From Chitinophagaceae bacterium (lineage in GTDB: Bacteria; Bacteroidota; Bacteroidia; Chitinophagales; Chitinophagaceae): a stretch of 51,421 nucleotides of DNA. The translations under genes and the position numbers were made by a program. How positions within the stretch are numbered: position 1 is the stretch's first letter; the number at the start of each line of letters is the position of its first letter. Under the pieces are notes generated by a model. It did no database searches, was not told the DNA's origin, and saw only the letters and a list, made by a program, of their open reading frames with translations. The stretch covers positions 1-51,421 of the forward strand of contig JAJTFQ010000011.1 in NCBI GenBank assembly GCA_021299955.1, read 5' to 3'. Below, piece by piece: positions 1-51,421 of this stretch.

Positions 1-1164
1 CATGAGTTCGACATTGGAGAAGCGGCCCTCCAGAAACGCATCAATGAATCCCGCTTCACCTGGTTCAGCGGCAATGTCTTTCGTAGTGACGGAAGTGTCT
101 TTGAGCGGCAAGCCGATGGCAACGTTGACCCATTCCCTGCATCCGTCAAGATCCGTTCACCCCGAAATCGTTTCGGGATCCGGCTATTTGCGGTAACGCT
201 TCCTTCCAACACGCCCGCCTACACACGATTCACGTCCTACGACTCGGCCCTTCAGGCTTTTTTGCAACAAAGGCCCCGTCGTCGAATGGTGGACATGGGA
301 CTGACGCATTTGTCCGCCGCCGAAGACCAGGAACTGTTGCGAAAATATCCACGCATCAGGCTCATCATGGGTGGACATGAACACGAGCACATGTATATCG
401 CTGCCGGTGCGGGTCATGTGGCGAAGGCTGACGCCAACGGAAAGACCGTATACCGGCATCTGATCTGGAAAGACAAAGGAAAAGGGATCAGTATCCGCAG
501 CGAACTGGTTCGCATGGATGAAAGTATCCCACAAAAAACCGAGATCGTGGAACGGGTCAGCAACTGGGAACGTGCCGTTTATGATGCCTTCCGTAAGCAA
601 GGGCTGGAACCTGAACGCAAGGTCTGCACCATTACCGATACCCTGCGCGGTACTGAGGCATCGATCAGATATGGTCAGAACAATCTCGGAGCAATGATCA
701 CCGGATCATTGGACATGAAGGACGAAGCAGACGCAGCATTCATCAACTCGGGGGCCATCCGCATAGATGACGATGTCACCGGCGGGATCACCGAACTCGA
801 TGTGATCCGGATCATGCCCTTCGGAAACAAGATCGTGGAGGTGACCATGAAAGGTGCGCTGCTGGAAAAGATCCTGATGGCAAACGATGGTCGGAAGGGA
901 CTGGGTGGATATCTTCAACTCGACGCCCGCATCAGGATGACCGCCGATAAAATATACATTGGAGACCGACTGCTGGAAGCCAACCGCGATTATCGCATCC
1001 GTACGGTTGAATTCCTGCTTTCCGGGAAAGAACTCAAACTCGAATATCTGACCGACAAAAATCCGGAGATTTCATCCGTCAAACCCGTTAATGATGAGTC
1101 CGGGAAACCGTTGGATCTGCGACTGGCCTTCATCCGCAGGCTCAAGGAGCGTTACGGCGGTTGA
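1..1164 (+). CDS. 5'-nucleotidase / metallophosphoesterase family protein (5' end outside window)
   Basis: Frame 1 is open from base 1 (HEFDIGEAALQKRINESRFTWFSGNVF...), with the GNHEFD-type motif, GGHEHEH motif and a 5'-nucleotidase C-terminal domain (NSGAIRIDDDVTGGITELDVIRIMPFGNKIVEVTMKG). Confidence 0.9.
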   Translation, partial: HEFDIGEAALQKRINESRFTWFSGNVFRSDGSVFERQADGNVDPFPASVKIRSPRNRFGIRLFAVTLPSNTPAYTRFTSYDSALQAFLQQRPRRRMVDMGLTHLSAAEDQELLRKYPRIRLIMGGHEHEHMYIAAGAGHVAKADANGKTVYRHLIWKDKGKGISIRSELVRMDESIPQKTEIVERVSNWERAVYDAFRKQGLEPERKVCTITDTLRGTEASIRYGQNNLGAMITGSLDMKDEADAAFINSGAIRIDDDVTGGITELDVIRIMPFGNKIVEVTMKGALLEKILMANDGRKGLGGYLQLDARIRMTADKIYIGDRLLEANRDYRIRTVEFLLSGKELKLEYLTDKNPEISSVKPVNDESGKPLDLRLAFIRRLKERYGG

Positions 1165-1179
1165 TGATCCATGGACAGA

Positions 1180-3123
1180 TCAGACCCGAGCGGAGCCCGG
1201 CTTTGACAGCAGCGCCTGCAATTTCGGCAGGTGCTTTGCGTAAACATCCCGCGGAAACGCGTTCTGCTGGATGCAGACCGCTGCCGCCCTACCAACGACC
1301 TCTCCCATCATCCCGCAGGTCTTCATCACGCGCACGGGTCCGAGACCTGTTTTTGTCACGCTGATGCAACGCCCGGCCATAAAAAGATTTTTGATGTTCC
1401 GGCTGTAAAGCGTCCGGTACGGCGCCCAATATTCGCCGCCGTATTGGAATTCCTTTCCGCGGGTATAGTCAGATACGAACTCCATGTCTTCAAAGCCTTC
1501 CTTGAATTCGGCCTTCGGGGTATGCAGATCCACATGCCAGGAACAGGGGAAGGCCCCATCTTCATATTTACGCTGCTGTTTGAAATCCTGGGCATCCAGC
1601 ACCACATCACCCATCAGACGGCGTGACTCGCGCTTACCGGCGATGAAGGCCACCCATCCGAGCCTGTGGGTGGGATACATGCCATCGACATTCTTGAGGA
1701 CATCCCACGCACCATACATGGCGCGCAGGTTGTGGTCGCGGATCAGTTCAATGTCATTGATCTGATCCTTGTTGAAACCGCTTTCCCAGTACCACATATT
1801 GGCGAAGGATGCCAGCCCTTCTTTTCCAAAGGTCTTTACGCCCTTTCTGCCGGGGAAGGGTTTGTCCTTCAGGTCGCGCGACCAGGGACAACGCGGGAAA
1901 GGCTGTTCGAATTCACCCTGTTCGCATTTCATGGCCAGGGCACTCTTATCCTTGCATTCGCAGGCGAGCACTTCTTCCTGATTGGTTGCATCGAGGACAT
2001 TGAAAAGCTTCGAACTGCCCATCAATTGCTCGACCTTGTATTCATGGTCAGCACCGGCCTTAAAACCGAGCGTGGCGTCTCCTGTGCAATCAGAAAACAG
2101 TTTTGCACTCAGGCGGGTGCGTCGCGAAGTCAGCGTACTCTGGATGACGATGGAACGGATCATATCACCCTCGGTTTCCACGCTGATGACCCGCTGGTTG
2201 AGCATGAGCGTGATATTCGGCTCTGCCTTTACAATGCGGAGTTTGAGGGCATCATCATAGTATTCCTTGGAAACGCCGTTGAAGACCTGACCGGGTCCTT
2301 TGACAATGGGAGGCAGGATCTCATTGACAATGTCTCCTACATGAGGATAGAGGGATTTATTGGTATGTCCTTCGGGCCAGACGCGTACTTCTGAACTGCC
2401 GTTGCCACCGAGGACTGGTCTGTCCTGCACCAGGGCCACCTTCAAACCATTGCGGGCCGCCGCAATGGCGGCACTGGTTCCTGCCAGTCCCCCACCGGCT
2501 ACGATGAGATCAAAAGAACCGCCTTCGTCAGGTTGATCGGGCAGTCCGAGCAGCTTGCGTCTGAATTGTGTGAGTTGCCCGATGTCGTTGGTCGGCTGGA
2601 ACTTCGGATCCTTGCAGAACAGGATGGCCTCGCAACGCCCTTCAAATCCAGTAAGATCGTGGAGGGCAAGGGTGGCCTTTTTCCCAACTTTTACCATGCC
2701 ACCATCATGCCAGTGCCAGGTGGCACTTTTCGTACCGAACACTTCCTTGACCGGCTTACCATCGATCTTGAGTTGGAATTTACCGGGGGCACCGGGCGCA
2801 TTCCAGGGAGCAACCCAGTCGCGGGTTCTAACCCATAGTCTGTAAGTACCCGCAGACGGGAATGTAACGGAGGTGGTCGCATCAGCCACCGGAATGCCTA
2901 GTCCGTGCGCCAGCAGATAGGGAGAACCCATCTGTTCCATCGACTGTTGATCGAGCTCCCAGCCGCCATGAGAAGCGAACTGTTCAGCTTCCACGAAAAG
3001 AAATTCGTTTGAAACCGCACCTGTAAGTGGGTGAGCGCTGAGTGGAAATCTGGCTGCGATCAGCGCCAGGGTGGTATTGCCGAGATGGCCGATGAATTGC
3101 CTGCGTTGCATATGTTTGATCAA
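1180..3123 (-). CDS. FAD-dependent oxidoreductase, secreted, Tat-like signal (RRQFIGHLG)
   Basis: FDLIVAGGGLAGTSAAIAAARNGLKVALVQDRPVLGGNGSSEVRV dinucleotide-binding motif; 647 aa. Confidence 0.88.
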   Translation of the reverse strand: MIKHMQRRQFIGHLGNTTLALIAARFPLSAHPLTGAVSNEFLFVEAEQFASHGGWELDQQSMEQMGSPYLLAHGLGIPVADATTSVTFPSAGTYRLWVRTRDWVAPWNAPGAPGKFQLKIDGKPVKEVFGTKSATWHWHDGGMVKVGKKATLALHDLTGFEGRCEAILFCKDPKFQPTNDIGQLTQFRRKLLGLPDQPDEGGSFDLIVAGGGLAGTSAAIAAARNGLKVALVQDRPVLGGNGSSEVRVWPEGHTNKSLYPHVGDIVNEILPPIVKGPGQVFNGVSKEYYDDALKLRIVKAEPNITLMLNQRVISVETEGDMIRSIVIQSTLTSRRTRLSAKLFSDCTGDATLGFKAGADHEYKVEQLMGSSKLFNVLDATNQEEVLACECKDKSALAMKCEQGEFEQPFPRCPWSRDLKDKPFPGRKGVKTFGKEGLASFANMWYWESGFNKDQINDIELIRDHNLRAMYGAWDVLKNVDGMYPTHRLGWVAFIAGKRESRRLMGDVVLDAQDFKQQRKYEDGAFPCSWHVDLHTPKAEFKEGFEDMEFVSDYTRGKEFQYGGEYWAPYRTLYSRNIKNLFMAGRCISVTKTGLGPVRVMKTCGMMGEVVGRAAAVCIQQNAFPRDVYAKHLPKLQALLSKPGSARV

Positions 3124-3379
3124 GGTGCTTTACTTCACACTGAAATAAAGATAAAGATTTACCGAAATGATCCTAAGGCTTATTCAAAGGTTTTCTATCG
3201 GATAAACGTTTTAGATCAATTACAAAGGGCTCATGCTAAAAAGACGTTTAGCACTGATGATCAATTCCCGGAAAATGTACCTGGTGACGGCGAATAAAAT
3301 GCAATCATACCTGTATACTCGGGCAACCTTATCATCCTACAGATAAAAGGGAGGCATAGGTTTTCTTGATCTTCATTTC

Positions 3380-3453
3380 TGTAAAATATTACTGAATAAT
3401 GATGATTAACGTAAATCTCGCAATATTATGTTAAATTTCAGTATTATATTACA
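3380..3453. promoter_or_regulatory. Pair of inverted 17-bp sites upstream of hipB (putative HipB operators)
   Basis: 3380-3396 TGTAAAATATTACTGAA; reverse complement of 3437-3453 is TGTAATATAATACTGAA (15/17 identical); second site ends 3 bp before the hipB ATG. Confidence 0.5.
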
Positions 3454-3456
3454 GAT

Positions 3457-3666
3457 ATGGACTTAGATAAGATCGGCGAAACCATCAAAAAAAGGCGTGA
3501 GTTACTTGACCTCCGGCAAGAGGACATGGCCGAACTCTGCGATGTTTCCATAAAGACCATACATGTCATTGAGCAGGGAACCGGCAACCCGGCTTTCAAA
3601 ACCTTAAGAAAAGTGGCTGAATTGGTCGGGCTGGAACTTACTTTACAGATCAAAAAGGTCAGCTAA
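3457..3666 (+). CDS. hipB: XRE-family HTH antitoxin, HipB-like
   Basis: IKKRRELLDLRQEDMAELCDVSIKTIHVIEQGTGNPAFKTLRKVAELVGLEL, a HTH_3 domain preceding HipA-like genes. Confidence 0.85.
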   Translation: MDLDKIGETIKKRRELLDLRQEDMAELCDVSIKTIHVIEQGTGNPAFKTLRKVAELVGLELTLQIKKVS

Positions 3667-4001
3667 TGTTAAAAGCTGGTGTCTATTACAACGGAATGCT
3701 GGCAGGATATCTGGAAAAGCGGAAAGATCCGATAAGCTATCAATTTACTTACACGGAAGAATATTATTCAGATCCCGGCACACCGGCGATCAGCCTGAGT
3801 TTCCCCAAATCGAAGCAGCCATATCGATCATCCGTTCTGTTTCCATTTTTTTGTGGACTGCTTGCAGAGGGTATCAATAAAGATATTCAGTGCATGCTGC
3901 TCAAGATCGATGAAGCGGACGATTTTACGAGACTGATAAAGACCGCCGGAGAAGACACCATAGGAGCCATAACGGTCAAAGAAGAAACTACAGAAAGATG
4001 A
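3666..4001 (+). CDS. HipA N-terminal subdomain protein (HipS-like)
   Basis: AGVYYNGMLAGYLEKR..YQFTYTEEYYSDPGTPAISLSFP; 111 aa; start overlaps the previous stop (TAATG). Confidence 0.82.
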   Translation: MLKAGVYYNGMLAGYLEKRKDPISYQFTYTEEYYSDPGTPAISLSFPKSKQPYRSSVLFPFFCGLLAEGINKDIQCMLLKIDEADDFTRLIKTAGEDTIGAITVKEETTER

Positions 4002-4969
4002 AATGTGCCGGATGCTATAAGGAAGGTGCAGATGGATATTGCAGCGGCTGCCGGAGAAAACTTTTTGACGGTAAAAAGGTAAGTCATGTGCTGTCATTTG
4101 ATCAGCCAACGGCCGATAACCTTGTAGAGTACCATGAAAAAACAAAGCGACTATCCATATCCGGTGTGCAGCTGAAATATTCTCTGCGCCTGGAAAAGAA
4201 AGAACTGCAGCTGACCGTAAAGGGAGGACAGTACATACTGAAACCTGTTCCGCCCGGACTCATTGCATTCCATGATCAGGCTCCGGAAAATGAACACCTG
4301 ACCATGCAAATAGCTAAACAGGTATTTAAGATCCCGGTGGCAGAAAATGCTTTGATCTATTTCAGGGATGGTTCTCCGGCTTATATCACCCGGCGTTTTG
4401 ATGTGAATCCCGATGGAACCAAACAACTGCAGGAAGATTTCGCACAACTGATCGGAAAGTCCAGACAGCAGGATGGAGAAAATTATAAATATGAAGGATC
4501 ATATGAAGATATCGGCCAGTTCATTCAGTCAAAGGTAAGTGCTCCGATCCCTGTGTTGGAATCATTTTTCAAACAGGTCCTGTTCAATTATATTTTTTCA
4601 AATGGGGATGCACATCTGAAGAACTTTTCATTGATACAGACTGAATTTGGAGATCATGTGCTATCCAGGGCCTACGACTTGATGTGTACCGTATTACACG
4701 CCCCCAGTGAAAGCGATACTGCCCTTGACCTATATGAGGGCGACTTCGAAAGTAGCCGCTATCGACAATTTGGATGTTACGGCAGACCAAATTTTGAAGA
4801 ACTGGCGCTCCGTTTAGGACTATTACCTTCAAGAAGCAGCAGGATCATCAACGAACTTTTGTCCAAAAAGGATGAGGTCGAGAAAATGATCGAGCATTCC
4901 TTTCTGGATCTCTCAACCCAAGAACAATACCTCCATTTTTATCAGGATAAGATTAGAAGATTTACGTGA
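3998..4969 (+). CDS. HipA kinase-domain toxin (HipT-like) with N-terminal CxxC/CxxC motif
   Basis: MKCAGCYKEGADGYCSGC..., RLSISGVQLKYSL Gly-rich loop, FNYIFSNGDAHLKNFSL catalytic segment, YDLMCT; ATGA overlap with the upstream ORF. Confidence 0.85.
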   Translation: MKCAGCYKEGADGYCSGCRRKLFDGKKVSHVLSFDQPTADNLVEYHEKTKRLSISGVQLKYSLRLEKKELQLTVKGGQYILKPVPPGLIAFHDQAPENEHLTMQIAKQVFKIPVAENALIYFRDGSPAYITRRFDVNPDGTKQLQEDFAQLIGKSRQQDGENYKYEGSYEDIGQFIQSKVSAPIPVLESFFKQVLFNYIFSNGDAHLKNFSLIQTEFGDHVLSRAYDLMCTVLHAPSESDTALDLYEGDFESSRYRQFGCYGRPNFEELALRLGLLPSRSSRIINELLSKKDEVEKMIEHSFLDLSTQEQYLHFYQDKIRRFT

Positions 4970-5037
4970 GATCTTGCGATATCAAAATAAAGTTTAAAAA
5001 TACTATTTACATTGAACATTAAAAACCAACCATACTG

Positions 5038-5991
5038 ATGCTATACCGCAGGCTTGGAAAAACAGCATTGAACGTCTCCATCATTGGATTTGGGGCTTCA
5101 CCCCTGGGAAATGTATTTGACGACTGTGATGCTGCAGAAGGCATCCGGTCCGTACATTGTGCCATTGACCTGGGCATCAATTTTTTTGATGTCGCCCCCT
5201 TTTATGGCCTCACCCTGGCCGAAACACGATTGGGCGAGGCGCTCAAGGGCAAGCGAAAAGATGTCCTGCTGGCAACAAAATGCGGACGTTATGGATTGAG
5301 GGATTTTGATTTTAGCTACCAACGGATCCTGGACAGTGCAGACGAATCGCTGAGCAGGCTTAAAACAGATTACGTAGATCTGATGCAACTGCATGACATC
5401 GAATTTGGAACCAGAGAACAGGTGCTGAACGAGGCCATTCCTGCGCTGTTGAAAATCAAGGAGTCCGGAAAAGCCCGCTATGTGGGCATTACAGGTCTGC
5501 CCGTTTACTATCTGGCTGATATTGCCAAACAAGTTGAAGTGGATACCGTATTATCATGGGCACACTATAACCTGTTGCAGGATGAGCTAAACCCGGCACT
5601 GGTGGGGCTTTGTCAGGAAAAAGATATGGGCTTGATGAATGCCGCCCCTCTGCTTCAACGCATTCTGTCAGATGCATCCATTCCATCATGGCACAATGCA
5701 CCGACAGAATTAAAAGCGATGCAGGCGCCATTGCTTGCCCTTTGTCAGAAATATGGCGTTGCGCTCAGTGACGTGGCCATTCGCTATGCCATTGATCACC
5801 CGTTCATATCCAGCACCATCATTGGCATGTGCGACCAGGACAACGTGAAAAAAAATACTGGCGTACTGGCTTTTGACATGCCGGATGGCCTGCTGGATGA
5901 GATCGAACAACTGGTAGCACCGGTAAAAAACAGGATGTGGTTCGAAGGCATGCCGGAAAACAATATATCCAGAAAAGATCAAAGAGGATGA
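5038..5991 (+). CDS. Aldo/keto reductase (L-fucose/D-threo-aldose dehydrogenase-like)
   Basis: MLYRRLGKTALNVSIIGFGASPLGNVF..FDVAPFYG..ATKCGRYG; 317 aa. Confidence 0.87.
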   Translation: MLYRRLGKTALNVSIIGFGASPLGNVFDDCDAAEGIRSVHCAIDLGINFFDVAPFYGLTLAETRLGEALKGKRKDVLLATKCGRYGLRDFDFSYQRILDSADESLSRLKTDYVDLMQLHDIEFGTREQVLNEAIPALLKIKESGKARYVGITGLPVYYLADIAKQVEVDTVLSWAHYNLLQDELNPALVGLCQEKDMGLMNAAPLLQRILSDASIPSWHNAPTELKAMQAPLLALCQKYGVALSDVAIRYAIDHPFISSTIIGMCDQDNVKKNTGVLAFDMPDGLLDEIEQLVAPVKNRMWFEGMPENNISRKDQRG

Positions 5992-7019
5992 AAGCATTGT
6001 ATTTGACCGCCGTAGGAGAAACGGCCATCAGGGAGATCGAAATTCCCAGACCGGGGCCTGAGGAAGTATTGATGAAGATCGGGATGGTTGGTTTTTGCGG
6101 AGGAGATCTCAATGGTTTCAAAGGCTTGTTTGAACTCCAGGAATATCCAAATATACTGGGACATGAAGTCGGTGGAACCATAGTGGAGAAGGGTGCCGGT
6201 GTACCCGATACCCTTCAAAAGGGTATGCAGGCAACCATCTATCCATACCAAAACTGTGGCACCTGCATCTCATGCAGAAAGGGTCGCAGAAATGCGTGCC
6301 GGGATAACAAAACCATGGGCGTAAGGCGACCGGGCGCCATGACCGAGTACATTGCCATCCACTGGAAAGATGTGTTTGTCTCTACAACCCTTTCGCTTAA
6401 AGCACTGGCATTGGTCGAACCGCTGACCGTTGGCTTCCACGCGGCTGCCCGGGGGAGGATAACCCCACAGGATACGGTAGCCGTCATCGGATTGGGTATG
6501 GTTGGCCTTGGTGCCTTGGCTTCTGCAGTCGATCGAGGAGCCACGACCATTGCGATAGACCTGGATGAAACAAAACTGGAGATCGCGCAAAAAATAGGCG
6601 CTTCACATGTCATCCAACCCAACCTGAGCAACCTGCATGATGCACTCATGAGCATCACCAACGGAGATGGTCCGGATGTGATCATAGAAGCAGTGGGCAG
6701 TCCGCACACCTATCGAACGGCCGTGGAAGAAGTTGCCTACACAGGAAGGGTTGTCTGCATCGGATACGCAAAATCTCCTGTGGAGTTCAATACAGGATCG
6801 TTCGTGAGAAAAGAGATCGAAATTCTGGGATCACGCAACTGCACCGTTGAGTTTCCGGAGGTGATAAAATACCTGGAAGCGGGGCATTTCCCGATTGATG
6901 ATGTGGTCAGCAAAACCGTTCGCATTGATGATGCAGGAGCAGCGCTCGCCCAATGGGCTACGGATACAACGGGGATCGTAAAGATCATGGTCGATGTAAA
7001 TCCATTCAGTCATGATTAG
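5988..7019 (+). CDS. Zinc-binding alcohol dehydrogenase family protein
   Basis: GHEVGGTIVEKGAGV, YPYQNCGTCISCRKGRRNACRD, VAVIGLGMVGLGA; start at 5988 overlaps the upstream stop (ATGA). Confidence 0.87.
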   Translation: MKALYLTAVGETAIREIEIPRPGPEEVLMKIGMVGFCGGDLNGFKGLFELQEYPNILGHEVGGTIVEKGAGVPDTLQKGMQATIYPYQNCGTCISCRKGRRNACRDNKTMGVRRPGAMTEYIAIHWKDVFVSTTLSLKALALVEPLTVGFHAAARGRITPQDTVAVIGLGMVGLGALASAVDRGATTIAIDLDETKLEIAQKIGASHVIQPNLSNLHDALMSITNGDGPDVIIEAVGSPHTYRTAVEEVAYTGRVVCIGYAKSPVEFNTGSFVRKEIEILGSRNCTVEFPEVIKYLEAGHFPIDDVVSKTVRIDDAGAALAQWATDTTGIVKIMVDVNPFSHD

Positions 7020-7827
7020 ATCTGCCGTTACCATTGCCCTGGTACCCCAACTCAAAACAGGTCCCTGGATCTATTGGTACCATCTGGAAGAAAGCATGCG
7101 CAAAGCTGCTGCCCTGGGATTTGATGCCATTGAACTGTTCACTGCATCTGGTCATGCCGTTCAGCCAGATACGCTCAAGATTTTACTGGAGCGATACAAC
7201 CTAAAACTGGCCGCCGTGGGAACAGGCGCAGGAAAGGTGATAAACGGACTGACCCTGACAGATCAACACAGCGACATTCGAAAGCATGCTGTTGCATTTA
7301 TCAAAGAGATGATGGAATTCGGTGGGCGCTTTGGCGCCCCGGCCATCATCGGGTCCATGCAGGGCAATTCGCTGCCCGGAACCGAACACGATCACAGTAT
7401 GGAATTACTGGCAGAAGGAATGCATACCCTTGATCAACATGCCGGATCGCTGGGTGTGAAACTCATCTATGAACCACTGAACAGATATGAAACCAATCTC
7501 ATCAATACTCTGGGGGATGGAGCCGCTTTCATTGGAAGGTATAAATTCAAGCACATACAATTACTCGCAGATCTGTTCCATATGAATATAGAAGAAGCAG
7601 ATCTGAAAAAAAGCTTAGCTGAGAACATGCTACACATAGGCCATGTACATTTTGCCGACAGCAATCGTAGACCCATGGGTTTCGGACATACTCAAATGAA
7701 AGACATAGCCAATACATTGATCACTTCGGGATATAATGGATATGTATCCGCGGAAGCCTTCCCCTGGCCTGATCCGGATCAAGCAGCACTGCAGACCATT
7801 CGTTCATTCCATCAATACTTCAAATAA
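7012..7827 (+). CDS. Sugar phosphate isomerase/epimerase (TIM barrel)
   Basis: GFDAIELFTASGH..LIYEPLNRYETNLINTLGD..HVHFADSNR; overlaps the upstream CDS. Confidence 0.85.
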   Translation: MIRSAVTIALVPQLKTGPWIYWYHLEESMRKAAALGFDAIELFTASGHAVQPDTLKILLERYNLKLAAVGTGAGKVINGLTLTDQHSDIRKHAVAFIKEMMEFGGRFGAPAIIGSMQGNSLPGTEHDHSMELLAEGMHTLDQHAGSLGVKLIYEPLNRYETNLINTLGDGAAFIGRYKFKHIQLLADLFHMNIEEADLKKSLAENMLHIGHVHFADSNRRPMGFGHTQMKDIANTLITSGYNGYVSAEAFPWPDPDQAALQTIRSFHQYFK

Positions 7828-7849
7828 ACATCCTCGTAAAAGAATTTCT

Positions 7850-8185
7850 ATGCAACGTTTTTGTCTGGCCCTCGACCTGGTAGATGATCCGGAATTGATC
7901 AAAGAATATGAACAATACCATGCAAAAGGAAGCGCCTGGCCTGAAGTCACCCAACATGATATTGATGCAGGCATCCTCAACATTGAGATCTTTCGAACCG
8001 GCAACCGGATGTTCATGATCCTGGAGACAGATGATGCATTTACTTTTGAGAAGAAGGCATTGTTCGATGCCACCAATCCCAAGATCGCTGAATGGGAGGC
8101 TTTAATGTGGAAATTCCAATTGCCATTACCCTGGGCCAAAGATGGTGAGAAGTGGGTGCTGATGAAAAGGATATTTAAATCTTAA
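7850..8185 (+). CDS. L-rhamnose mutarotase family protein
   Basis: MQRFCLALDLVDDPELIKEYEQYHA..WPEVTQHDIDAGILNIEIFRTGNRMFMILE; internal ATG chosen within ORF 7736..8185. Confidence 0.85.
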   Translation: MQRFCLALDLVDDPELIKEYEQYHAKGSAWPEVTQHDIDAGILNIEIFRTGNRMFMILETDDAFTFEKKALFDATNPKIAEWEALMWKFQLPLPWAKDGEKWVLMKRIFKS

Positions 8186-8228
8186 ACCTTATCAAATATT
8201 TCTGGTCAATAGAGAAAGACACTGATGT

Positions 8229-9182
8229 ATGAGGTTGATTTTTGCATCTTTGTTATTCCTGACCGCCACTATGGGTTGCGGGAAATCAGGTACTGCTACA
8301 GCAGATGAAAAACCGGGTGACCGGCTGCCTGAACAAAAGACCATAAACATTTCGTTCGACGGGTACGACCGGAGTTTCATCATCTATCTGCCGCTCGGGT
8401 ACAACAATGCGGGCAAGATGCCGCTCCTGTTCGTTATCCATGGGGGAAGCGGTACTCCCGAAGGAATGATCCGGATCGCTGACTTCAGGCCGATCGCCAA
8501 TAAGGAGAAGGTGGTACTGGTCTATCCTGCAGGGCATCAAAAAAACTGGAACGATGGTAGGCCCACCACGCCGAACCAGATGGGGATCAACGACGTCAGT
8601 TTCTTCAACCGGATGTGTGACTACATGATCGCCAACCACTCGGTGGACGCCAATAGTATCTATGCCACGGGTATTTCGAATGGAGGATTCATGGCTTCAC
8701 GATTGGGTTGTGAACTGAGCAACAAGATCGCGGCCATCGCTGTGGTGGCCGCAACGATGGAGGCAAATTCCGTGTCTCCCAACTGCAATCCCAACAGGCC
8801 GGTACCTGCAATATACATCCATGGCACTGCGGATCCGCTTGTACCCTTCGCAGGTGGTGTGATGACGGCTGGGGGTACGGCTGGTGGCACCATCCTCTCT
8901 CATTTCCAAGCCATCGACAGATGGGCCGCATTGAACCGTTGCAATAATAGCCCCGCCGTGTATGATCTTCCCGACATCGCAGTCGACGGAACGACTGTCA
9001 AGCAACGTGTGTATTCAGGAGGCACAAATGCAAGCGAGGTGGTGAGTTATGTCGTTATGAACGGAGGTCACACCTGGCCTCAAGGCTTCCAATACCTCAG
9101 CGAATCCATCATCGGGCTTACAACTCAGGACATGAACGCCAACGATGTCATATGGGCATTTTTTAAGAGGTTCAGGCTTTGA
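8229..9182 (+). CDS. Secreted lipoprotein esterase, PHB-depolymerase/feruloyl-esterase (LpqC) type
   Basis: Lipobox (LTATMGC), PLLFVIHGGSGTPEGM, YATGISNGGFMASRL, HGTADPLVPF, GGHTWPQG. Confidence 0.82.
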   Translation: MRLIFASLLFLTATMGCGKSGTATADEKPGDRLPEQKTINISFDGYDRSFIIYLPLGYNNAGKMPLLFVIHGGSGTPEGMIRIADFRPIANKEKVVLVYPAGHQKNWNDGRPTTPNQMGINDVSFFNRMCDYMIANHSVDANSIYATGISNGGFMASRLGCELSNKIAAIAVVAATMEANSVSPNCNPNRPVPAIYIHGTADPLVPFAGGVMTAGGTAGGTILSHFQAIDRWAALNRCNNSPAVYDLPDIAVDGTTVKQRVYSGGTNASEVVSYVVMNGGHTWPQGFQYLSESIIGLTTQDMNANDVIWAFFKRFRL

Positions 9183-9260
9183 GGCCTGAGATCAGCCGTG
9201 GAAATCCTTACGTGCCGGCATATTTGGAAAAGCCACCACTGTATCGGTATGTTTGACTTG

Positions 9261-9404
9261 TAGTCCCGACAGGAATCCCTGCCTGCCGGCAGGCAGGGAA
9301 CCTGACCTGATTTTTCGCAATGTAGTCCCGACAGGAATCCCTGCCTGCCGGCAGGCAGGCCTGCCTGCCGGCAGGCAGGGAACCTGACCTAATTTTTCGC
9401 AATG
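9261..9404 (-). repeat. Two tandem copies of a unit derived from the tRNA-Arg 3' part, each with inserted 20-bp palindrome(s)
   Basis: Unit 1 9261-9322 (62 bp), unit 2 9323-9404 (82 bp = 62 + 20). Both begin tagtcccgacaggaatc; palindrome cctgcctgccggcaggcagg at 9278-9297, 9340-9359 and 9360-9379; both continue gaacctgacctRatttttcgcaatg. Confidence 0.93.
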
Positions 9405-9476
9405 TAGTCCCGACAGGAATCGAACCTGTATCTAAAGTTTAGGAAACTTCTATTCTATCCATTGAACTACGGGACC
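9405..9476 (-). tRNA. tRNA-Arg (anticodon CCT)
   Basis: Sense: GGTCCCGTAGTTCAATGGATAGAATAGAAGTTTCCTAAACTTTAGATACAGGTTCGATTCCTGTCGGGACTA. Acceptor GGTCCCG/CGGGACT, anticodon loop TTCCTAA, T-arm ACAGGTTCGATTCCTGT. Confidence 0.88.
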
Positions 9477-9709
9477 ATTGATTTCAGAAATTCTTTTCCA
9501 ACCCCTGATTTCAAATATTTTTCCCTGACTCTTGCCTTACTCCAATCTTCAAAAATCTCCTTTCTGAACAGTTTCCAGGGCTTTAATCCCTTTGTATATC
9601 TGTTTTTACCATTGTTATGATCCTTAAGACGCCGTTCAGCATCCAAGGCCATACCAACGTATATTTCACCACTACACTCGCTCACAATCGCATACACCTC
9701 AACCACCAC
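9467..9709 (-). CDS. GIY-YIG nuclease family protein (80 aa)
   Basis: VYAIVSECSGEIYVGMALDAERRLKDHNNGKNRYTKGLKPWKLF..ARVREKYLKSGVGKEFLKSMVP; GIY-YIG-type VYAI..IYVG, R and E positions. Stop codon TAG lies within the tRNA 5' end. Confidence 0.85.
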   Translation of the reverse strand: MVVEVYAIVSECSGEIYVGMALDAERRLKDHNNGKNRYTKGLKPWKLFRKEIFEDWSKARVREKYLKSGVGKEFLKSMVP

Positions 9710-9721
9710 TCACCTTTTTAT

Positions 9722-9769
9722 TTCCCGACCGGAATCCCTGCCTGCCGGCAGGCATTTAACTACGGGACC
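9722..9769 (-). pseudogene. tRNA-Arg relic collapsed around a truncated palindrome
   Basis: Sense: GGTCCCGTAGTTAAATG / CCTGCCGGCAGGCAGG / GATTCCGGTCGGGA. Acceptor 5' strand and T-loop-to-acceptor 3' strand match the intact tRNA; the middle is replaced by 9737-9754 palindrome sequence. Confidence 0.8.
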
Positions 9770-9921
9770 CAAACCACCAAATGTAAGATCTGACAACAAC
9801 GATGACCGGGAATCTTACAAATGTTTAGCGCGCTGCAAAGATAGCACATTCAGGAAAAATTGATGACTTTTATGCAGCAATGGGCTTTCATCTTATGCAC
9901 AATATGATTAAATTTAGGCCC

Positions 9922-9942
9922 GGACGCAAGGTCCGGGTCATC
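9922..9942 (+). other. Short GC hairpin in the leader of the acyltransferase gene
   Basis: cccggac-gcaag-gtccggg, perfect 7-bp stem; approximate coordinates. Confidence 0.5.
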
Positions 9943-9959
9943 ATAAAAGAGACCGTATT

Positions 9960-11006
9960 TTGAAGCATACAAACGTAGATCGGGAAAGAGAAAACTGGGC
10001 GGACACACTGAGGACCATTGCCTGCATAGGGGTCATCATGATTCATACGGTGGCACCCATCGTCACCGATTTCAATGGGACGGACAGGGTAATTTGGACC
10101 ATATCTAATTTGATTACCAGTACTTTACGATTCTGTGTGCCGATTTTTCTGATGTTGGCAGGCGCCTTTCTCCTGCCCCGGCAAATGACATTTGCAGACT
10201 TCCTGAAGCGCAGATTCAGTAAGATCATCTACCCCTTTTTATTCTGGAGCGCCGTATACATCGCCTATGAAATGATCAGAAAATGGTCGCCGGAGGAGAT
10301 GATGAACATTCCAAAAGTGGGCCGACATATCGTATCGGAACTTTTTCATGGTGCTGCATACCACTTCTGGTACATATATCTGATCATCGGTCTCTACCTT
10401 TTTGTGCCGGTTATTGGTGTCTGGGCCCGCCAGGCGACCCAAAAGGAAATGTTCTTCTACCTGACCATCTGGTTTCTGCTCTCCTTTGGCAATTTCCCGC
10501 CCTTCGACAGGATCAACAATGAGATCGACCTCCGTTACTTTTCAGGATACATGGGTTTCATGGTACTCGGCTATGCCCTGAGCCGGATGCCGAATCTGGG
10601 CGGCCGATGGCCGGTCTGGCTGTTCATGGCCCTGATCGGCTCCATGGTAACGACAATATCCTCCCATCTGCTCACCCTCTCCCTGGACTCGTTTAAGGAT
10701 ACCTACTACAATTATCTGACACCCAATGTCATCATGGGCTCAGCCGGTCTTTTCCTGCTCTTCAGGAACATTCGCCTAAAAGGATCGCTTTGGAACAGGT
10801 TCGCAGCCATCATCAGCCGCCACAGTTACGGCATCTACCTTTCGCACATCTTTTTTCTCAGCATGCTGGAAAAATTCGGGATCAACAGTCGATTCATTCA
10901 TCCCGCAGCAGGCATCCCCATAACGCTGATCCTGGTCACATTACTGTCGGTCGTAACCGTCCGGGCGATCGCCCGCCTTCCTTTCGGTTCCCGCATCTCA
11001 GGTTGA
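9960..11006 (+). CDS. Acyltransferase 3 family membrane protein
   Basis: RENWADTLRTIACIGVIMIHTVAP..FLKRRFSKIIYPFLFWS..HFWYIYLIIGLYLFVPVI; TTG start. Confidence 0.87.
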   Translation: MKHTNVDRERENWADTLRTIACIGVIMIHTVAPIVTDFNGTDRVIWTISNLITSTLRFCVPIFLMLAGAFLLPRQMTFADFLKRRFSKIIYPFLFWSAVYIAYEMIRKWSPEEMMNIPKVGRHIVSELFHGAAYHFWYIYLIIGLYLFVPVIGVWARQATQKEMFFYLTIWFLLSFGNFPPFDRINNEIDLRYFSGYMGFMVLGYALSRMPNLGGRWPVWLFMALIGSMVTTISSHLLTLSLDSFKDTYYNYLTPNVIMGSAGLFLLFRNIRLKGSLWNRFAAIISRHSYGIYLSHIFFLSMLEKFGINSRFIHPAAGIPITLILVTLLSVVTVRAIARLPFGSRISG

Positions 11007-11059
11007 TATGATGCACCGCAGTTGGCGCCTCTCTGTCAGGCTTACCGTAGATTTATGGC

Positions 11060-11866
11060 ATGAGAAGGATCGTCAAATCCCTGTTCAGACGATGCGGGAT
11101 GCTGCCACTGTTCGATGTGCTGCACTTTTGCGGAGACTTCCTGATGCACACGCCGCAGAACGCCTTCTTTCGCTTAAGATACCCCGGCCGGTCCATACCC
11201 CCGCTCAGATGGGTGCATGAAACCTACCGCTGTGATCTGGGGCGATACTGGGAGGATGGGCGGATGACGGCGGATGAAGTGATCGGACGTATCCGGCCAT
11301 TTTTGAGCCAACATCCGGAAGGCTGGAATGTGCTCGACTGGGGATGCGGAACGGGTCGGATCACCCGTCACCTCCCGGATATGCCGGAGGTCGGTTCCGT
11401 TACAGGGGCGGATGTGCATGCCGGCATGATCGGGTGGAACCAATGGCATCTCTCGGGGATCCGGTTCATCCAACTGCCCGACACGCCACCGGTGCCGTTG
11501 CCTTCCGGCCAGTTTCACGTGGTCATCGGCATTTCCGTGCTGACACATATCCCGGCCGACAGGCAGCGGGTATGGCTGGATGAAATGCACAGGCTCCTGC
11601 ACCCGGCGGGGGTGTTTCTCTTTACCACCCACGGATCGGCTTTCGATCGGCTGATGAACCGGACCGAGCGGGATCAACTCCACGAGACAGGCTGTATCAC
11701 TCAATCCTACCCTGAGTCCGGCCACCGCATGATGACCACCTTGCACGACGCCCGGATCCTGTCGTCATGGCTTTCGGAATCCTTCGAGATCCTTTGTATG
11801 ATCGAAGGGAAATCGGATACCGGAGCAGCAGGCGGTCAGGACCTCTGGATCCTGCGCCGTCGGTAA
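11060..11866 (+). CDS. Class I SAM-dependent methyltransferase
   Basis: VLDWGCGTGRITRHLPD..GADVHAGMIGWNQ..FHVVIGISVLTHIP. Confidence 0.87.
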   Translation: MRRIVKSLFRRCGMLPLFDVLHFCGDFLMHTPQNAFFRLRYPGRSIPPLRWVHETYRCDLGRYWEDGRMTADEVIGRIRPFLSQHPEGWNVLDWGCGTGRITRHLPDMPEVGSVTGADVHAGMIGWNQWHLSGIRFIQLPDTPPVPLPSGQFHVVIGISVLTHIPADRQRVWLDEMHRLLHPAGVFLFTTHGSAFDRLMNRTERDQLHETGCITQSYPESGHRMMTTLHDARILSSWLSESFEILCMIEGKSDTGAAGGQDLWILRRR

Positions 11867-11932
11867 AAAGATTGAACCCGCTTCAGATGATCCTCTTTCA
11901 GGGCACGTCTATATTGCGTAATTTCGCAACCT

Positions 11933-12583
11933 ATGAAGCTGTTCAACCTGTTCATTAAATACCGTCTCTGGATCGGCATCGCATCGCTTGCGGGTGCCAT
12001 CCTGGTCAATGTCACCAGCGGTTTTTGGCCCTCCTTTGTCCTTTACCTGCTCGCGGTCATTCTTATTGTCACGCATTTCTTCATCGGTCCGCTGCGTCTG
12101 ATCCAGGAATACCTTGAATCAGGCGACATCGAAGGCGCGGAAAAAATGCTGTCCACGATCTGGTTTCCGGACCTGCTCTATAAACCCATCCGATCGGTCT
12201 TTTACACGCTGAAAGGGAATATGGCCATGATGAAGCAGGATTTCGACTCCGCTGAAGTGCACATGAAGAAGAGCCTCTCACTCGGCTCTGCCATGAAGGA
12301 GACGGAAGGTGCCAATAAACTGCAGCTGGGCATGATGGCCATGCAAAAGGGAGACATGAAACAGGGGGAATCCTATATAAGGCAGGCCCTCAAGGCAGGG
12401 ATCCCGGATAAGGAGAGTGCTGCGCTGGCTTACCTGCAAATGTGCCAGATCATGATCCAGAAACGCGAATTCAGGGCTGCGAAAGATTTCTTCCGGAAAG
12501 CCAAGGCGCAGAAACCAACGGCACAACAGGTCGTGGACCAGATCAAACAGATCGAAAAATACATCGCCCGCATGCCGGGATAA
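11933..12583 (+). CDS. Membrane protein with TPR-like repeats
   Basis: Two N-terminal TM segments, then helical repeats (MKQDFDSAEVHMKKSLSLG, MQKGDMKQGESYIRQALKAG). Confidence 0.65.
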   Translation: MKLFNLFIKYRLWIGIASLAGAILVNVTSGFWPSFVLYLLAVILIVTHFFIGPLRLIQEYLESGDIEGAEKMLSTIWFPDLLYKPIRSVFYTLKGNMAMMKQDFDSAEVHMKKSLSLGSAMKETEGANKLQLGMMAMQKGDMKQGESYIRQALKAGIPDKESAALAYLQMCQIMIQKREFRAAKDFFRKAKAQKPTAQQVVDQIKQIEKYIARMPG

Positions 12584-12588
12584 ACGTT

Positions 12589-12687
12589 CGCGTTCGAAGA
12601 ATTTTTAATTCGAACGCGGAGAAATGAGAAAAGGAGGAACACAGAGAAAGATCAGCTCTGCGTTCCTCCTTTTCTCATTTCTCTGCG
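12589..12687. terminator. Two successive long inverted repeats between convergent genes (terminator or MITE/REP-like)
   Basis: 12589-12598 cgcgttcgaa / 12609-12618 ttcgaacgcg; 12615-12646 / 12656-12687 form a 32-position stem with 2 mismatches and a 9-nt loop. Confidence 0.7.
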
Positions 12688-13157
12688 CTGACATTCCAAA
12701 CCCCGAACAGCTCCTCCACCTTCGCAAAGCGGAACTTAAAGATGTCTTCCAGCTGGCCGCGTATGAACAGCGCTACGGCGAAGTCGCCCAACGGCCCCAG
12801 CGGAGCCTTGTAATGTATGAGGTCTGTCATCTCCACACCACCTTCGATCTCCCGGAAATGGTGCTGGTGGTGCCATAATGCGTAGGGCCCGAACCGTTGT
12901 TCGTCAACGAAGAATCGCTTCGGCTGCACATGCGTGATCTCGGTCATCCAGAACATCGGGATGCCCAGCAGCGGCTTTACATTGTAGGTGATGACCTGCC
13001 CTGCGTACATCTCATCTCCAAACAGCGGATTGGTGAATTTCAGATTAAGGTATTCCGGCGTCATGACCGACAGGTTCTTCGGGTGTGAGAAGAAATCCCA
13101 GGCTTCATCCAGACTTACCGGCAAATTCTGCACTTTCTTCAGCATATGTACGCCCAT
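12675..13157 (-). CDS. SRPBCC family protein
   Basis: VQNLPVSLDEAWDFFSHPKNLSVMTPEYLNLKFT..GVEMTDLIHYKAPLGPLG. Confidence 0.82.
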   Translation of the reverse strand: MGVHMLKKVQNLPVSLDEAWDFFSHPKNLSVMTPEYLNLKFTNPLFGDEMYAGQVITYNVKPLLGIPMFWMTEITHVQPKRFFVDEQRFGPYALWHHQHHFREIEGGVEMTDLIHYKAPLGPLGDFAVALFIRGQLEDIFKFRFAKVEELFGVWNVSAEK

Positions 13158-13228
13158 ATTCTCCTTTTTTCGATCATTAAACCCCGGAAGGGCCTCATTT
13201 GTTGGCTATCTTCGCACCCCGACATCAC

Positions 13229-14656
13229 ATGACTTCCAAACACTTGCACTCCCGTTCATCAGGAATCGCTCATGCGGCGGTGGTTCTGGGCATGTTGCTG
13301 CTGGTTGTTTCCTGTGGCCAGCCCATGCCCCCGTCGGGTGGTCCGCGAGACTCCCTGCCGCCGGTGCTTCAGCGAACCACGCCGGTTGATTCTACGCGCA
13401 ATTTCACGGGCAACCGTATCACCCTGTCCTTCGATGAATATGTTCAGGTTGATAACCCTTTCGAAAAGGTCAGTTTCTCGCCGATCCCCAAGACCAAGCC
13501 GCTGATCGAGGCCCGGCTGCGGAACGTCAGCATCCGCATCAAGGATACCCTTGAGCCGAATACTACCTACAGCATCGACTTTGGTGATGCCATTCGCGAC
13601 ATCAATGAGAACAATCCTCTAAAGGGGTATGCTTATGTGTTTTCGACCGGGGCCGTGATCGATACGGCATCTATGAGCGGGCGGGTGATCTATGCGGAAA
13701 CCGGGAAAACGGACAGCCTGATGCAGGTCATCCTGCACCGCGATATGGACGACTCGGCCGTATCCAAGACCAAACCCCGCTACATGACACGGACAGACGC
13801 CAGGGGTATCTTCAATTTCCGGTTCCTGGCCCCCGGCACCTACCGCATCTTCGCCATCAAAGACGCCGATGGCGGATTAAAATATGATCAGGCCTCAGAG
13901 TACTTCGGATTTGCAGACAGCGTCGTCTTCACCGGGGATACCAGGCCCATCACCCTCTATGCCTTCCAGACCGAATCGGATGATGCCCGTAAGCCGGCAG
14001 GCAGCAGCCAGCCTGCGCCGCGCAACAAAGACGACAAACGACTCAAGTTTTCGCTGAACCTGGAGGGGGAACGGCTCGACATCCTGGGAGAACTTGTCAT
14101 GACCTTCGAAAGCAAACTGGCCACCTGGGACAGCACCAGGTTCCAGCTGACAGACGAGAAATTCAATCCCCTGCCCAGACCTTCACTGATGCCCGACAGC
14201 ACGGTACGCAAACTAACCGTCAGGCATACCTGGTCGGCCGGCACAAAATACAGGATCATCCTGCAGAAGGATTTTGCACGCGACAGTGCCGGCAATAGTA
14301 TCATGCGGGCAGATACATTGAAATTGGAGTCAAAGAAAGAAAGTGATTACGGCGCCCTGAATATCCGCGTAAAGGGACTGGACACTGCGCTTCGGCCCGT
14401 GCTGCTGATATATCGCGAGGATGTGCTGGAAAAGGCCCAGCCCCTGCGCCTTTCGCGATATACTTTCAAATTGTTCAGACCGGGGGACTATTCCATCCGC
14501 ATCCTGTATGACACAAACGGTAACGGACGATGGGACACCGGTGACTACTGGAAGAAACGGCAGCCGGAACGGGTAAACAGCCGCAAGCAGAAACTGTCCA
14601 TCCGGCCGAACTGGGACAATGAATTCGAGATCGACCTCGGCGACACGGGCAACTAG
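13229..14656 (+). CDS. Ig-like (SbsA/Big-type) domain lipoprotein
   Basis: Lipobox LLVVSCGQ, PPSGGPRDSLPPVLQRTTPVDSTRNFTGNRITLSFDEYV, IRILYDTNGNGRWDTGDYWKKRQPE; start ATG at 13229 placed after a TATCTTCG box. Confidence 0.83.
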   Translation: MTSKHLHSRSSGIAHAAVVLGMLLLVVSCGQPMPPSGGPRDSLPPVLQRTTPVDSTRNFTGNRITLSFDEYVQVDNPFEKVSFSPIPKTKPLIEARLRNVSIRIKDTLEPNTTYSIDFGDAIRDINENNPLKGYAYVFSTGAVIDTASMSGRVIYAETGKTDSLMQVILHRDMDDSAVSKTKPRYMTRTDARGIFNFRFLAPGTYRIFAIKDADGGLKYDQASEYFGFADSVVFTGDTRPITLYAFQTESDDARKPAGSSQPAPRNKDDKRLKFSLNLEGERLDILGELVMTFESKLATWDSTRFQLTDEKFNPLPRPSLMPDSTVRKLTVRHTWSAGTKYRIILQKDFARDSAGNSIMRADTLKLESKKESDYGALNIRVKGLDTALRPVLLIYREDVLEKAQPLRLSRYTFKLFRPGDYSIRILYDTNGNGRWDTGDYWKKRQPERVNSRKQKLSIRPNWDNEFEIDLGDTGN

Positions 14657-14670
14657 CGTAATTTTGCCGC

Positions 14671-15288
14671 ATGCAATGCTCTTCTGAATTGTTGGAATCT
14701 GCTGTCAACGCCTTCAGCCGACTGCCCGGCATTGGCCGGAAGACGGCCCTTCGGCTGGTCTTGCACCTGCTCAAACAGGAAACGGAAGAGGTGAAGGCCT
14801 TCGGTGAAACGATCGCGCGCGTCCGGTCAGAGATCAGATTCTGCCGCATCTGCCACAATGTATCGGATGCCGAAACATGCAGCATCTGCAACAATCCTGC
14901 CCGCAGCAAATCACTCATCTGTGTGGTCGAAAGCATCCGGGATGTCATCGCCATAGAAAGTACCCAGCAATTTTCCGGCGCCTATCATGTCCTGGGTGGC
15001 GTCATTTCCCCGCTCGACGGCATCGGACCAGACCAGCTTCAGATCGACGGACTGGTATCCCGCGTGCAGGAGGGAGCTACGGAGGAACTCGTGTTCGCCC
15101 TGAGTCCGACCATCCAGGGTGATACCACCATTTACTATATCCAAAAAAAGATCGAGGGCCTGCCCGTGAGGGTCACAACGATCGCCAGGGGCATCGCCTT
15201 TGGCGGAGAGTTGGAATACGCTGATGAAATGACGCTCGCCCGGAGTTTACAAAACCGGTTGCCGGTAGAGCGTTATGTAATGCGCTGA
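14671..15288 (+). CDS. recR: Recombination mediator protein RecR
   Basis: LESAVNAFSRLPGIGRKTALRLVLHLL, C4 zinc motif (CRICHNVSDAETCSIC), Toprim YHVLGGVISPLDGIGPDQL. Confidence 0.96.
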   Translation: MQCSSELLESAVNAFSRLPGIGRKTALRLVLHLLKQETEEVKAFGETIARVRSEIRFCRICHNVSDAETCSICNNPARSKSLICVVESIRDVIAIESTQQFSGAYHVLGGVISPLDGIGPDQLQIDGLVSRVQEGATEELVFALSPTIQGDTTIYYIQKKIEGLPVRVTTIARGIAFGGELEYADEMTLARSLQNRLPVERYVMR

Positions 15289-15327
15289 TACTATTGCGAA
15301 TCGCCAAATTTTGTGGTAATTTTGCAG

Positions 15328-15393
15328 ATGATGCGCAGGCGGATTTGTTTATTGTTCGGCCTGCGCCATGCCCCACGGGATGAATCGAACTAA
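15328..15393 (+). promoter_or_regulatory. Candidate leader ORF ([21 protein letters not shown]) upstream of the metH genes
   Basis: ATG 3 nt after TAATTTTG (15317-15324); contains perfect hairpin gcgcaggc (15333-15340) / gcctgcgc (15359-15366). Confidence 0.4.
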
Positions 15394-15479
15394 TAAACAG
15401 CGTCACACCCTTCGGTGTATCCTCTGTTTGGCGTAACATCTCCGTCCGGCGACCCATCACACCAGACCAAACAGACACA

Positions 15480-16508
15480 ATGCAATCCATTCGAAAAGCC
15501 TTGCAGGAGCGCATCCTCGTCATCGACGGGGCCATGGGCACCATGATCCAGCGCTACCGCCTGACTGAAGCCGACTATCGGGGGGCGCGATTCGCTGATT
15601 GGCCCTCCGACCTGAAGGGAAACAACGACCTGCTCTGCATCACGCGTCCGGATATTATCGAGGCCATCCATCTCGAATACCTGGAAGCGGGTGCCGACAT
15701 CATCGAAACAAATACCTTCAACGCCCAGGCCGTCTCCCTCGCTGATTACGACATGAGTCACCTGGCCCTGGAACTCAACGTTGCAGCGGTCTCCTGCGCA
15801 AGGGCGGCCGTAAAGACCTTCCTCGAACGCCACCCTGAAAAGGCCGGCGGACCCGGACCGTTCATCGCCGGCGCCATCGGGCCGATGAACAAGACCCTCT
15901 CCTTATCGCCCGACGTGAACAACCCGGGTTTTCGGTCGATCTCCTTCGACGAAGTGGCGGAAGCGTATCTGGAACAGGTGCAGGGACTGGTGGAGTCCGG
16001 CTCCGATCTCCTGCTCATCGAAACGATCTTCGATACCCTGAATGCCAAAGCGGCGATCTACGCCGTTAAAAAATACTTCCGGGAAAGCGGCCGGCCCGAA
16101 CTCCCTTTGATGATCAGCGGAACGATCACCGATGCGTCTGGTCGAACCCTCAGCGGGCAGACCCTGGAGGCCTTCTACACCTCTGTTCAGCATGCCGATC
16201 CGCTAAGCGTGGGACTCAACTGCGCACTCGGTGCCGACCAGATGCGGCCCCATATCGAAGAGCTCTCGCAGATCGCCTCATGCTATACCTCCGCCTATCC
16301 GAATGCCGGATTGCCCAATGCGATGGGAGAGTACGACGAAACCCCGGAGCAGACAGCCCATCACATCGAAGACTGGGCGAAGGAAGGATACGTGAACATC
16401 GTCGGCGGCTGTTGCGGCACTACACCTGATCACATCAGACACATTGCCGAACATGTCCGTACCCTGAAACCCAGGCCACTGCCCGTCATTGAAAAAGAAC
16501 TGATCTGA
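15480..16508 (+). CDS. metH: Homocysteine S-methyltransferase domain protein (N-terminal part of split MetH)
   Basis: [54 protein letters not shown]. Confidence 0.93.
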
Positions 16509-16542
16509 GGCATATAAGCCTCCCATTCAACGCATACCCACC

Positions 16543-19233
16543 ATGTCTGCACCCAGCATCATCAAACCATACCTCCGGCTCTCCGGACTTGAACCCCTGG
16601 TCATCCGTCCGGAAACCAATTTTGTCAACGTCGGCGAACGCACCAATGTTACGGGCTCCAAAAAGTTCGCACGCCTCATCCGCGATGGCCTCTATGAAGA
16701 GGCGCTGACGGTCGCCCGGCAGCAGGTGGAAAGCGGTGCCCAGGTACTGGACGTCAACATGGACGATGCCCTGCTGGACGGAGAAACAGCCATGGTGACC
16801 TTCCTTAACCAGCTGCAAAGTGAGCCCGACATCGCCCGCATCCCGATCATGATCGACTCCTCGAAGTTTGCCATCATCGAAGCCGGCCTTAAATGTGTAC
16901 AGGGTAAATGCATCGTGAACTCCATCTCCCTCAAGGAAGGCGAGGAGAAATTTCTGGAACAGGCGGTCATCTGCCGCAGCTACGGTGCCGCCGTCATTGT
17001 GATGGCCTTCGACGAACAGGGCCAGGCAGATGACCTGAAGCGCCGCGTGGAGATCGCCGACCGGGCTTATCGGATCCTCACGCAACAAGCCGGATTCCCG
17101 CCGCAGGATATCATCTTCGATCTGAACATCTTCGCGGTCGCCACCGGCCTGGAAGAACATAACAACTACGCAGTCGACTTCATCAAGGCGACCCGCACCA
17201 TCAAGCAGAAGTATCCGCTCGTGAAGATCAGCGGAGGCGTCAGCAACCTGTCCTTTTCCTTCCGTGGGAACGACCACGTGCGGGAAGCCATGCACTCCGT
17301 ATTTCTCTTCCATGCCATCCGCGCCGGGATGGACATGGGCATCGTGAATGCAGGCCAGCTGGTGGTTTATGACGAGATCGAACCGGAACTCCGCACACGC
17401 TGCGAGGATGTGATCCTCAACCGAAACAACGATAACAACGAAGCCACCGAAAGACTCATCGTCCTCGCCGAACAGGTCAAGGCCAAGGGAAAAGTGCAGG
17501 AACGCGATGAGTCCTGGCGGAAGGGTACTGTGCAGGAAAGGCTGAAACACGCGCTGGTCAATGGCATCACTGAATACATCGAAGCGGATACCGAAGAAGC
17601 CCGACAGCAGTATCCGCGCCCCCTCGACGTGATCGAAGGACCGCTGATGGACGGCATGAACTTCGTCGGCGACCTGTTCGGTGCCGGCAAAATGTTCCTG
17701 CCGCAGGTCGTCAAGAGCGCGCGCGTCATGAAAAAGAGTGTGGCAGTGCTGACACCCTACATCGAATTGGAAAAAGCCGAGGCCTCCTCCGCCGGCCGTA
17801 TACTCCTGGCGACCGTCAAGGGTGATGTGCATGATATTGGAAAGAACATCGTCGGTGTAGTCCTTGGTTGTAACGGATATGAGATCATCGACCTCGGCGT
17901 GATGGTCCCCGCCGACCGGATCCTGGAAGAAGCCCAAAAAAGGGGCGTCGACATTATCGGACTGAGCGGCCTCATCACGCCCTCGCTGGATGAGATGGTG
18001 CATGTGGCCCGCGAGATGAAACGCCGCGGAATGACGCAGCCCCTGCTGATCGGTGGCGCCACCACCTCCAGAATGCACACGGCCGTCAAGATCGCCAGGG
18101 AGTACGACCATGGTGTTGTACACGTCCTCGATGCGTCACGAAGCGTCTCCGTCGCCGGCAATCTGCTCAACCTGGACCAGCGTCCGGAATTCCTGGGAGG
18201 CGTAAGTCGCGAATATGCACAACTGCGACAAGATTTTGAAGCCAGGAAGACCGTTAAACAATCGATCTCCTATAAGGAAGCGGTCTCCAACCGATTCAAA
18301 CCTGACTGGAATAAATATGAACCCGCAACGCCCAGGTTCACCGGGGCGCAAAGCTTCCGCCGTGTAGATCTGGCCAAGCTGCGTCCGTACATCGACTGGT
18401 CACCATTCTTTATCGCCTGGGAATTGGGCGGGCATTTCCCCGACATCCTCACCGATACGGTGGTGGGTACCGAAGCCACAAAGCTATACCGGGATGCCGA
18501 AACCATGCTTTCCCGGATCATTTCCGAACAATGGCTGGAAGCCCATGCCGTCATTGGCTTCTGGCCGGCCAACGGACACGGCGGGGACACGGTGTCCCTG
18601 CTGGCTGAAAAAAATGGAGCGGAAAACGTCGTAACTCTTGAATTCCTTCGTCAACAGGCTAAAAAGGCATCCGGTCAGCCCAACCTCTCCCTGGCAGACT
18701 TCATTGCGCCGGCTGAATCGGCCAAGCAGGACTACCTGGGAGCATTCGCCGTGACCATCGCCGGTATAGAAGAACATATCCGGAAGTTCGAGGCGGATCA
18801 CGATGATTACGGCAAGATCATGCTACAGGCACTGGCGGACAGACTGGCCGAAGCCCTGGCAGAATGGATGCACGAACAGGTCCGGAAAGAATACTGGGGA
18901 TATGCGTCTGAAGAGTCGCTCTCAAACGACGAACTCATCCGTGAAAAATATAGTGGCATCAGACCTGCACCAGGCTATCCCGCTTGTCCGGATCACACGG
19001 AAAAATACAAGTTGTTCGATCTTTTGGACGCCACCGCGGCCATTGGCATCGGCCTGACCGAATCACTGGCCATGTATCCGGCCTCTTCTGTCTGCGGATG
19101 GTACTTCGCCCATCCGGAGGCGAAGTATTTCGGCGTCGGAAAGATCGGCAAAGACCAGCTGACGGATTATACCGTCCGCAAGGGAATGGATCCTGAAGAG
19201 ATGGAACGCTGGCTGCGCCCGGTACTGGAGTGA
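16543..19233 (+). CDS. metH: Methionine synthase, pterin-, cobalamin- and AdoMet-binding domains (C-terminal part of split MetH)
   Basis: [53 protein letters not shown] (cobalamin-binding DxHxxG), [15 protein letters not shown] activation domain. Confidence 0.96.
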
Positions 19234-19249
19234 TCACTGCAACCCGGGA

Positions 19250-20017
19250 TCAGACATCCAGGTCCAGATATACCGGACAGTGATCGCTGTGTTTGACGTC
19301 CGGATATATGGCCGCCGATCTGAGTCCCGCCGCAAGGGACTCTGTCACATTGATGTAGTCGATCCTCCAGCCCTTATTCTGGAGTCGCACCGTAGGAAAA
19401 CGCTGGCTCCACCAGGTGAAGCGACCAGGGGAATCATCAAAATGTCGAAGCGAATCTTTCCATCCGCTGTCAAAGAAACGATCCATCCAGGCCCGCTCGC
19501 CGGGCAGAAATCCTGACGATTGCTTATTGCCCTTCGGATCGTGGATGTCTATTTCGCGATGGGCGATATTGTAGTCGCCACAAAGGATGACCTTGCTGCG
19601 CTCCCTGCGCAAGTCCGCCAGATAGGCATCTATCTCATCCAGCCACTGGTATTTATAACCCTGGCGCTCCTCCCCGGAAGTACCCGAAGGAAAATAGGCG
19701 TTGATGAGTCTGGTATCGCCAAAATCCAGCTGTATGACCCGGCCTTCTTCATCACTCTGTCCAAACCCATGGCCATACGTGACATGATCGGGCTTGCGCC
19801 GCGTGAATACCGCTACACCACTATATCCCCGCTTGCGCGCGCTGAACCAGTAGTCATGATATCCCAGTTCCTCAAAAGGTCTGATATCGATATTGTCGCG
19901 CTCGGCCTTGGTCTCCTGGATGCAGATCACATCCGCCGGATCCGTTGACAGCCACTCGATCAAACCCTTTTTGATGGCCGCACGAATTCCATTCACATTG
20001 TAACTGATGATCCTCAT
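19250..20017 (-). CDS. xth: Exodeoxyribonuclease III
   Basis: MRIISYNVNGIRAAIKKGLIEWL..ICIQETKAERDNID..LCGDYNIAHREIDIHDPKGN..HSDHCPVYLDLDV. Confidence 0.95.
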   Translation of the reverse strand: MRIISYNVNGIRAAIKKGLIEWLSTDPADVICIQETKAERDNIDIRPFEELGYHDYWFSARKRGYSGVAVFTRRKPDHVTYGHGFGQSDEEGRVIQLDFGDTRLINAYFPSGTSGEERQGYKYQWLDEIDAYLADLRRERSKVILCGDYNIAHREIDIHDPKGNKQSSGFLPGERAWMDRFFDSGWKDSLRHFDDSPGRFTWWSQRFPTVRLQNKGWRIDYINVTESLAAGLRSAAIYPDVKHSDHCPVYLDLDV

Positions 20018-20100
20018 GTAGTAAAATTAACACTTCAACCCTATCTTTATTACATGAGTCCATGCTGAAGAAGTCCCAGATCAGTCCTGAAAAAGACACC

Positions 20101-20406
20101 ATGTACATATATAACGTAACCAGCCTCGTACCGACCGACATTCACAGCGAATGGCTCGACTGGATGCGGACGGATCACATTCCCAGGGTGATCGCCACAG
20201 GTCTCTTCTCGCATCACCGGATCCTCCGCCTGAGGGATACCGATGAGTCTGATGGTGTGACCTATGCCGTGCAGTATTTCTGCAGCAGCCGGGAGGCTTA
20301 TGACCTGTACCTGTCGAAACATTCGACTTCCCTGCGACGGGAAGCCACGGAAAAGTGGTCCGAAGGTGTGGTTTCATTTCGGACATTGATGGAAGTTATC
20401 AACTGA
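20101..20406 (+). CDS. DUF4286 family protein
   Basis: MYIYNVTSLVPTDIHSEWLDWMRTDHIPRVIATGLFSHHRILRL. Confidence 0.75.
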   Translation: MYIYNVTSLVPTDIHSEWLDWMRTDHIPRVIATGLFSHHRILRLRDTDESDGVTYAVQYFCSSREAYDLYLSKHSTSLRREATEKWSEGVVSFRTLMEVIN

Positions 20407-20628
20407 ATGTGGAAAACAGGGTGGCTGAAAACCCTATGAAATCAGGGGTTTTGAGAATTTCCGACACGGAATTGAGTTCCGGCCGTTTCGGATTTCAGCC
20501 TGAAATGCAGTGATATCAAGGGTTTCAAGGCATTTCACTTTTCATTTATATATGAAGGTTTTTCATATGTGCGCTGGAATCATTGACTGGCGTGGATTAC
20601 AGCGTTCACATCCGGTGGATTCATTAAA

Positions 20629-20659
20629 TTTTGTCAAATGAAAAAAGCCTCTAAATTTG
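20629..20659 (+). promoter_or_regulatory. Bacteroidota-type promoter for the HU gene
   Basis: TTTTG (20629-20633), 18 nt, TAAATTTG (20652-20659). Confidence 0.6.
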
Positions 20660-20690
20660 CCCGAACAGTCACTATTTAAATCACTCTACC

Positions 20691-20960
20691 ATGAACAAAT
20701 CAGATTTGATCGCCAAGATCGCGGAAGACGCCGAAATTTCGAAGAAGGAGGCCAATGACGCCCTCGATTCATTCATCCAGGCCGTTACCAAGACGCTGAA
20801 AGGCGGTGGTAAGGTTACCCTCGTGGGCTTCGGTACTTTCTCTGTCACCAAGCGTGCCGCCCGCAAAGGCCGCAACCCGCAAACCGGTGCTGAGATCAAG
20901 ATCAAGGCCAAGAAGATCGCCAAATTCAAGGCTGGAAAGGAACTCTCCGAGAAGATCTAA
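20691..20960 (+). CDS. HU family DNA-binding protein
   Basis: [61 protein letters not shown]. Confidence 0.96.
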
Positions 20961-20981
20961 GGGAATCCAATCCCTGATCAG

Positions 20982-21018
20982 AAGCAAATCACACAATGTG
21001 GTTTGCTTTTTTTATTTT
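20982..21018 (+). terminator. Rho-independent terminator after HU
   Basis: aagcaaatcacacaatgtggtttgctttttttattttt. Confidence 0.8.
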
Positions 21019-21046
21019 TGCAGTACAACAAAATAAATCGACCATC

Positions 21047-21175
21047 ATGGGAAGAGGTGATAAGAAAACCAAGAAAGGAAAAATTTTCAAGGGATCTTTC
21101 GGTAAGTCGCGTTCTGCGCGTCCGCACGTCGCCAAGCGCAACGCTGCAAAGGCTGCCGCTCCCGCATCGAACTGA
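21047..21175 (+). CDS. 30S ribosomal protein THX (absent from the supplied ORF track because of size)
   Basis: ATG..TGA, 42 aa: MGRGDKKTKKGKIFKGSFGKSRSARPHVAKRNAAKAAAPASN. Confidence 0.9.
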   Translation: MGRGDKKTKKGKIFKGSFGKSRSARPHVAKRNAAKAAAPASN

Positions 21176-21215
21176 TTGATCAACCCGATCGTTTCTGACC
21201 GACCAAGGCTCCACC

Positions 21216-21866
21216 TCAGGGTGCGAGCCTTGTTAATTTCCAGCCTTCTCCATCCTGCAGATCATACCGGATGCGGTCGTGCAGGCGGCTGGGGCGGCCC
21301 TGCCAAAATTCCAGCATGACGGGTTTGAGACGATATCCACCCCAGTGCGGGGGCCTGTAGATCGGCGTGTCGCTGAAGCGTTCGGATATCTCGGCAATGT
21401 TGCGGTCGAGGATCTCGCGCGACTCAATGGTCTTTGACTGCGGGGAGGCCCAGGCACCGATCCGGCTACCTTCAGGCCGTGCGTTGAAATAGGTATCACT
21501 CTCTTCCGAACTGACCCGTTCACAAACACCTTCGATCCTGATCTGTCGCTCCAGTTCCTTCCAGAAGAAGAGCAGGCTTGCCTTGGGATGCTCTGTCAGT
21601 TCCCGGCCTTTACGGCTCTCATAGTTGGTATACCACACAAAGCCGTGATCGTCGTATCCCTTCAGCAACACGATCCGGCTTCCGGGAAATCCGGATGTTG
21701 AGAGGGTCGACAGGGTCATGGCATTGACTTCATCAATGTCTGCCTTGAGCGCTTCCGCCCACCATCTGTCGAACTGGCGGAAGGGATCCGAATGGACATC
21801 AGATTCCGAGAGGGATTCACGCATGTACTCACGACGGATCGAAGAAATGGATGCATCCTGATGCAT
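21216..21866 (-). CDS. pdxH: Pyridoxamine 5'-phosphate oxidase
   Basis: IRREYMRESLSESDVHSDPFRQFDRWWAEA..GFVWYTNYESRKGRELTEHPKASLLFFW..RIGAWASPQSK..HWGGYRLKP..EFWQGRPSRLHDRIRY; internal start assumed. Confidence 0.94.
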   Translation of the reverse strand: MHQDASISSIRREYMRESLSESDVHSDPFRQFDRWWAEALKADIDEVNAMTLSTLSTSGFPGSRIVLLKGYDDHGFVWYTNYESRKGRELTEHPKASLLFFWKELERQIRIEGVCERVSSEESDTYFNARPEGSRIGAWASPQSKTIESREILDRNIAEISERFSDTPIYRPPHWGGYRLKPVMLEFWQGRPSRLHDRIRYDLQDGEGWKLTRLAP

Positions 21867-21923
21867 GATATGTGGATTGAGGGGAATCTCGGCAATGATC
21901 TTAGCAAACACGGATGGGGCGTT

Positions 21924-22634
21924 TCAATTCACCAGTGTGCCTACTTTTTCTCCCATGATCACGCGCTTGAGGTTGCCGGGTTCGTTCATGTCGAATACGA
22001 TGATGGGCAGGTTGTTTTCCTGGCATAGCGTGAAGGCTGTCATGTCCATGATCTTCAGGTTCCGGTCGATGCATTCACGGAAGCTGATGGTATCATACTT
22101 GGTGGCGTGGGGATCCTTCTCGGGATCGGCGGAGTACACACCATTCACCCGGGTACCTTTCAGGATGATATCGGCACCGATCTCGACCGCACGCAGGGAT
22201 CCGGCCGTGTCGGTCGTAAAATACGGATTTCCGGTGCCAGCACCAAAGATCACGACCCGGCCTTTCTCGAGATGCCTGATCGCGCGGCGGCGGATATAGG
22301 CCTCCGCAACGCCTTCCATCTTGAGGGCGCTCATCAGCCGCGTATAGACGCTCAACTTTTCCAGCATCGCCTGCATGGCCATACCGTTGATCACTGTCGC
22401 CAGCATGCCCATGTAGTCGCCGTGTGCCCTTTCGATCCCGGTCTCGGACTCGTTCATCCCCCGGTAGATATTCCCACCGCCGATGACAATGGCCACTTCA
22501 ACACCCGACTGTACTATGGATTTCACTTCCTGAGCGTATTGGCCGATTACGGCGGGATCCAGACCGAAGCTGTTCTGACCCATCAGTGATTCGCCCGACA
22601 ATTTCAGCAGGACACGTTTATAGACTGGCTTCAT
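21924..22634 (-). CDS. pyrH: Uridylate kinase
   Basis: [28 protein letters not shown]; start at 22634 supported by TACCTTTG ending 4 nt upstream. Confidence 0.95.
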
Positions 22635-22675
22635 GCTGCAAAGGTACGAAGAATTCGGCCTGGTCGGAGGGCTCA

Positions 22676-22714
22676 AAAACACAAGGCCGTCAGGGATATC
22701 CTGACGGCCTTGTG
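22676..22714 (-). terminator. Terminator after tsf
   Basis: Stem acaaggccgtcagg / cctgacggccttgt (22681-22694 / 22700-22713), followed on the minus strand by GTTTTTG. Confidence 0.75.
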
Positions 22715-22749
22715 AAAGTATATGTGCAAGTCGGTGAATCTTTCGGAGA

Positions 22750-23583
22750 TCAACCGAGTGCGATACGCTTGAATGAGAGTACTTTCAGATCCTTGTCGAC
22801 GGATTTGAGATAATCTCCGACGGACTGGCCACCATCTTTCACGAAAGCCTGGGCGAGGAGTGTGCTTTCCTTGAAGAAGGCGTTGAGTTTCCCTTCGGCG
22901 ATCTTGGCGATCATCTCCTGGGGTTTGCCGGCCATCTTGGGATCGTTCTGGATCTGATCGATAACGATGGACCTTTCGCGCTCGACCACTTCCGCAGGTA
23001 CGGAAGCAGGATCTACTGCGACAGGGTTCATAGCGGCGATCTGCATAGCCACATCCTTACCTGCTTCTGACTGGGCGGCGTTCATGCCGACGAGCACACC
23101 CATACGATTGGCACCATGGATGTAAGAGGCCACAAATTCAGCGTCAATGCGCTCGAATTTGGTAACGCCGATCTTTTCGCCGATGCTCGCGAGCTTGTCG
23201 TTCACGAGGTCTGCCACTTTTACGCCGTTGATCTCAACCTGATTGAGCTCATCGACACTCTTGACGTTGGCGCCGATGGCGGCGTCGAGGATGGTCTGTG
23301 CGAAGGCGACGAAGTCGGCATTCTTGCTGACGAAGTCGGTTTCGCAACTGATGCAGAGGGCGATGCCCGTCTTGTTATCTGCGGTGGTCCTGGCCAGGAT
23401 CACACCTTCCTTAGCGTCGCGGTCGCCACGCAGGGCGGCCACTTTCTGGCCTTTTTTACGCAGCCAGTCGACGGCGGCTTCCATGTCGCCATCTGTTTCG
23501 GTGAGGGCTTTACGGCAATCCATCATGCCGGCGCCGGTCATCTGGCGCAGTTTGTTGATATCTGCAGCGGTGATCGTTGACAT
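22750..23583 (-). CDS. tsf: Translation elongation factor Ts
   Basis: [42 protein letters not shown]. Confidence 0.97.
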
Positions 23584-23595
23584 AGCGTGTAAAGC

Positions 23596-23622
23596 GTCCC
23601 CGCCGGAGCGGGGACTTTTTTT
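23596..23622 (+). terminator. Terminator-like hairpin facing the + strand in the rpsB-tsf gap
   Basis: gtccccgc-cgga-gcggggac followed by ttttttt. Confidence 0.6.
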
Positions 23623-23679
23623 ATCGTTATGGTATGCGTTGTGGGATCGGTTGCGGATCGTTCAGACCCGGCCATCCGG

Positions 23680-24564
23680 TTATTTCTTCAGGGCCGGTCT
23701 GCGACCGCCGCCGCCGGGTCCTGCGACCCTGCGCTTGGGCTGAGCCTTGGCACCGGCTCCGCCTCCGCCTCCGCGGCGTGCTCCGCTGCGGTCTTCGTCC
23801 TCTTCGAGGGCGAAGCGCGGCGACTTGTCATCTCCATCTTCGTCTTCCTCACTCTCTTCCGAGCGCTCGGCCTGGCGTTCAGCGAGACCTTCTGCGATGG
23901 CGGCGGTGATATAGTTGGCGATGATGGCGATGGACTTGGTAGCGTCGTCGTTGGAGGGTACGGGGAAGTCTACCTTGTTCGGATCGCAGTTGGTGTCCAC
24001 CATCCCGAAGGTGGTGATGCCCAGGCGCTTGGCTTCGGAGAGGGCGATGTGCTCATGTCCGATGTCGATGATGAACAATGCGGCCGGAACCCTGCCCAGC
24101 TGGGCGATACCACCGAGGACCTTATCCATCTTGTCGCGATCGCGGGCAAGCTGCAGGCGCTCCTTCTTCGTGATGTTATCGAAGCTGCCATCCGTCAGCA
24201 TCTTCTCAATGCTCTGCATCTTCTTGACACTCTTGCGAACGGTGTTGAAGTTGGTGAGCATTCCACCCAGCCAGCGCTCTGTTACATAGGGCATGCCTAC
24301 GCGCTTAGCGCACTCGGTGACGATCTCTTTGGCTTGCTTCTTGGTGCCGACAAACATGATCTTACGACCCTGCTTGGCGATGCTCTTCAACGCAGAGGCA
24401 GTTTCCTGCAGGCAGTCAACGGTCTTGTTCAGATCGATGATATGAATACCCTTCTTCTCCGCATAGATATACGGCAGCATTTTCGGATTCCACTTCTTAC
24501 GCAGGTGACCGAAATGCACACCCGCTTCCAATAACTGCTGTTGTAATGAAGTGTTGCTTTCCAT
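23680..24564 (-). CDS. rpsB: 30S ribosomal protein S2, with acidic then Gly/Arg-rich C-terminal tail
   Basis: LLEAGVHFGHLRKKWNPKMLPYIYAEKKGIHIIDLNKT; tail RSEESEEDEDGDDKSPRF..RSGARRGGGGGAGAKAQPKRRVAGPGGGGRRPALKK. Confidence 0.97.
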   Translation of the reverse strand: MESNTSLQQQLLEAGVHFGHLRKKWNPKMLPYIYAEKKGIHIIDLNKTVDCLQETASALKSIAKQGRKIMFVGTKKQAKEIVTECAKRVGMPYVTERWLGGMLTNFNTVRKSVKKMQSIEKMLTDGSFDNITKKERLQLARDRDKMDKVLGGIAQLGRVPAALFIIDIGHEHIALSEAKRLGITTFGMVDTNCDPNKVDFPVPSNDDATKSIAIIANYITAAIAEGLAERQAERSEESEEDEDGDDKSPRFALEEDEDRSGARRGGGGGAGAKAQPKRRVAGPGGGGRRPALKK

Positions 24565-24600
24565 CTTGATGATTGTATGATGAAATGAATAAAGTTTGTA

Positions 24601-24990
24601 TTAGCGCTTGCTGAACTGGTAGCTGCGGCGTGCCTTCTTCTTACCGAACTTCTTACGTTCGACGCCTCTCGGATCGCGACGGAGCAGACCGGCGGCCTTG
24701 AGCACCGGACGCCATTCGGCATTGATCTCGATCAACACACGGGAGATCCCGAGCTTGGCGGCTTCGGCCTGACCTTTCTTACCACCGCCGGTGGCGTTGA
24801 TGACGACATCGAACTTGTCAGTGGCCTCGATCGCCTTTAACGGCATCTCCACCTGGTTCTGCAGATACACCTGCGGGAAGTATGCCTTGTAGTCGAGGTC
24901 GTTCACCTTGATGTTGCCTTCACCTTTCGTCATGAAAACCCTGGTAACGGCTTCCTTACGACGACCGACGGCATTTTTTTGCTTTTCCAT
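24601..24990 (-). CDS. rpsI: 30S ribosomal protein S9
   Basis: GRRKEAVTRVFMTKGEGNIKVNDL..GLLRRDPRGVERKKFGKKKARRSYQFSKR. Confidence 0.97.
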   Translation of the reverse strand: MEKQKNAVGRRKEAVTRVFMTKGEGNIKVNDLDYKAYFPQVYLQNQVEMPLKAIEATDKFDVVINATGGGKKGQAEAAKLGISRVLIEINAEWRPVLKAAGLLRRDPRGVERKKFGKKKARRSYQFSKR

Positions 24991-25016
24991 CTATCTGTTT
25001 TTTGGAATCTTTTGAA

Positions 25017-25460
25017 TCAGAATTTGAAAGGGACCGGCTGTTGTGCGCTGTGCGGATGTTCGCCACCTACGTACACGAAAAGCTTCTTGTACATCTGACG
25101 ACCCAGGCGATTCTTCGGCAACATGCCCTTCACGGCGTGCTCGACGATCACTTCCGGACGACGTTTCATGACATCCTTTGCGATCGCGATCTTCTGGCCG
25201 CCGGGATAGCCGGATACCGTCTGGTATTCCTTCTCATCCATCTTGTTACCTGTGAAGACCATCTTCTCGCAGTTGATCACGATCACGTAATCTCCGCAGT
25301 CGACGTGAGGAGAATAGTAGGCCTTGTTTTTGCCACGCAACACATGTGCGATCTTGCTGCAAATCCGGCCCACAGTTTGATTGGTCCCGTCCACAACGAA
25401 CCATTTGCGTTGCACGGAAGCTGCATTTGCATGCTTTGTGGTGAAATGTAGTTTACTCAT
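25017..25460 (-). CDS. rplM: 50S ribosomal protein L13
   Basis: VVDGTNQTVGRICSKIAHVLRGKNKAYYSPHVDCGDYVIVINCEK. Confidence 0.97.
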   Translation of the reverse strand: MSKLHFTTKHANAASVQRKWFVVDGTNQTVGRICSKIAHVLRGKNKAYYSPHVDCGDYVIVINCEKMVFTGNKMDEKEYQTVSGYPGGQKIAIAKDVMKRRPEVIVEHAVKGMLPKNRLGRQMYKKLFVYVGGEHPHSAQQPVPFKF

Positions 25461-25557
25461 AAAAAAATTTAAGGGGTTGTCCCCCGGTTCTCAATCACCG
25501 GCCGCCATCCCGGCAGGAGCCCCGCCGGATACTTCCCGGCAAGGGAGCGCAAAGGTA
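25461..25557 (-). promoter_or_regulatory. rplM promoter -7 box and structured GC-rich 5' leader
   Basis: TACCTTTG (complement of 25550-25557), then GCCGG..CCGGC and GGGGGACAACCCC hairpins before the ATG. Confidence 0.4.
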
Positions 25558-25727
25558 CCTCATTCCATTGCGACTTACCAAGGATTTTCATCATTATTTT
25601 TTTAGGGACCCTTGCAAGTGGTTGATTTACAATAAATATTTTGACACATAATTTACATGCATCCTCAAAAGCCGCGCCCTTTCAGGGGTTGCGCCCATTT
25701 TTCCACGCAATTGGCTACTTTCAGGGC

Positions 25728-28700
25728 ATGAGAAAGCTACTCCCTTTCCTACTCATCTCCCTGGTCTCCTGCCATTCGGAGAACACCCGGTTCCGGGCAC
25801 TGGGTTCCACGGAGACCGGCATCACCTTCGAAAATCGCATCGATGACAAGGCGGAACTGAATATCCTCAACTACGAATACCTCTACAATGGCGGTGGCGT
25901 CGGCATTGGCGACCTGAACGGAGATTCGCTGCCGGACATCTTCTTCAGCGGAAACCGCGTGTCCAACAAGCTTTATCTCAACCGCGGAAACCTCCGATTT
26001 GATGATGTGACCGCAGCAGCCGGCGTCGGAGGATTCGGACGCTGGAGCAAGGGCGTCTCCTTTGTGGACATCAACCAGGACGGCAAAACCGATATCCACG
26101 TCTGCGCCGCCGTCCTGCCCGATGCCGCCGCCCGCCGGAACATGCTCTTCGTCAATCAGGGAAATGATCCGAAGACCGGAATTCCCTCCTTCCTGGACCT
26201 GGCCGGGGAATACGGACTCGCAGACACCTCCAGCACCCAGATGGCAGGGTTCTTTGACTACGACAACGACGGTGACCTAGATGTTTACCTGCTTGTCAAT
26301 GACCTCGACGGCACCTATCCCAACGAATTCAGACCCATCCGGAAGGATGGCTCCTGGCCCAATACCGACAAGCTTCTGGAAAACAAGTTCGATACGGTGC
26401 TCGGTCATCCGGTATTCCATGACGTATCTCGCAAGGCCGGTATCCTGATCGAAGGACATGGCCTTGGACTGGCCATTGCAGACATCGATCAGGACGGATG
26501 GAAAGATATCTACGTCGGCAACGACTACCTGTCCAATAATATCCTCTACATCAACAATCGCAATGGCACCTTCACCGACCGTGCGGCCGATTACTTCCGG
26601 CATACCAGTCGCAATGCCATGGGCAACGATATTGCCGACATCAACAACGACGGACTGGCGGACATCATCGAAATGGACATGATGCCGGAAGACAATTACC
26701 GCCAGAAGATGATGTACAACGATATTTCCTATCAGACCTTTCAGAACTCGGACCGTTTCGGATACATTTACCAGTACCCACGCAACACGCTGCAACTCAA
26801 CCGCGGACTGGCCGACAGCGGCGGCATTCCGCTATTCAGCGAGATCGCATACTACAGCGGCGTGGCCCATACCGACTGGAGCTGGGCCCCGCTGCTGGTG
26901 GATGCCGACAATGACGGATGGCGCGACCTGCTCGTCAGCAACGGACTGCCCAGGGATATGTCAGACCTGGACTTCATGGCCTACCGGAAAGACGCCGTGC
27001 AAAAAGTGCCACTGGCTGAAGTGCTGGAGAAGGTACCCGTCGTCAAGATCCCAAACTATGCATTCCGGAACAACGGCGACCTGACCTTCTCAAATGTCTC
27101 CCGCGACTGGGGATGGGATATGCCAACCTATTCCGCCGGCATGGCCACCGGTGATCTGGACGGCGACGGCGATCTGGATGTGGTCATCAACAACACGAAC
27201 ATGCCCGCAACCGTAATGGAAAACCGAACGGCCCAATCAGACAAGCCCGCTCACCACCTGCGCATCCGCCTGAAGGGAGCACCGGGCAACCTGCAGGGAT
27301 GGGGCGCACGTATCGATATCCATCATGGCGGCATGCGACAGTCTGCGGAACATACCCCCTTCCGCGGCTACCTGTCGAGCGTAGAGGACATCCTCCATTT
27401 CGGACTGGGCGATCACGGGAAGATCGACAGCCTGATCATCCGGTGGCCTGATGGACGGATACAGCGCCTGCTGGATATTCCGGCCGATCAAACCCTCGAT
27501 CTGGACATCAGAAAGGCGGCATCGGTAACGGAAACCACTCAGAAAAAGACCATGCCCTGGTTCAGTGAAGCCGGCGTCGCCTCCGGACTGGACATCCCGT
27601 TCCGGGAGATCGATTTCATCGATTTCAACATACAGCGGCTGCTGCCCCGCAAACTCACACGCTTCGGCCCCTCCCTGGCGGTAGGCGATCTCAATGGAGA
27701 TGGTCTCGACGATCTCGTCACGGGCGGTGTCTCACCCTTCGCCGCAAGCCTGCACTTCCAACAGCCCGACGGACGCTTCATCCACCGCAAACTCCGGGAT
27801 GACGAACAAGATCCGCAAGCCTGGGATGATGGCGGCATATCATTGTTCGATGCTGACAGCGATGGGGACCTTGACATGTACATTGCTGCCGGAGGTGCGG
27901 AAAATCCTCCGCAGTCGAAACACTATGTTGACCATTTCTACCGGAACGACGGAAAGGGCGCATTCACGGAGTTGCAACTAACGGTAACGAATAACCGAAT
28001 TGCCAAAGGCTCCCTCGCAGCACATGATTATGACGGCGACGGCGATATCGATCTCTTCGTTGCCGGCCGAACGGTACCCGGGGCCTATCCGTCCGCCACC
28101 AGCAGCATGCTCTACCGGAATGACAGTCGCGACGGACAGATCGAATTCACCGACATCACGCAGGAAGCTGCGCCGGAACTCCAGATGATCGGAATGGTCA
28201 GCAGTGCGGTCTGGTCCGATGCTGACCTCGATGGTCGGGCAGACCTGCTGTTGGCGATGGACTGGGGACCGGTACGGATGCTGCGCAACGATGGCCGGAG
28301 GCTGACGCTCACTCCCACCAATATGGACGGACTGAACGGCTGGTGGAACAGCCTGACAGCGGCAGACATCGACAATGACGGAGACATGGATTATGTTGCC
28401 GGGAACTTCGGCATGAACGGCTACCTCAAGCCTTCGAAATCGGAGCCTGTGCATGCCTGGTTCCATGATTTCGACCGGAACGACCGGCCGGATGCGGTAT
28501 TCAGTTCCTTCCTGCCAGCCCGCACCGGTGGTGAGCGGGCTGAGTTTCCCATCGCCGGACGCGATGAATTCATCCGGGAGATGAGTCCGATGAAGGCCCG
28601 CTTCACCAACTATGATGCGTATGCCCGATCGACGATCGAGGAGGTATTGATGCCGGACACCCTGGCCATCGCACAGAAATGGACCGCAACGCAGTTTCGG

Positions 28701-29261
28701 ACGGGATGGTTCGAAAACAAGGGCGGGCTTCGGTTCAGCTTCCATCCACTCCCGGCGGAGGCCCAGTTCGCACCGGTTTACGGCCTGTTGGCCCGTGACC
28801 TCGACGGGGACGGATGGACCGATCTGGTGCTTAATGGCAATGACTACTCCATGTCCCCCATGTTGGGGAGATACGATGCTTTCCGGGGCCTTGTCCTCAA
28901 AGGTGGACCGGAAGGACGTTTCACGCCCCTCAGCCCGGCTGCATCCGGCTTTCATGTGCCCGGGGATGGAAAAGCGCTGGTCGATCTGCGGATCGGTGGA
29001 CAGCATACGCTGCTGGCATCGGAGAACACCGGCTATCTGCGCGTGTTTCGGAACCTGAACAGTACCCTGAAACATACACCCCTGGATGCACGTGCCGCTG
29101 CAGCGTTGGTAACACTCGCCGACGGCAGGATACGAAGGGAGGAATTCGGGCGTGGTGCCGGTTTTCTATCCCAGACCGCCCGGTTGCTGCTGACGGGAAG
29201 CAACGTCAAGATCGTGGAGGTGACCGATGCCAAGGGTCGCTTAATTTTGCGTCTGCCATGA
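25728..29261 (+). CDS. VCBS/FG-GAP repeat lipoprotein with ASPIC/UnbV domain
   Basis: Lipobox LLISLVSC; many DxDxDG repeats (DLNGDSLPDIFF, DYDNDGDLDVYL, DIDQDGWKDIYV); UnbV-like GWGARIDIHHGGMRQSAEHTPFRGYLSSVEDILHFGLG. Confidence 0.9.
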   Translation: MRKLLPFLLISLVSCHSENTRFRALGSTETGITFENRIDDKAELNILNYEYLYNGGGVGIGDLNGDSLPDIFFSGNRVSNKLYLNRGNLRFDDVTAAAGVGGFGRWSKGVSFVDINQDGKTDIHVCAAVLPDAAARRNMLFVNQGNDPKTGIPSFLDLAGEYGLADTSSTQMAGFFDYDNDGDLDVYLLVNDLDGTYPNEFRPIRKDGSWPNTDKLLENKFDTVLGHPVFHDVSRKAGILIEGHGLGLAIADIDQDGWKDIYVGNDYLSNNILYINNRNGTFTDRAADYFRHTSRNAMGNDIADINNDGLADIIEMDMMPEDNYRQKMMYNDISYQTFQNSDRFGYIYQYPRNTLQLNRGLADSGGIPLFSEIAYYSGVAHTDWSWAPLLVDADNDGWRDLLVSNGLPRDMSDLDFMAYRKDAVQKVPLAEVLEKVPVVKIPNYAFRNNGDLTFSNVSRDWGWDMPTYSAGMATGDLDGDGDLDVVINNTNMPATVMENRTAQSDKPAHHLRIRLKGAPGNLQGWGARIDIHHGGMRQSAEHTPFRGYLSSVEDILHFGLGDHGKIDSLIIRWPDGRIQRLLDIPADQTLDLDIRKAASVTETTQKKTMPWFSEAGVASGLDIPFREIDFIDFNIQRLLPRKLTRFGPSLAVGDLNGDGLDDLVTGGVSPFAASLHFQQPDGRFIHRKLRDDEQDPQAWDDGGISLFDADSDGDLDMYIAAGGAENPPQSKHYVDHFYRNDGKGAFTELQLTVTNNRIAKGSLAAHDYDGDGDIDLFVAGRTVPGAYPSATSSMLYRNDSRDGQIEFTDITQEAAPELQMIGMVSSAVWSDADLDGRADLLLAMDWGPVRMLRNDGRRLTLTPTNMDGLNGWWNSLTAADIDNDGDMDYVAGNFGMNGYLKPSKSEPVHAWFHDFDRNDRPDAVFSSFLPARTGGERAEFPIAGRDEFIREMSPMKARFTNYDAYARSTIEEVLMPDTLAIAQKWTATQFRTGWFENKGGLRFSFHPLPAEAQFAPVYGLLARDLDGDGWTDLVLNGNDYSMSPMLGRYDAFRGLVLKGGPEGRFTPLSPAASGFHVPGDGKALVDLRIGGQHTLLASENTGYLRVFRNLNSTLKHTPLDARAAAALVTLADGRIRREEFGRGAGFLSQTARLLLTGSNVKIVEVTDAKGRLILRLP

Positions 29262-30580
29262 TGACCAGTACCACCGCCAGCAGATGGCTCCTGCCGATCC
29301 TGCCGATCCTCTTGCTCGCTTGCGGAAGGCGCCACACAGATACTGCATTGCAGGGCGCCGAACTGCAACACAAACTGATGCAGGGACTCACCGAAGTGAT
29401 CGTACACGACATCCTGAGTCCGCCGGTATCATCGAGGATCTATGCCTACACGACCCTGGCTTTTCACGAAGCCCTCAGGCCGTCGCATCCCGACATACCA
29501 GCCCTGGTGCAGAATTTCAATGGATTCGAACGAATGCCTCCGGCTCCTGATACGACCATCCTGGACGTCAGGCTCTCTGCAGCCTTGGCCTTCCTGACCG
29601 TAGCGGAACGGCTCGTTTTCAGCAAGGACAGTATCCGGACACTCCGGCAGTCCGTCCTGCAGGCCTTCGGGCATCTCTCCGCCGGGCACACAAAAGCATC
29701 GGAGATCTGGGGTAATCGGGTGGCACAGTGCATCCTGAAGCGCGCCGATGGCGACAACTATCGGCAGACCCGGAGCATGCCGCGTTTCAGTGTCTTTGGA
29801 GAAAACGGAAAATGGCAACAGACACCACCGGACTATGCAGATGCCACAGAGCCCCACTGGCCGCTGATCCGGCCTTTGAGAATGGATTCGGCCAGCCAGT
29901 GCCGTCCCGCTCCGCCACCACCTTACGATACACTCGAATCCTCAGCATACGGCCGCGAACTCAGGGAAGTATGGACCATCAGCCAGTCCCTGACACCCGC
30001 GATGGACAGCATCGCCCGTTTCTGGGATGACAACGCATTTGTTTCGAAACACGTTGGACACCTGACGATCGCCACCAAGAAACTAACCCCTGTCGGACAC
30101 TGGATGGGCATCACAGAGATCCTTGCACGCCAGAACGGCCTGGATGAGGCCCGAACGTCCACGGCCTATGCCTTGACGGCCGCAGCGATCTTCGACGGAT
30201 TCATTGCTTGCTGGGAAGAGAAATACCGGAGCAATATGGTTCGGCCCGTCACCGTCATCCGGGAGCGGTTCGAGTCCGAATGGTCTCCGCTGTTGCAAAC
30301 GCCTTCATTTCCGGAATATACCAGTGGTCACAGTGTCATCACCTCGGCCGCCGCCACTGTGCTGACGGATATTTTCGGTAAAGAGCGATCCTTCACGGAT
30401 ACCACTGAAGTGAAATATCTGGGGATGCACCGGAGTTTCTCCTCCATCGAGGCGGCCGCAGACGAGGCCGGGATCAGCCGGCTCTACGGAGGTATTCACT
30501 TCAGGTCGGCCATTGTCAATGGAAAAGAACAGGGCCGAAAAGTTGGACGGCTCTTTACCCCGCTGCTGAAACAACCATAA
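29258..30580 (+). CDS. Vanadium-dependent haloperoxidase (PAP2 superfamily) lipoprotein
   Basis: Lipobox LLLAC; KYRSNMVRPVTVIRERF; EYTSGHSVITSAAATVL; GGIHFRSAIVNGKEQGRKVG. Start overlaps the VCBS stop. Confidence 0.87.
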   Translation: MMTSTTASRWLLPILPILLLACGRRHTDTALQGAELQHKLMQGLTEVIVHDILSPPVSSRIYAYTTLAFHEALRPSHPDIPALVQNFNGFERMPPAPDTTILDVRLSAALAFLTVAERLVFSKDSIRTLRQSVLQAFGHLSAGHTKASEIWGNRVAQCILKRADGDNYRQTRSMPRFSVFGENGKWQQTPPDYADATEPHWPLIRPLRMDSASQCRPAPPPPYDTLESSAYGRELREVWTISQSLTPAMDSIARFWDDNAFVSKHVGHLTIATKKLTPVGHWMGITEILARQNGLDEARTSTAYALTAAAIFDGFIACWEEKYRSNMVRPVTVIRERFESEWSPLLQTPSFPEYTSGHSVITSAAATVLTDIFGKERSFTDTTEVKYLGMHRSFSSIEAAADEAGISRLYGGIHFRSAIVNGKEQGRKVGRLFTPLLKQP

Positions 30581-30638
30581 GCCTGCATGAGAATGACCGG
30601 CACCTTAATTTTGCGTTGCTGAAAAATCTGAACACCCG

Positions 30639-31568
30639 ATGAAGAAGTCCATCCTGGCCATGCTGGCGGCCGCAGCCATCTACCTGAGCGTCGCCCTGAT
30701 GTTGCCCGAAGCGCGCGCATACTCGTTCCAGGCACCGTTGAATGTGCCGGCCCCTGCCATATTCAGGCTCATGACGGACACGGCCCTGACAGGCCGCTGG
30801 TGGCCCGAAGCAGGCCGGGAACCTGGCACATGGACCTGGGAGCAGGGGTCCTATCGGGTCAGTCAGACCTTCCTGAATCAGGTGAATCTCTCCGTTGATC
30901 GGAATGGGATCGGTTCCACCCTCATCATCTCTGCAGCTTCCTCGGGTCCCGGCACCTCGGTATTGTCCTTTAGTGTGCAGACTGCAGTCAGCTCAAGCAT
31001 TGCCTGGCGTCCGTTGCAGGAACTGAGCCTAATGCGCCAGCGTCGCGAGCATGCCCGGTTGATGGACACCCTGACGCGCATCTTCGGAAACCCTGACCGG
31101 GTCTATGGGTTTCGCATAGAACACCAGAAGGTAAAGGATGCCACACTCCTGTCGTTGCGGCGGCAGTTCGATCACGACCCGAACCTGGCGGAGATCGCAG
31201 AGATGGTGGATTCCGTTCGAAGTCACATCCGTACCTTGGGCGGACGCGAAACCAATCTGCCCATGCTAAACGTATATCGTGCAGAAGACGGGGGTATTGA
31301 AGCCATGATCGCCATCGCTACCGACCGGGAACTCCGGGCTGATCCGCCATTTTCGCTGAAAAGAATGCTCCCGGGTGGAAAAATCCTGGTGGCTGAAGTG
31401 GGGGGTGGTCCACACCGGATCCAATCTTGCCTGGAAGCGGTGGATGCCTATGTGAAGGACCACCGGTTGCTGTCACCCGCCATGCCCTTTCAGCGCATGA
31501 TCACCGAGCGGAAACCCGGCAGTGATACCTCAAAATGGGTCACGACCATCAACTATCCGGTTTTCTGA
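30639..31568 (+). CDS. SRPBCC / GyrI-like effector-binding domain protein
   Basis: APLNVPAPAIFRLMTDTALTGRWWPEAG; C-terminal HRIQSCLEAVDAYVKDHRLLS. Confidence 0.6.
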   Translation: MKKSILAMLAAAAIYLSVALMLPEARAYSFQAPLNVPAPAIFRLMTDTALTGRWWPEAGREPGTWTWEQGSYRVSQTFLNQVNLSVDRNGIGSTLIISAASSGPGTSVLSFSVQTAVSSSIAWRPLQELSLMRQRREHARLMDTLTRIFGNPDRVYGFRIEHQKVKDATLLSLRRQFDHDPNLAEIAEMVDSVRSHIRTLGGRETNLPMLNVYRAEDGGIEAMIAIATDRELRADPPFSLKRMLPGGKILVAEVGGGPHRIQSCLEAVDAYVKDHRLLSPAMPFQRMITERKPGSDTSKWVTTINYPVF

Positions 31569-31580
31569 TCCGGTCATATT

Positions 31581-34500
31581 TTATCTCCCAACCTGCCTGA
31601 TCACCCGCAGGCTGTCATCGTTCATGGGCAGGATAAAGGCACTTCGCCCCAGGATCCCGATCGGTCGCACCCGTCCGGCTTGTCCAGGGATGCGGAGGCC
31701 GGGAATATCCGAGACCCTGAATGCACCACCCCCGACATTGATGAGCAATTGGCCATAGAAGGCGTCCTGACGACCAATTTCCACGTTGTTTGCATGAAAG
31801 TTACCCCAGACCAAGATATCGGGCAGGCTGTCTGCATTCGCCTGTAACAGCGTCAGGCTGCGGATCGTACTCCACTGTACCGCCGGTGGCAGCGCCATTG
31901 CCTTGAAACGTCCGTCACCCTCGTTCAGGAAGACCATACTTTCGAAGGTATTGGAAGTCAGTTGCATGGATGTGCCCAGTTTGGACGACCCGAAAAGTTC
32001 AGATATGTCGGACCTGGCAAAGTCTTCTGCATAGAGGAACCGCTTCTTCAGAGACGGCAGACTCTTCTCCAGCAGGGTCTTGCTGGCAAAGGGGATCTCC
32101 CGGCCTCCCACGTGATAGGTCAGCAACTGCTCCGAACGACCATTTTCGTCGAAGTCATGGACATACATCCTGACTGGTTCGTCGGGCCTTGGGCGGAGGC
32201 GGCTATTGAGGCCGAAATTTCCGGCGACGATGTCCTTGTCTCCATCCAGATCGAGGTCCGCTACAAGGAGCGATTGCCACCATCCCTTGAGAGGGCTTAC
32301 CCGCTGGCGAACGAATGATCGGTCCTGACGCAAATAGATCTCAATGTCTCCCCAATGCGCGCTCAGCACCAGGTCCGCCCGGCCATCCCCATTCATATCT
32401 TTCCAAACCGCATCCGTGACCATGCCGGGCGATAACAGATCAGGGCACCAGGCCTCGGTAACGTCGCGGAAGCGACCTGAGCCGTCGTTGAGCAGCAGGA
32501 ACGAGCGGGGCGCCTTCCCGTATTCCCAGGGGAGGGCCCTTCCGGCGATGAAAAGATCAGGATAACCATCACCATTCAGGTCTGTTGAAGCGACCCGGCT
32601 CTGGGTTGCAAAAATGCCCGTGAACGCATCTTGCCTGCGCTGCAGATTACCCCTGCCGTCGTTCAGGTAGAGCAATGGCTGCTGGTGCTCATCATTCCCG
32701 TAATATTCATTGCCACCGGTGGCAACCACCAGGTCCGGATCCCGATCCATATCCACATCCAGCCATAGGGCGTCGGCGTCCTCCCACATGGAGTCGCGGA
32801 CCAGGGCCGGTTGCGGCGACAGGCGGAAACTACCATCCGACCTTTGCAGCCAAAGCGTTTTCCGCTCTCCCTTTGAGGCGCCGATCCAGACATCTTCCAG
32901 CCCGTCACCATCGGCATCTCCGACGGCCGCTGCCGGGCCTTCTGCGGAGACCATCTGCGGCATCAGGGGTTCGCGGTCGAATTCGTTGAAGCGGTTCTCC
33001 CGATGAAGATGAAGCAATCCGGAGCCGCGGGTGATGTCCTCAAAGGGAGTGACACCCTGTAACTCTCCACTGGTACGGATCTTACTGAAATCAAAAGCCG
33101 GCAGACCGCTGCGATAGGTAAGGGAGATGCGTGGACCGGCCTTCAGGTCAACCGGCTGGCAGGTATTGTCCGGCCATACCAGCACGGCAGCATCCGGTCG
33201 AAGTCCCTCAAGACCTGCATGCAACGGGATATCCATGCTGGAGAGGAACCCCCGCACAGGCTGCTTTTCGTGATAAATGACCTGGCCGCCCGCAAATATG
33301 ACCAAACGTGCACCGATCGCGGAGGGATTTACCTCAGGACCTTTCAGGTCGACCGAAAGAAAGCCGCCGGAACGGTCAGTCCCATTGGTATTATTGCGAT
33401 AGACGAGGACGGGGTCATCGATATTGTTCACGACCAGATCCAGGTCACCATCATTATCAAGATCTGCATACACAGAACCGTTGGAAAACGTATTGGCATT
33501 CCCCTCCACCCGGTCCGAAATGTCTTCGAAAGCCGTGCCCCCCTTGTTTTGGAAGAATCGGTTGGGGATCTTGATCTCCGGGAATTTCCGGATCAGGGCG
33601 AGATCCTTGTCTTCAAGGGCGTTGTCGCGAAGTTTACGCTGCATTTCCTCGCCGGATACGAAGGAGATGTAATCGATGTCGTTCATCCGCTTCGGAATTC
33701 CGTTCGAGACAAACAGATCACGTTGCCCGTCGTTATCGAAGTCAACAAGCAGGGCGGCCCAGCTCCAGTCAGTAGCATGGATACCCGCGAACTGGCCGAT
33801 CTCCCGGAAACGGCCGTCGCCCCGGTTCAGCTGGAGGTTATTGCGGGCATACTGATGGGCATATCCGTAGCTGATCTTCTGCCTGTAAATATTGTAATCA
33901 TCTTCGGAAAGGGAACGTCTCAGCAGCTCGGGGTCATACGGCAGCATGTCCATGGACACGATGTCGGGCCAGGCGTCATTGTTGATGTCGGCCGCATCCA
34001 CACCCATGCTGAACTGACTGGTATGTCCCAACCTCGCGGAGGCTTCCTCCCGGAAGGTGCCATCTCCCTGGTTCATGTAGAGGTAGTCGTTCTCGTGAAA
34101 GTCATTCCCTACATAGATATCCGGTCTGCCATCGAGATCGACGTCTGTCACGACGACACCAAGGCCATATCCGATGCGGGTGCTGCGTATGCCGGCCGAT
34201 CTTGAAATATCCCGGTAACGGACGCGGAGGTTTCCGGCATCGTCCCGATCTGTTTCGCAAGTGTACAGTCGCTGTCCTGCGAGGCTGTCGAAGGTCCCCT
34301 CAAACTGGGCGCGGGGCATGTAGTTGCCATCGTGATTCACGGAGTGATTGAGCAGGAACAGGTCGAGATCTCCATCCGCATCATGATCAAAAAAGGTCGC
34401 CTGGGTGGAGAATCCCGAAAAATCCAGTCCATAGGCCGCGGCCTCGTCCCGGAAGACCGGAATGCCGTTCTTGTCGGGCCCTTTGTTGATCAGCAGCCTG

Positions 34501-34937
34501 TTGTGGCCCCGCAAGCCCTTATATTGCCCCACCTGGCAGACATAGATGTCAGTCCATCCATCTGCGTTGATGTCCACCACGGACACGCCTGTGCTCCACG
34601 CACTGTCAGCCGGGATTCCGGAGGCATCACTCACATCCTGGAACTTCATATCTCCCCGATTGATGTATAGCCTGTCCCTTCCCTGGCTCGACGCAAAATA
34701 CAGGTCGATGCGGCCGTCCCGGTTGAAATCTCCCGCCCCGATGCCGGCGCCATTGTAAAAATACATGTAGGAGAACAGATTGAAATCCGGCGTCGGCCTC
34801 ATGCGGTTTTCGAAATCCAGGCCGGTGCGCTCGTGGTCGAGGGCAGTGAAAGGAGACGGGGATGACGTGCGATCCCCGCAGGAATACAGTACCCCCGCAC
34901 AACAGACAGAAAAAAGAATATGGAGCAACTTGTTCAT
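31581..34937 (-). CDS. VCBS/FG-GAP repeat lipoprotein with ASPIC/UnbV domain
   Basis: Lipobox VLYSC; DFNRDGRIDLYFAS, DHDADGDLDLFLLN, DVDLDGRPDIYVGND; GARLVIFAGGQVIYHEKQPVRGFLSSMD. Confidence 0.9.
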   Translation of the reverse strand: MNKLLHILFSVCCAGVLYSCGDRTSSPSPFTALDHERTGLDFENRMRPTPDFNLFSYMYFYNGAGIGAGDFNRDGRIDLYFASSQGRDRLYINRGDMKFQDVSDASGIPADSAWSTGVSVVDINADGWTDIYVCQVGQYKGLRGHNRLLINKGPDKNGIPVFRDEAAAYGLDFSGFSTQATFFDHDADGDLDLFLLNHSVNHDGNYMPRAQFEGTFDSLAGQRLYTCETDRDDAGNLRVRYRDISRSAGIRSTRIGYGLGVVVTDVDLDGRPDIYVGNDFHENDYLYMNQGDGTFREEASARLGHTSQFSMGVDAADINNDAWPDIVSMDMLPYDPELLRRSLSEDDYNIYRQKISYGYAHQYARNNLQLNRGDGRFREIGQFAGIHATDWSWAALLVDFDNDGQRDLFVSNGIPKRMNDIDYISFVSGEEMQRKLRDNALEDKDLALIRKFPEIKIPNRFFQNKGGTAFEDISDRVEGNANTFSNGSVYADLDNDGDLDLVVNNIDDPVLVYRNNTNGTDRSGGFLSVDLKGPEVNPSAIGARLVIFAGGQVIYHEKQPVRGFLSSMDIPLHAGLEGLRPDAAVLVWPDNTCQPVDLKAGPRISLTYRSGLPAFDFSKIRTSGELQGVTPFEDITRGSGLLHLHRENRFNEFDREPLMPQMVSAEGPAAAVGDADGDGLEDVWIGASKGERKTLWLQRSDGSFRLSPQPALVRDSMWEDADALWLDVDMDRDPDLVVATGGNEYYGNDEHQQPLLYLNDGRGNLQRRQDAFTGIFATQSRVASTDLNGDGYPDLFIAGRALPWEYGKAPRSFLLLNDGSGRFRDVTEAWCPDLLSPGMVTDAVWKDMNGDGRADLVLSAHWGDIEIYLRQDRSFVRQRVSPLKGWWQSLLVADLDLDGDKDIVAGNFGLNSRLRPRPDEPVRMYVHDFDENGRSEQLLTYHVGGREIPFASKTLLEKSLPSLKKRFLYAEDFARSDISELFGSSKLGTSMQLTSNTFESMVFLNEGDGRFKAMALPPAVQWSTIRSLTLLQANADSLPDILVWGNFHANNVEIGRQDAFYGQLLINVGGGAFRVSDIPGLRIPGQAGRVRPIGILGRSAFILPMNDDSLRVIRQVGR

Positions 34938-37900
34938 GGATCAGATTTGGAGACCGGATTTCGCCGGGCGGGGCTTCCCGTCGTCTGCCGGTAGAGCTTC
35001 GGGCGTTCATTGTTCTGAACGAAAAGCATGGCCGGACCTTTAGGGGTTCGGATGGGCAGGATATGCCTGGACTGGCCGTTTTCCGAAAGGCCCGCTATGC
35101 GCGATGGAACAACGCTGAAGGATCCCTGCCCCTGATTGATCGCCACATGTCCCGCGGAAGCGTCAATGCGGCAGAACTGTGGCAGGAGGTCGAAGTAGTT
35201 GCCTGCCGCCAGCAGATCAACACGTCCGTCCTGGTTAACATCTGTCAGCCGGATGGCCCGGACAGACGACAGTTGCATGAGATCGGGCAGCGGAATGGTC
35301 CTGAACCGTCCCTTGCCGTCATTCAGGGCCACCATGGAGGCGGCAGTACTGACCTCCCACCGGATGGCTGAATCGATGCGTTCTTCAAAGAGTTCCTGAA
35401 CAGTGCGGTCTGCATAGTCGCGGTTGCGCAGATTGGCTTTCTTCAGGCCCGGGATCTGCTCCACCATGTCTTTTTTCATGAATACTGGCATGTCACGCCC
35501 GGCGATACGCCGCGTCATCACCTTATCGATGGCGCCGTTGCCATCGAAATCATGCACCCAAAGTCTGACCGGATGTTCTGCATCCGGCTGCAGGTAGAAA
35601 TTCAGGCCCAGGTTGCCCAGCACAAGGTCTGTATCGCCATCGCCGTCGATATCACCCGCCGTCAGGCCCTGCCACCAACCAGACAGTTGTTCCAGTCCAT
35701 TCTCCATCAGTCGATAGACTCCGTCTTTTCTGGTGAATATCCTGGGCGCAGACCATTCTCCGACAACGATCAGCTCGGGTTTCCCATCACCGTTGAGGTC
35801 GGCCTCCACCGCATCGGTCACCATGCCCGCATGCTGCAGTTCAGGATCCTGAGCGGCGGTGACATCCATAAAAGACCCGTCCGGCTGTCCGGCGAACAGC
35901 CTGCTTTCGGGCCGTGCGCCATACTGCTGGGGCACGCTTCGGTTGCCAATGAATATGTCGATCCTACCATCTTCATTAACATCCACCGGGAGCGCCACTC
36001 CGCAATTGTGATGGGATAGCGGCAGGGCACCCGCCCTGAGCTTGAAATCGCCCTTCCCGTCGTTGTAAAAAATGTGGTCCTGATATTCCTCTGATGAGGC
36101 CGGGGCGAAGTTTCCGCCACCCCCCGTGAACAGATCCGGGTCACCGTCTCCATCAAGATCGGCGAAGAAGGCCGTGTTTACATCCTGAAAAGCGAAACGT
36201 TCGAAATCCTTCACGGAAGCCTTCCTGAAGCCGGCGGAGGATTGCAGATACAACACAGATGGACGATTCCGGGAGCCTCCGATGAATATATCCTCCAGTC
36301 CGTCTGCATTGACATCGGCCACGGCCGCCGCCGGACCTGACTTCGAAAGCATGAAGGGCACATTCCGCTCCTCGTAGAAATCGACATACGTATCTTCCAC
36401 GGCAGCTTCGAAAGACGAATCCGCGATCACGAACATGGGCGAGAGGGGCTGCACACCTGAAAATGCGAAGGGCTTCGCCGTAAGGGAATCCCATTTGACA
36501 AGATGCCGGATGCCGTGCTTTGGTTTCAGGATCGTAGAACAGGTCCTGTCGGGCCAGATGACCTGCACGGAATCTACGTTTCGTCCGCCCAGGCCGAATG
36601 TCTGCCGGTATTCTACCGAAGACTGGAAACCCCGGCTGGGTATAACTTCTCGAAGCAATACCCGGTCGCCGCTGAACAAACGGACAGACGTACCGATACC
36701 CCAGGGGTTCTGTCCCCGGTATCGGATGTCGAAGGAGATGAAACCTCCGGATGACCCATCGCTCTTCGACTCATTGCGATAGACCAGTGCGGGCTGGTTG
36801 ACATTACTGATGAGCAGGTCGAGGTCGCCATCCGCATCAAGGTCTGCATAAGATGCCCCGTTGGAGAAGGTGGGCCGGTCAAGTCCCCAGTTTCGACCCT
36901 CATCAGTGAACTTCAGGCCGCCGGCATTTCTGAACGCCTTGTTTGGAATGGGTACCGAAGGCATTTTTTCGATCACCTTATCTACCGACTCCCGGAAACC
37001 ATTGGCGGCCATCTGCTTGACGACGTCATTTGCGAAAAAGTCGATGAAATCCTGATCAGTCACATCACGGTAGATCCCATTGCACACGATGATGTCTGAC
37101 CACGCGTCGTTGTCGGCGTCGAAGATAAGGGCTCCCCAGCTCCAGTCGCTCGCGGCAACGCCGCTGTAGAAGGCCGTCTCGCGAAACTGCCCGTCGCCAT
37201 CGTTGAACTGCAGGGCGTTCTGCGTGAACTGGTTGTAGAATCCCGATCTCTTTTTCAGGTCGAACACCTCCCAGCCTTCGAAAGTGGTATTGGTCTTCAG
37301 CCGATAGTCATCGCCGGGCAGCATATCTGTGGTGAAGATATCCGGGCGTCCGTCGTTATTGATGTCTGCCATGTCCGCCCCCATCGACGAGAAGCTGATG
37401 TGCTGCATCCGCTCTTCCAGTTCATCACGGAAGGTTCCGTTACGCTGATTGATGTAGAGATAATCCTTTTCAAAAAAATCATTGGAAACATAGATATCAG
37501 GATAGCCGTCGTTATTGACATCCCCCACAGTCACCCCAAGTCCGAAACTGATGATGCTGCCATAGATGCCGGCCTCACGATTGACTTCATGATATCTCCC
37601 GTTGTCATTCCGATAGAGATGATCCCCACCTCCTTTGAGCATATCCGGAAAATCGGAGGCGCTGTCGGGAATGGCGCGCATGTTCGCGTAGTTGAGCGTA
37701 TTGACGGGAATGGGACTGTTATTCACCAGGAAACAATCCAGGTCGCCGTCAAGGTCATAATCAAAGAAAGAGGCATGGGTGGTATACCCATCGTTATCGA
37801 GTCCGTATTCTGAGGCCCTTTCTGTGAATGTCAGATCATGATTGTTGATGAAGAGTTGGTTCTTTCGCAACGAACGATCCAGCATCTGTCCGGCATTGCA

Positions 37901-38287
37901 TACGTAGATATCCAGCCATCCGTCGGCATTTATGTCCACGAACACTACGCCGGTGCTCCATTCGGGTTTGTCGTCAAAGCCGGCCTTTTTCGAGATGTCT
38001 TCGAAATGAAAATCACCCAGGTTTCGGAAAAGCTTGTTGGCGCCCTGGTTAGCGGTGAAGAATACCTCCGGCAGTCCGTCATTGTCCAGATCTCCCGTCG
38101 CTACCCCACCGCCATTGTAGAAATTCCGGTACTTGAAAACATTGAAATCGCTGGTCTCCTTGAGGGTGTTGGTGAAATCGATGCCTGTATGCTCCATCTC
38201 TCTGAAGAGTGGGGTCCCCGCCTGCTTTCGATCGCAAGCCGTAATTATGAGCGACAGCATGATCAATGATGCAACAAACCTCAACAT
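34934..38287 (-). CDS. VCBS/FG-GAP repeat lipoprotein with ASPIC/UnbV domain
   Basis: Lipobox LIITAC; DLDNDGLPEVFFTAN, DYDLDGDLDCFLVN; 4-bp overlap with the downstream VCBS gene. Confidence 0.9.
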   Translation of the reverse strand: MLRFVASLIMLSLIITACDRKQAGTPLFREMEHTGIDFTNTLKETSDFNVFKYRNFYNGGGVATGDLDNDGLPEVFFTANQGANKLFRNLGDFHFEDISKKAGFDDKPEWSTGVVFVDINADGWLDIYVCNAGQMLDRSLRKNQLFINNHDLTFTERASEYGLDNDGYTTHASFFDYDLDGDLDCFLVNNSPIPVNTLNYANMRAIPDSASDFPDMLKGGGDHLYRNDNGRYHEVNREAGIYGSIISFGLGVTVGDVNNDGYPDIYVSNDFFEKDYLYINQRNGTFRDELEERMQHISFSSMGADMADINNDGRPDIFTTDMLPGDDYRLKTNTTFEGWEVFDLKKRSGFYNQFTQNALQFNDGDGQFRETAFYSGVAASDWSWGALIFDADNDAWSDIIVCNGIYRDVTDQDFIDFFANDVVKQMAANGFRESVDKVIEKMPSVPIPNKAFRNAGGLKFTDEGRNWGLDRPTFSNGASYADLDADGDLDLLISNVNQPALVYRNESKSDGSSGGFISFDIRYRGQNPWGIGTSVRLFSGDRVLLREVIPSRGFQSSVEYRQTFGLGGRNVDSVQVIWPDRTCSTILKPKHGIRHLVKWDSLTAKPFAFSGVQPLSPMFVIADSSFEAAVEDTYVDFYEERNVPFMLSKSGPAAAVADVNADGLEDIFIGGSRNRPSVLYLQSSAGFRKASVKDFERFAFQDVNTAFFADLDGDGDPDLFTGGGGNFAPASSEEYQDHIFYNDGKGDFKLRAGALPLSHHNCGVALPVDVNEDGRIDIFIGNRSVPQQYGARPESRLFAGQPDGSFMDVTAAQDPELQHAGMVTDAVEADLNGDGKPELIVVGEWSAPRIFTRKDGVYRLMENGLEQLSGWWQGLTAGDIDGDGDTDLVLGNLGLNFYLQPDAEHPVRLWVHDFDGNGAIDKVMTRRIAGRDMPVFMKKDMVEQIPGLKKANLRNRDYADRTVQELFEERIDSAIRWEVSTAASMVALNDGKGRFRTIPLPDLMQLSSVRAIRLTDVNQDGRVDLLAAGNYFDLLPQFCRIDASAGHVAINQGQGSFSVVPSRIAGLSENGQSRHILPIRTPKGPAMLFVQNNERPKLYRQTTGSPARRNPVSKSDP

Positions 38288-38389
38288 GGGATATAAATGT
38301 AGGACAATAAAGGATTGTTGAGTCGGGCGACAGATTTATGCATGGGCAATGCAGGCATAGGCTGCGACGTCTGCATGGGAACCTTCCCC

Positions 38390-38422
38390 AAAAAAACAGG
38401 CCGACTCGGTGAGTCGGCCTGT
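38390..38422 (-). terminator. Rho-independent terminator after susD
   Basis: Sense: ACAGGCCGACTC-ACC-GAGTCGGCCTGT-TTTTT. Confidence 0.8.
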
Positions 38423-38445
38423 GTAAGATATCTGAACGGAGAGGA

Positions 38446-40047
38446 TCAGTAACCGAAGTTCTGCTTCAGGTTCGGGTTGGAAGACAATGAAACCGTCGGG
38501 ATCGGGAATACGACCTTGAAGTCAGCGGATGCGCTCGGACGCTCTTCGACCGGTGCGTTGAACACACCAAATCGGATCATATCCGGGCGACGATGTCCTT
38601 CCATGTAGAGTTCGCGGCCACGCTCAGCGAGCAGGGCGGTCAGGCTGATGGAAGACAGTGCACCCACACGGCGCCTGGTACGCAGACCGTTAACGATCGC
38701 CAGCGGGGTCTCGGCATCTGTACCACCGCGCAGGATGGCTTCAGCCTTCATCAGGCGAACATCGGAGAAACGGAAGAAGGGGAATTCGTTCTCAGAGCCC
38801 CATGCGCCGTCGTTGATGTCTGTGGGGCGGAGCGGGAACTTATTGAAGCGAATACCGGTCGACTCATTGTTGAAGGTCAGGGAAGCCCTGCGGGTGAAGA
38901 CCAGTGGATTGCCGGAGCGATCCTTGAGCGGACCGACGGGATCACCGATGCGGGCGGAGCGGCCTGCGGGCGGGATCGGGCCGAATACCTGTCCGACGAT
39001 CATGCCAGCCGTAGCACCTACAGAGCGGGAATAGTTGAGGGTAGCGATGGAATCGCGCCTGCGCACATCTGTGTCTTCGAAGCTGTCATAGAACTGGGAG
39101 AGGGCTACGAAACCATTCCAGCCATCGGGCACCTGGTTGTAGTGCCATGACTGGGAGCTCTGCCAGCGAAGGCCTGCTCCGTTGCCTGCCACCGCATCAC
39201 CGCCGTTGTGACGTACGAAGATGTTCTCGCTGGACTTGGAACCGTTATCCCATGTGAAGTTATCCCAGTAGTAGGTGTCGATGTCCAGGAGCGGGTTGGC
39301 ATCGATGAGATTACAGTACTGGATGACCTTGTCCATATCGGCCTTGGCGAAGGTATAGGGACCGGCTGGCTTGGTCGGATCCTGCTTGTAGACGGCCTTG
39401 TTCAGGTAAGCCTTGGCGAGCAGGGCCCATGCGGCTTCCTTGGTGGCCTGGCGACGGTTGTTGCCATTGAATGCAGGCAGGTTGGCCACACACTCTTCGA
39501 GTTCCTTGATGATCTCATCGATGGCCTGGGAACGGGTGAATACAGCGGGGATCTCCTTGGCTGCGGCGGTAGCCGGACGGGTTTGCACCTGACCGAACAG
39601 GTCGCAGGTGAGATAGCGGAAGTACGCTCGCAGGAACTGACCCTGGGCCTTGTTGGCGCCGGTGGCGGTTTCTGCAATGAGCGTGGTCTGGAACAAGGCA
39701 CCGTTCATCTGGTTCCAGGTGTCACGCACCTGGTTGTGGTCACCATCCCATGTGTGGAGGTGCAGGCGGCGCCAGGTACCGAGGTCATCCCAGTCAGTAC
39801 CGCGCGTGGGGCCCATCACGATATCCGTGGTGTGCTCCTGCATGGCGAACCAGTTGCCCTGTCCGCCGGTGAGGCCGTTGAGTTGTTCATATACCGCAGC
39901 GAGAGAGGGCGGCGTGGGAGCGCCTCCGGTGGTGACGGGTGCGATCTGATTGGGTTCGCCCAGCTTCGGATCAAGCTTGCTGCAGGCTGACAGACCGATC
40001 ACGCCGGCTGCCGCTACAAGTTGAATCGTATTCTTTATGGTTCTCAT
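38446..40047 (-). CDS. SusD/RagB family nutrient-binding outer membrane lipoprotein
   Basis: Lipobox GLSACSKLDPKLGEP; C-terminal SusD region LRTRRRVGALSSISLTALLAERGRELYMEGHRRPDMIRFGVF. Confidence 0.95.
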   Translation of the reverse strand: MRTIKNTIQLVAAAGVIGLSACSKLDPKLGEPNQIAPVTTGGAPTPPSLAAVYEQLNGLTGGQGNWFAMQEHTTDIVMGPTRGTDWDDLGTWRRLHLHTWDGDHNQVRDTWNQMNGALFQTTLIAETATGANKAQGQFLRAYFRYLTCDLFGQVQTRPATAAAKEIPAVFTRSQAIDEIIKELEECVANLPAFNGNNRRQATKEAAWALLAKAYLNKAVYKQDPTKPAGPYTFAKADMDKVIQYCNLIDANPLLDIDTYYWDNFTWDNGSKSSENIFVRHNGGDAVAGNGAGLRWQSSQSWHYNQVPDGWNGFVALSQFYDSFEDTDVRRRDSIATLNYSRSVGATAGMIVGQVFGPIPPAGRSARIGDPVGPLKDRSGNPLVFTRRASLTFNNESTGIRFNKFPLRPTDINDGAWGSENEFPFFRFSDVRLMKAEAILRGGTDAETPLAIVNGLRTRRRVGALSSISLTALLAERGRELYMEGHRRPDMIRFGVFNAPVEERPSASADFKVVFPIPTVSLSSNPNLKQNFGY

Positions 40048-40074
40048 AACATTCCTTGTTTGCTCGTTCGTGAA

Positions 40075-43000
40075 TTAGAATCCTACGTTGACACCCATGG
40101 TGACCATACGCGGACGGGGGAACTGGGTATAGTCGAAACCTCTCGACGGGATGCCGTTGATGCTCTTGTCGACGTTGACTTCCGGATCTACGCCGGAGTA
40201 GTTGGAGAACAGGGCAAGGTTCTGTCCGGAGAGATAGGCGGACAATGTGCGGACACCCTTGATACCTTTCACGTCGAAGTTGTAGTTGAGGTTCAGGTTG
40301 GAGAGCCGGATGAAGTCACCCTTTTCGAGGAATCGGGTCGAAGGACCGTTTCCGTTGAAGGGATTTTCATTGCTGTTGAACACGTCATAGGTAACGTTGC
40401 GGGAGTTCTTCAGTGAACCCATCAGGAACTGGGCGTTGGCCGTGTTGTTGTACACATAGTGACCAGTGATGGCGTTCAGGAAGACACTGAGGTTCCAGCG
40501 ACCATAGCTGAAGTTGTTGGTCAGACCAGCGAAGTACTTGGGTAGTGCGGATCCTGCGAGTTTGCTCTGGGAGTTGTCTTCGTAGCGACCGATACCATTG
40601 CCGTCAAAGCCCTGGAAGACCGGGAGATACCATGAGAAGATGGGAGCACCGTTGGAGAGCACCTGAGCGAAAGAACCTGTCAGACCCTGACCGCTTACCT
40701 CACCCGTATTGATCTGGATGGGCAGCCCGGTGATGTTGTTGTTCACAGTGGTCATGTTATAGTTGACATCCCACTTGAACATGGCGCCTTCGATCACTTT
40801 GTAGTTCAGATTCAGTTCAATACCACGGTTGGTGACCTTACCGGGGAGGTTGATCCACCAGTAGCTGGTCGGAGCGAAACCACCGGGGGTCGGCGCGAAG
40901 AACAGCATGTTCTCACGCATATTGTCGTAGTAGTCGAACGTCAGGCTGAAACGACCATCTTTGGTACCGAGATCGACACCGATACCGGTGGTTGTGACTT
41001 CCTCCCATTTCAGGTCGGGGTTGCCCTGCTGGATGAAGCGGGTGACCGGCGTTCCGCCACGCACCGCATAAACCTGCTGCAGGTTGAGGGCTGCGTAAGC
41101 ACCGAGGTTGTCCTGGCTACCGAGCTTACCCCAGTTGGCGCGGATGGCAAAGTTGCCGAGTACCTTGCCCAGGGTGTTCTTAGCCCAGCTTTCTTCCATC
41201 ACATCCCACTTGAAAGCGAGGGCGGGGAAGGTACCATAGCGGTTGTTCTCACCGAACTTGGAAGAACCGTCCGTACGCAGGGTGGCGGTCAGGAAGTAAC
41301 GGTCGTTGAACGTGTAGTTGACCCGGCCGAATACGGATTGCAGTTCGTTGTTGCTATATCCGGGGACGAAATCAATGTAGTTCTTGAAATTATTGAAATC
41401 CTTTACGTATATATCGCTCGGCTTGGCTACAGCAGTACCCAGACCCCAGCCTGCCTTACCTGTATACTTGGTTTCGAAACCCTGGAAGGAGTATCCCACC
41501 ACGGCATTCAGGGCATGCTTGCCGAAGTTTTGGTCATAGGTCAGGTACTGCTCGAACAACCTGGAAGAGGACGTGAGGTTCTGACGCGTAGTGCGACCAT
41601 TGTTCGCGTTAGCGGATCCGTTGATCTGAACGCCAAAAACGTTGAGGTCACCGATACCGTAGACGCCATCTGGCAGACGGGGATCGGTGAAGGAGGTACG
41701 CTCAGCTTCAGACTGGTCGATACCAACCACGGCCTTGTAAGAAAGGTTCTTCGTGATCTGGTAGGAAGCGGAGAGATTACCGAGTAAGCGATTCACGACA
41801 TCATTGTCCGTGAAGTAATCGAGCATTTGAACGGCATTACGCTGTCCGTCCGAAGTGAAGTATGACCCATCTGAGTTGCGGACAGGAGCCGTGGGATTCG
41901 CCTTCAGGGCCACACCGAGCAGACTTCCCTGGAAGCCTGCGTTGTTGGTAATGGGCGCATAGGTATTCCTGGCATTGGAGTAGGTCATGTTTTTTTCGAT
42001 GGTCAGCTTGTCGTTCAGCAGCTTCTTGGTCATGTTGGCACGTGCGGTCAGGCGCTTCAGATTGGTATTATTGATGATACCATTCTGATCGTCGTACGAG
42101 CCGCTGAGGCGTGCGGTGGTACCCTTGTTGCTGTAACCCCAGCTGATGTTGTAGTTCTGAGAGAGCGCCGTGCGGAAGATCTGGTCCTGCCAGTCTGTAT
42201 TCGCACCGAAATCGATGGCCTTGATGGCATCCTGAGCACCCAGCGGATCTGCGCCACCGGCAATGTTGGCGCGCTTGGCACCTACCAGGAAGTCCTCAGA
42301 GCTCAGCAGATCATACCTGCGCGCGGTGGAGGCGATGGTGGTGTTGGCGGTGAAGTTCAGCTGGCCTTTCTTGCCACCGCGACCTTGCTTGGTGGTAATG
42401 ATGATGACACCATTTGCACCGCGGGATCCATAGATAGCGGCTGCAGATGCATCTTTCAGTACTGTGATGCTTTCGATATCACTGGGGTTCAGGAACATCA
42501 GCGGATTTTTGGGGGTCGTACCACCTTCAGCACCGCTGGCGGAACCGAGGGTACCACCCTGCAGCAGGGGCACACCATCCACTACATACAGCGGCTCTTG
42601 GGCACCACTAATGGAACCCGTACCACGGATGTTGATGTTGGCAGCAGCGCCGGGTTCACCCGAGGCGGGCGTTACCAGTACACCGGGCGCACGTCCCTGA
42701 AGCATCTGATCAGGGGTAGCGATCTGTCCCTTGTTAAAATCCTTCTCTCCGATGCGGGCGACAGAACCGGTCAGGTCCTTCACACGACGGGTACCATAAC
42801 CTACGACCACCACATCCGTCATGGATTGAGTGGCAGCGGAAAGACTGGCATTTACCTTGTTGGAGGACGGAATGGACACTTCAAGGGTACCGAATCCGAC
42901 AGAGGTGATCACCAGCGTCCGGGCATTGGCCGGAACTGAGATGGAGAAACTTCCATCGGCGTTGGTGGTACCGCCCGTATTGGTGCCTTTAGCCACAACG

Positions 43001-43137
43001 GACGCTCCGGAAACCGGCGTACCATCCTTGGCGTCCGTCACCCGGCCGGAGACAGTCTTGGTCTGAGCGAATGTTACCTGGAATGCCATCAGCATCACAG
43101 CAGGTAAGATCGCCCGCATGAATCGTCTTAGAGTCAT
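40075..43137 (-). CDS. SusC/RagA family TonB-linked outer membrane protein
   Basis: CarboxypepD-like [19 protein letters not shown], plug [53 protein letters not shown]. Confidence 0.96.
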   Translation of the reverse strand: [1020 protein letters not shown]

Positions 43138-43435
43138 AAACAGTGGGTTTTTGAATTTTTAGCCAATCGTTAAATATGTAAGAATTACACCTTTTGGGAA
43201 AAAGAAAAAAATAACCCCTGGCAGGGTTTACAGATCATAGAAGAAATCGACACACATCGGTTCATGGACAAGCTAATTATGGCAACGGCGGACTTGATAA
43301 CGTATAATGACAATGCAAGTATATTAAACGCTGCACATTTTCATCATGATCTGATTGCATACAAAACTTTTTAAAAATAGATAAAATGTTGTATTTCAGT
43401 AATTTATTGAATTTTAGGCTAAAAAATTCTTTTTT

Positions 43436-43447
43436 GCAAACGTTTGC
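43436..43447. promoter_or_regulatory. Putative LacI-family operator
   Basis: Perfect 12-bp palindrome GCAAACGTTTGC with central CG, 39 bp upstream of the lacI-type ATG in the divergent SusC/lacI intergenic region. Confidence 0.6.
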
Positions 43448-43486
43448 GATAATGTTTTCTGTTGATAATTTTTTAGCTTCAGTACC

Positions 43487-44479
43487 ATGAAATCAAGGTC
43501 CACACTCAAGCATATCGCAGAACACCTGCATCTCAGTATCTCAACGGTATCGCGGGCATTGAAGGATCATCCGGACATCGCGGCACATACCAAACAGAAA
43601 GTGAGGGAGCTCGCAGAACTGCTTGAATACGAGCCGAATGCATTTGCCATCCAATTAAGGACGAACGCCAGTAAGGTCATTGGCGTCATTGTCCCCGAAA
43701 TTTCGGGTTACTTCTACCATTCCTTCATCGCAGGACTGGAGGATGAGGCGAGATCCTGGGGATATTCCCTGATGATCCTGCAATCGGGGAACGACCCCGA
43801 AGTGGAGGCCGCCAATCTGCGATTGTGTCGCATGAACAGGGCAGCCGGGATCCTCGTGGCATCGACAAGCGGTACCAAAGATCTTGCGCCCTTCGAACGG
43901 ACCGACGCGGCGGGCATACCGGTCGTATTTTTCGATAAAGTGCCGGAAAGCAGGCAATTTCCGAAGGTCAGCATGGCCGACGCAGAGGCGGGATTCCTTG
44001 GAGCGGACACGCTGATCCGAAAGGGACGCAAACGGATCCTGGCCCTGTTCGGAGATCATGCCCTGTCCATCACCAGGAAAAGACTCAAGGCTTTTCAGGG
44101 CACCTTCCAGCGACATGCGGCAGATGGCCATTTGACCATACGTCATGCAAGAAGCCAGCAGGAAGCCCGCCAGATCACTTTTGAGGCCCTGGCTGACCAG
44201 ACTTATAATGCCGTCTTCGCCATGAGCGACGAGATCCTCGCCGGGGCGATGAAGGCGATCATGCAGCATAGATTAAGGATACCGGAAGACATCGGCGTGC
44301 TGGCCATCAGTACGGGCTTGATACCCGGACTGTACGAACCGGAGATCAGCTACATAGAAACGAGCGGAGAAACGCTGGGCAAGCGGTCGTTCGAGATCCT
44401 GCACAAATGCATGTCCAAAGCAACACCCCTTGGAGAGTTTCTGGTGCCATCGACCCTCGTAGAGAAGGGATCCGTCTGA
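43487..44479 (+). CDS. LacI family transcriptional regulator
   Basis: STLKHIAEHLHLSISTVSRALKDHPDIAAHTKQKVRELAELLEYEPNAFA; periplasmic-binding-like effector domain. Confidence 0.95.
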   Translation: MKSRSTLKHIAEHLHLSISTVSRALKDHPDIAAHTKQKVRELAELLEYEPNAFAIQLRTNASKVIGVIVPEISGYFYHSFIAGLEDEARSWGYSLMILQSGNDPEVEAANLRLCRMNRAAGILVASTSGTKDLAPFERTDAAGIPVVFFDKVPESRQFPKVSMADAEAGFLGADTLIRKGRKRILALFGDHALSITRKRLKAFQGTFQRHAADGHLTIRHARSQQEARQITFEALADQTYNAVFAMSDEILAGAMKAIMQHRLRIPEDIGVLAISTGLIPGLYEPEISYIETSGETLGKRSFEILHKCMSKATPLGEFLVPSTLVEKGSV

Positions 44480-44509
44480 TGCCATGGTATGCCGGACATA
44501 CCGGCCACT

Positions 44510-45244
44510 TCAGAAGTCAATTCCCACCAGGGTCTTCTTCCGGATGCGGGCATAGGCTTCCGCATCAAAAGAATAAAGCCTTCCGGGGCGGTGTGGCACG
44601 TCCTGCTCCAGTTCGCCCAGATCCTTGAGCAGCCCGGTAGCAAAGAGTTTCTTTCGGAAATTTCTCCGGTCCATCTTCGCATCGAGGATGGCCTCGAAGA
44701 TGTTCTGCAGTTCCCGCAGGGAGAACTTCTCCTCCATGAGGTTAAAAATGATGGGCTCCTCCTGAACCTTCTTCTGAAGGGTTCTGAGGCAGGTATCCAG
44801 GATCTCGCGGTGATCGAAAGCCATCTCCCGGATCTCGCGGACCGGGTGCCAGTGCAGTTCGTTTTCCAGCAGCTTGAGCTGGTGGTCCCTTACATTGATC
44901 AGTGAAAAGTAGGCCGTCGTGATGACCCGGCCCGCCGGATGCCGCCCAAGGTGACCGAAGGTGTGCACCTGCTCCAGAAAAACATCCTCCAGGCCTGTAC
45001 GACCGCGGAGCACCCGGTAGGAAGCCCCATCCAGATCTTCGTCCGGACGCAGCAGGTCGCCCAGCAGCGACCATTTTCCCTTGAATTCAGGCAGATCGCA
45101 GTTGATGAGCAGCACTTTCAGCTGGTCTTCATCGAAACCGAAGATCACACAGTCGACGGAAATGGCGAAGTGAAACTCAGGACGCAATTCGAGCGGCGTG
45201 GTGTTGATATTGGGTCTGTTTCTGACGGTTGGCATGAAGGGCAA
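44510..45244 (-). CDS. NUDIX-domain transcriptional regulator (NrtR-like: Nudix + winged helix)
   Basis: SVDCVIFGFDEDQLKVLLI..GKWSLLGDLLRPDEDLDGASYRVLRGRTGL; C-terminal wHTH FSLRELQNIFEAILDAKMDRRNFRKKLFATGLL. Confidence 0.85.
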   Translation of the reverse strand: MPFMPTVRNRPNINTTPLELRPEFHFAISVDCVIFGFDEDQLKVLLINCDLPEFKGKWSLLGDLLRPDEDLDGASYRVLRGRTGLEDVFLEQVHTFGHLGRHPAGRVITTAYFSLINVRDHQLKLLENELHWHPVREIREMAFDHREILDTCLRTLQKKVQEEPIIFNLMEEKFSLRELQNIFEAILDAKMDRRNFRKKLFATGLLKDLGELEQDVPHRPGRLYSFDAEAYARIRKKTLVGIDF

Positions 45245-45382
45245 ATCGTTTTAGTAGGAACGGCTGAGGGGGTCTGATAATTTGATTCAAATATATGAAG
45301 CTACATCATACGGACAAGTCGACTCGCTTGCCGAGAACCGAACCCCTGGCGCATGCTATCTTTACAACCAATTATTCGATAT

Positions 45383-47482
45383 ATGCCGGACATGAAGCAA
45401 CAACGTCACTGGGAGGAACGCACACATCAGTGGCTGCTGAAAACGGAGTTTCGGAACGCATCCGAAGCGGAGATTTCTGAACTGAAGGACATCCTCAGAT
45501 TTCATGAACACAGATACTACGTACTCAACGAACCTTTGATATCCGACACGGAATACGACCGGTTGTACAAAATGCTCGAGGCGGCTGAACGCAACGATCC
45601 GACAATCATCACCCCGGATTCTCCGACCCAGCGTGTCGGGTCTGGTCTTACGGCGAGTTTCCATAGCGTGTCGCACCTCGTACCCATGCTGTCGCTGGAG
45701 AACTCATACAATGCGGAGGACCTGCTGGAATGGGATCGAAAGGCGAGGGAGCTGAGTGGCCGGGAAACCATTGAATATTGCGTCGAACCCAAATTCGATG
45801 GCGCCAGCATATCACTCATCTTCGAAGGAGATCGGTTCACAAGGGGTGCGACCCGGGGCGACGGCGTGCAAGGAGATGATATCACTGCCAACCTCAGGCG
45901 GATCCGCTCGCTGCCACTATCCGCCGGTTTCGCAGGGCTCGGGATCCGCCAGATCGAAATCCGGGGGGAAGTGTTGATGACGAAGGCCCATTTCAAGCAG
46001 TACAATGACCTGCTGGCCGAACAGAATCTTCCGCCCCTTGCGAATCCGCGCAACGCCGCTGCCGGCACCCTTCGGTTGAAGGATCCGGCAGAAGTGGGCA
46101 GAAGGAATCTCGAGGCGTTCCTGTACCATGTCAGCTACACGCTGACAGATCCCGGGCAGGACCTCCCGCCTGCTCTGCAGACGCATTCAGGCAGCCTGGA
46201 TCTCCTCTGGGATCTCGGTTTCAGGAGTCCGAAGAAAGAAAAGCGGGTATTCCAGGGCATCCGCGCCGTGATCGATCATTGCCTTGATTTCGAACAGCAT
46301 CGCGATGATCTCCCTTACGAGATCGATGGTATCGTCATTAAGGTGAATGAGATCGCGCTGCAGGAAAAGCTCGGCATGACCACCCATCATCCGAGGTGGG
46401 CCATTGCATTCAAGTTCAAAGCCAGGCAGGCGATCAGCCTGCTGCGAAACGTAGAGTTTCAGGTCGGACGTACCGGCAGTGTTACACCGGTCGCAAAGAT
46501 CGACCCGGTACCCATTGGTGGCGTGACCGTCAGCTCCATCTCGCTGCACAACCAGGACTTCATCCGCGAGAAAAACATCCGACTCGGTGATCGCGTGCTG
46601 GTGGAACGCGCCGGGGATGTGATCCCTTATATCGTCAGATCCCTGACCGAACAGCGTACCGGCGCCGAAACTGATATTCGTTTTCCGACGTCGTGTCCGT
46701 CCTGCGGACATGACCTGATCAAACCGGTGGATGAAGCGGTTTGGAGATGCCCCAATATCAGCTGTCACGCCCAGGTGGTGGAGCGTATCATTCATTTCAC
46801 CAGCAAGGATGCGATGGACATCCGTGGCCTGGGAGAAGCGAACATCCGAAAATTCCACGAACTGGGTTGGCTGCCCGACATCCCTTCTATTTATACGTTG
46901 CCATATGCAGAGATGCAGCAGCTTGAGGGCATGGGCAGCAGATCCGTTGCGAAACTCCAGGAGGCCATTGAGCGATCCAAATATCAACCCCTGCACCGGC
47001 TGATCAATGCCCTGGGCATCCGGTATGTCGGAGAAACGACGGCGAAGGGGATTGCCCGGCGGGTGAGCCATTTGCTCGAACTCGCGGCCTTTACACGGGA
47101 AGATCTGCAACAGATCGAGGATGTAGGGGTGAAGGTGGCCGACAGCCTGTTCTCCTTCTTCCAGGATCCCGCACAACAGGATACACTACGCAGACTCGAA
47201 GCGCTGGGCGTTAACCTGTCCAGCGGAAGACAGGAAGCGGTTTCCGGCAGCCTGAGTGGCAAAAGTTTCCTCTTTACCGGTACACTCTCCAAAATGAAAC
47301 GATCAGAGGCAGAAACGCTCGTGGAGTCGATGGGCGGGAAGCTGCTGTCCGGCGTCAGCAGCAAGCTCGACTACCTCGTGGTTGGAGAGGATGCAGGCTC
47401 CAAATTGGAGAAAGCCAGAAAAATAGGTACCATTCACATCATGGATGAAGACGCCTTTCTGATCCTTGCCGGCAAATCCTGA
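45383..47482 (+). CDS. ligA: NAD-dependent DNA ligase LigA
   Basis: EYCVEPKFDGASISLIFEG (KxDG), TRGDGVQGDDIT, Zn finger CPSCGHDLIK..CPNISCHAQ, BRCT at C-terminus; start placed after TATCTTTA. Confidence 0.96.
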   Translation: MPDMKQQRHWEERTHQWLLKTEFRNASEAEISELKDILRFHEHRYYVLNEPLISDTEYDRLYKMLEAAERNDPTIITPDSPTQRVGSGLTASFHSVSHLVPMLSLENSYNAEDLLEWDRKARELSGRETIEYCVEPKFDGASISLIFEGDRFTRGATRGDGVQGDDITANLRRIRSLPLSAGFAGLGIRQIEIRGEVLMTKAHFKQYNDLLAEQNLPPLANPRNAAAGTLRLKDPAEVGRRNLEAFLYHVSYTLTDPGQDLPPALQTHSGSLDLLWDLGFRSPKKEKRVFQGIRAVIDHCLDFEQHRDDLPYEIDGIVIKVNEIALQEKLGMTTHHPRWAIAFKFKARQAISLLRNVEFQVGRTGSVTPVAKIDPVPIGGVTVSSISLHNQDFIREKNIRLGDRVLVERAGDVIPYIVRSLTEQRTGAETDIRFPTSCPSCGHDLIKPVDEAVWRCPNISCHAQVVERIIHFTSKDAMDIRGLGEANIRKFHELGWLPDIPSIYTLPYAEMQQLEGMGSRSVAKLQEAIERSKYQPLHRLINALGIRYVGETTAKGIARRVSHLLELAAFTREDLQQIEDVGVKVADSLFSFFQDPAQQDTLRRLEALGVNLSSGRQEAVSGSLSGKSFLFTGTLSKMKRSEAETLVESMGGKLLSGVSSKLDYLVVGEDAGSKLEKARKIGTIHIMDEDAFLILAGKS

Positions 47483-47560
47483 GGACGAACGGGTTACCCG
47501 GGTCGGAAATTTCTGTAAAAGTTTGGAATTAAGTATATTGGGTATCAAATTATCCGCCTA

Positions 47561-48121
47561 ATGATTAAGAAAATGACCGGGGAGGTCTGGAAATCCTTTC
47601 AGTTCCCCGGATGGAAGGAGCTTCGAAAGAAGTACGCCGTCTCCAGCAACGGGAGGATCGCCAGCTACACCGAAGATCTGCACGCCGATGGAAAACTCCT
47701 CAATGGTTCACTGACAACGGGCTACCGAAGCCTGAACCTGCATCGTGCGAAAAGTAAAAGCACGCTGTATGTCCACCGGGAAGTTGCCCGGCATTTTCAC
47801 AAAAAAACCTCTCCAAAACAGAAGTTCGTCATTCACCTCAACCACGACAAGCTGGACAATCGTGCCCGCAACCTGAAATGGGCCACGCAGCAGGAAGTCG
47901 CTGAACACCAGCAGCAGTCACCCGCGAAACTAGCCTACAAAGAAGTGCAGGCTTCCCGTACAAAGGGTTTGAAACTCAGCCTTTCTCAGGTGCGCACCAT
48001 CAAAAAGTCACTGGGTGACCCGAAGCGGAAACTGACCTACCGACAACTCGCTGATAAGTATGGTGTAAGTGAAATGACACTCTACCGGATCCGCAGTGGT
48101 GAAAACTGGGGTGCCGTCTGA
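47561..48121 (+). CDS. NUMOD4/HNH homing-endonuclease-like protein with C-terminal HTH
   Basis: EVWKSFQFPGWKELRKKYAVSSNGRIASY (NUMOD4-like), VHREVARHFHKK..FVIHLNHDKLDNRARNLKWATQQEVAEH (HNH_3-like), HTH RQLADKYGVSEMTLYRIRSGENW. Confidence 0.8.
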   Translation: MIKKMTGEVWKSFQFPGWKELRKKYAVSSNGRIASYTEDLHADGKLLNGSLTTGYRSLNLHRAKSKSTLYVHREVARHFHKKTSPKQKFVIHLNHDKLDNRARNLKWATQQEVAEHQQQSPAKLAYKEVQASRTKGLKLSLSQVRTIKKSLGDPKRKLTYRQLADKYGVSEMTLYRIRSGENWGAV

Positions 48122-48157
48122 TGCCGTCACCAACTCCCATCTCCCATAATACCATCC

Positions 48158-48826
48158 GTGCCACATCCATCCACCCTGGCCTTTCTCCGGAATCTGGCCG
48201 TCCATAACGACAAATCCTGGTTCGATGCGCATCGCAGCGACTACGAAACCGCCCGCAACCATCACATTGAATTCATCTCCGAACTGATCGACGGGATCTC
48301 CGTTTTCGACCAGGATATAGCAGGACAGACAGCCCGGTCAACGCTTTTCAGGATCAACCGGGATGTCCGCTTCTCAAAAAACAAGGCTCCTTACAAAACG
48401 AATTTCGGCGCATCCCTCGCCAGGGGGGGCAGAAAATCCACTCTGGCCGGTTACTATTTTCACCTGGAACCCGGCGCTTCCTTTGTTGGCGGAGGTATGT
48501 GGATGCCCTCTCCTCAGGATCTGGCCAAGGTCAGACAGGAGATCGACTATTGCCTCGATGAATTCCGGGAGATCGTGGAGTCCACATCATTCGTCGGGCA
48601 GTTTGGTGGATTGTCCGAAGGAGCTGACATGCGGCTGCAGCGTGTCCCCAGGGGTTATGAAGCCGAGAACCCCGCAGCACACTATCTTCGATTCAAGAGT
48701 TTCGTGGCCATGAAACCCCTACCCGACGCGGTGCTTTTGTCGGCTGATGCGTTAAGAGAATCGATCGATGCATGCAAGGCATTGCATCCGCTGCTACAAT
48801 TCCTAAATCGTGCGGTATCAGAATAA
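48158..48826 (+). CDS. DUF2461 (TIGR02453) family protein, GTG start
   Basis: LAFLRNLAVHNDKSWFDAHRSDYETAR..RFSKNKAPYKTNFGASLARGGRKS..GYYFHLEPGASFVGGGMWMP. Confidence 0.9.
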   Translation: MPHPSTLAFLRNLAVHNDKSWFDAHRSDYETARNHHIEFISELIDGISVFDQDIAGQTARSTLFRINRDVRFSKNKAPYKTNFGASLARGGRKSTLAGYYFHLEPGASFVGGGMWMPSPQDLAKVRQEIDYCLDEFREIVESTSFVGQFGGLSEGADMRLQRVPRGYEAENPAAHYLRFKSFVAMKPLPDAVLLSADALRESIDACKALHPLLQFLNRAVSE

Positions 48827-48833
48827 ATAAATG

Positions 48834-48869
48834 CAAAGACGCCCCGAATGCTACTCCGGGGCGTCTTTG
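48834..48869. terminator. Bidirectional terminator-like hairpin between convergent genes
   Basis: caaagacgccccg ... cggggcgtctttg. Confidence 0.7.
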
Positions 48870-48893
48870 TTAGTTCGCCAATGGGACCTCCCA

Positions 48894-49901
48894 TCAGAGC
48901 AATCCGTTCGCTGCCAGGTATTCCGCGATCTGCACGGCATTGGTAGCTGCTCCCTTCCTCAGGTTGTCGCTCACGATCCACAGGTTAAGCGTATTCGGTT
49001 GTGACTCATCCCTTCGAATGCGTCCGACGAAGGTGTCGTCCTTGTCATGCGCATCCTTCGGCATGGGATATTGCTGGCGGGCCGGATCGTCGACCACGAC
49101 AACACCCGGTGCCCCGGAGAGGATTTCGCGTACTTCCGCCAGATCAAAATCGTGTTCGAATTCGATGTTCACGCTTTCGCTGTGACCACCCATCACCGGG
49201 ATCCGGACCGTGGTGGCGGTCACGCGGATCGAATCATCGCCCATGATCTTCTTTGTCTCGTTGGTCATCTTCATCTCCTCCTTAGTATATCCGTTGTCGA
49301 GGAACACGTCGATCTGGGGGATGACATTCAGATCGATGGGATAGGCATAGGCCATCGGATAACTTTCTTCGGAACCGGCGACGGCCTTGCGACGTTCACC
49401 CATCAGCTGGTCGACGGCCTTCTTACCCGTGCCGGTCACGCTCTGATAGGTTGACACGACCACGCGGCGAATGCCATAGCGCTTGTGCAGGGGATTCAGT
49501 ACCACCACCATCTGTATGGTGGAACAGTTTGGATTGGCGATGATCTTATCCTCGGGTGTGAGGGTATGGGCATTGATCTCGGGTACCACGAGTTTCTTGG
49601 TGGGATCCATGCGCCAGGCGGAGGAATTGTCGATAACCGTGATACCGGCGGCGGCGAATTGCGGGGCGAGTTCCAGGGAGGTGCTGCCTCCTGCCGAGAA
49701 GATGGCCACATCGGGCCTGGCGGCGATGGCATCCGCAAAACCGACAACAGCAAAGGATTTACCCTTGAATTCAACGGTCTTGCCCACGGAACGCTCGGAA
49801 GCCACCGGGATCAGTTCGTCCACAGGGAAATTTCGCTCTGCGAGCACCTGCAACATTTTTGTACCCACCAGACCGGTGGCGCCTACGACTGCTACTTTCA
49901 T
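48894..49901 (-). CDS. asd: Aspartate-semialdehyde dehydrogenase
   Basis: MKVAVVGATGLVGTKMLQVLAERNFPVDELIPVASERSVGK, VIDNSSAWRMDP, IANPNCSTIQMVVVLNPLHK. Confidence 0.96.
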   Translation of the reverse strand: MKVAVVGATGLVGTKMLQVLAERNFPVDELIPVASERSVGKTVEFKGKSFAVVGFADAIAARPDVAIFSAGGSTSLELAPQFAAAGITVIDNSSAWRMDPTKKLVVPEINAHTLTPEDKIIANPNCSTIQMVVVLNPLHKRYGIRRVVVSTYQSVTGTGKKAVDQLMGERRKAVAGSEESYPMAYAYPIDLNVIPQIDVFLDNGYTKEEMKMTNETKKIMGDDSIRVTATTVRIPVMGGHSESVNIEFEHDFDLAEVREILSGAPGVVVVDDPARQQYPMPKDAHDKDDTFVGRIRRDESQPNTLNLWIVSDNLRKGAATNAVQIAEYLAANGLL

Positions 49902-49936
49902 GCTTTTTTCTTTCTTAAGGGGTTTGATGATGGTTG

Positions 49937-49971
49937 TAAAACAAAAAGCCTCCCGGTATCGGAAGGCTTTT
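49937..49971 (-). terminator. Attenuator terminator in the asd leader
   Basis: Sense: AAAAGCCTTCC-GATACC-GGGAGGCTTTT-TGTTTT; 11-bp stem with U tract, before the asd ATG. Confidence 0.8.
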
Positions 49972-49997
49972 ACTTATGTGAATACATACTAAAAGTA

Positions 49998-50060
49998 CTA
50001 ACCTTCCAGCCGGGCGGAATGTTTTTTGCACTTCTTTGTATGTTTTTTCGTCAGGTTCAT
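49998..50060 (-). promoter_or_regulatory. Lys-rich leader peptide ORF of asd (MNLTKKHTKKCKKHSARLEG)
   Basis: ATG AAC CTG ACG AAA AAA CAT ACA AAG AAG TGC AAA AAA CAT TCC GCC CGG CTG GAA GGT TAG; 6 Lys codons in 9 positions; followed by alternative hairpins. Confidence 0.7.
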
Positions 50061-50068
50061 TGGTGGTA

Positions 50069-50100
50069 TAAAGTTAACGGGACTGTGTTTTTCCGCCAAA
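50069..50100 (-). promoter_or_regulatory. Promoter of the asd leader
   Basis: Sense TTTG (50100-50097), 20 nt, TAACTTTA (50076-50069), ending 8 nt before the leader ATG. Confidence 0.5.
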
Positions 50101-50152
50101 TAAATGTTATTCGACCTTGGAAGGAGGCCGCTCCTGAAGATAGCTTGCAGGT

Positions 50153-51379
50153 ATGAAATGCTGGATGATCCTGGTCGTGGCCACACTGCGTTGCTGTTCC
50201 GTGTGCTGCCAGCCGGTGCAAAGATTTGAAGTGGTGATGACGGAGATCATGGCTGATCCGCTACCCGTGGTCGGACTTCCGGCAGCAGAATACATCGAGC
50301 TGAAAAACAGGTCGAAACGCCCGCTGCGGCTCGATGGTTGCAGGATCACCGACGGCTCGACCAGCGGGATCATCGGATCGGGGATCATATTGCCGCCCGA
50401 CAGCTTGCTCGTCCTTTGTTCAAGAACATTTGCGCCCTTATTCGCCAGCTTCGGGCGCGCGGTCGGTCTGAATACCTTTCCTTCCATCGACAATGATGAA
50501 GATGAGATCGTGCTGCTGTCTCCCGAAGGCGCAGTCATCCATGCCCTGAGATTTGAAGCGGCGAACTACCGGAATCCGCTGAAGGAAGCCGGCGGATGGT
50601 CGCTGGAGATGATCGATCCGGGATTTCCATGTCATGGTTCCGATAACTGGGCGGCCAGTGTCTCACCAGTGGGAGGCACTCCGGGAAGGAACAACAGCGT
50701 CAACGGCGTCCGCTCTGATATGATGCCACCCGGGCCGGTACGCACCTGGTCGGTTGACAGCCTCACGGTGGTTGTGTTGTTTGACGAGGGGCTCGACAGC
50801 CTGACCGCCGCACGGACGAATGCATACACACTGCAGGATGGCGCACCGCTTGTCGTCCGGGCCCTTGCCATGCCTCCGTTCTTTGACCGGGTGACATTGA
50901 TGTTTGACCGGCCGCTGCGTAGGGACATCGTCTATGCACTCACGGTCAGGGATCTCCGCGACTGCCAGGGCAATGCGATCTCCACGCCCGTCGTACTGAA
51001 AACAGGAAGGCCGGGGCCCGCAGTCAGCGGGCAGTTGAGGATCAATGAACTACTCTTCAATCCGCGACCGGGCGGGGCAGACTATGTAGAGTTGATCAAT
51101 CTCGGTCCGGGTATCCTGGATGCGGTCGCCCTGCAGATCGGAAATGCACAGAACGGGGGTGTGGCGGCCAACCTGAAACCACTGGATCCAAACCCGCGGC
51201 TCATATTTCCGGGTGACCACATCGTTTGCAGCACGGATCCGGGTGCCGTCATGCGGGATTATTTCGTGAGGGAACGTGCATGGCTTTGGAAGATGAGTGT
51301 CCTGCCGTCCTTCCCGGATGATGCGGGATGCGTGGTGGTGCTGGATCACATGGGCAGGGAACTCGATAGATTCAACTAG
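50153..51379 (+). CDS. Lamin-tail-domain (LTD) secreted protein, apparently interrupted by an in-frame TAG
   Basis: VVMTEIMADPLPVVGLPAAEYIELKNRSKRPLRLDGCRITDG; RINELLFNPRPGGADYVELINLGPGILD. Same frame continues after TAG as DEDLHFPLLGEREG. Confidence 0.85.
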   Translation: MKCWMILVVATLRCCSVCCQPVQRFEVVMTEIMADPLPVVGLPAAEYIELKNRSKRPLRLDGCRITDGSTSGIIGSGIILPPDSLLVLCSRTFAPLFASFGRAVGLNTFPSIDNDEDEIVLLSPEGAVIHALRFEAANYRNPLKEAGGWSLEMIDPGFPCHGSDNWAASVSPVGGTPGRNNSVNGVRSDMMPPGPVRTWSVDSLTVVVLFDEGLDSLTAARTNAYTLQDGAPLVVRALAMPPFFDRVTLMFDRPLRRDIVYALTVRDLRDCQGNAISTPVVLKTGRPGPAVSGQLRINELLFNPRPGGADYVELINLGPGILDAVALQIGNAQNGGVAANLKPLDPNPRLIFPGDHIVCSTDPGAVMRDYFVRERAWLWKMSVLPSFPDDAGCVVVLDHMGRELDRFN

Positions 51380-51421
51380 GATGAAGACCTTCACTTTCCG
51401 CTGCTTGGAGAAAGAGAGGGC

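Follow-up and report, generated by a model that had tools for sequence, protein, structure and literature searches.

The window analysed here, a stretch of 51,421 nucleotides from a Chitinophagaceae bacterium (contig JAJTFQ010000011.1), carries an intact tRNA-Arg(CCT) gene next to partial copies of its 3′ portion that are split by a short palindrome. The question raised by this locus is how a discrete palindrome comes to sit inside defective tRNA copies next to the working gene, and whether the two belong to a common element.

Anatomy of the tRNA-Arg(CCT) locus

Three exact copies of the palindrome CCTGCCTGCCGGCAGGCAGG interrupt two partial tRNA-Arg(CCT) 3′ copies, in both cases exactly at sense TTC^GATT and with junctions that are otherwise unaltered (Table 1), which confirms the coordinates and junctions given in a first-pass annotation made from the sequence alone. 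Both copies retain TGTAGTCCCGACAGGAATC^GAACCTG, corresponding to sense positions about 49–73 of the tRNA. The spacing of the units, 62 bp and then 82 bp, is explained by a head-to-tail palindrome dimer in the longer one (82 = 62 + 20 bp), and here too the earlier description holds. Its account of the locus was nevertheless incomplete: the two palindromic 3′ copies stand, but a GIY-YIG nuclease ORF, whose last codons overlap the 5′ end of the intact tRNA, and a fourth, palindrome-interrupted tRNA copy upstream were missed. This degenerate copy consists of tRNA 1–17, 16 nt of palindrome and tRNA 56–70, and its palindrome site (9737–9756) has two mismatches to CCTGCCTGCCGGCAGGCAGG. Read along the minus strand, a broken tRNA with palindrome comes first, then the GIY-YIG gene, the intact tRNA and finally the two palindrome-bearing 3′ pieces. 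What the first-pass annotation chiefly omitted is the GIY-YIG cassette with its specificity for a tRNA isotype.

Shuffled windows gave no match to CCTGCCTGCCGGCAGGCAGG, and a search of the whole host assembly (219 contigs totalling 3.0 Mb, 76% complete) found only these three exact copies, all inside the tRNA copies of the window. A group I intron was rejected, as the functional tRNA is uninterrupted and the only Rfam matches above the gathering score are to tRNA, with no intron; sub-threshold Rfam matches to miRNAs and riboswitches are chance matches to the hairpin. Elsewhere, the window encodes a stand-alone, homing-endonuclease-like NUMOD4-HNH protein (47561–48121, plus strand; PF07463, PF13392) and a split HipA (3666–4969, plus strand), in which an ORF for the HipA N-terminal domain is followed by a HipA_C ORF.

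Table 1. Features of the tRNA-Arg(CCT) locus, in window coordinates
Feature	Position	Strand	Basis
20-bp palindrome at TTC^GATT in 3′ copy 2, exact	9278–9297	.	
Downstream partial tRNA-Arg 3′ copy 2, 62-bp unit	9259–9320	-	
20-bp palindrome CCTGCCTGCCGGCAGGCAGG, tandem pair member 1, at TTC^GATT, exact	9340–9359	.	
20-bp palindrome, tandem pair member 2, exact	9360–9379	.	
Downstream partial tRNA-Arg 3′ copy 1, 82-bp unit	9321–9403	-	
Intact tRNA-Arg(CCT)	9404–9476	-	ARAGORN; Rfam RF00005, 68 bits
GIY-YIG nuclease ORF, 80 aa, GTG start	9467–9709	-	Pfam PF01541, E 9.4e-14
Degenerate tRNA-Arg copy, upstream of GIY-YIG ORF	about 9718–9770	-	Sequence comparison

GIY-YIG genes beside intact and partial tRNA genes

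The arrangement seen in the window recurs widely. Among 80 loci from named GTDB genomes, picked by their GIY-YIG protein alone, an intact tRNA lies within 400 bp of the GIY-YIG gene in 69 and partial copies of that same tRNA are found in 63, where we estimate chance adjacency at about 1–2% for roughly 45 tRNAs per genome. These loci belong to Bacteroidota, to many CPR lineages and to at least six further phyla (Omnitrophota, Margulisbacteria, Elusimicrobiota, Nitrospirota, Ignavibacteriota, Chlorobiota and Acidobacteriota). Within the genus of the window, 26 of 42 genomes have a GIY-YIG match, and at most loci the ORF adjoins a tRNA with partial copies of it around. Two layouts occur, copy-GIY-tRNA (the window type) and tRNA-terminator-GIY-copy-terminator. 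An assembly artefact is unlikely, given that the same layout recurs in independent genomes and in named isolates, among them Thermoflavifilum thermophilum, whose genome is a single 2.85-Mb contig. At tRNA-Met, arrays hold as many as four partial copies together with three GIY-YIG genes.

Presence and absence at one orthologous target are observed for tRNA-Leu(CAG), located 46 bp downstream of a conserved gene. The tRNA is plain and the site empty in genome G008, while the site is filled in its sister G033, which shares 95% identity in the upstream protein, with the order tRNA(1–14)-palindrome-tRNA(15–26)-GIY-YIG-tRNA(1–85) followed by the same downstream flank as in G008, a gain of ~310 bp. 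The site is also empty in G006, G014, G002 and G011 and also filled in G004 and G030. The copy-GIY-tRNA cassette can be written as palindrome + tRNA 15–26 + GIY-YIG + tRNA 1–14 inserted at 14^15, which places the hairpin at the left-hand junction, the position expected for a cleavage site. G004 has a second hairpin, CCTGTCTGCCGACAGGCAGG, one base 3′ of the palindrome, which is absent from G030 and G033; orthologous loci of congeners thus differ by one exact 20-bp second hairpin, in support of the earlier view of a discrete module. An integrase-type tRNA island was rejected, since the ~310-bp cassette holds the GIY-YIG ORF only and no site-specific recombinase.

The history of the Arg(CCT) locus can be followed in congeners. 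G010 carries an orthologous locus, with a GIY-YIG protein 77% identical to that of the window. Its upstream tRNA copy is full length and holds hairpins at both 17^18 and 55^56, while downstream CCTGCCTGACGGCAGGCAGG occupies TTC^GATT, as in the window, in each of two 3′ pieces. The degenerate copy upstream of the window's nuclease gene reads as a copy of this two-hairpin kind, apparently collapsed by deletion between its hairpins (compare locus L092). G064 and G065 have no GIY-YIG gene between tRNA-Arg(CCT) and the 3′ piece that follows it, and this piece carries a palindrome or its remnant at the same position. G023 (C91, C235) and G024 (C39, C27) each have a pair of tRNA-Arg(CCT) genes, a plain one and one that adjoins GIY-YIG (diverged in G023), so that the cassette-linked tRNA may be an extra, imported copy. 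Partial tRNA-Arg(CCT) copies (22–73 and similar) also lie 1.4–7 kb from an intact copy in G017:C61, G031:C311, G020:C81 and G034:C29, which suggests larger elements integrated at the same tRNA.

The PF01541 match, together with conservation of the catalytic columns Y, Y, R, H and E in the GIY-YIG alignment, indicates a known homing-endonuclease catalytic fold with an intact active site. The enzyme is under purifying selection (dN/dS about 0.1–0.2 against orthologs, a simple NG86 count with dS near saturation), and comprises just the ~80-aa catalytic domain; no DNA-binding module could be recognised. In a tree built from 108 GIY-YIG domains, a short domain for which many forks are poorly supported, tRNA isotype requires 11 changes in the named set (minimum possible 8) against 29 after shuffling, with none of 200 shuffles as low, while the label Bacteroidota/CPR/other is unclustered (16 changes against 18 shuffled). 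GIY-YIG lineages thus track the tRNA isotype and not the phylum, a statement that concerns clustering and not branching order; an enzyme lineage keeps its target while changing hosts.

The 19–20-bp hairpin unit

The view that the palindrome is a discrete module is upheld by 66 interruptions of tRNA copies without loss of a tRNA base, of which 62 measure either 20 bp (50 cases) or 19 bp (12 cases). A stem of at least 6 bp is found in 61 of the 66, compared with 1% of random 20-mers. The sequence of the hairpin varies while its form persists; by our parsing, the variants consist of a four-base prefix and a hairpin with a 6-bp stem, with TTTA-prefixed forms in CPR. Further support comes from palindrome sites searched regardless of tRNAs and scored by whether their flanks rejoin as tRNA: within the genus the flanks of 27 of the 37 unique sites do so gaplessly, and overall those of 32 of 98 sites rejoin, compared with 5 of 1960 random junctions.

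Recurrence of the palindrome in environmental Bacteroidota and CPR, which the first-pass annotation had suggested, was confirmed in 27 of 399 Bacteroidota genomes and 26 of 78 CPR relatives. Its idea of a single defined insertion site was not supported. Position varies with tRNA isotype and layout (Arg 21–23 and 55, Leu 14–15 and 64–70, Phe 20) and recurs by isotype across phyla, TTC^GATT being one of several positions used across tRNAs; a strong target motif at the insertion point was not found, with only a weak A/C^G/T preference. Many copies also lie outside tRNA sequence; in other Bacteroidota families and in CPR, this holds for the majority of exact palindromes. In CPR relatives 5 of 26 sites lie in sequence that rejoins as tRNA, and this proportion, with the overall one above, means that the palindrome also lives elsewhere than in tRNA copies.

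Cassettes of an Asp, Met, Ala, Lys and Asn group show no exact interruption; instead, other palindromes (TCCCGA..TCGGGA or TCCGCCGCGGCGGA) take the place of the anticodon arm, and such replacement is seen at loci L102, L105, L111, L122, L125, L132 and L133. The palindrome was also observed in 3′ pieces of tRNA-Pro, -Phe, -Leu and -Ala beside the intact tRNA (L059, L017, L022, L065, L055 and L005), and at these six loci no GIY-YIG gene was seen within the stretch of sequence examined. When folded as RNA, the hairpin lengthens the T stem of the 3′ pieces.

A proposed homing-style mechanism, its alternatives and its meaning

Our results are consistent with a minimal mobile cassette, specific for one tRNA isotype, of which the window locus is the tRNA-Arg(CCT) example; it would spread homing-style, with the hairpin in a protective role, a reading that we hold with moderate confidence. 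In its favour are the adjacency of GIY-YIG genes to their own tRNAs, the empty and filled tRNA-Leu(CAG) sites, the isotype tracking, the exact 19–20-bp inserts at isotype-consistent positions, the purifying selection and the occurrence in isolates. The cassette comprises a stand-alone GIY-YIG gene together with the tRNA sequence needed to restore a functional tRNA when it inserts. The putative nuclease would nick or cut a cassette-less tRNA gene, and repair would copy the cassette into the cut gene, as with a free-standing homing endonuclease. Insertion leaves a partial tRNA copy adjoining the nuclease gene, interrupted by discrete 19–20-bp GC hairpins, and the hairpin, by breaking the site in this leftover copy, may block both re-cleavage and recombination with the intact tRNA.

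Several observations speak against this scheme. The leftover copy in the window is interrupted, yet the intact tRNA-Arg(CCT) is 100% identical to that of several congeners without a GIY-YIG match; it is therefore unlikely to be a cleavage-resistant allele, an escape from self-cutting is not evident, and something besides the tRNA sequence would have to spare it. The reduction of the enzyme to its catalytic domain, in which a DNA-binding module cannot be recognised, also speaks against the scheme. Palindromes interrupt tRNA-Phe, -Pro and -Ala copies without a GIY-YIG gene in reach, as also in G064 and G065, and occur away from tRNAs, so that hairpin and cassette are partly separate. The anticodon-arm replacements described above are a further departure from exact interruption.

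Alternatively, the hairpin may be the substrate: a structure-selective GIY-YIG enzyme of the SLX1 or ANKLE1 kind would cut the extruded palindrome in the leftover copy and thereby start mobilisation, with the tRNA pieces acting as mere homology arms that choose the isotype. Some GIY-YIG nucleases do cut branched or cruciform DNA (SLX1, PMC8287910; ANKLE1, PMC10287932), the protein considered here has no more than a catalytic domain, the form of the hairpin is kept as its sequence changes, and homology arms alone would yield isotype tracking. However, hairpins are widespread without a GIY-YIG neighbour and some cassettes were detected without a perfect palindrome in the copy, and we consider this alternative unlikely. 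We give a similarly low probability to the palindrome being a mini-element in its own right, dispersed by insertion at any site, found in tRNA copies since these are dispensable, and linked to GIY-YIG genes only indirectly. Its abundance outside tRNA sequence in other Bacteroidota families and CPR would fit, as would Thermoflavifilum thermophilum (G072, L070–L073), where exact palindromes sit at GCGAGG^AATC in another, dispersed repeat family, GTCATTCCGAG...GAATC, with similar insertions in GTCATTGCGAGG repeats of G113 (L074–L076); against this stand the excess of genus sites lying exactly in tRNA-like sequence over random junctions, the confinement of all three host-assembly copies to tRNA copies and the recurrence of positions by isotype across phyla.

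Ordinary local duplication of tRNA genes, with hairpins inactivating the spare copies and the GIY-YIG gene being a repair gene present by chance, could account for tandem arrays such as those of tRNA-Met with four partial copies or the 62/82-bp units of the window, but is very improbable in view of the adjacency in 69 of 80 loci, the isotype-specific GIY-YIG clades spanning phyla and the presence and absence at orthologous tRNA-Leu. A REP-like unit (tetranucleotide plus hairpin) moved by a Y1 transposase is most improbable: although the variants parse as a 4-nt prefix with a 6-bp-stem hairpin and 24 of the 42 genomes of the genus have Y1 transposases, the hairpins at the 30 scanned Y1 loci are other sequences, never the palindrome, and palindrome-bearing genomes such as G011, G012, G023, G024 and G026 have no Y1 match.

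The homing-style cassette that we favour resembles the free-standing GIY-YIG homing endonucleases of phages in its stand-alone gene beside a conserved target, its presence or absence at orthologous sites and its horizontal spread with a fixed target. It differs in that the target is a tRNA gene regenerated intact, the protein is a bare ~80-aa domain and the leftover copy is interrupted by a hairpin. Two tRNA-junction patterns gave no match in viral_contigs when searched for phage carriage. A short repeated hairpin, possibly preceded by 4 nt, is also a feature of REP/RAYT systems, but in this genus no linkage to a Y1 transposase was seen at the 30 Y1 loci scanned. Rickettsia palindromic elements are palindromic inserts in bacterial genes, of unknown mobility; they are much longer, lie mostly in protein genes and are confined to Rickettsiales. 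As with tRNA-targeting integrative elements such as prophages and ICEs (PMC9897764), one intact tRNA is restored and a fragment is left at the other end, but the present cassette is about 310 bp, has no integrase and its fragments carry hairpin inserts. Mitochondrial GC palindromes (Neurospora palindromes, yeast GC clusters and repetitive hairpin elements) are likewise short, GC-rich and dispersed, with mobility that is unknown or disputed, and those of Neurospora flank tRNA genes (Yin 1981, as cited in PMC2800124). In contrast, the palindromes described here are bacterial, lie inside tRNA copies at fixed positions and are coupled to a nuclease cassette.

Our search, which covered the open literature, found no description of the cassette or the palindrome, and tRNA-gene neighbours are unmentioned in a phylogenomic study of GIY-YIG proteins (PMC1564403). 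The parts are of known kinds (a GIY-YIG nuclease, tRNA-targeted insertion and mobile palindromes), whereas their combination and its breadth appear new. A bolder proposal, which we think improbable as a whole, is that the ~300-bp isotype-specific GIY-YIG cassette of at least eight bacterial phyla constitutes an undescribed class of mobile element that inserts in a tRNA gene, rebuilds it and adds a defined 19–20-bp hairpin de novo to the leftover copy, at the point of cleavage, and would thus be the source of the palindromes widespread in Bacteroidota and CPR.

If the homing-style reading is right, broken tRNA copies and short GC palindromes by tiny GIY-YIG genes would form one family of mobile elements, possibly among the smallest that encode a protein, whose tRNA target stays fixed from phylum to phylum, CPR included. 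The cassette offers an entry to the question of how 20-bp mobile palindromes arise and insert without target duplication, and tRNA fragments together with LPAGR-type peptides in metagenome annotations may mark this element.
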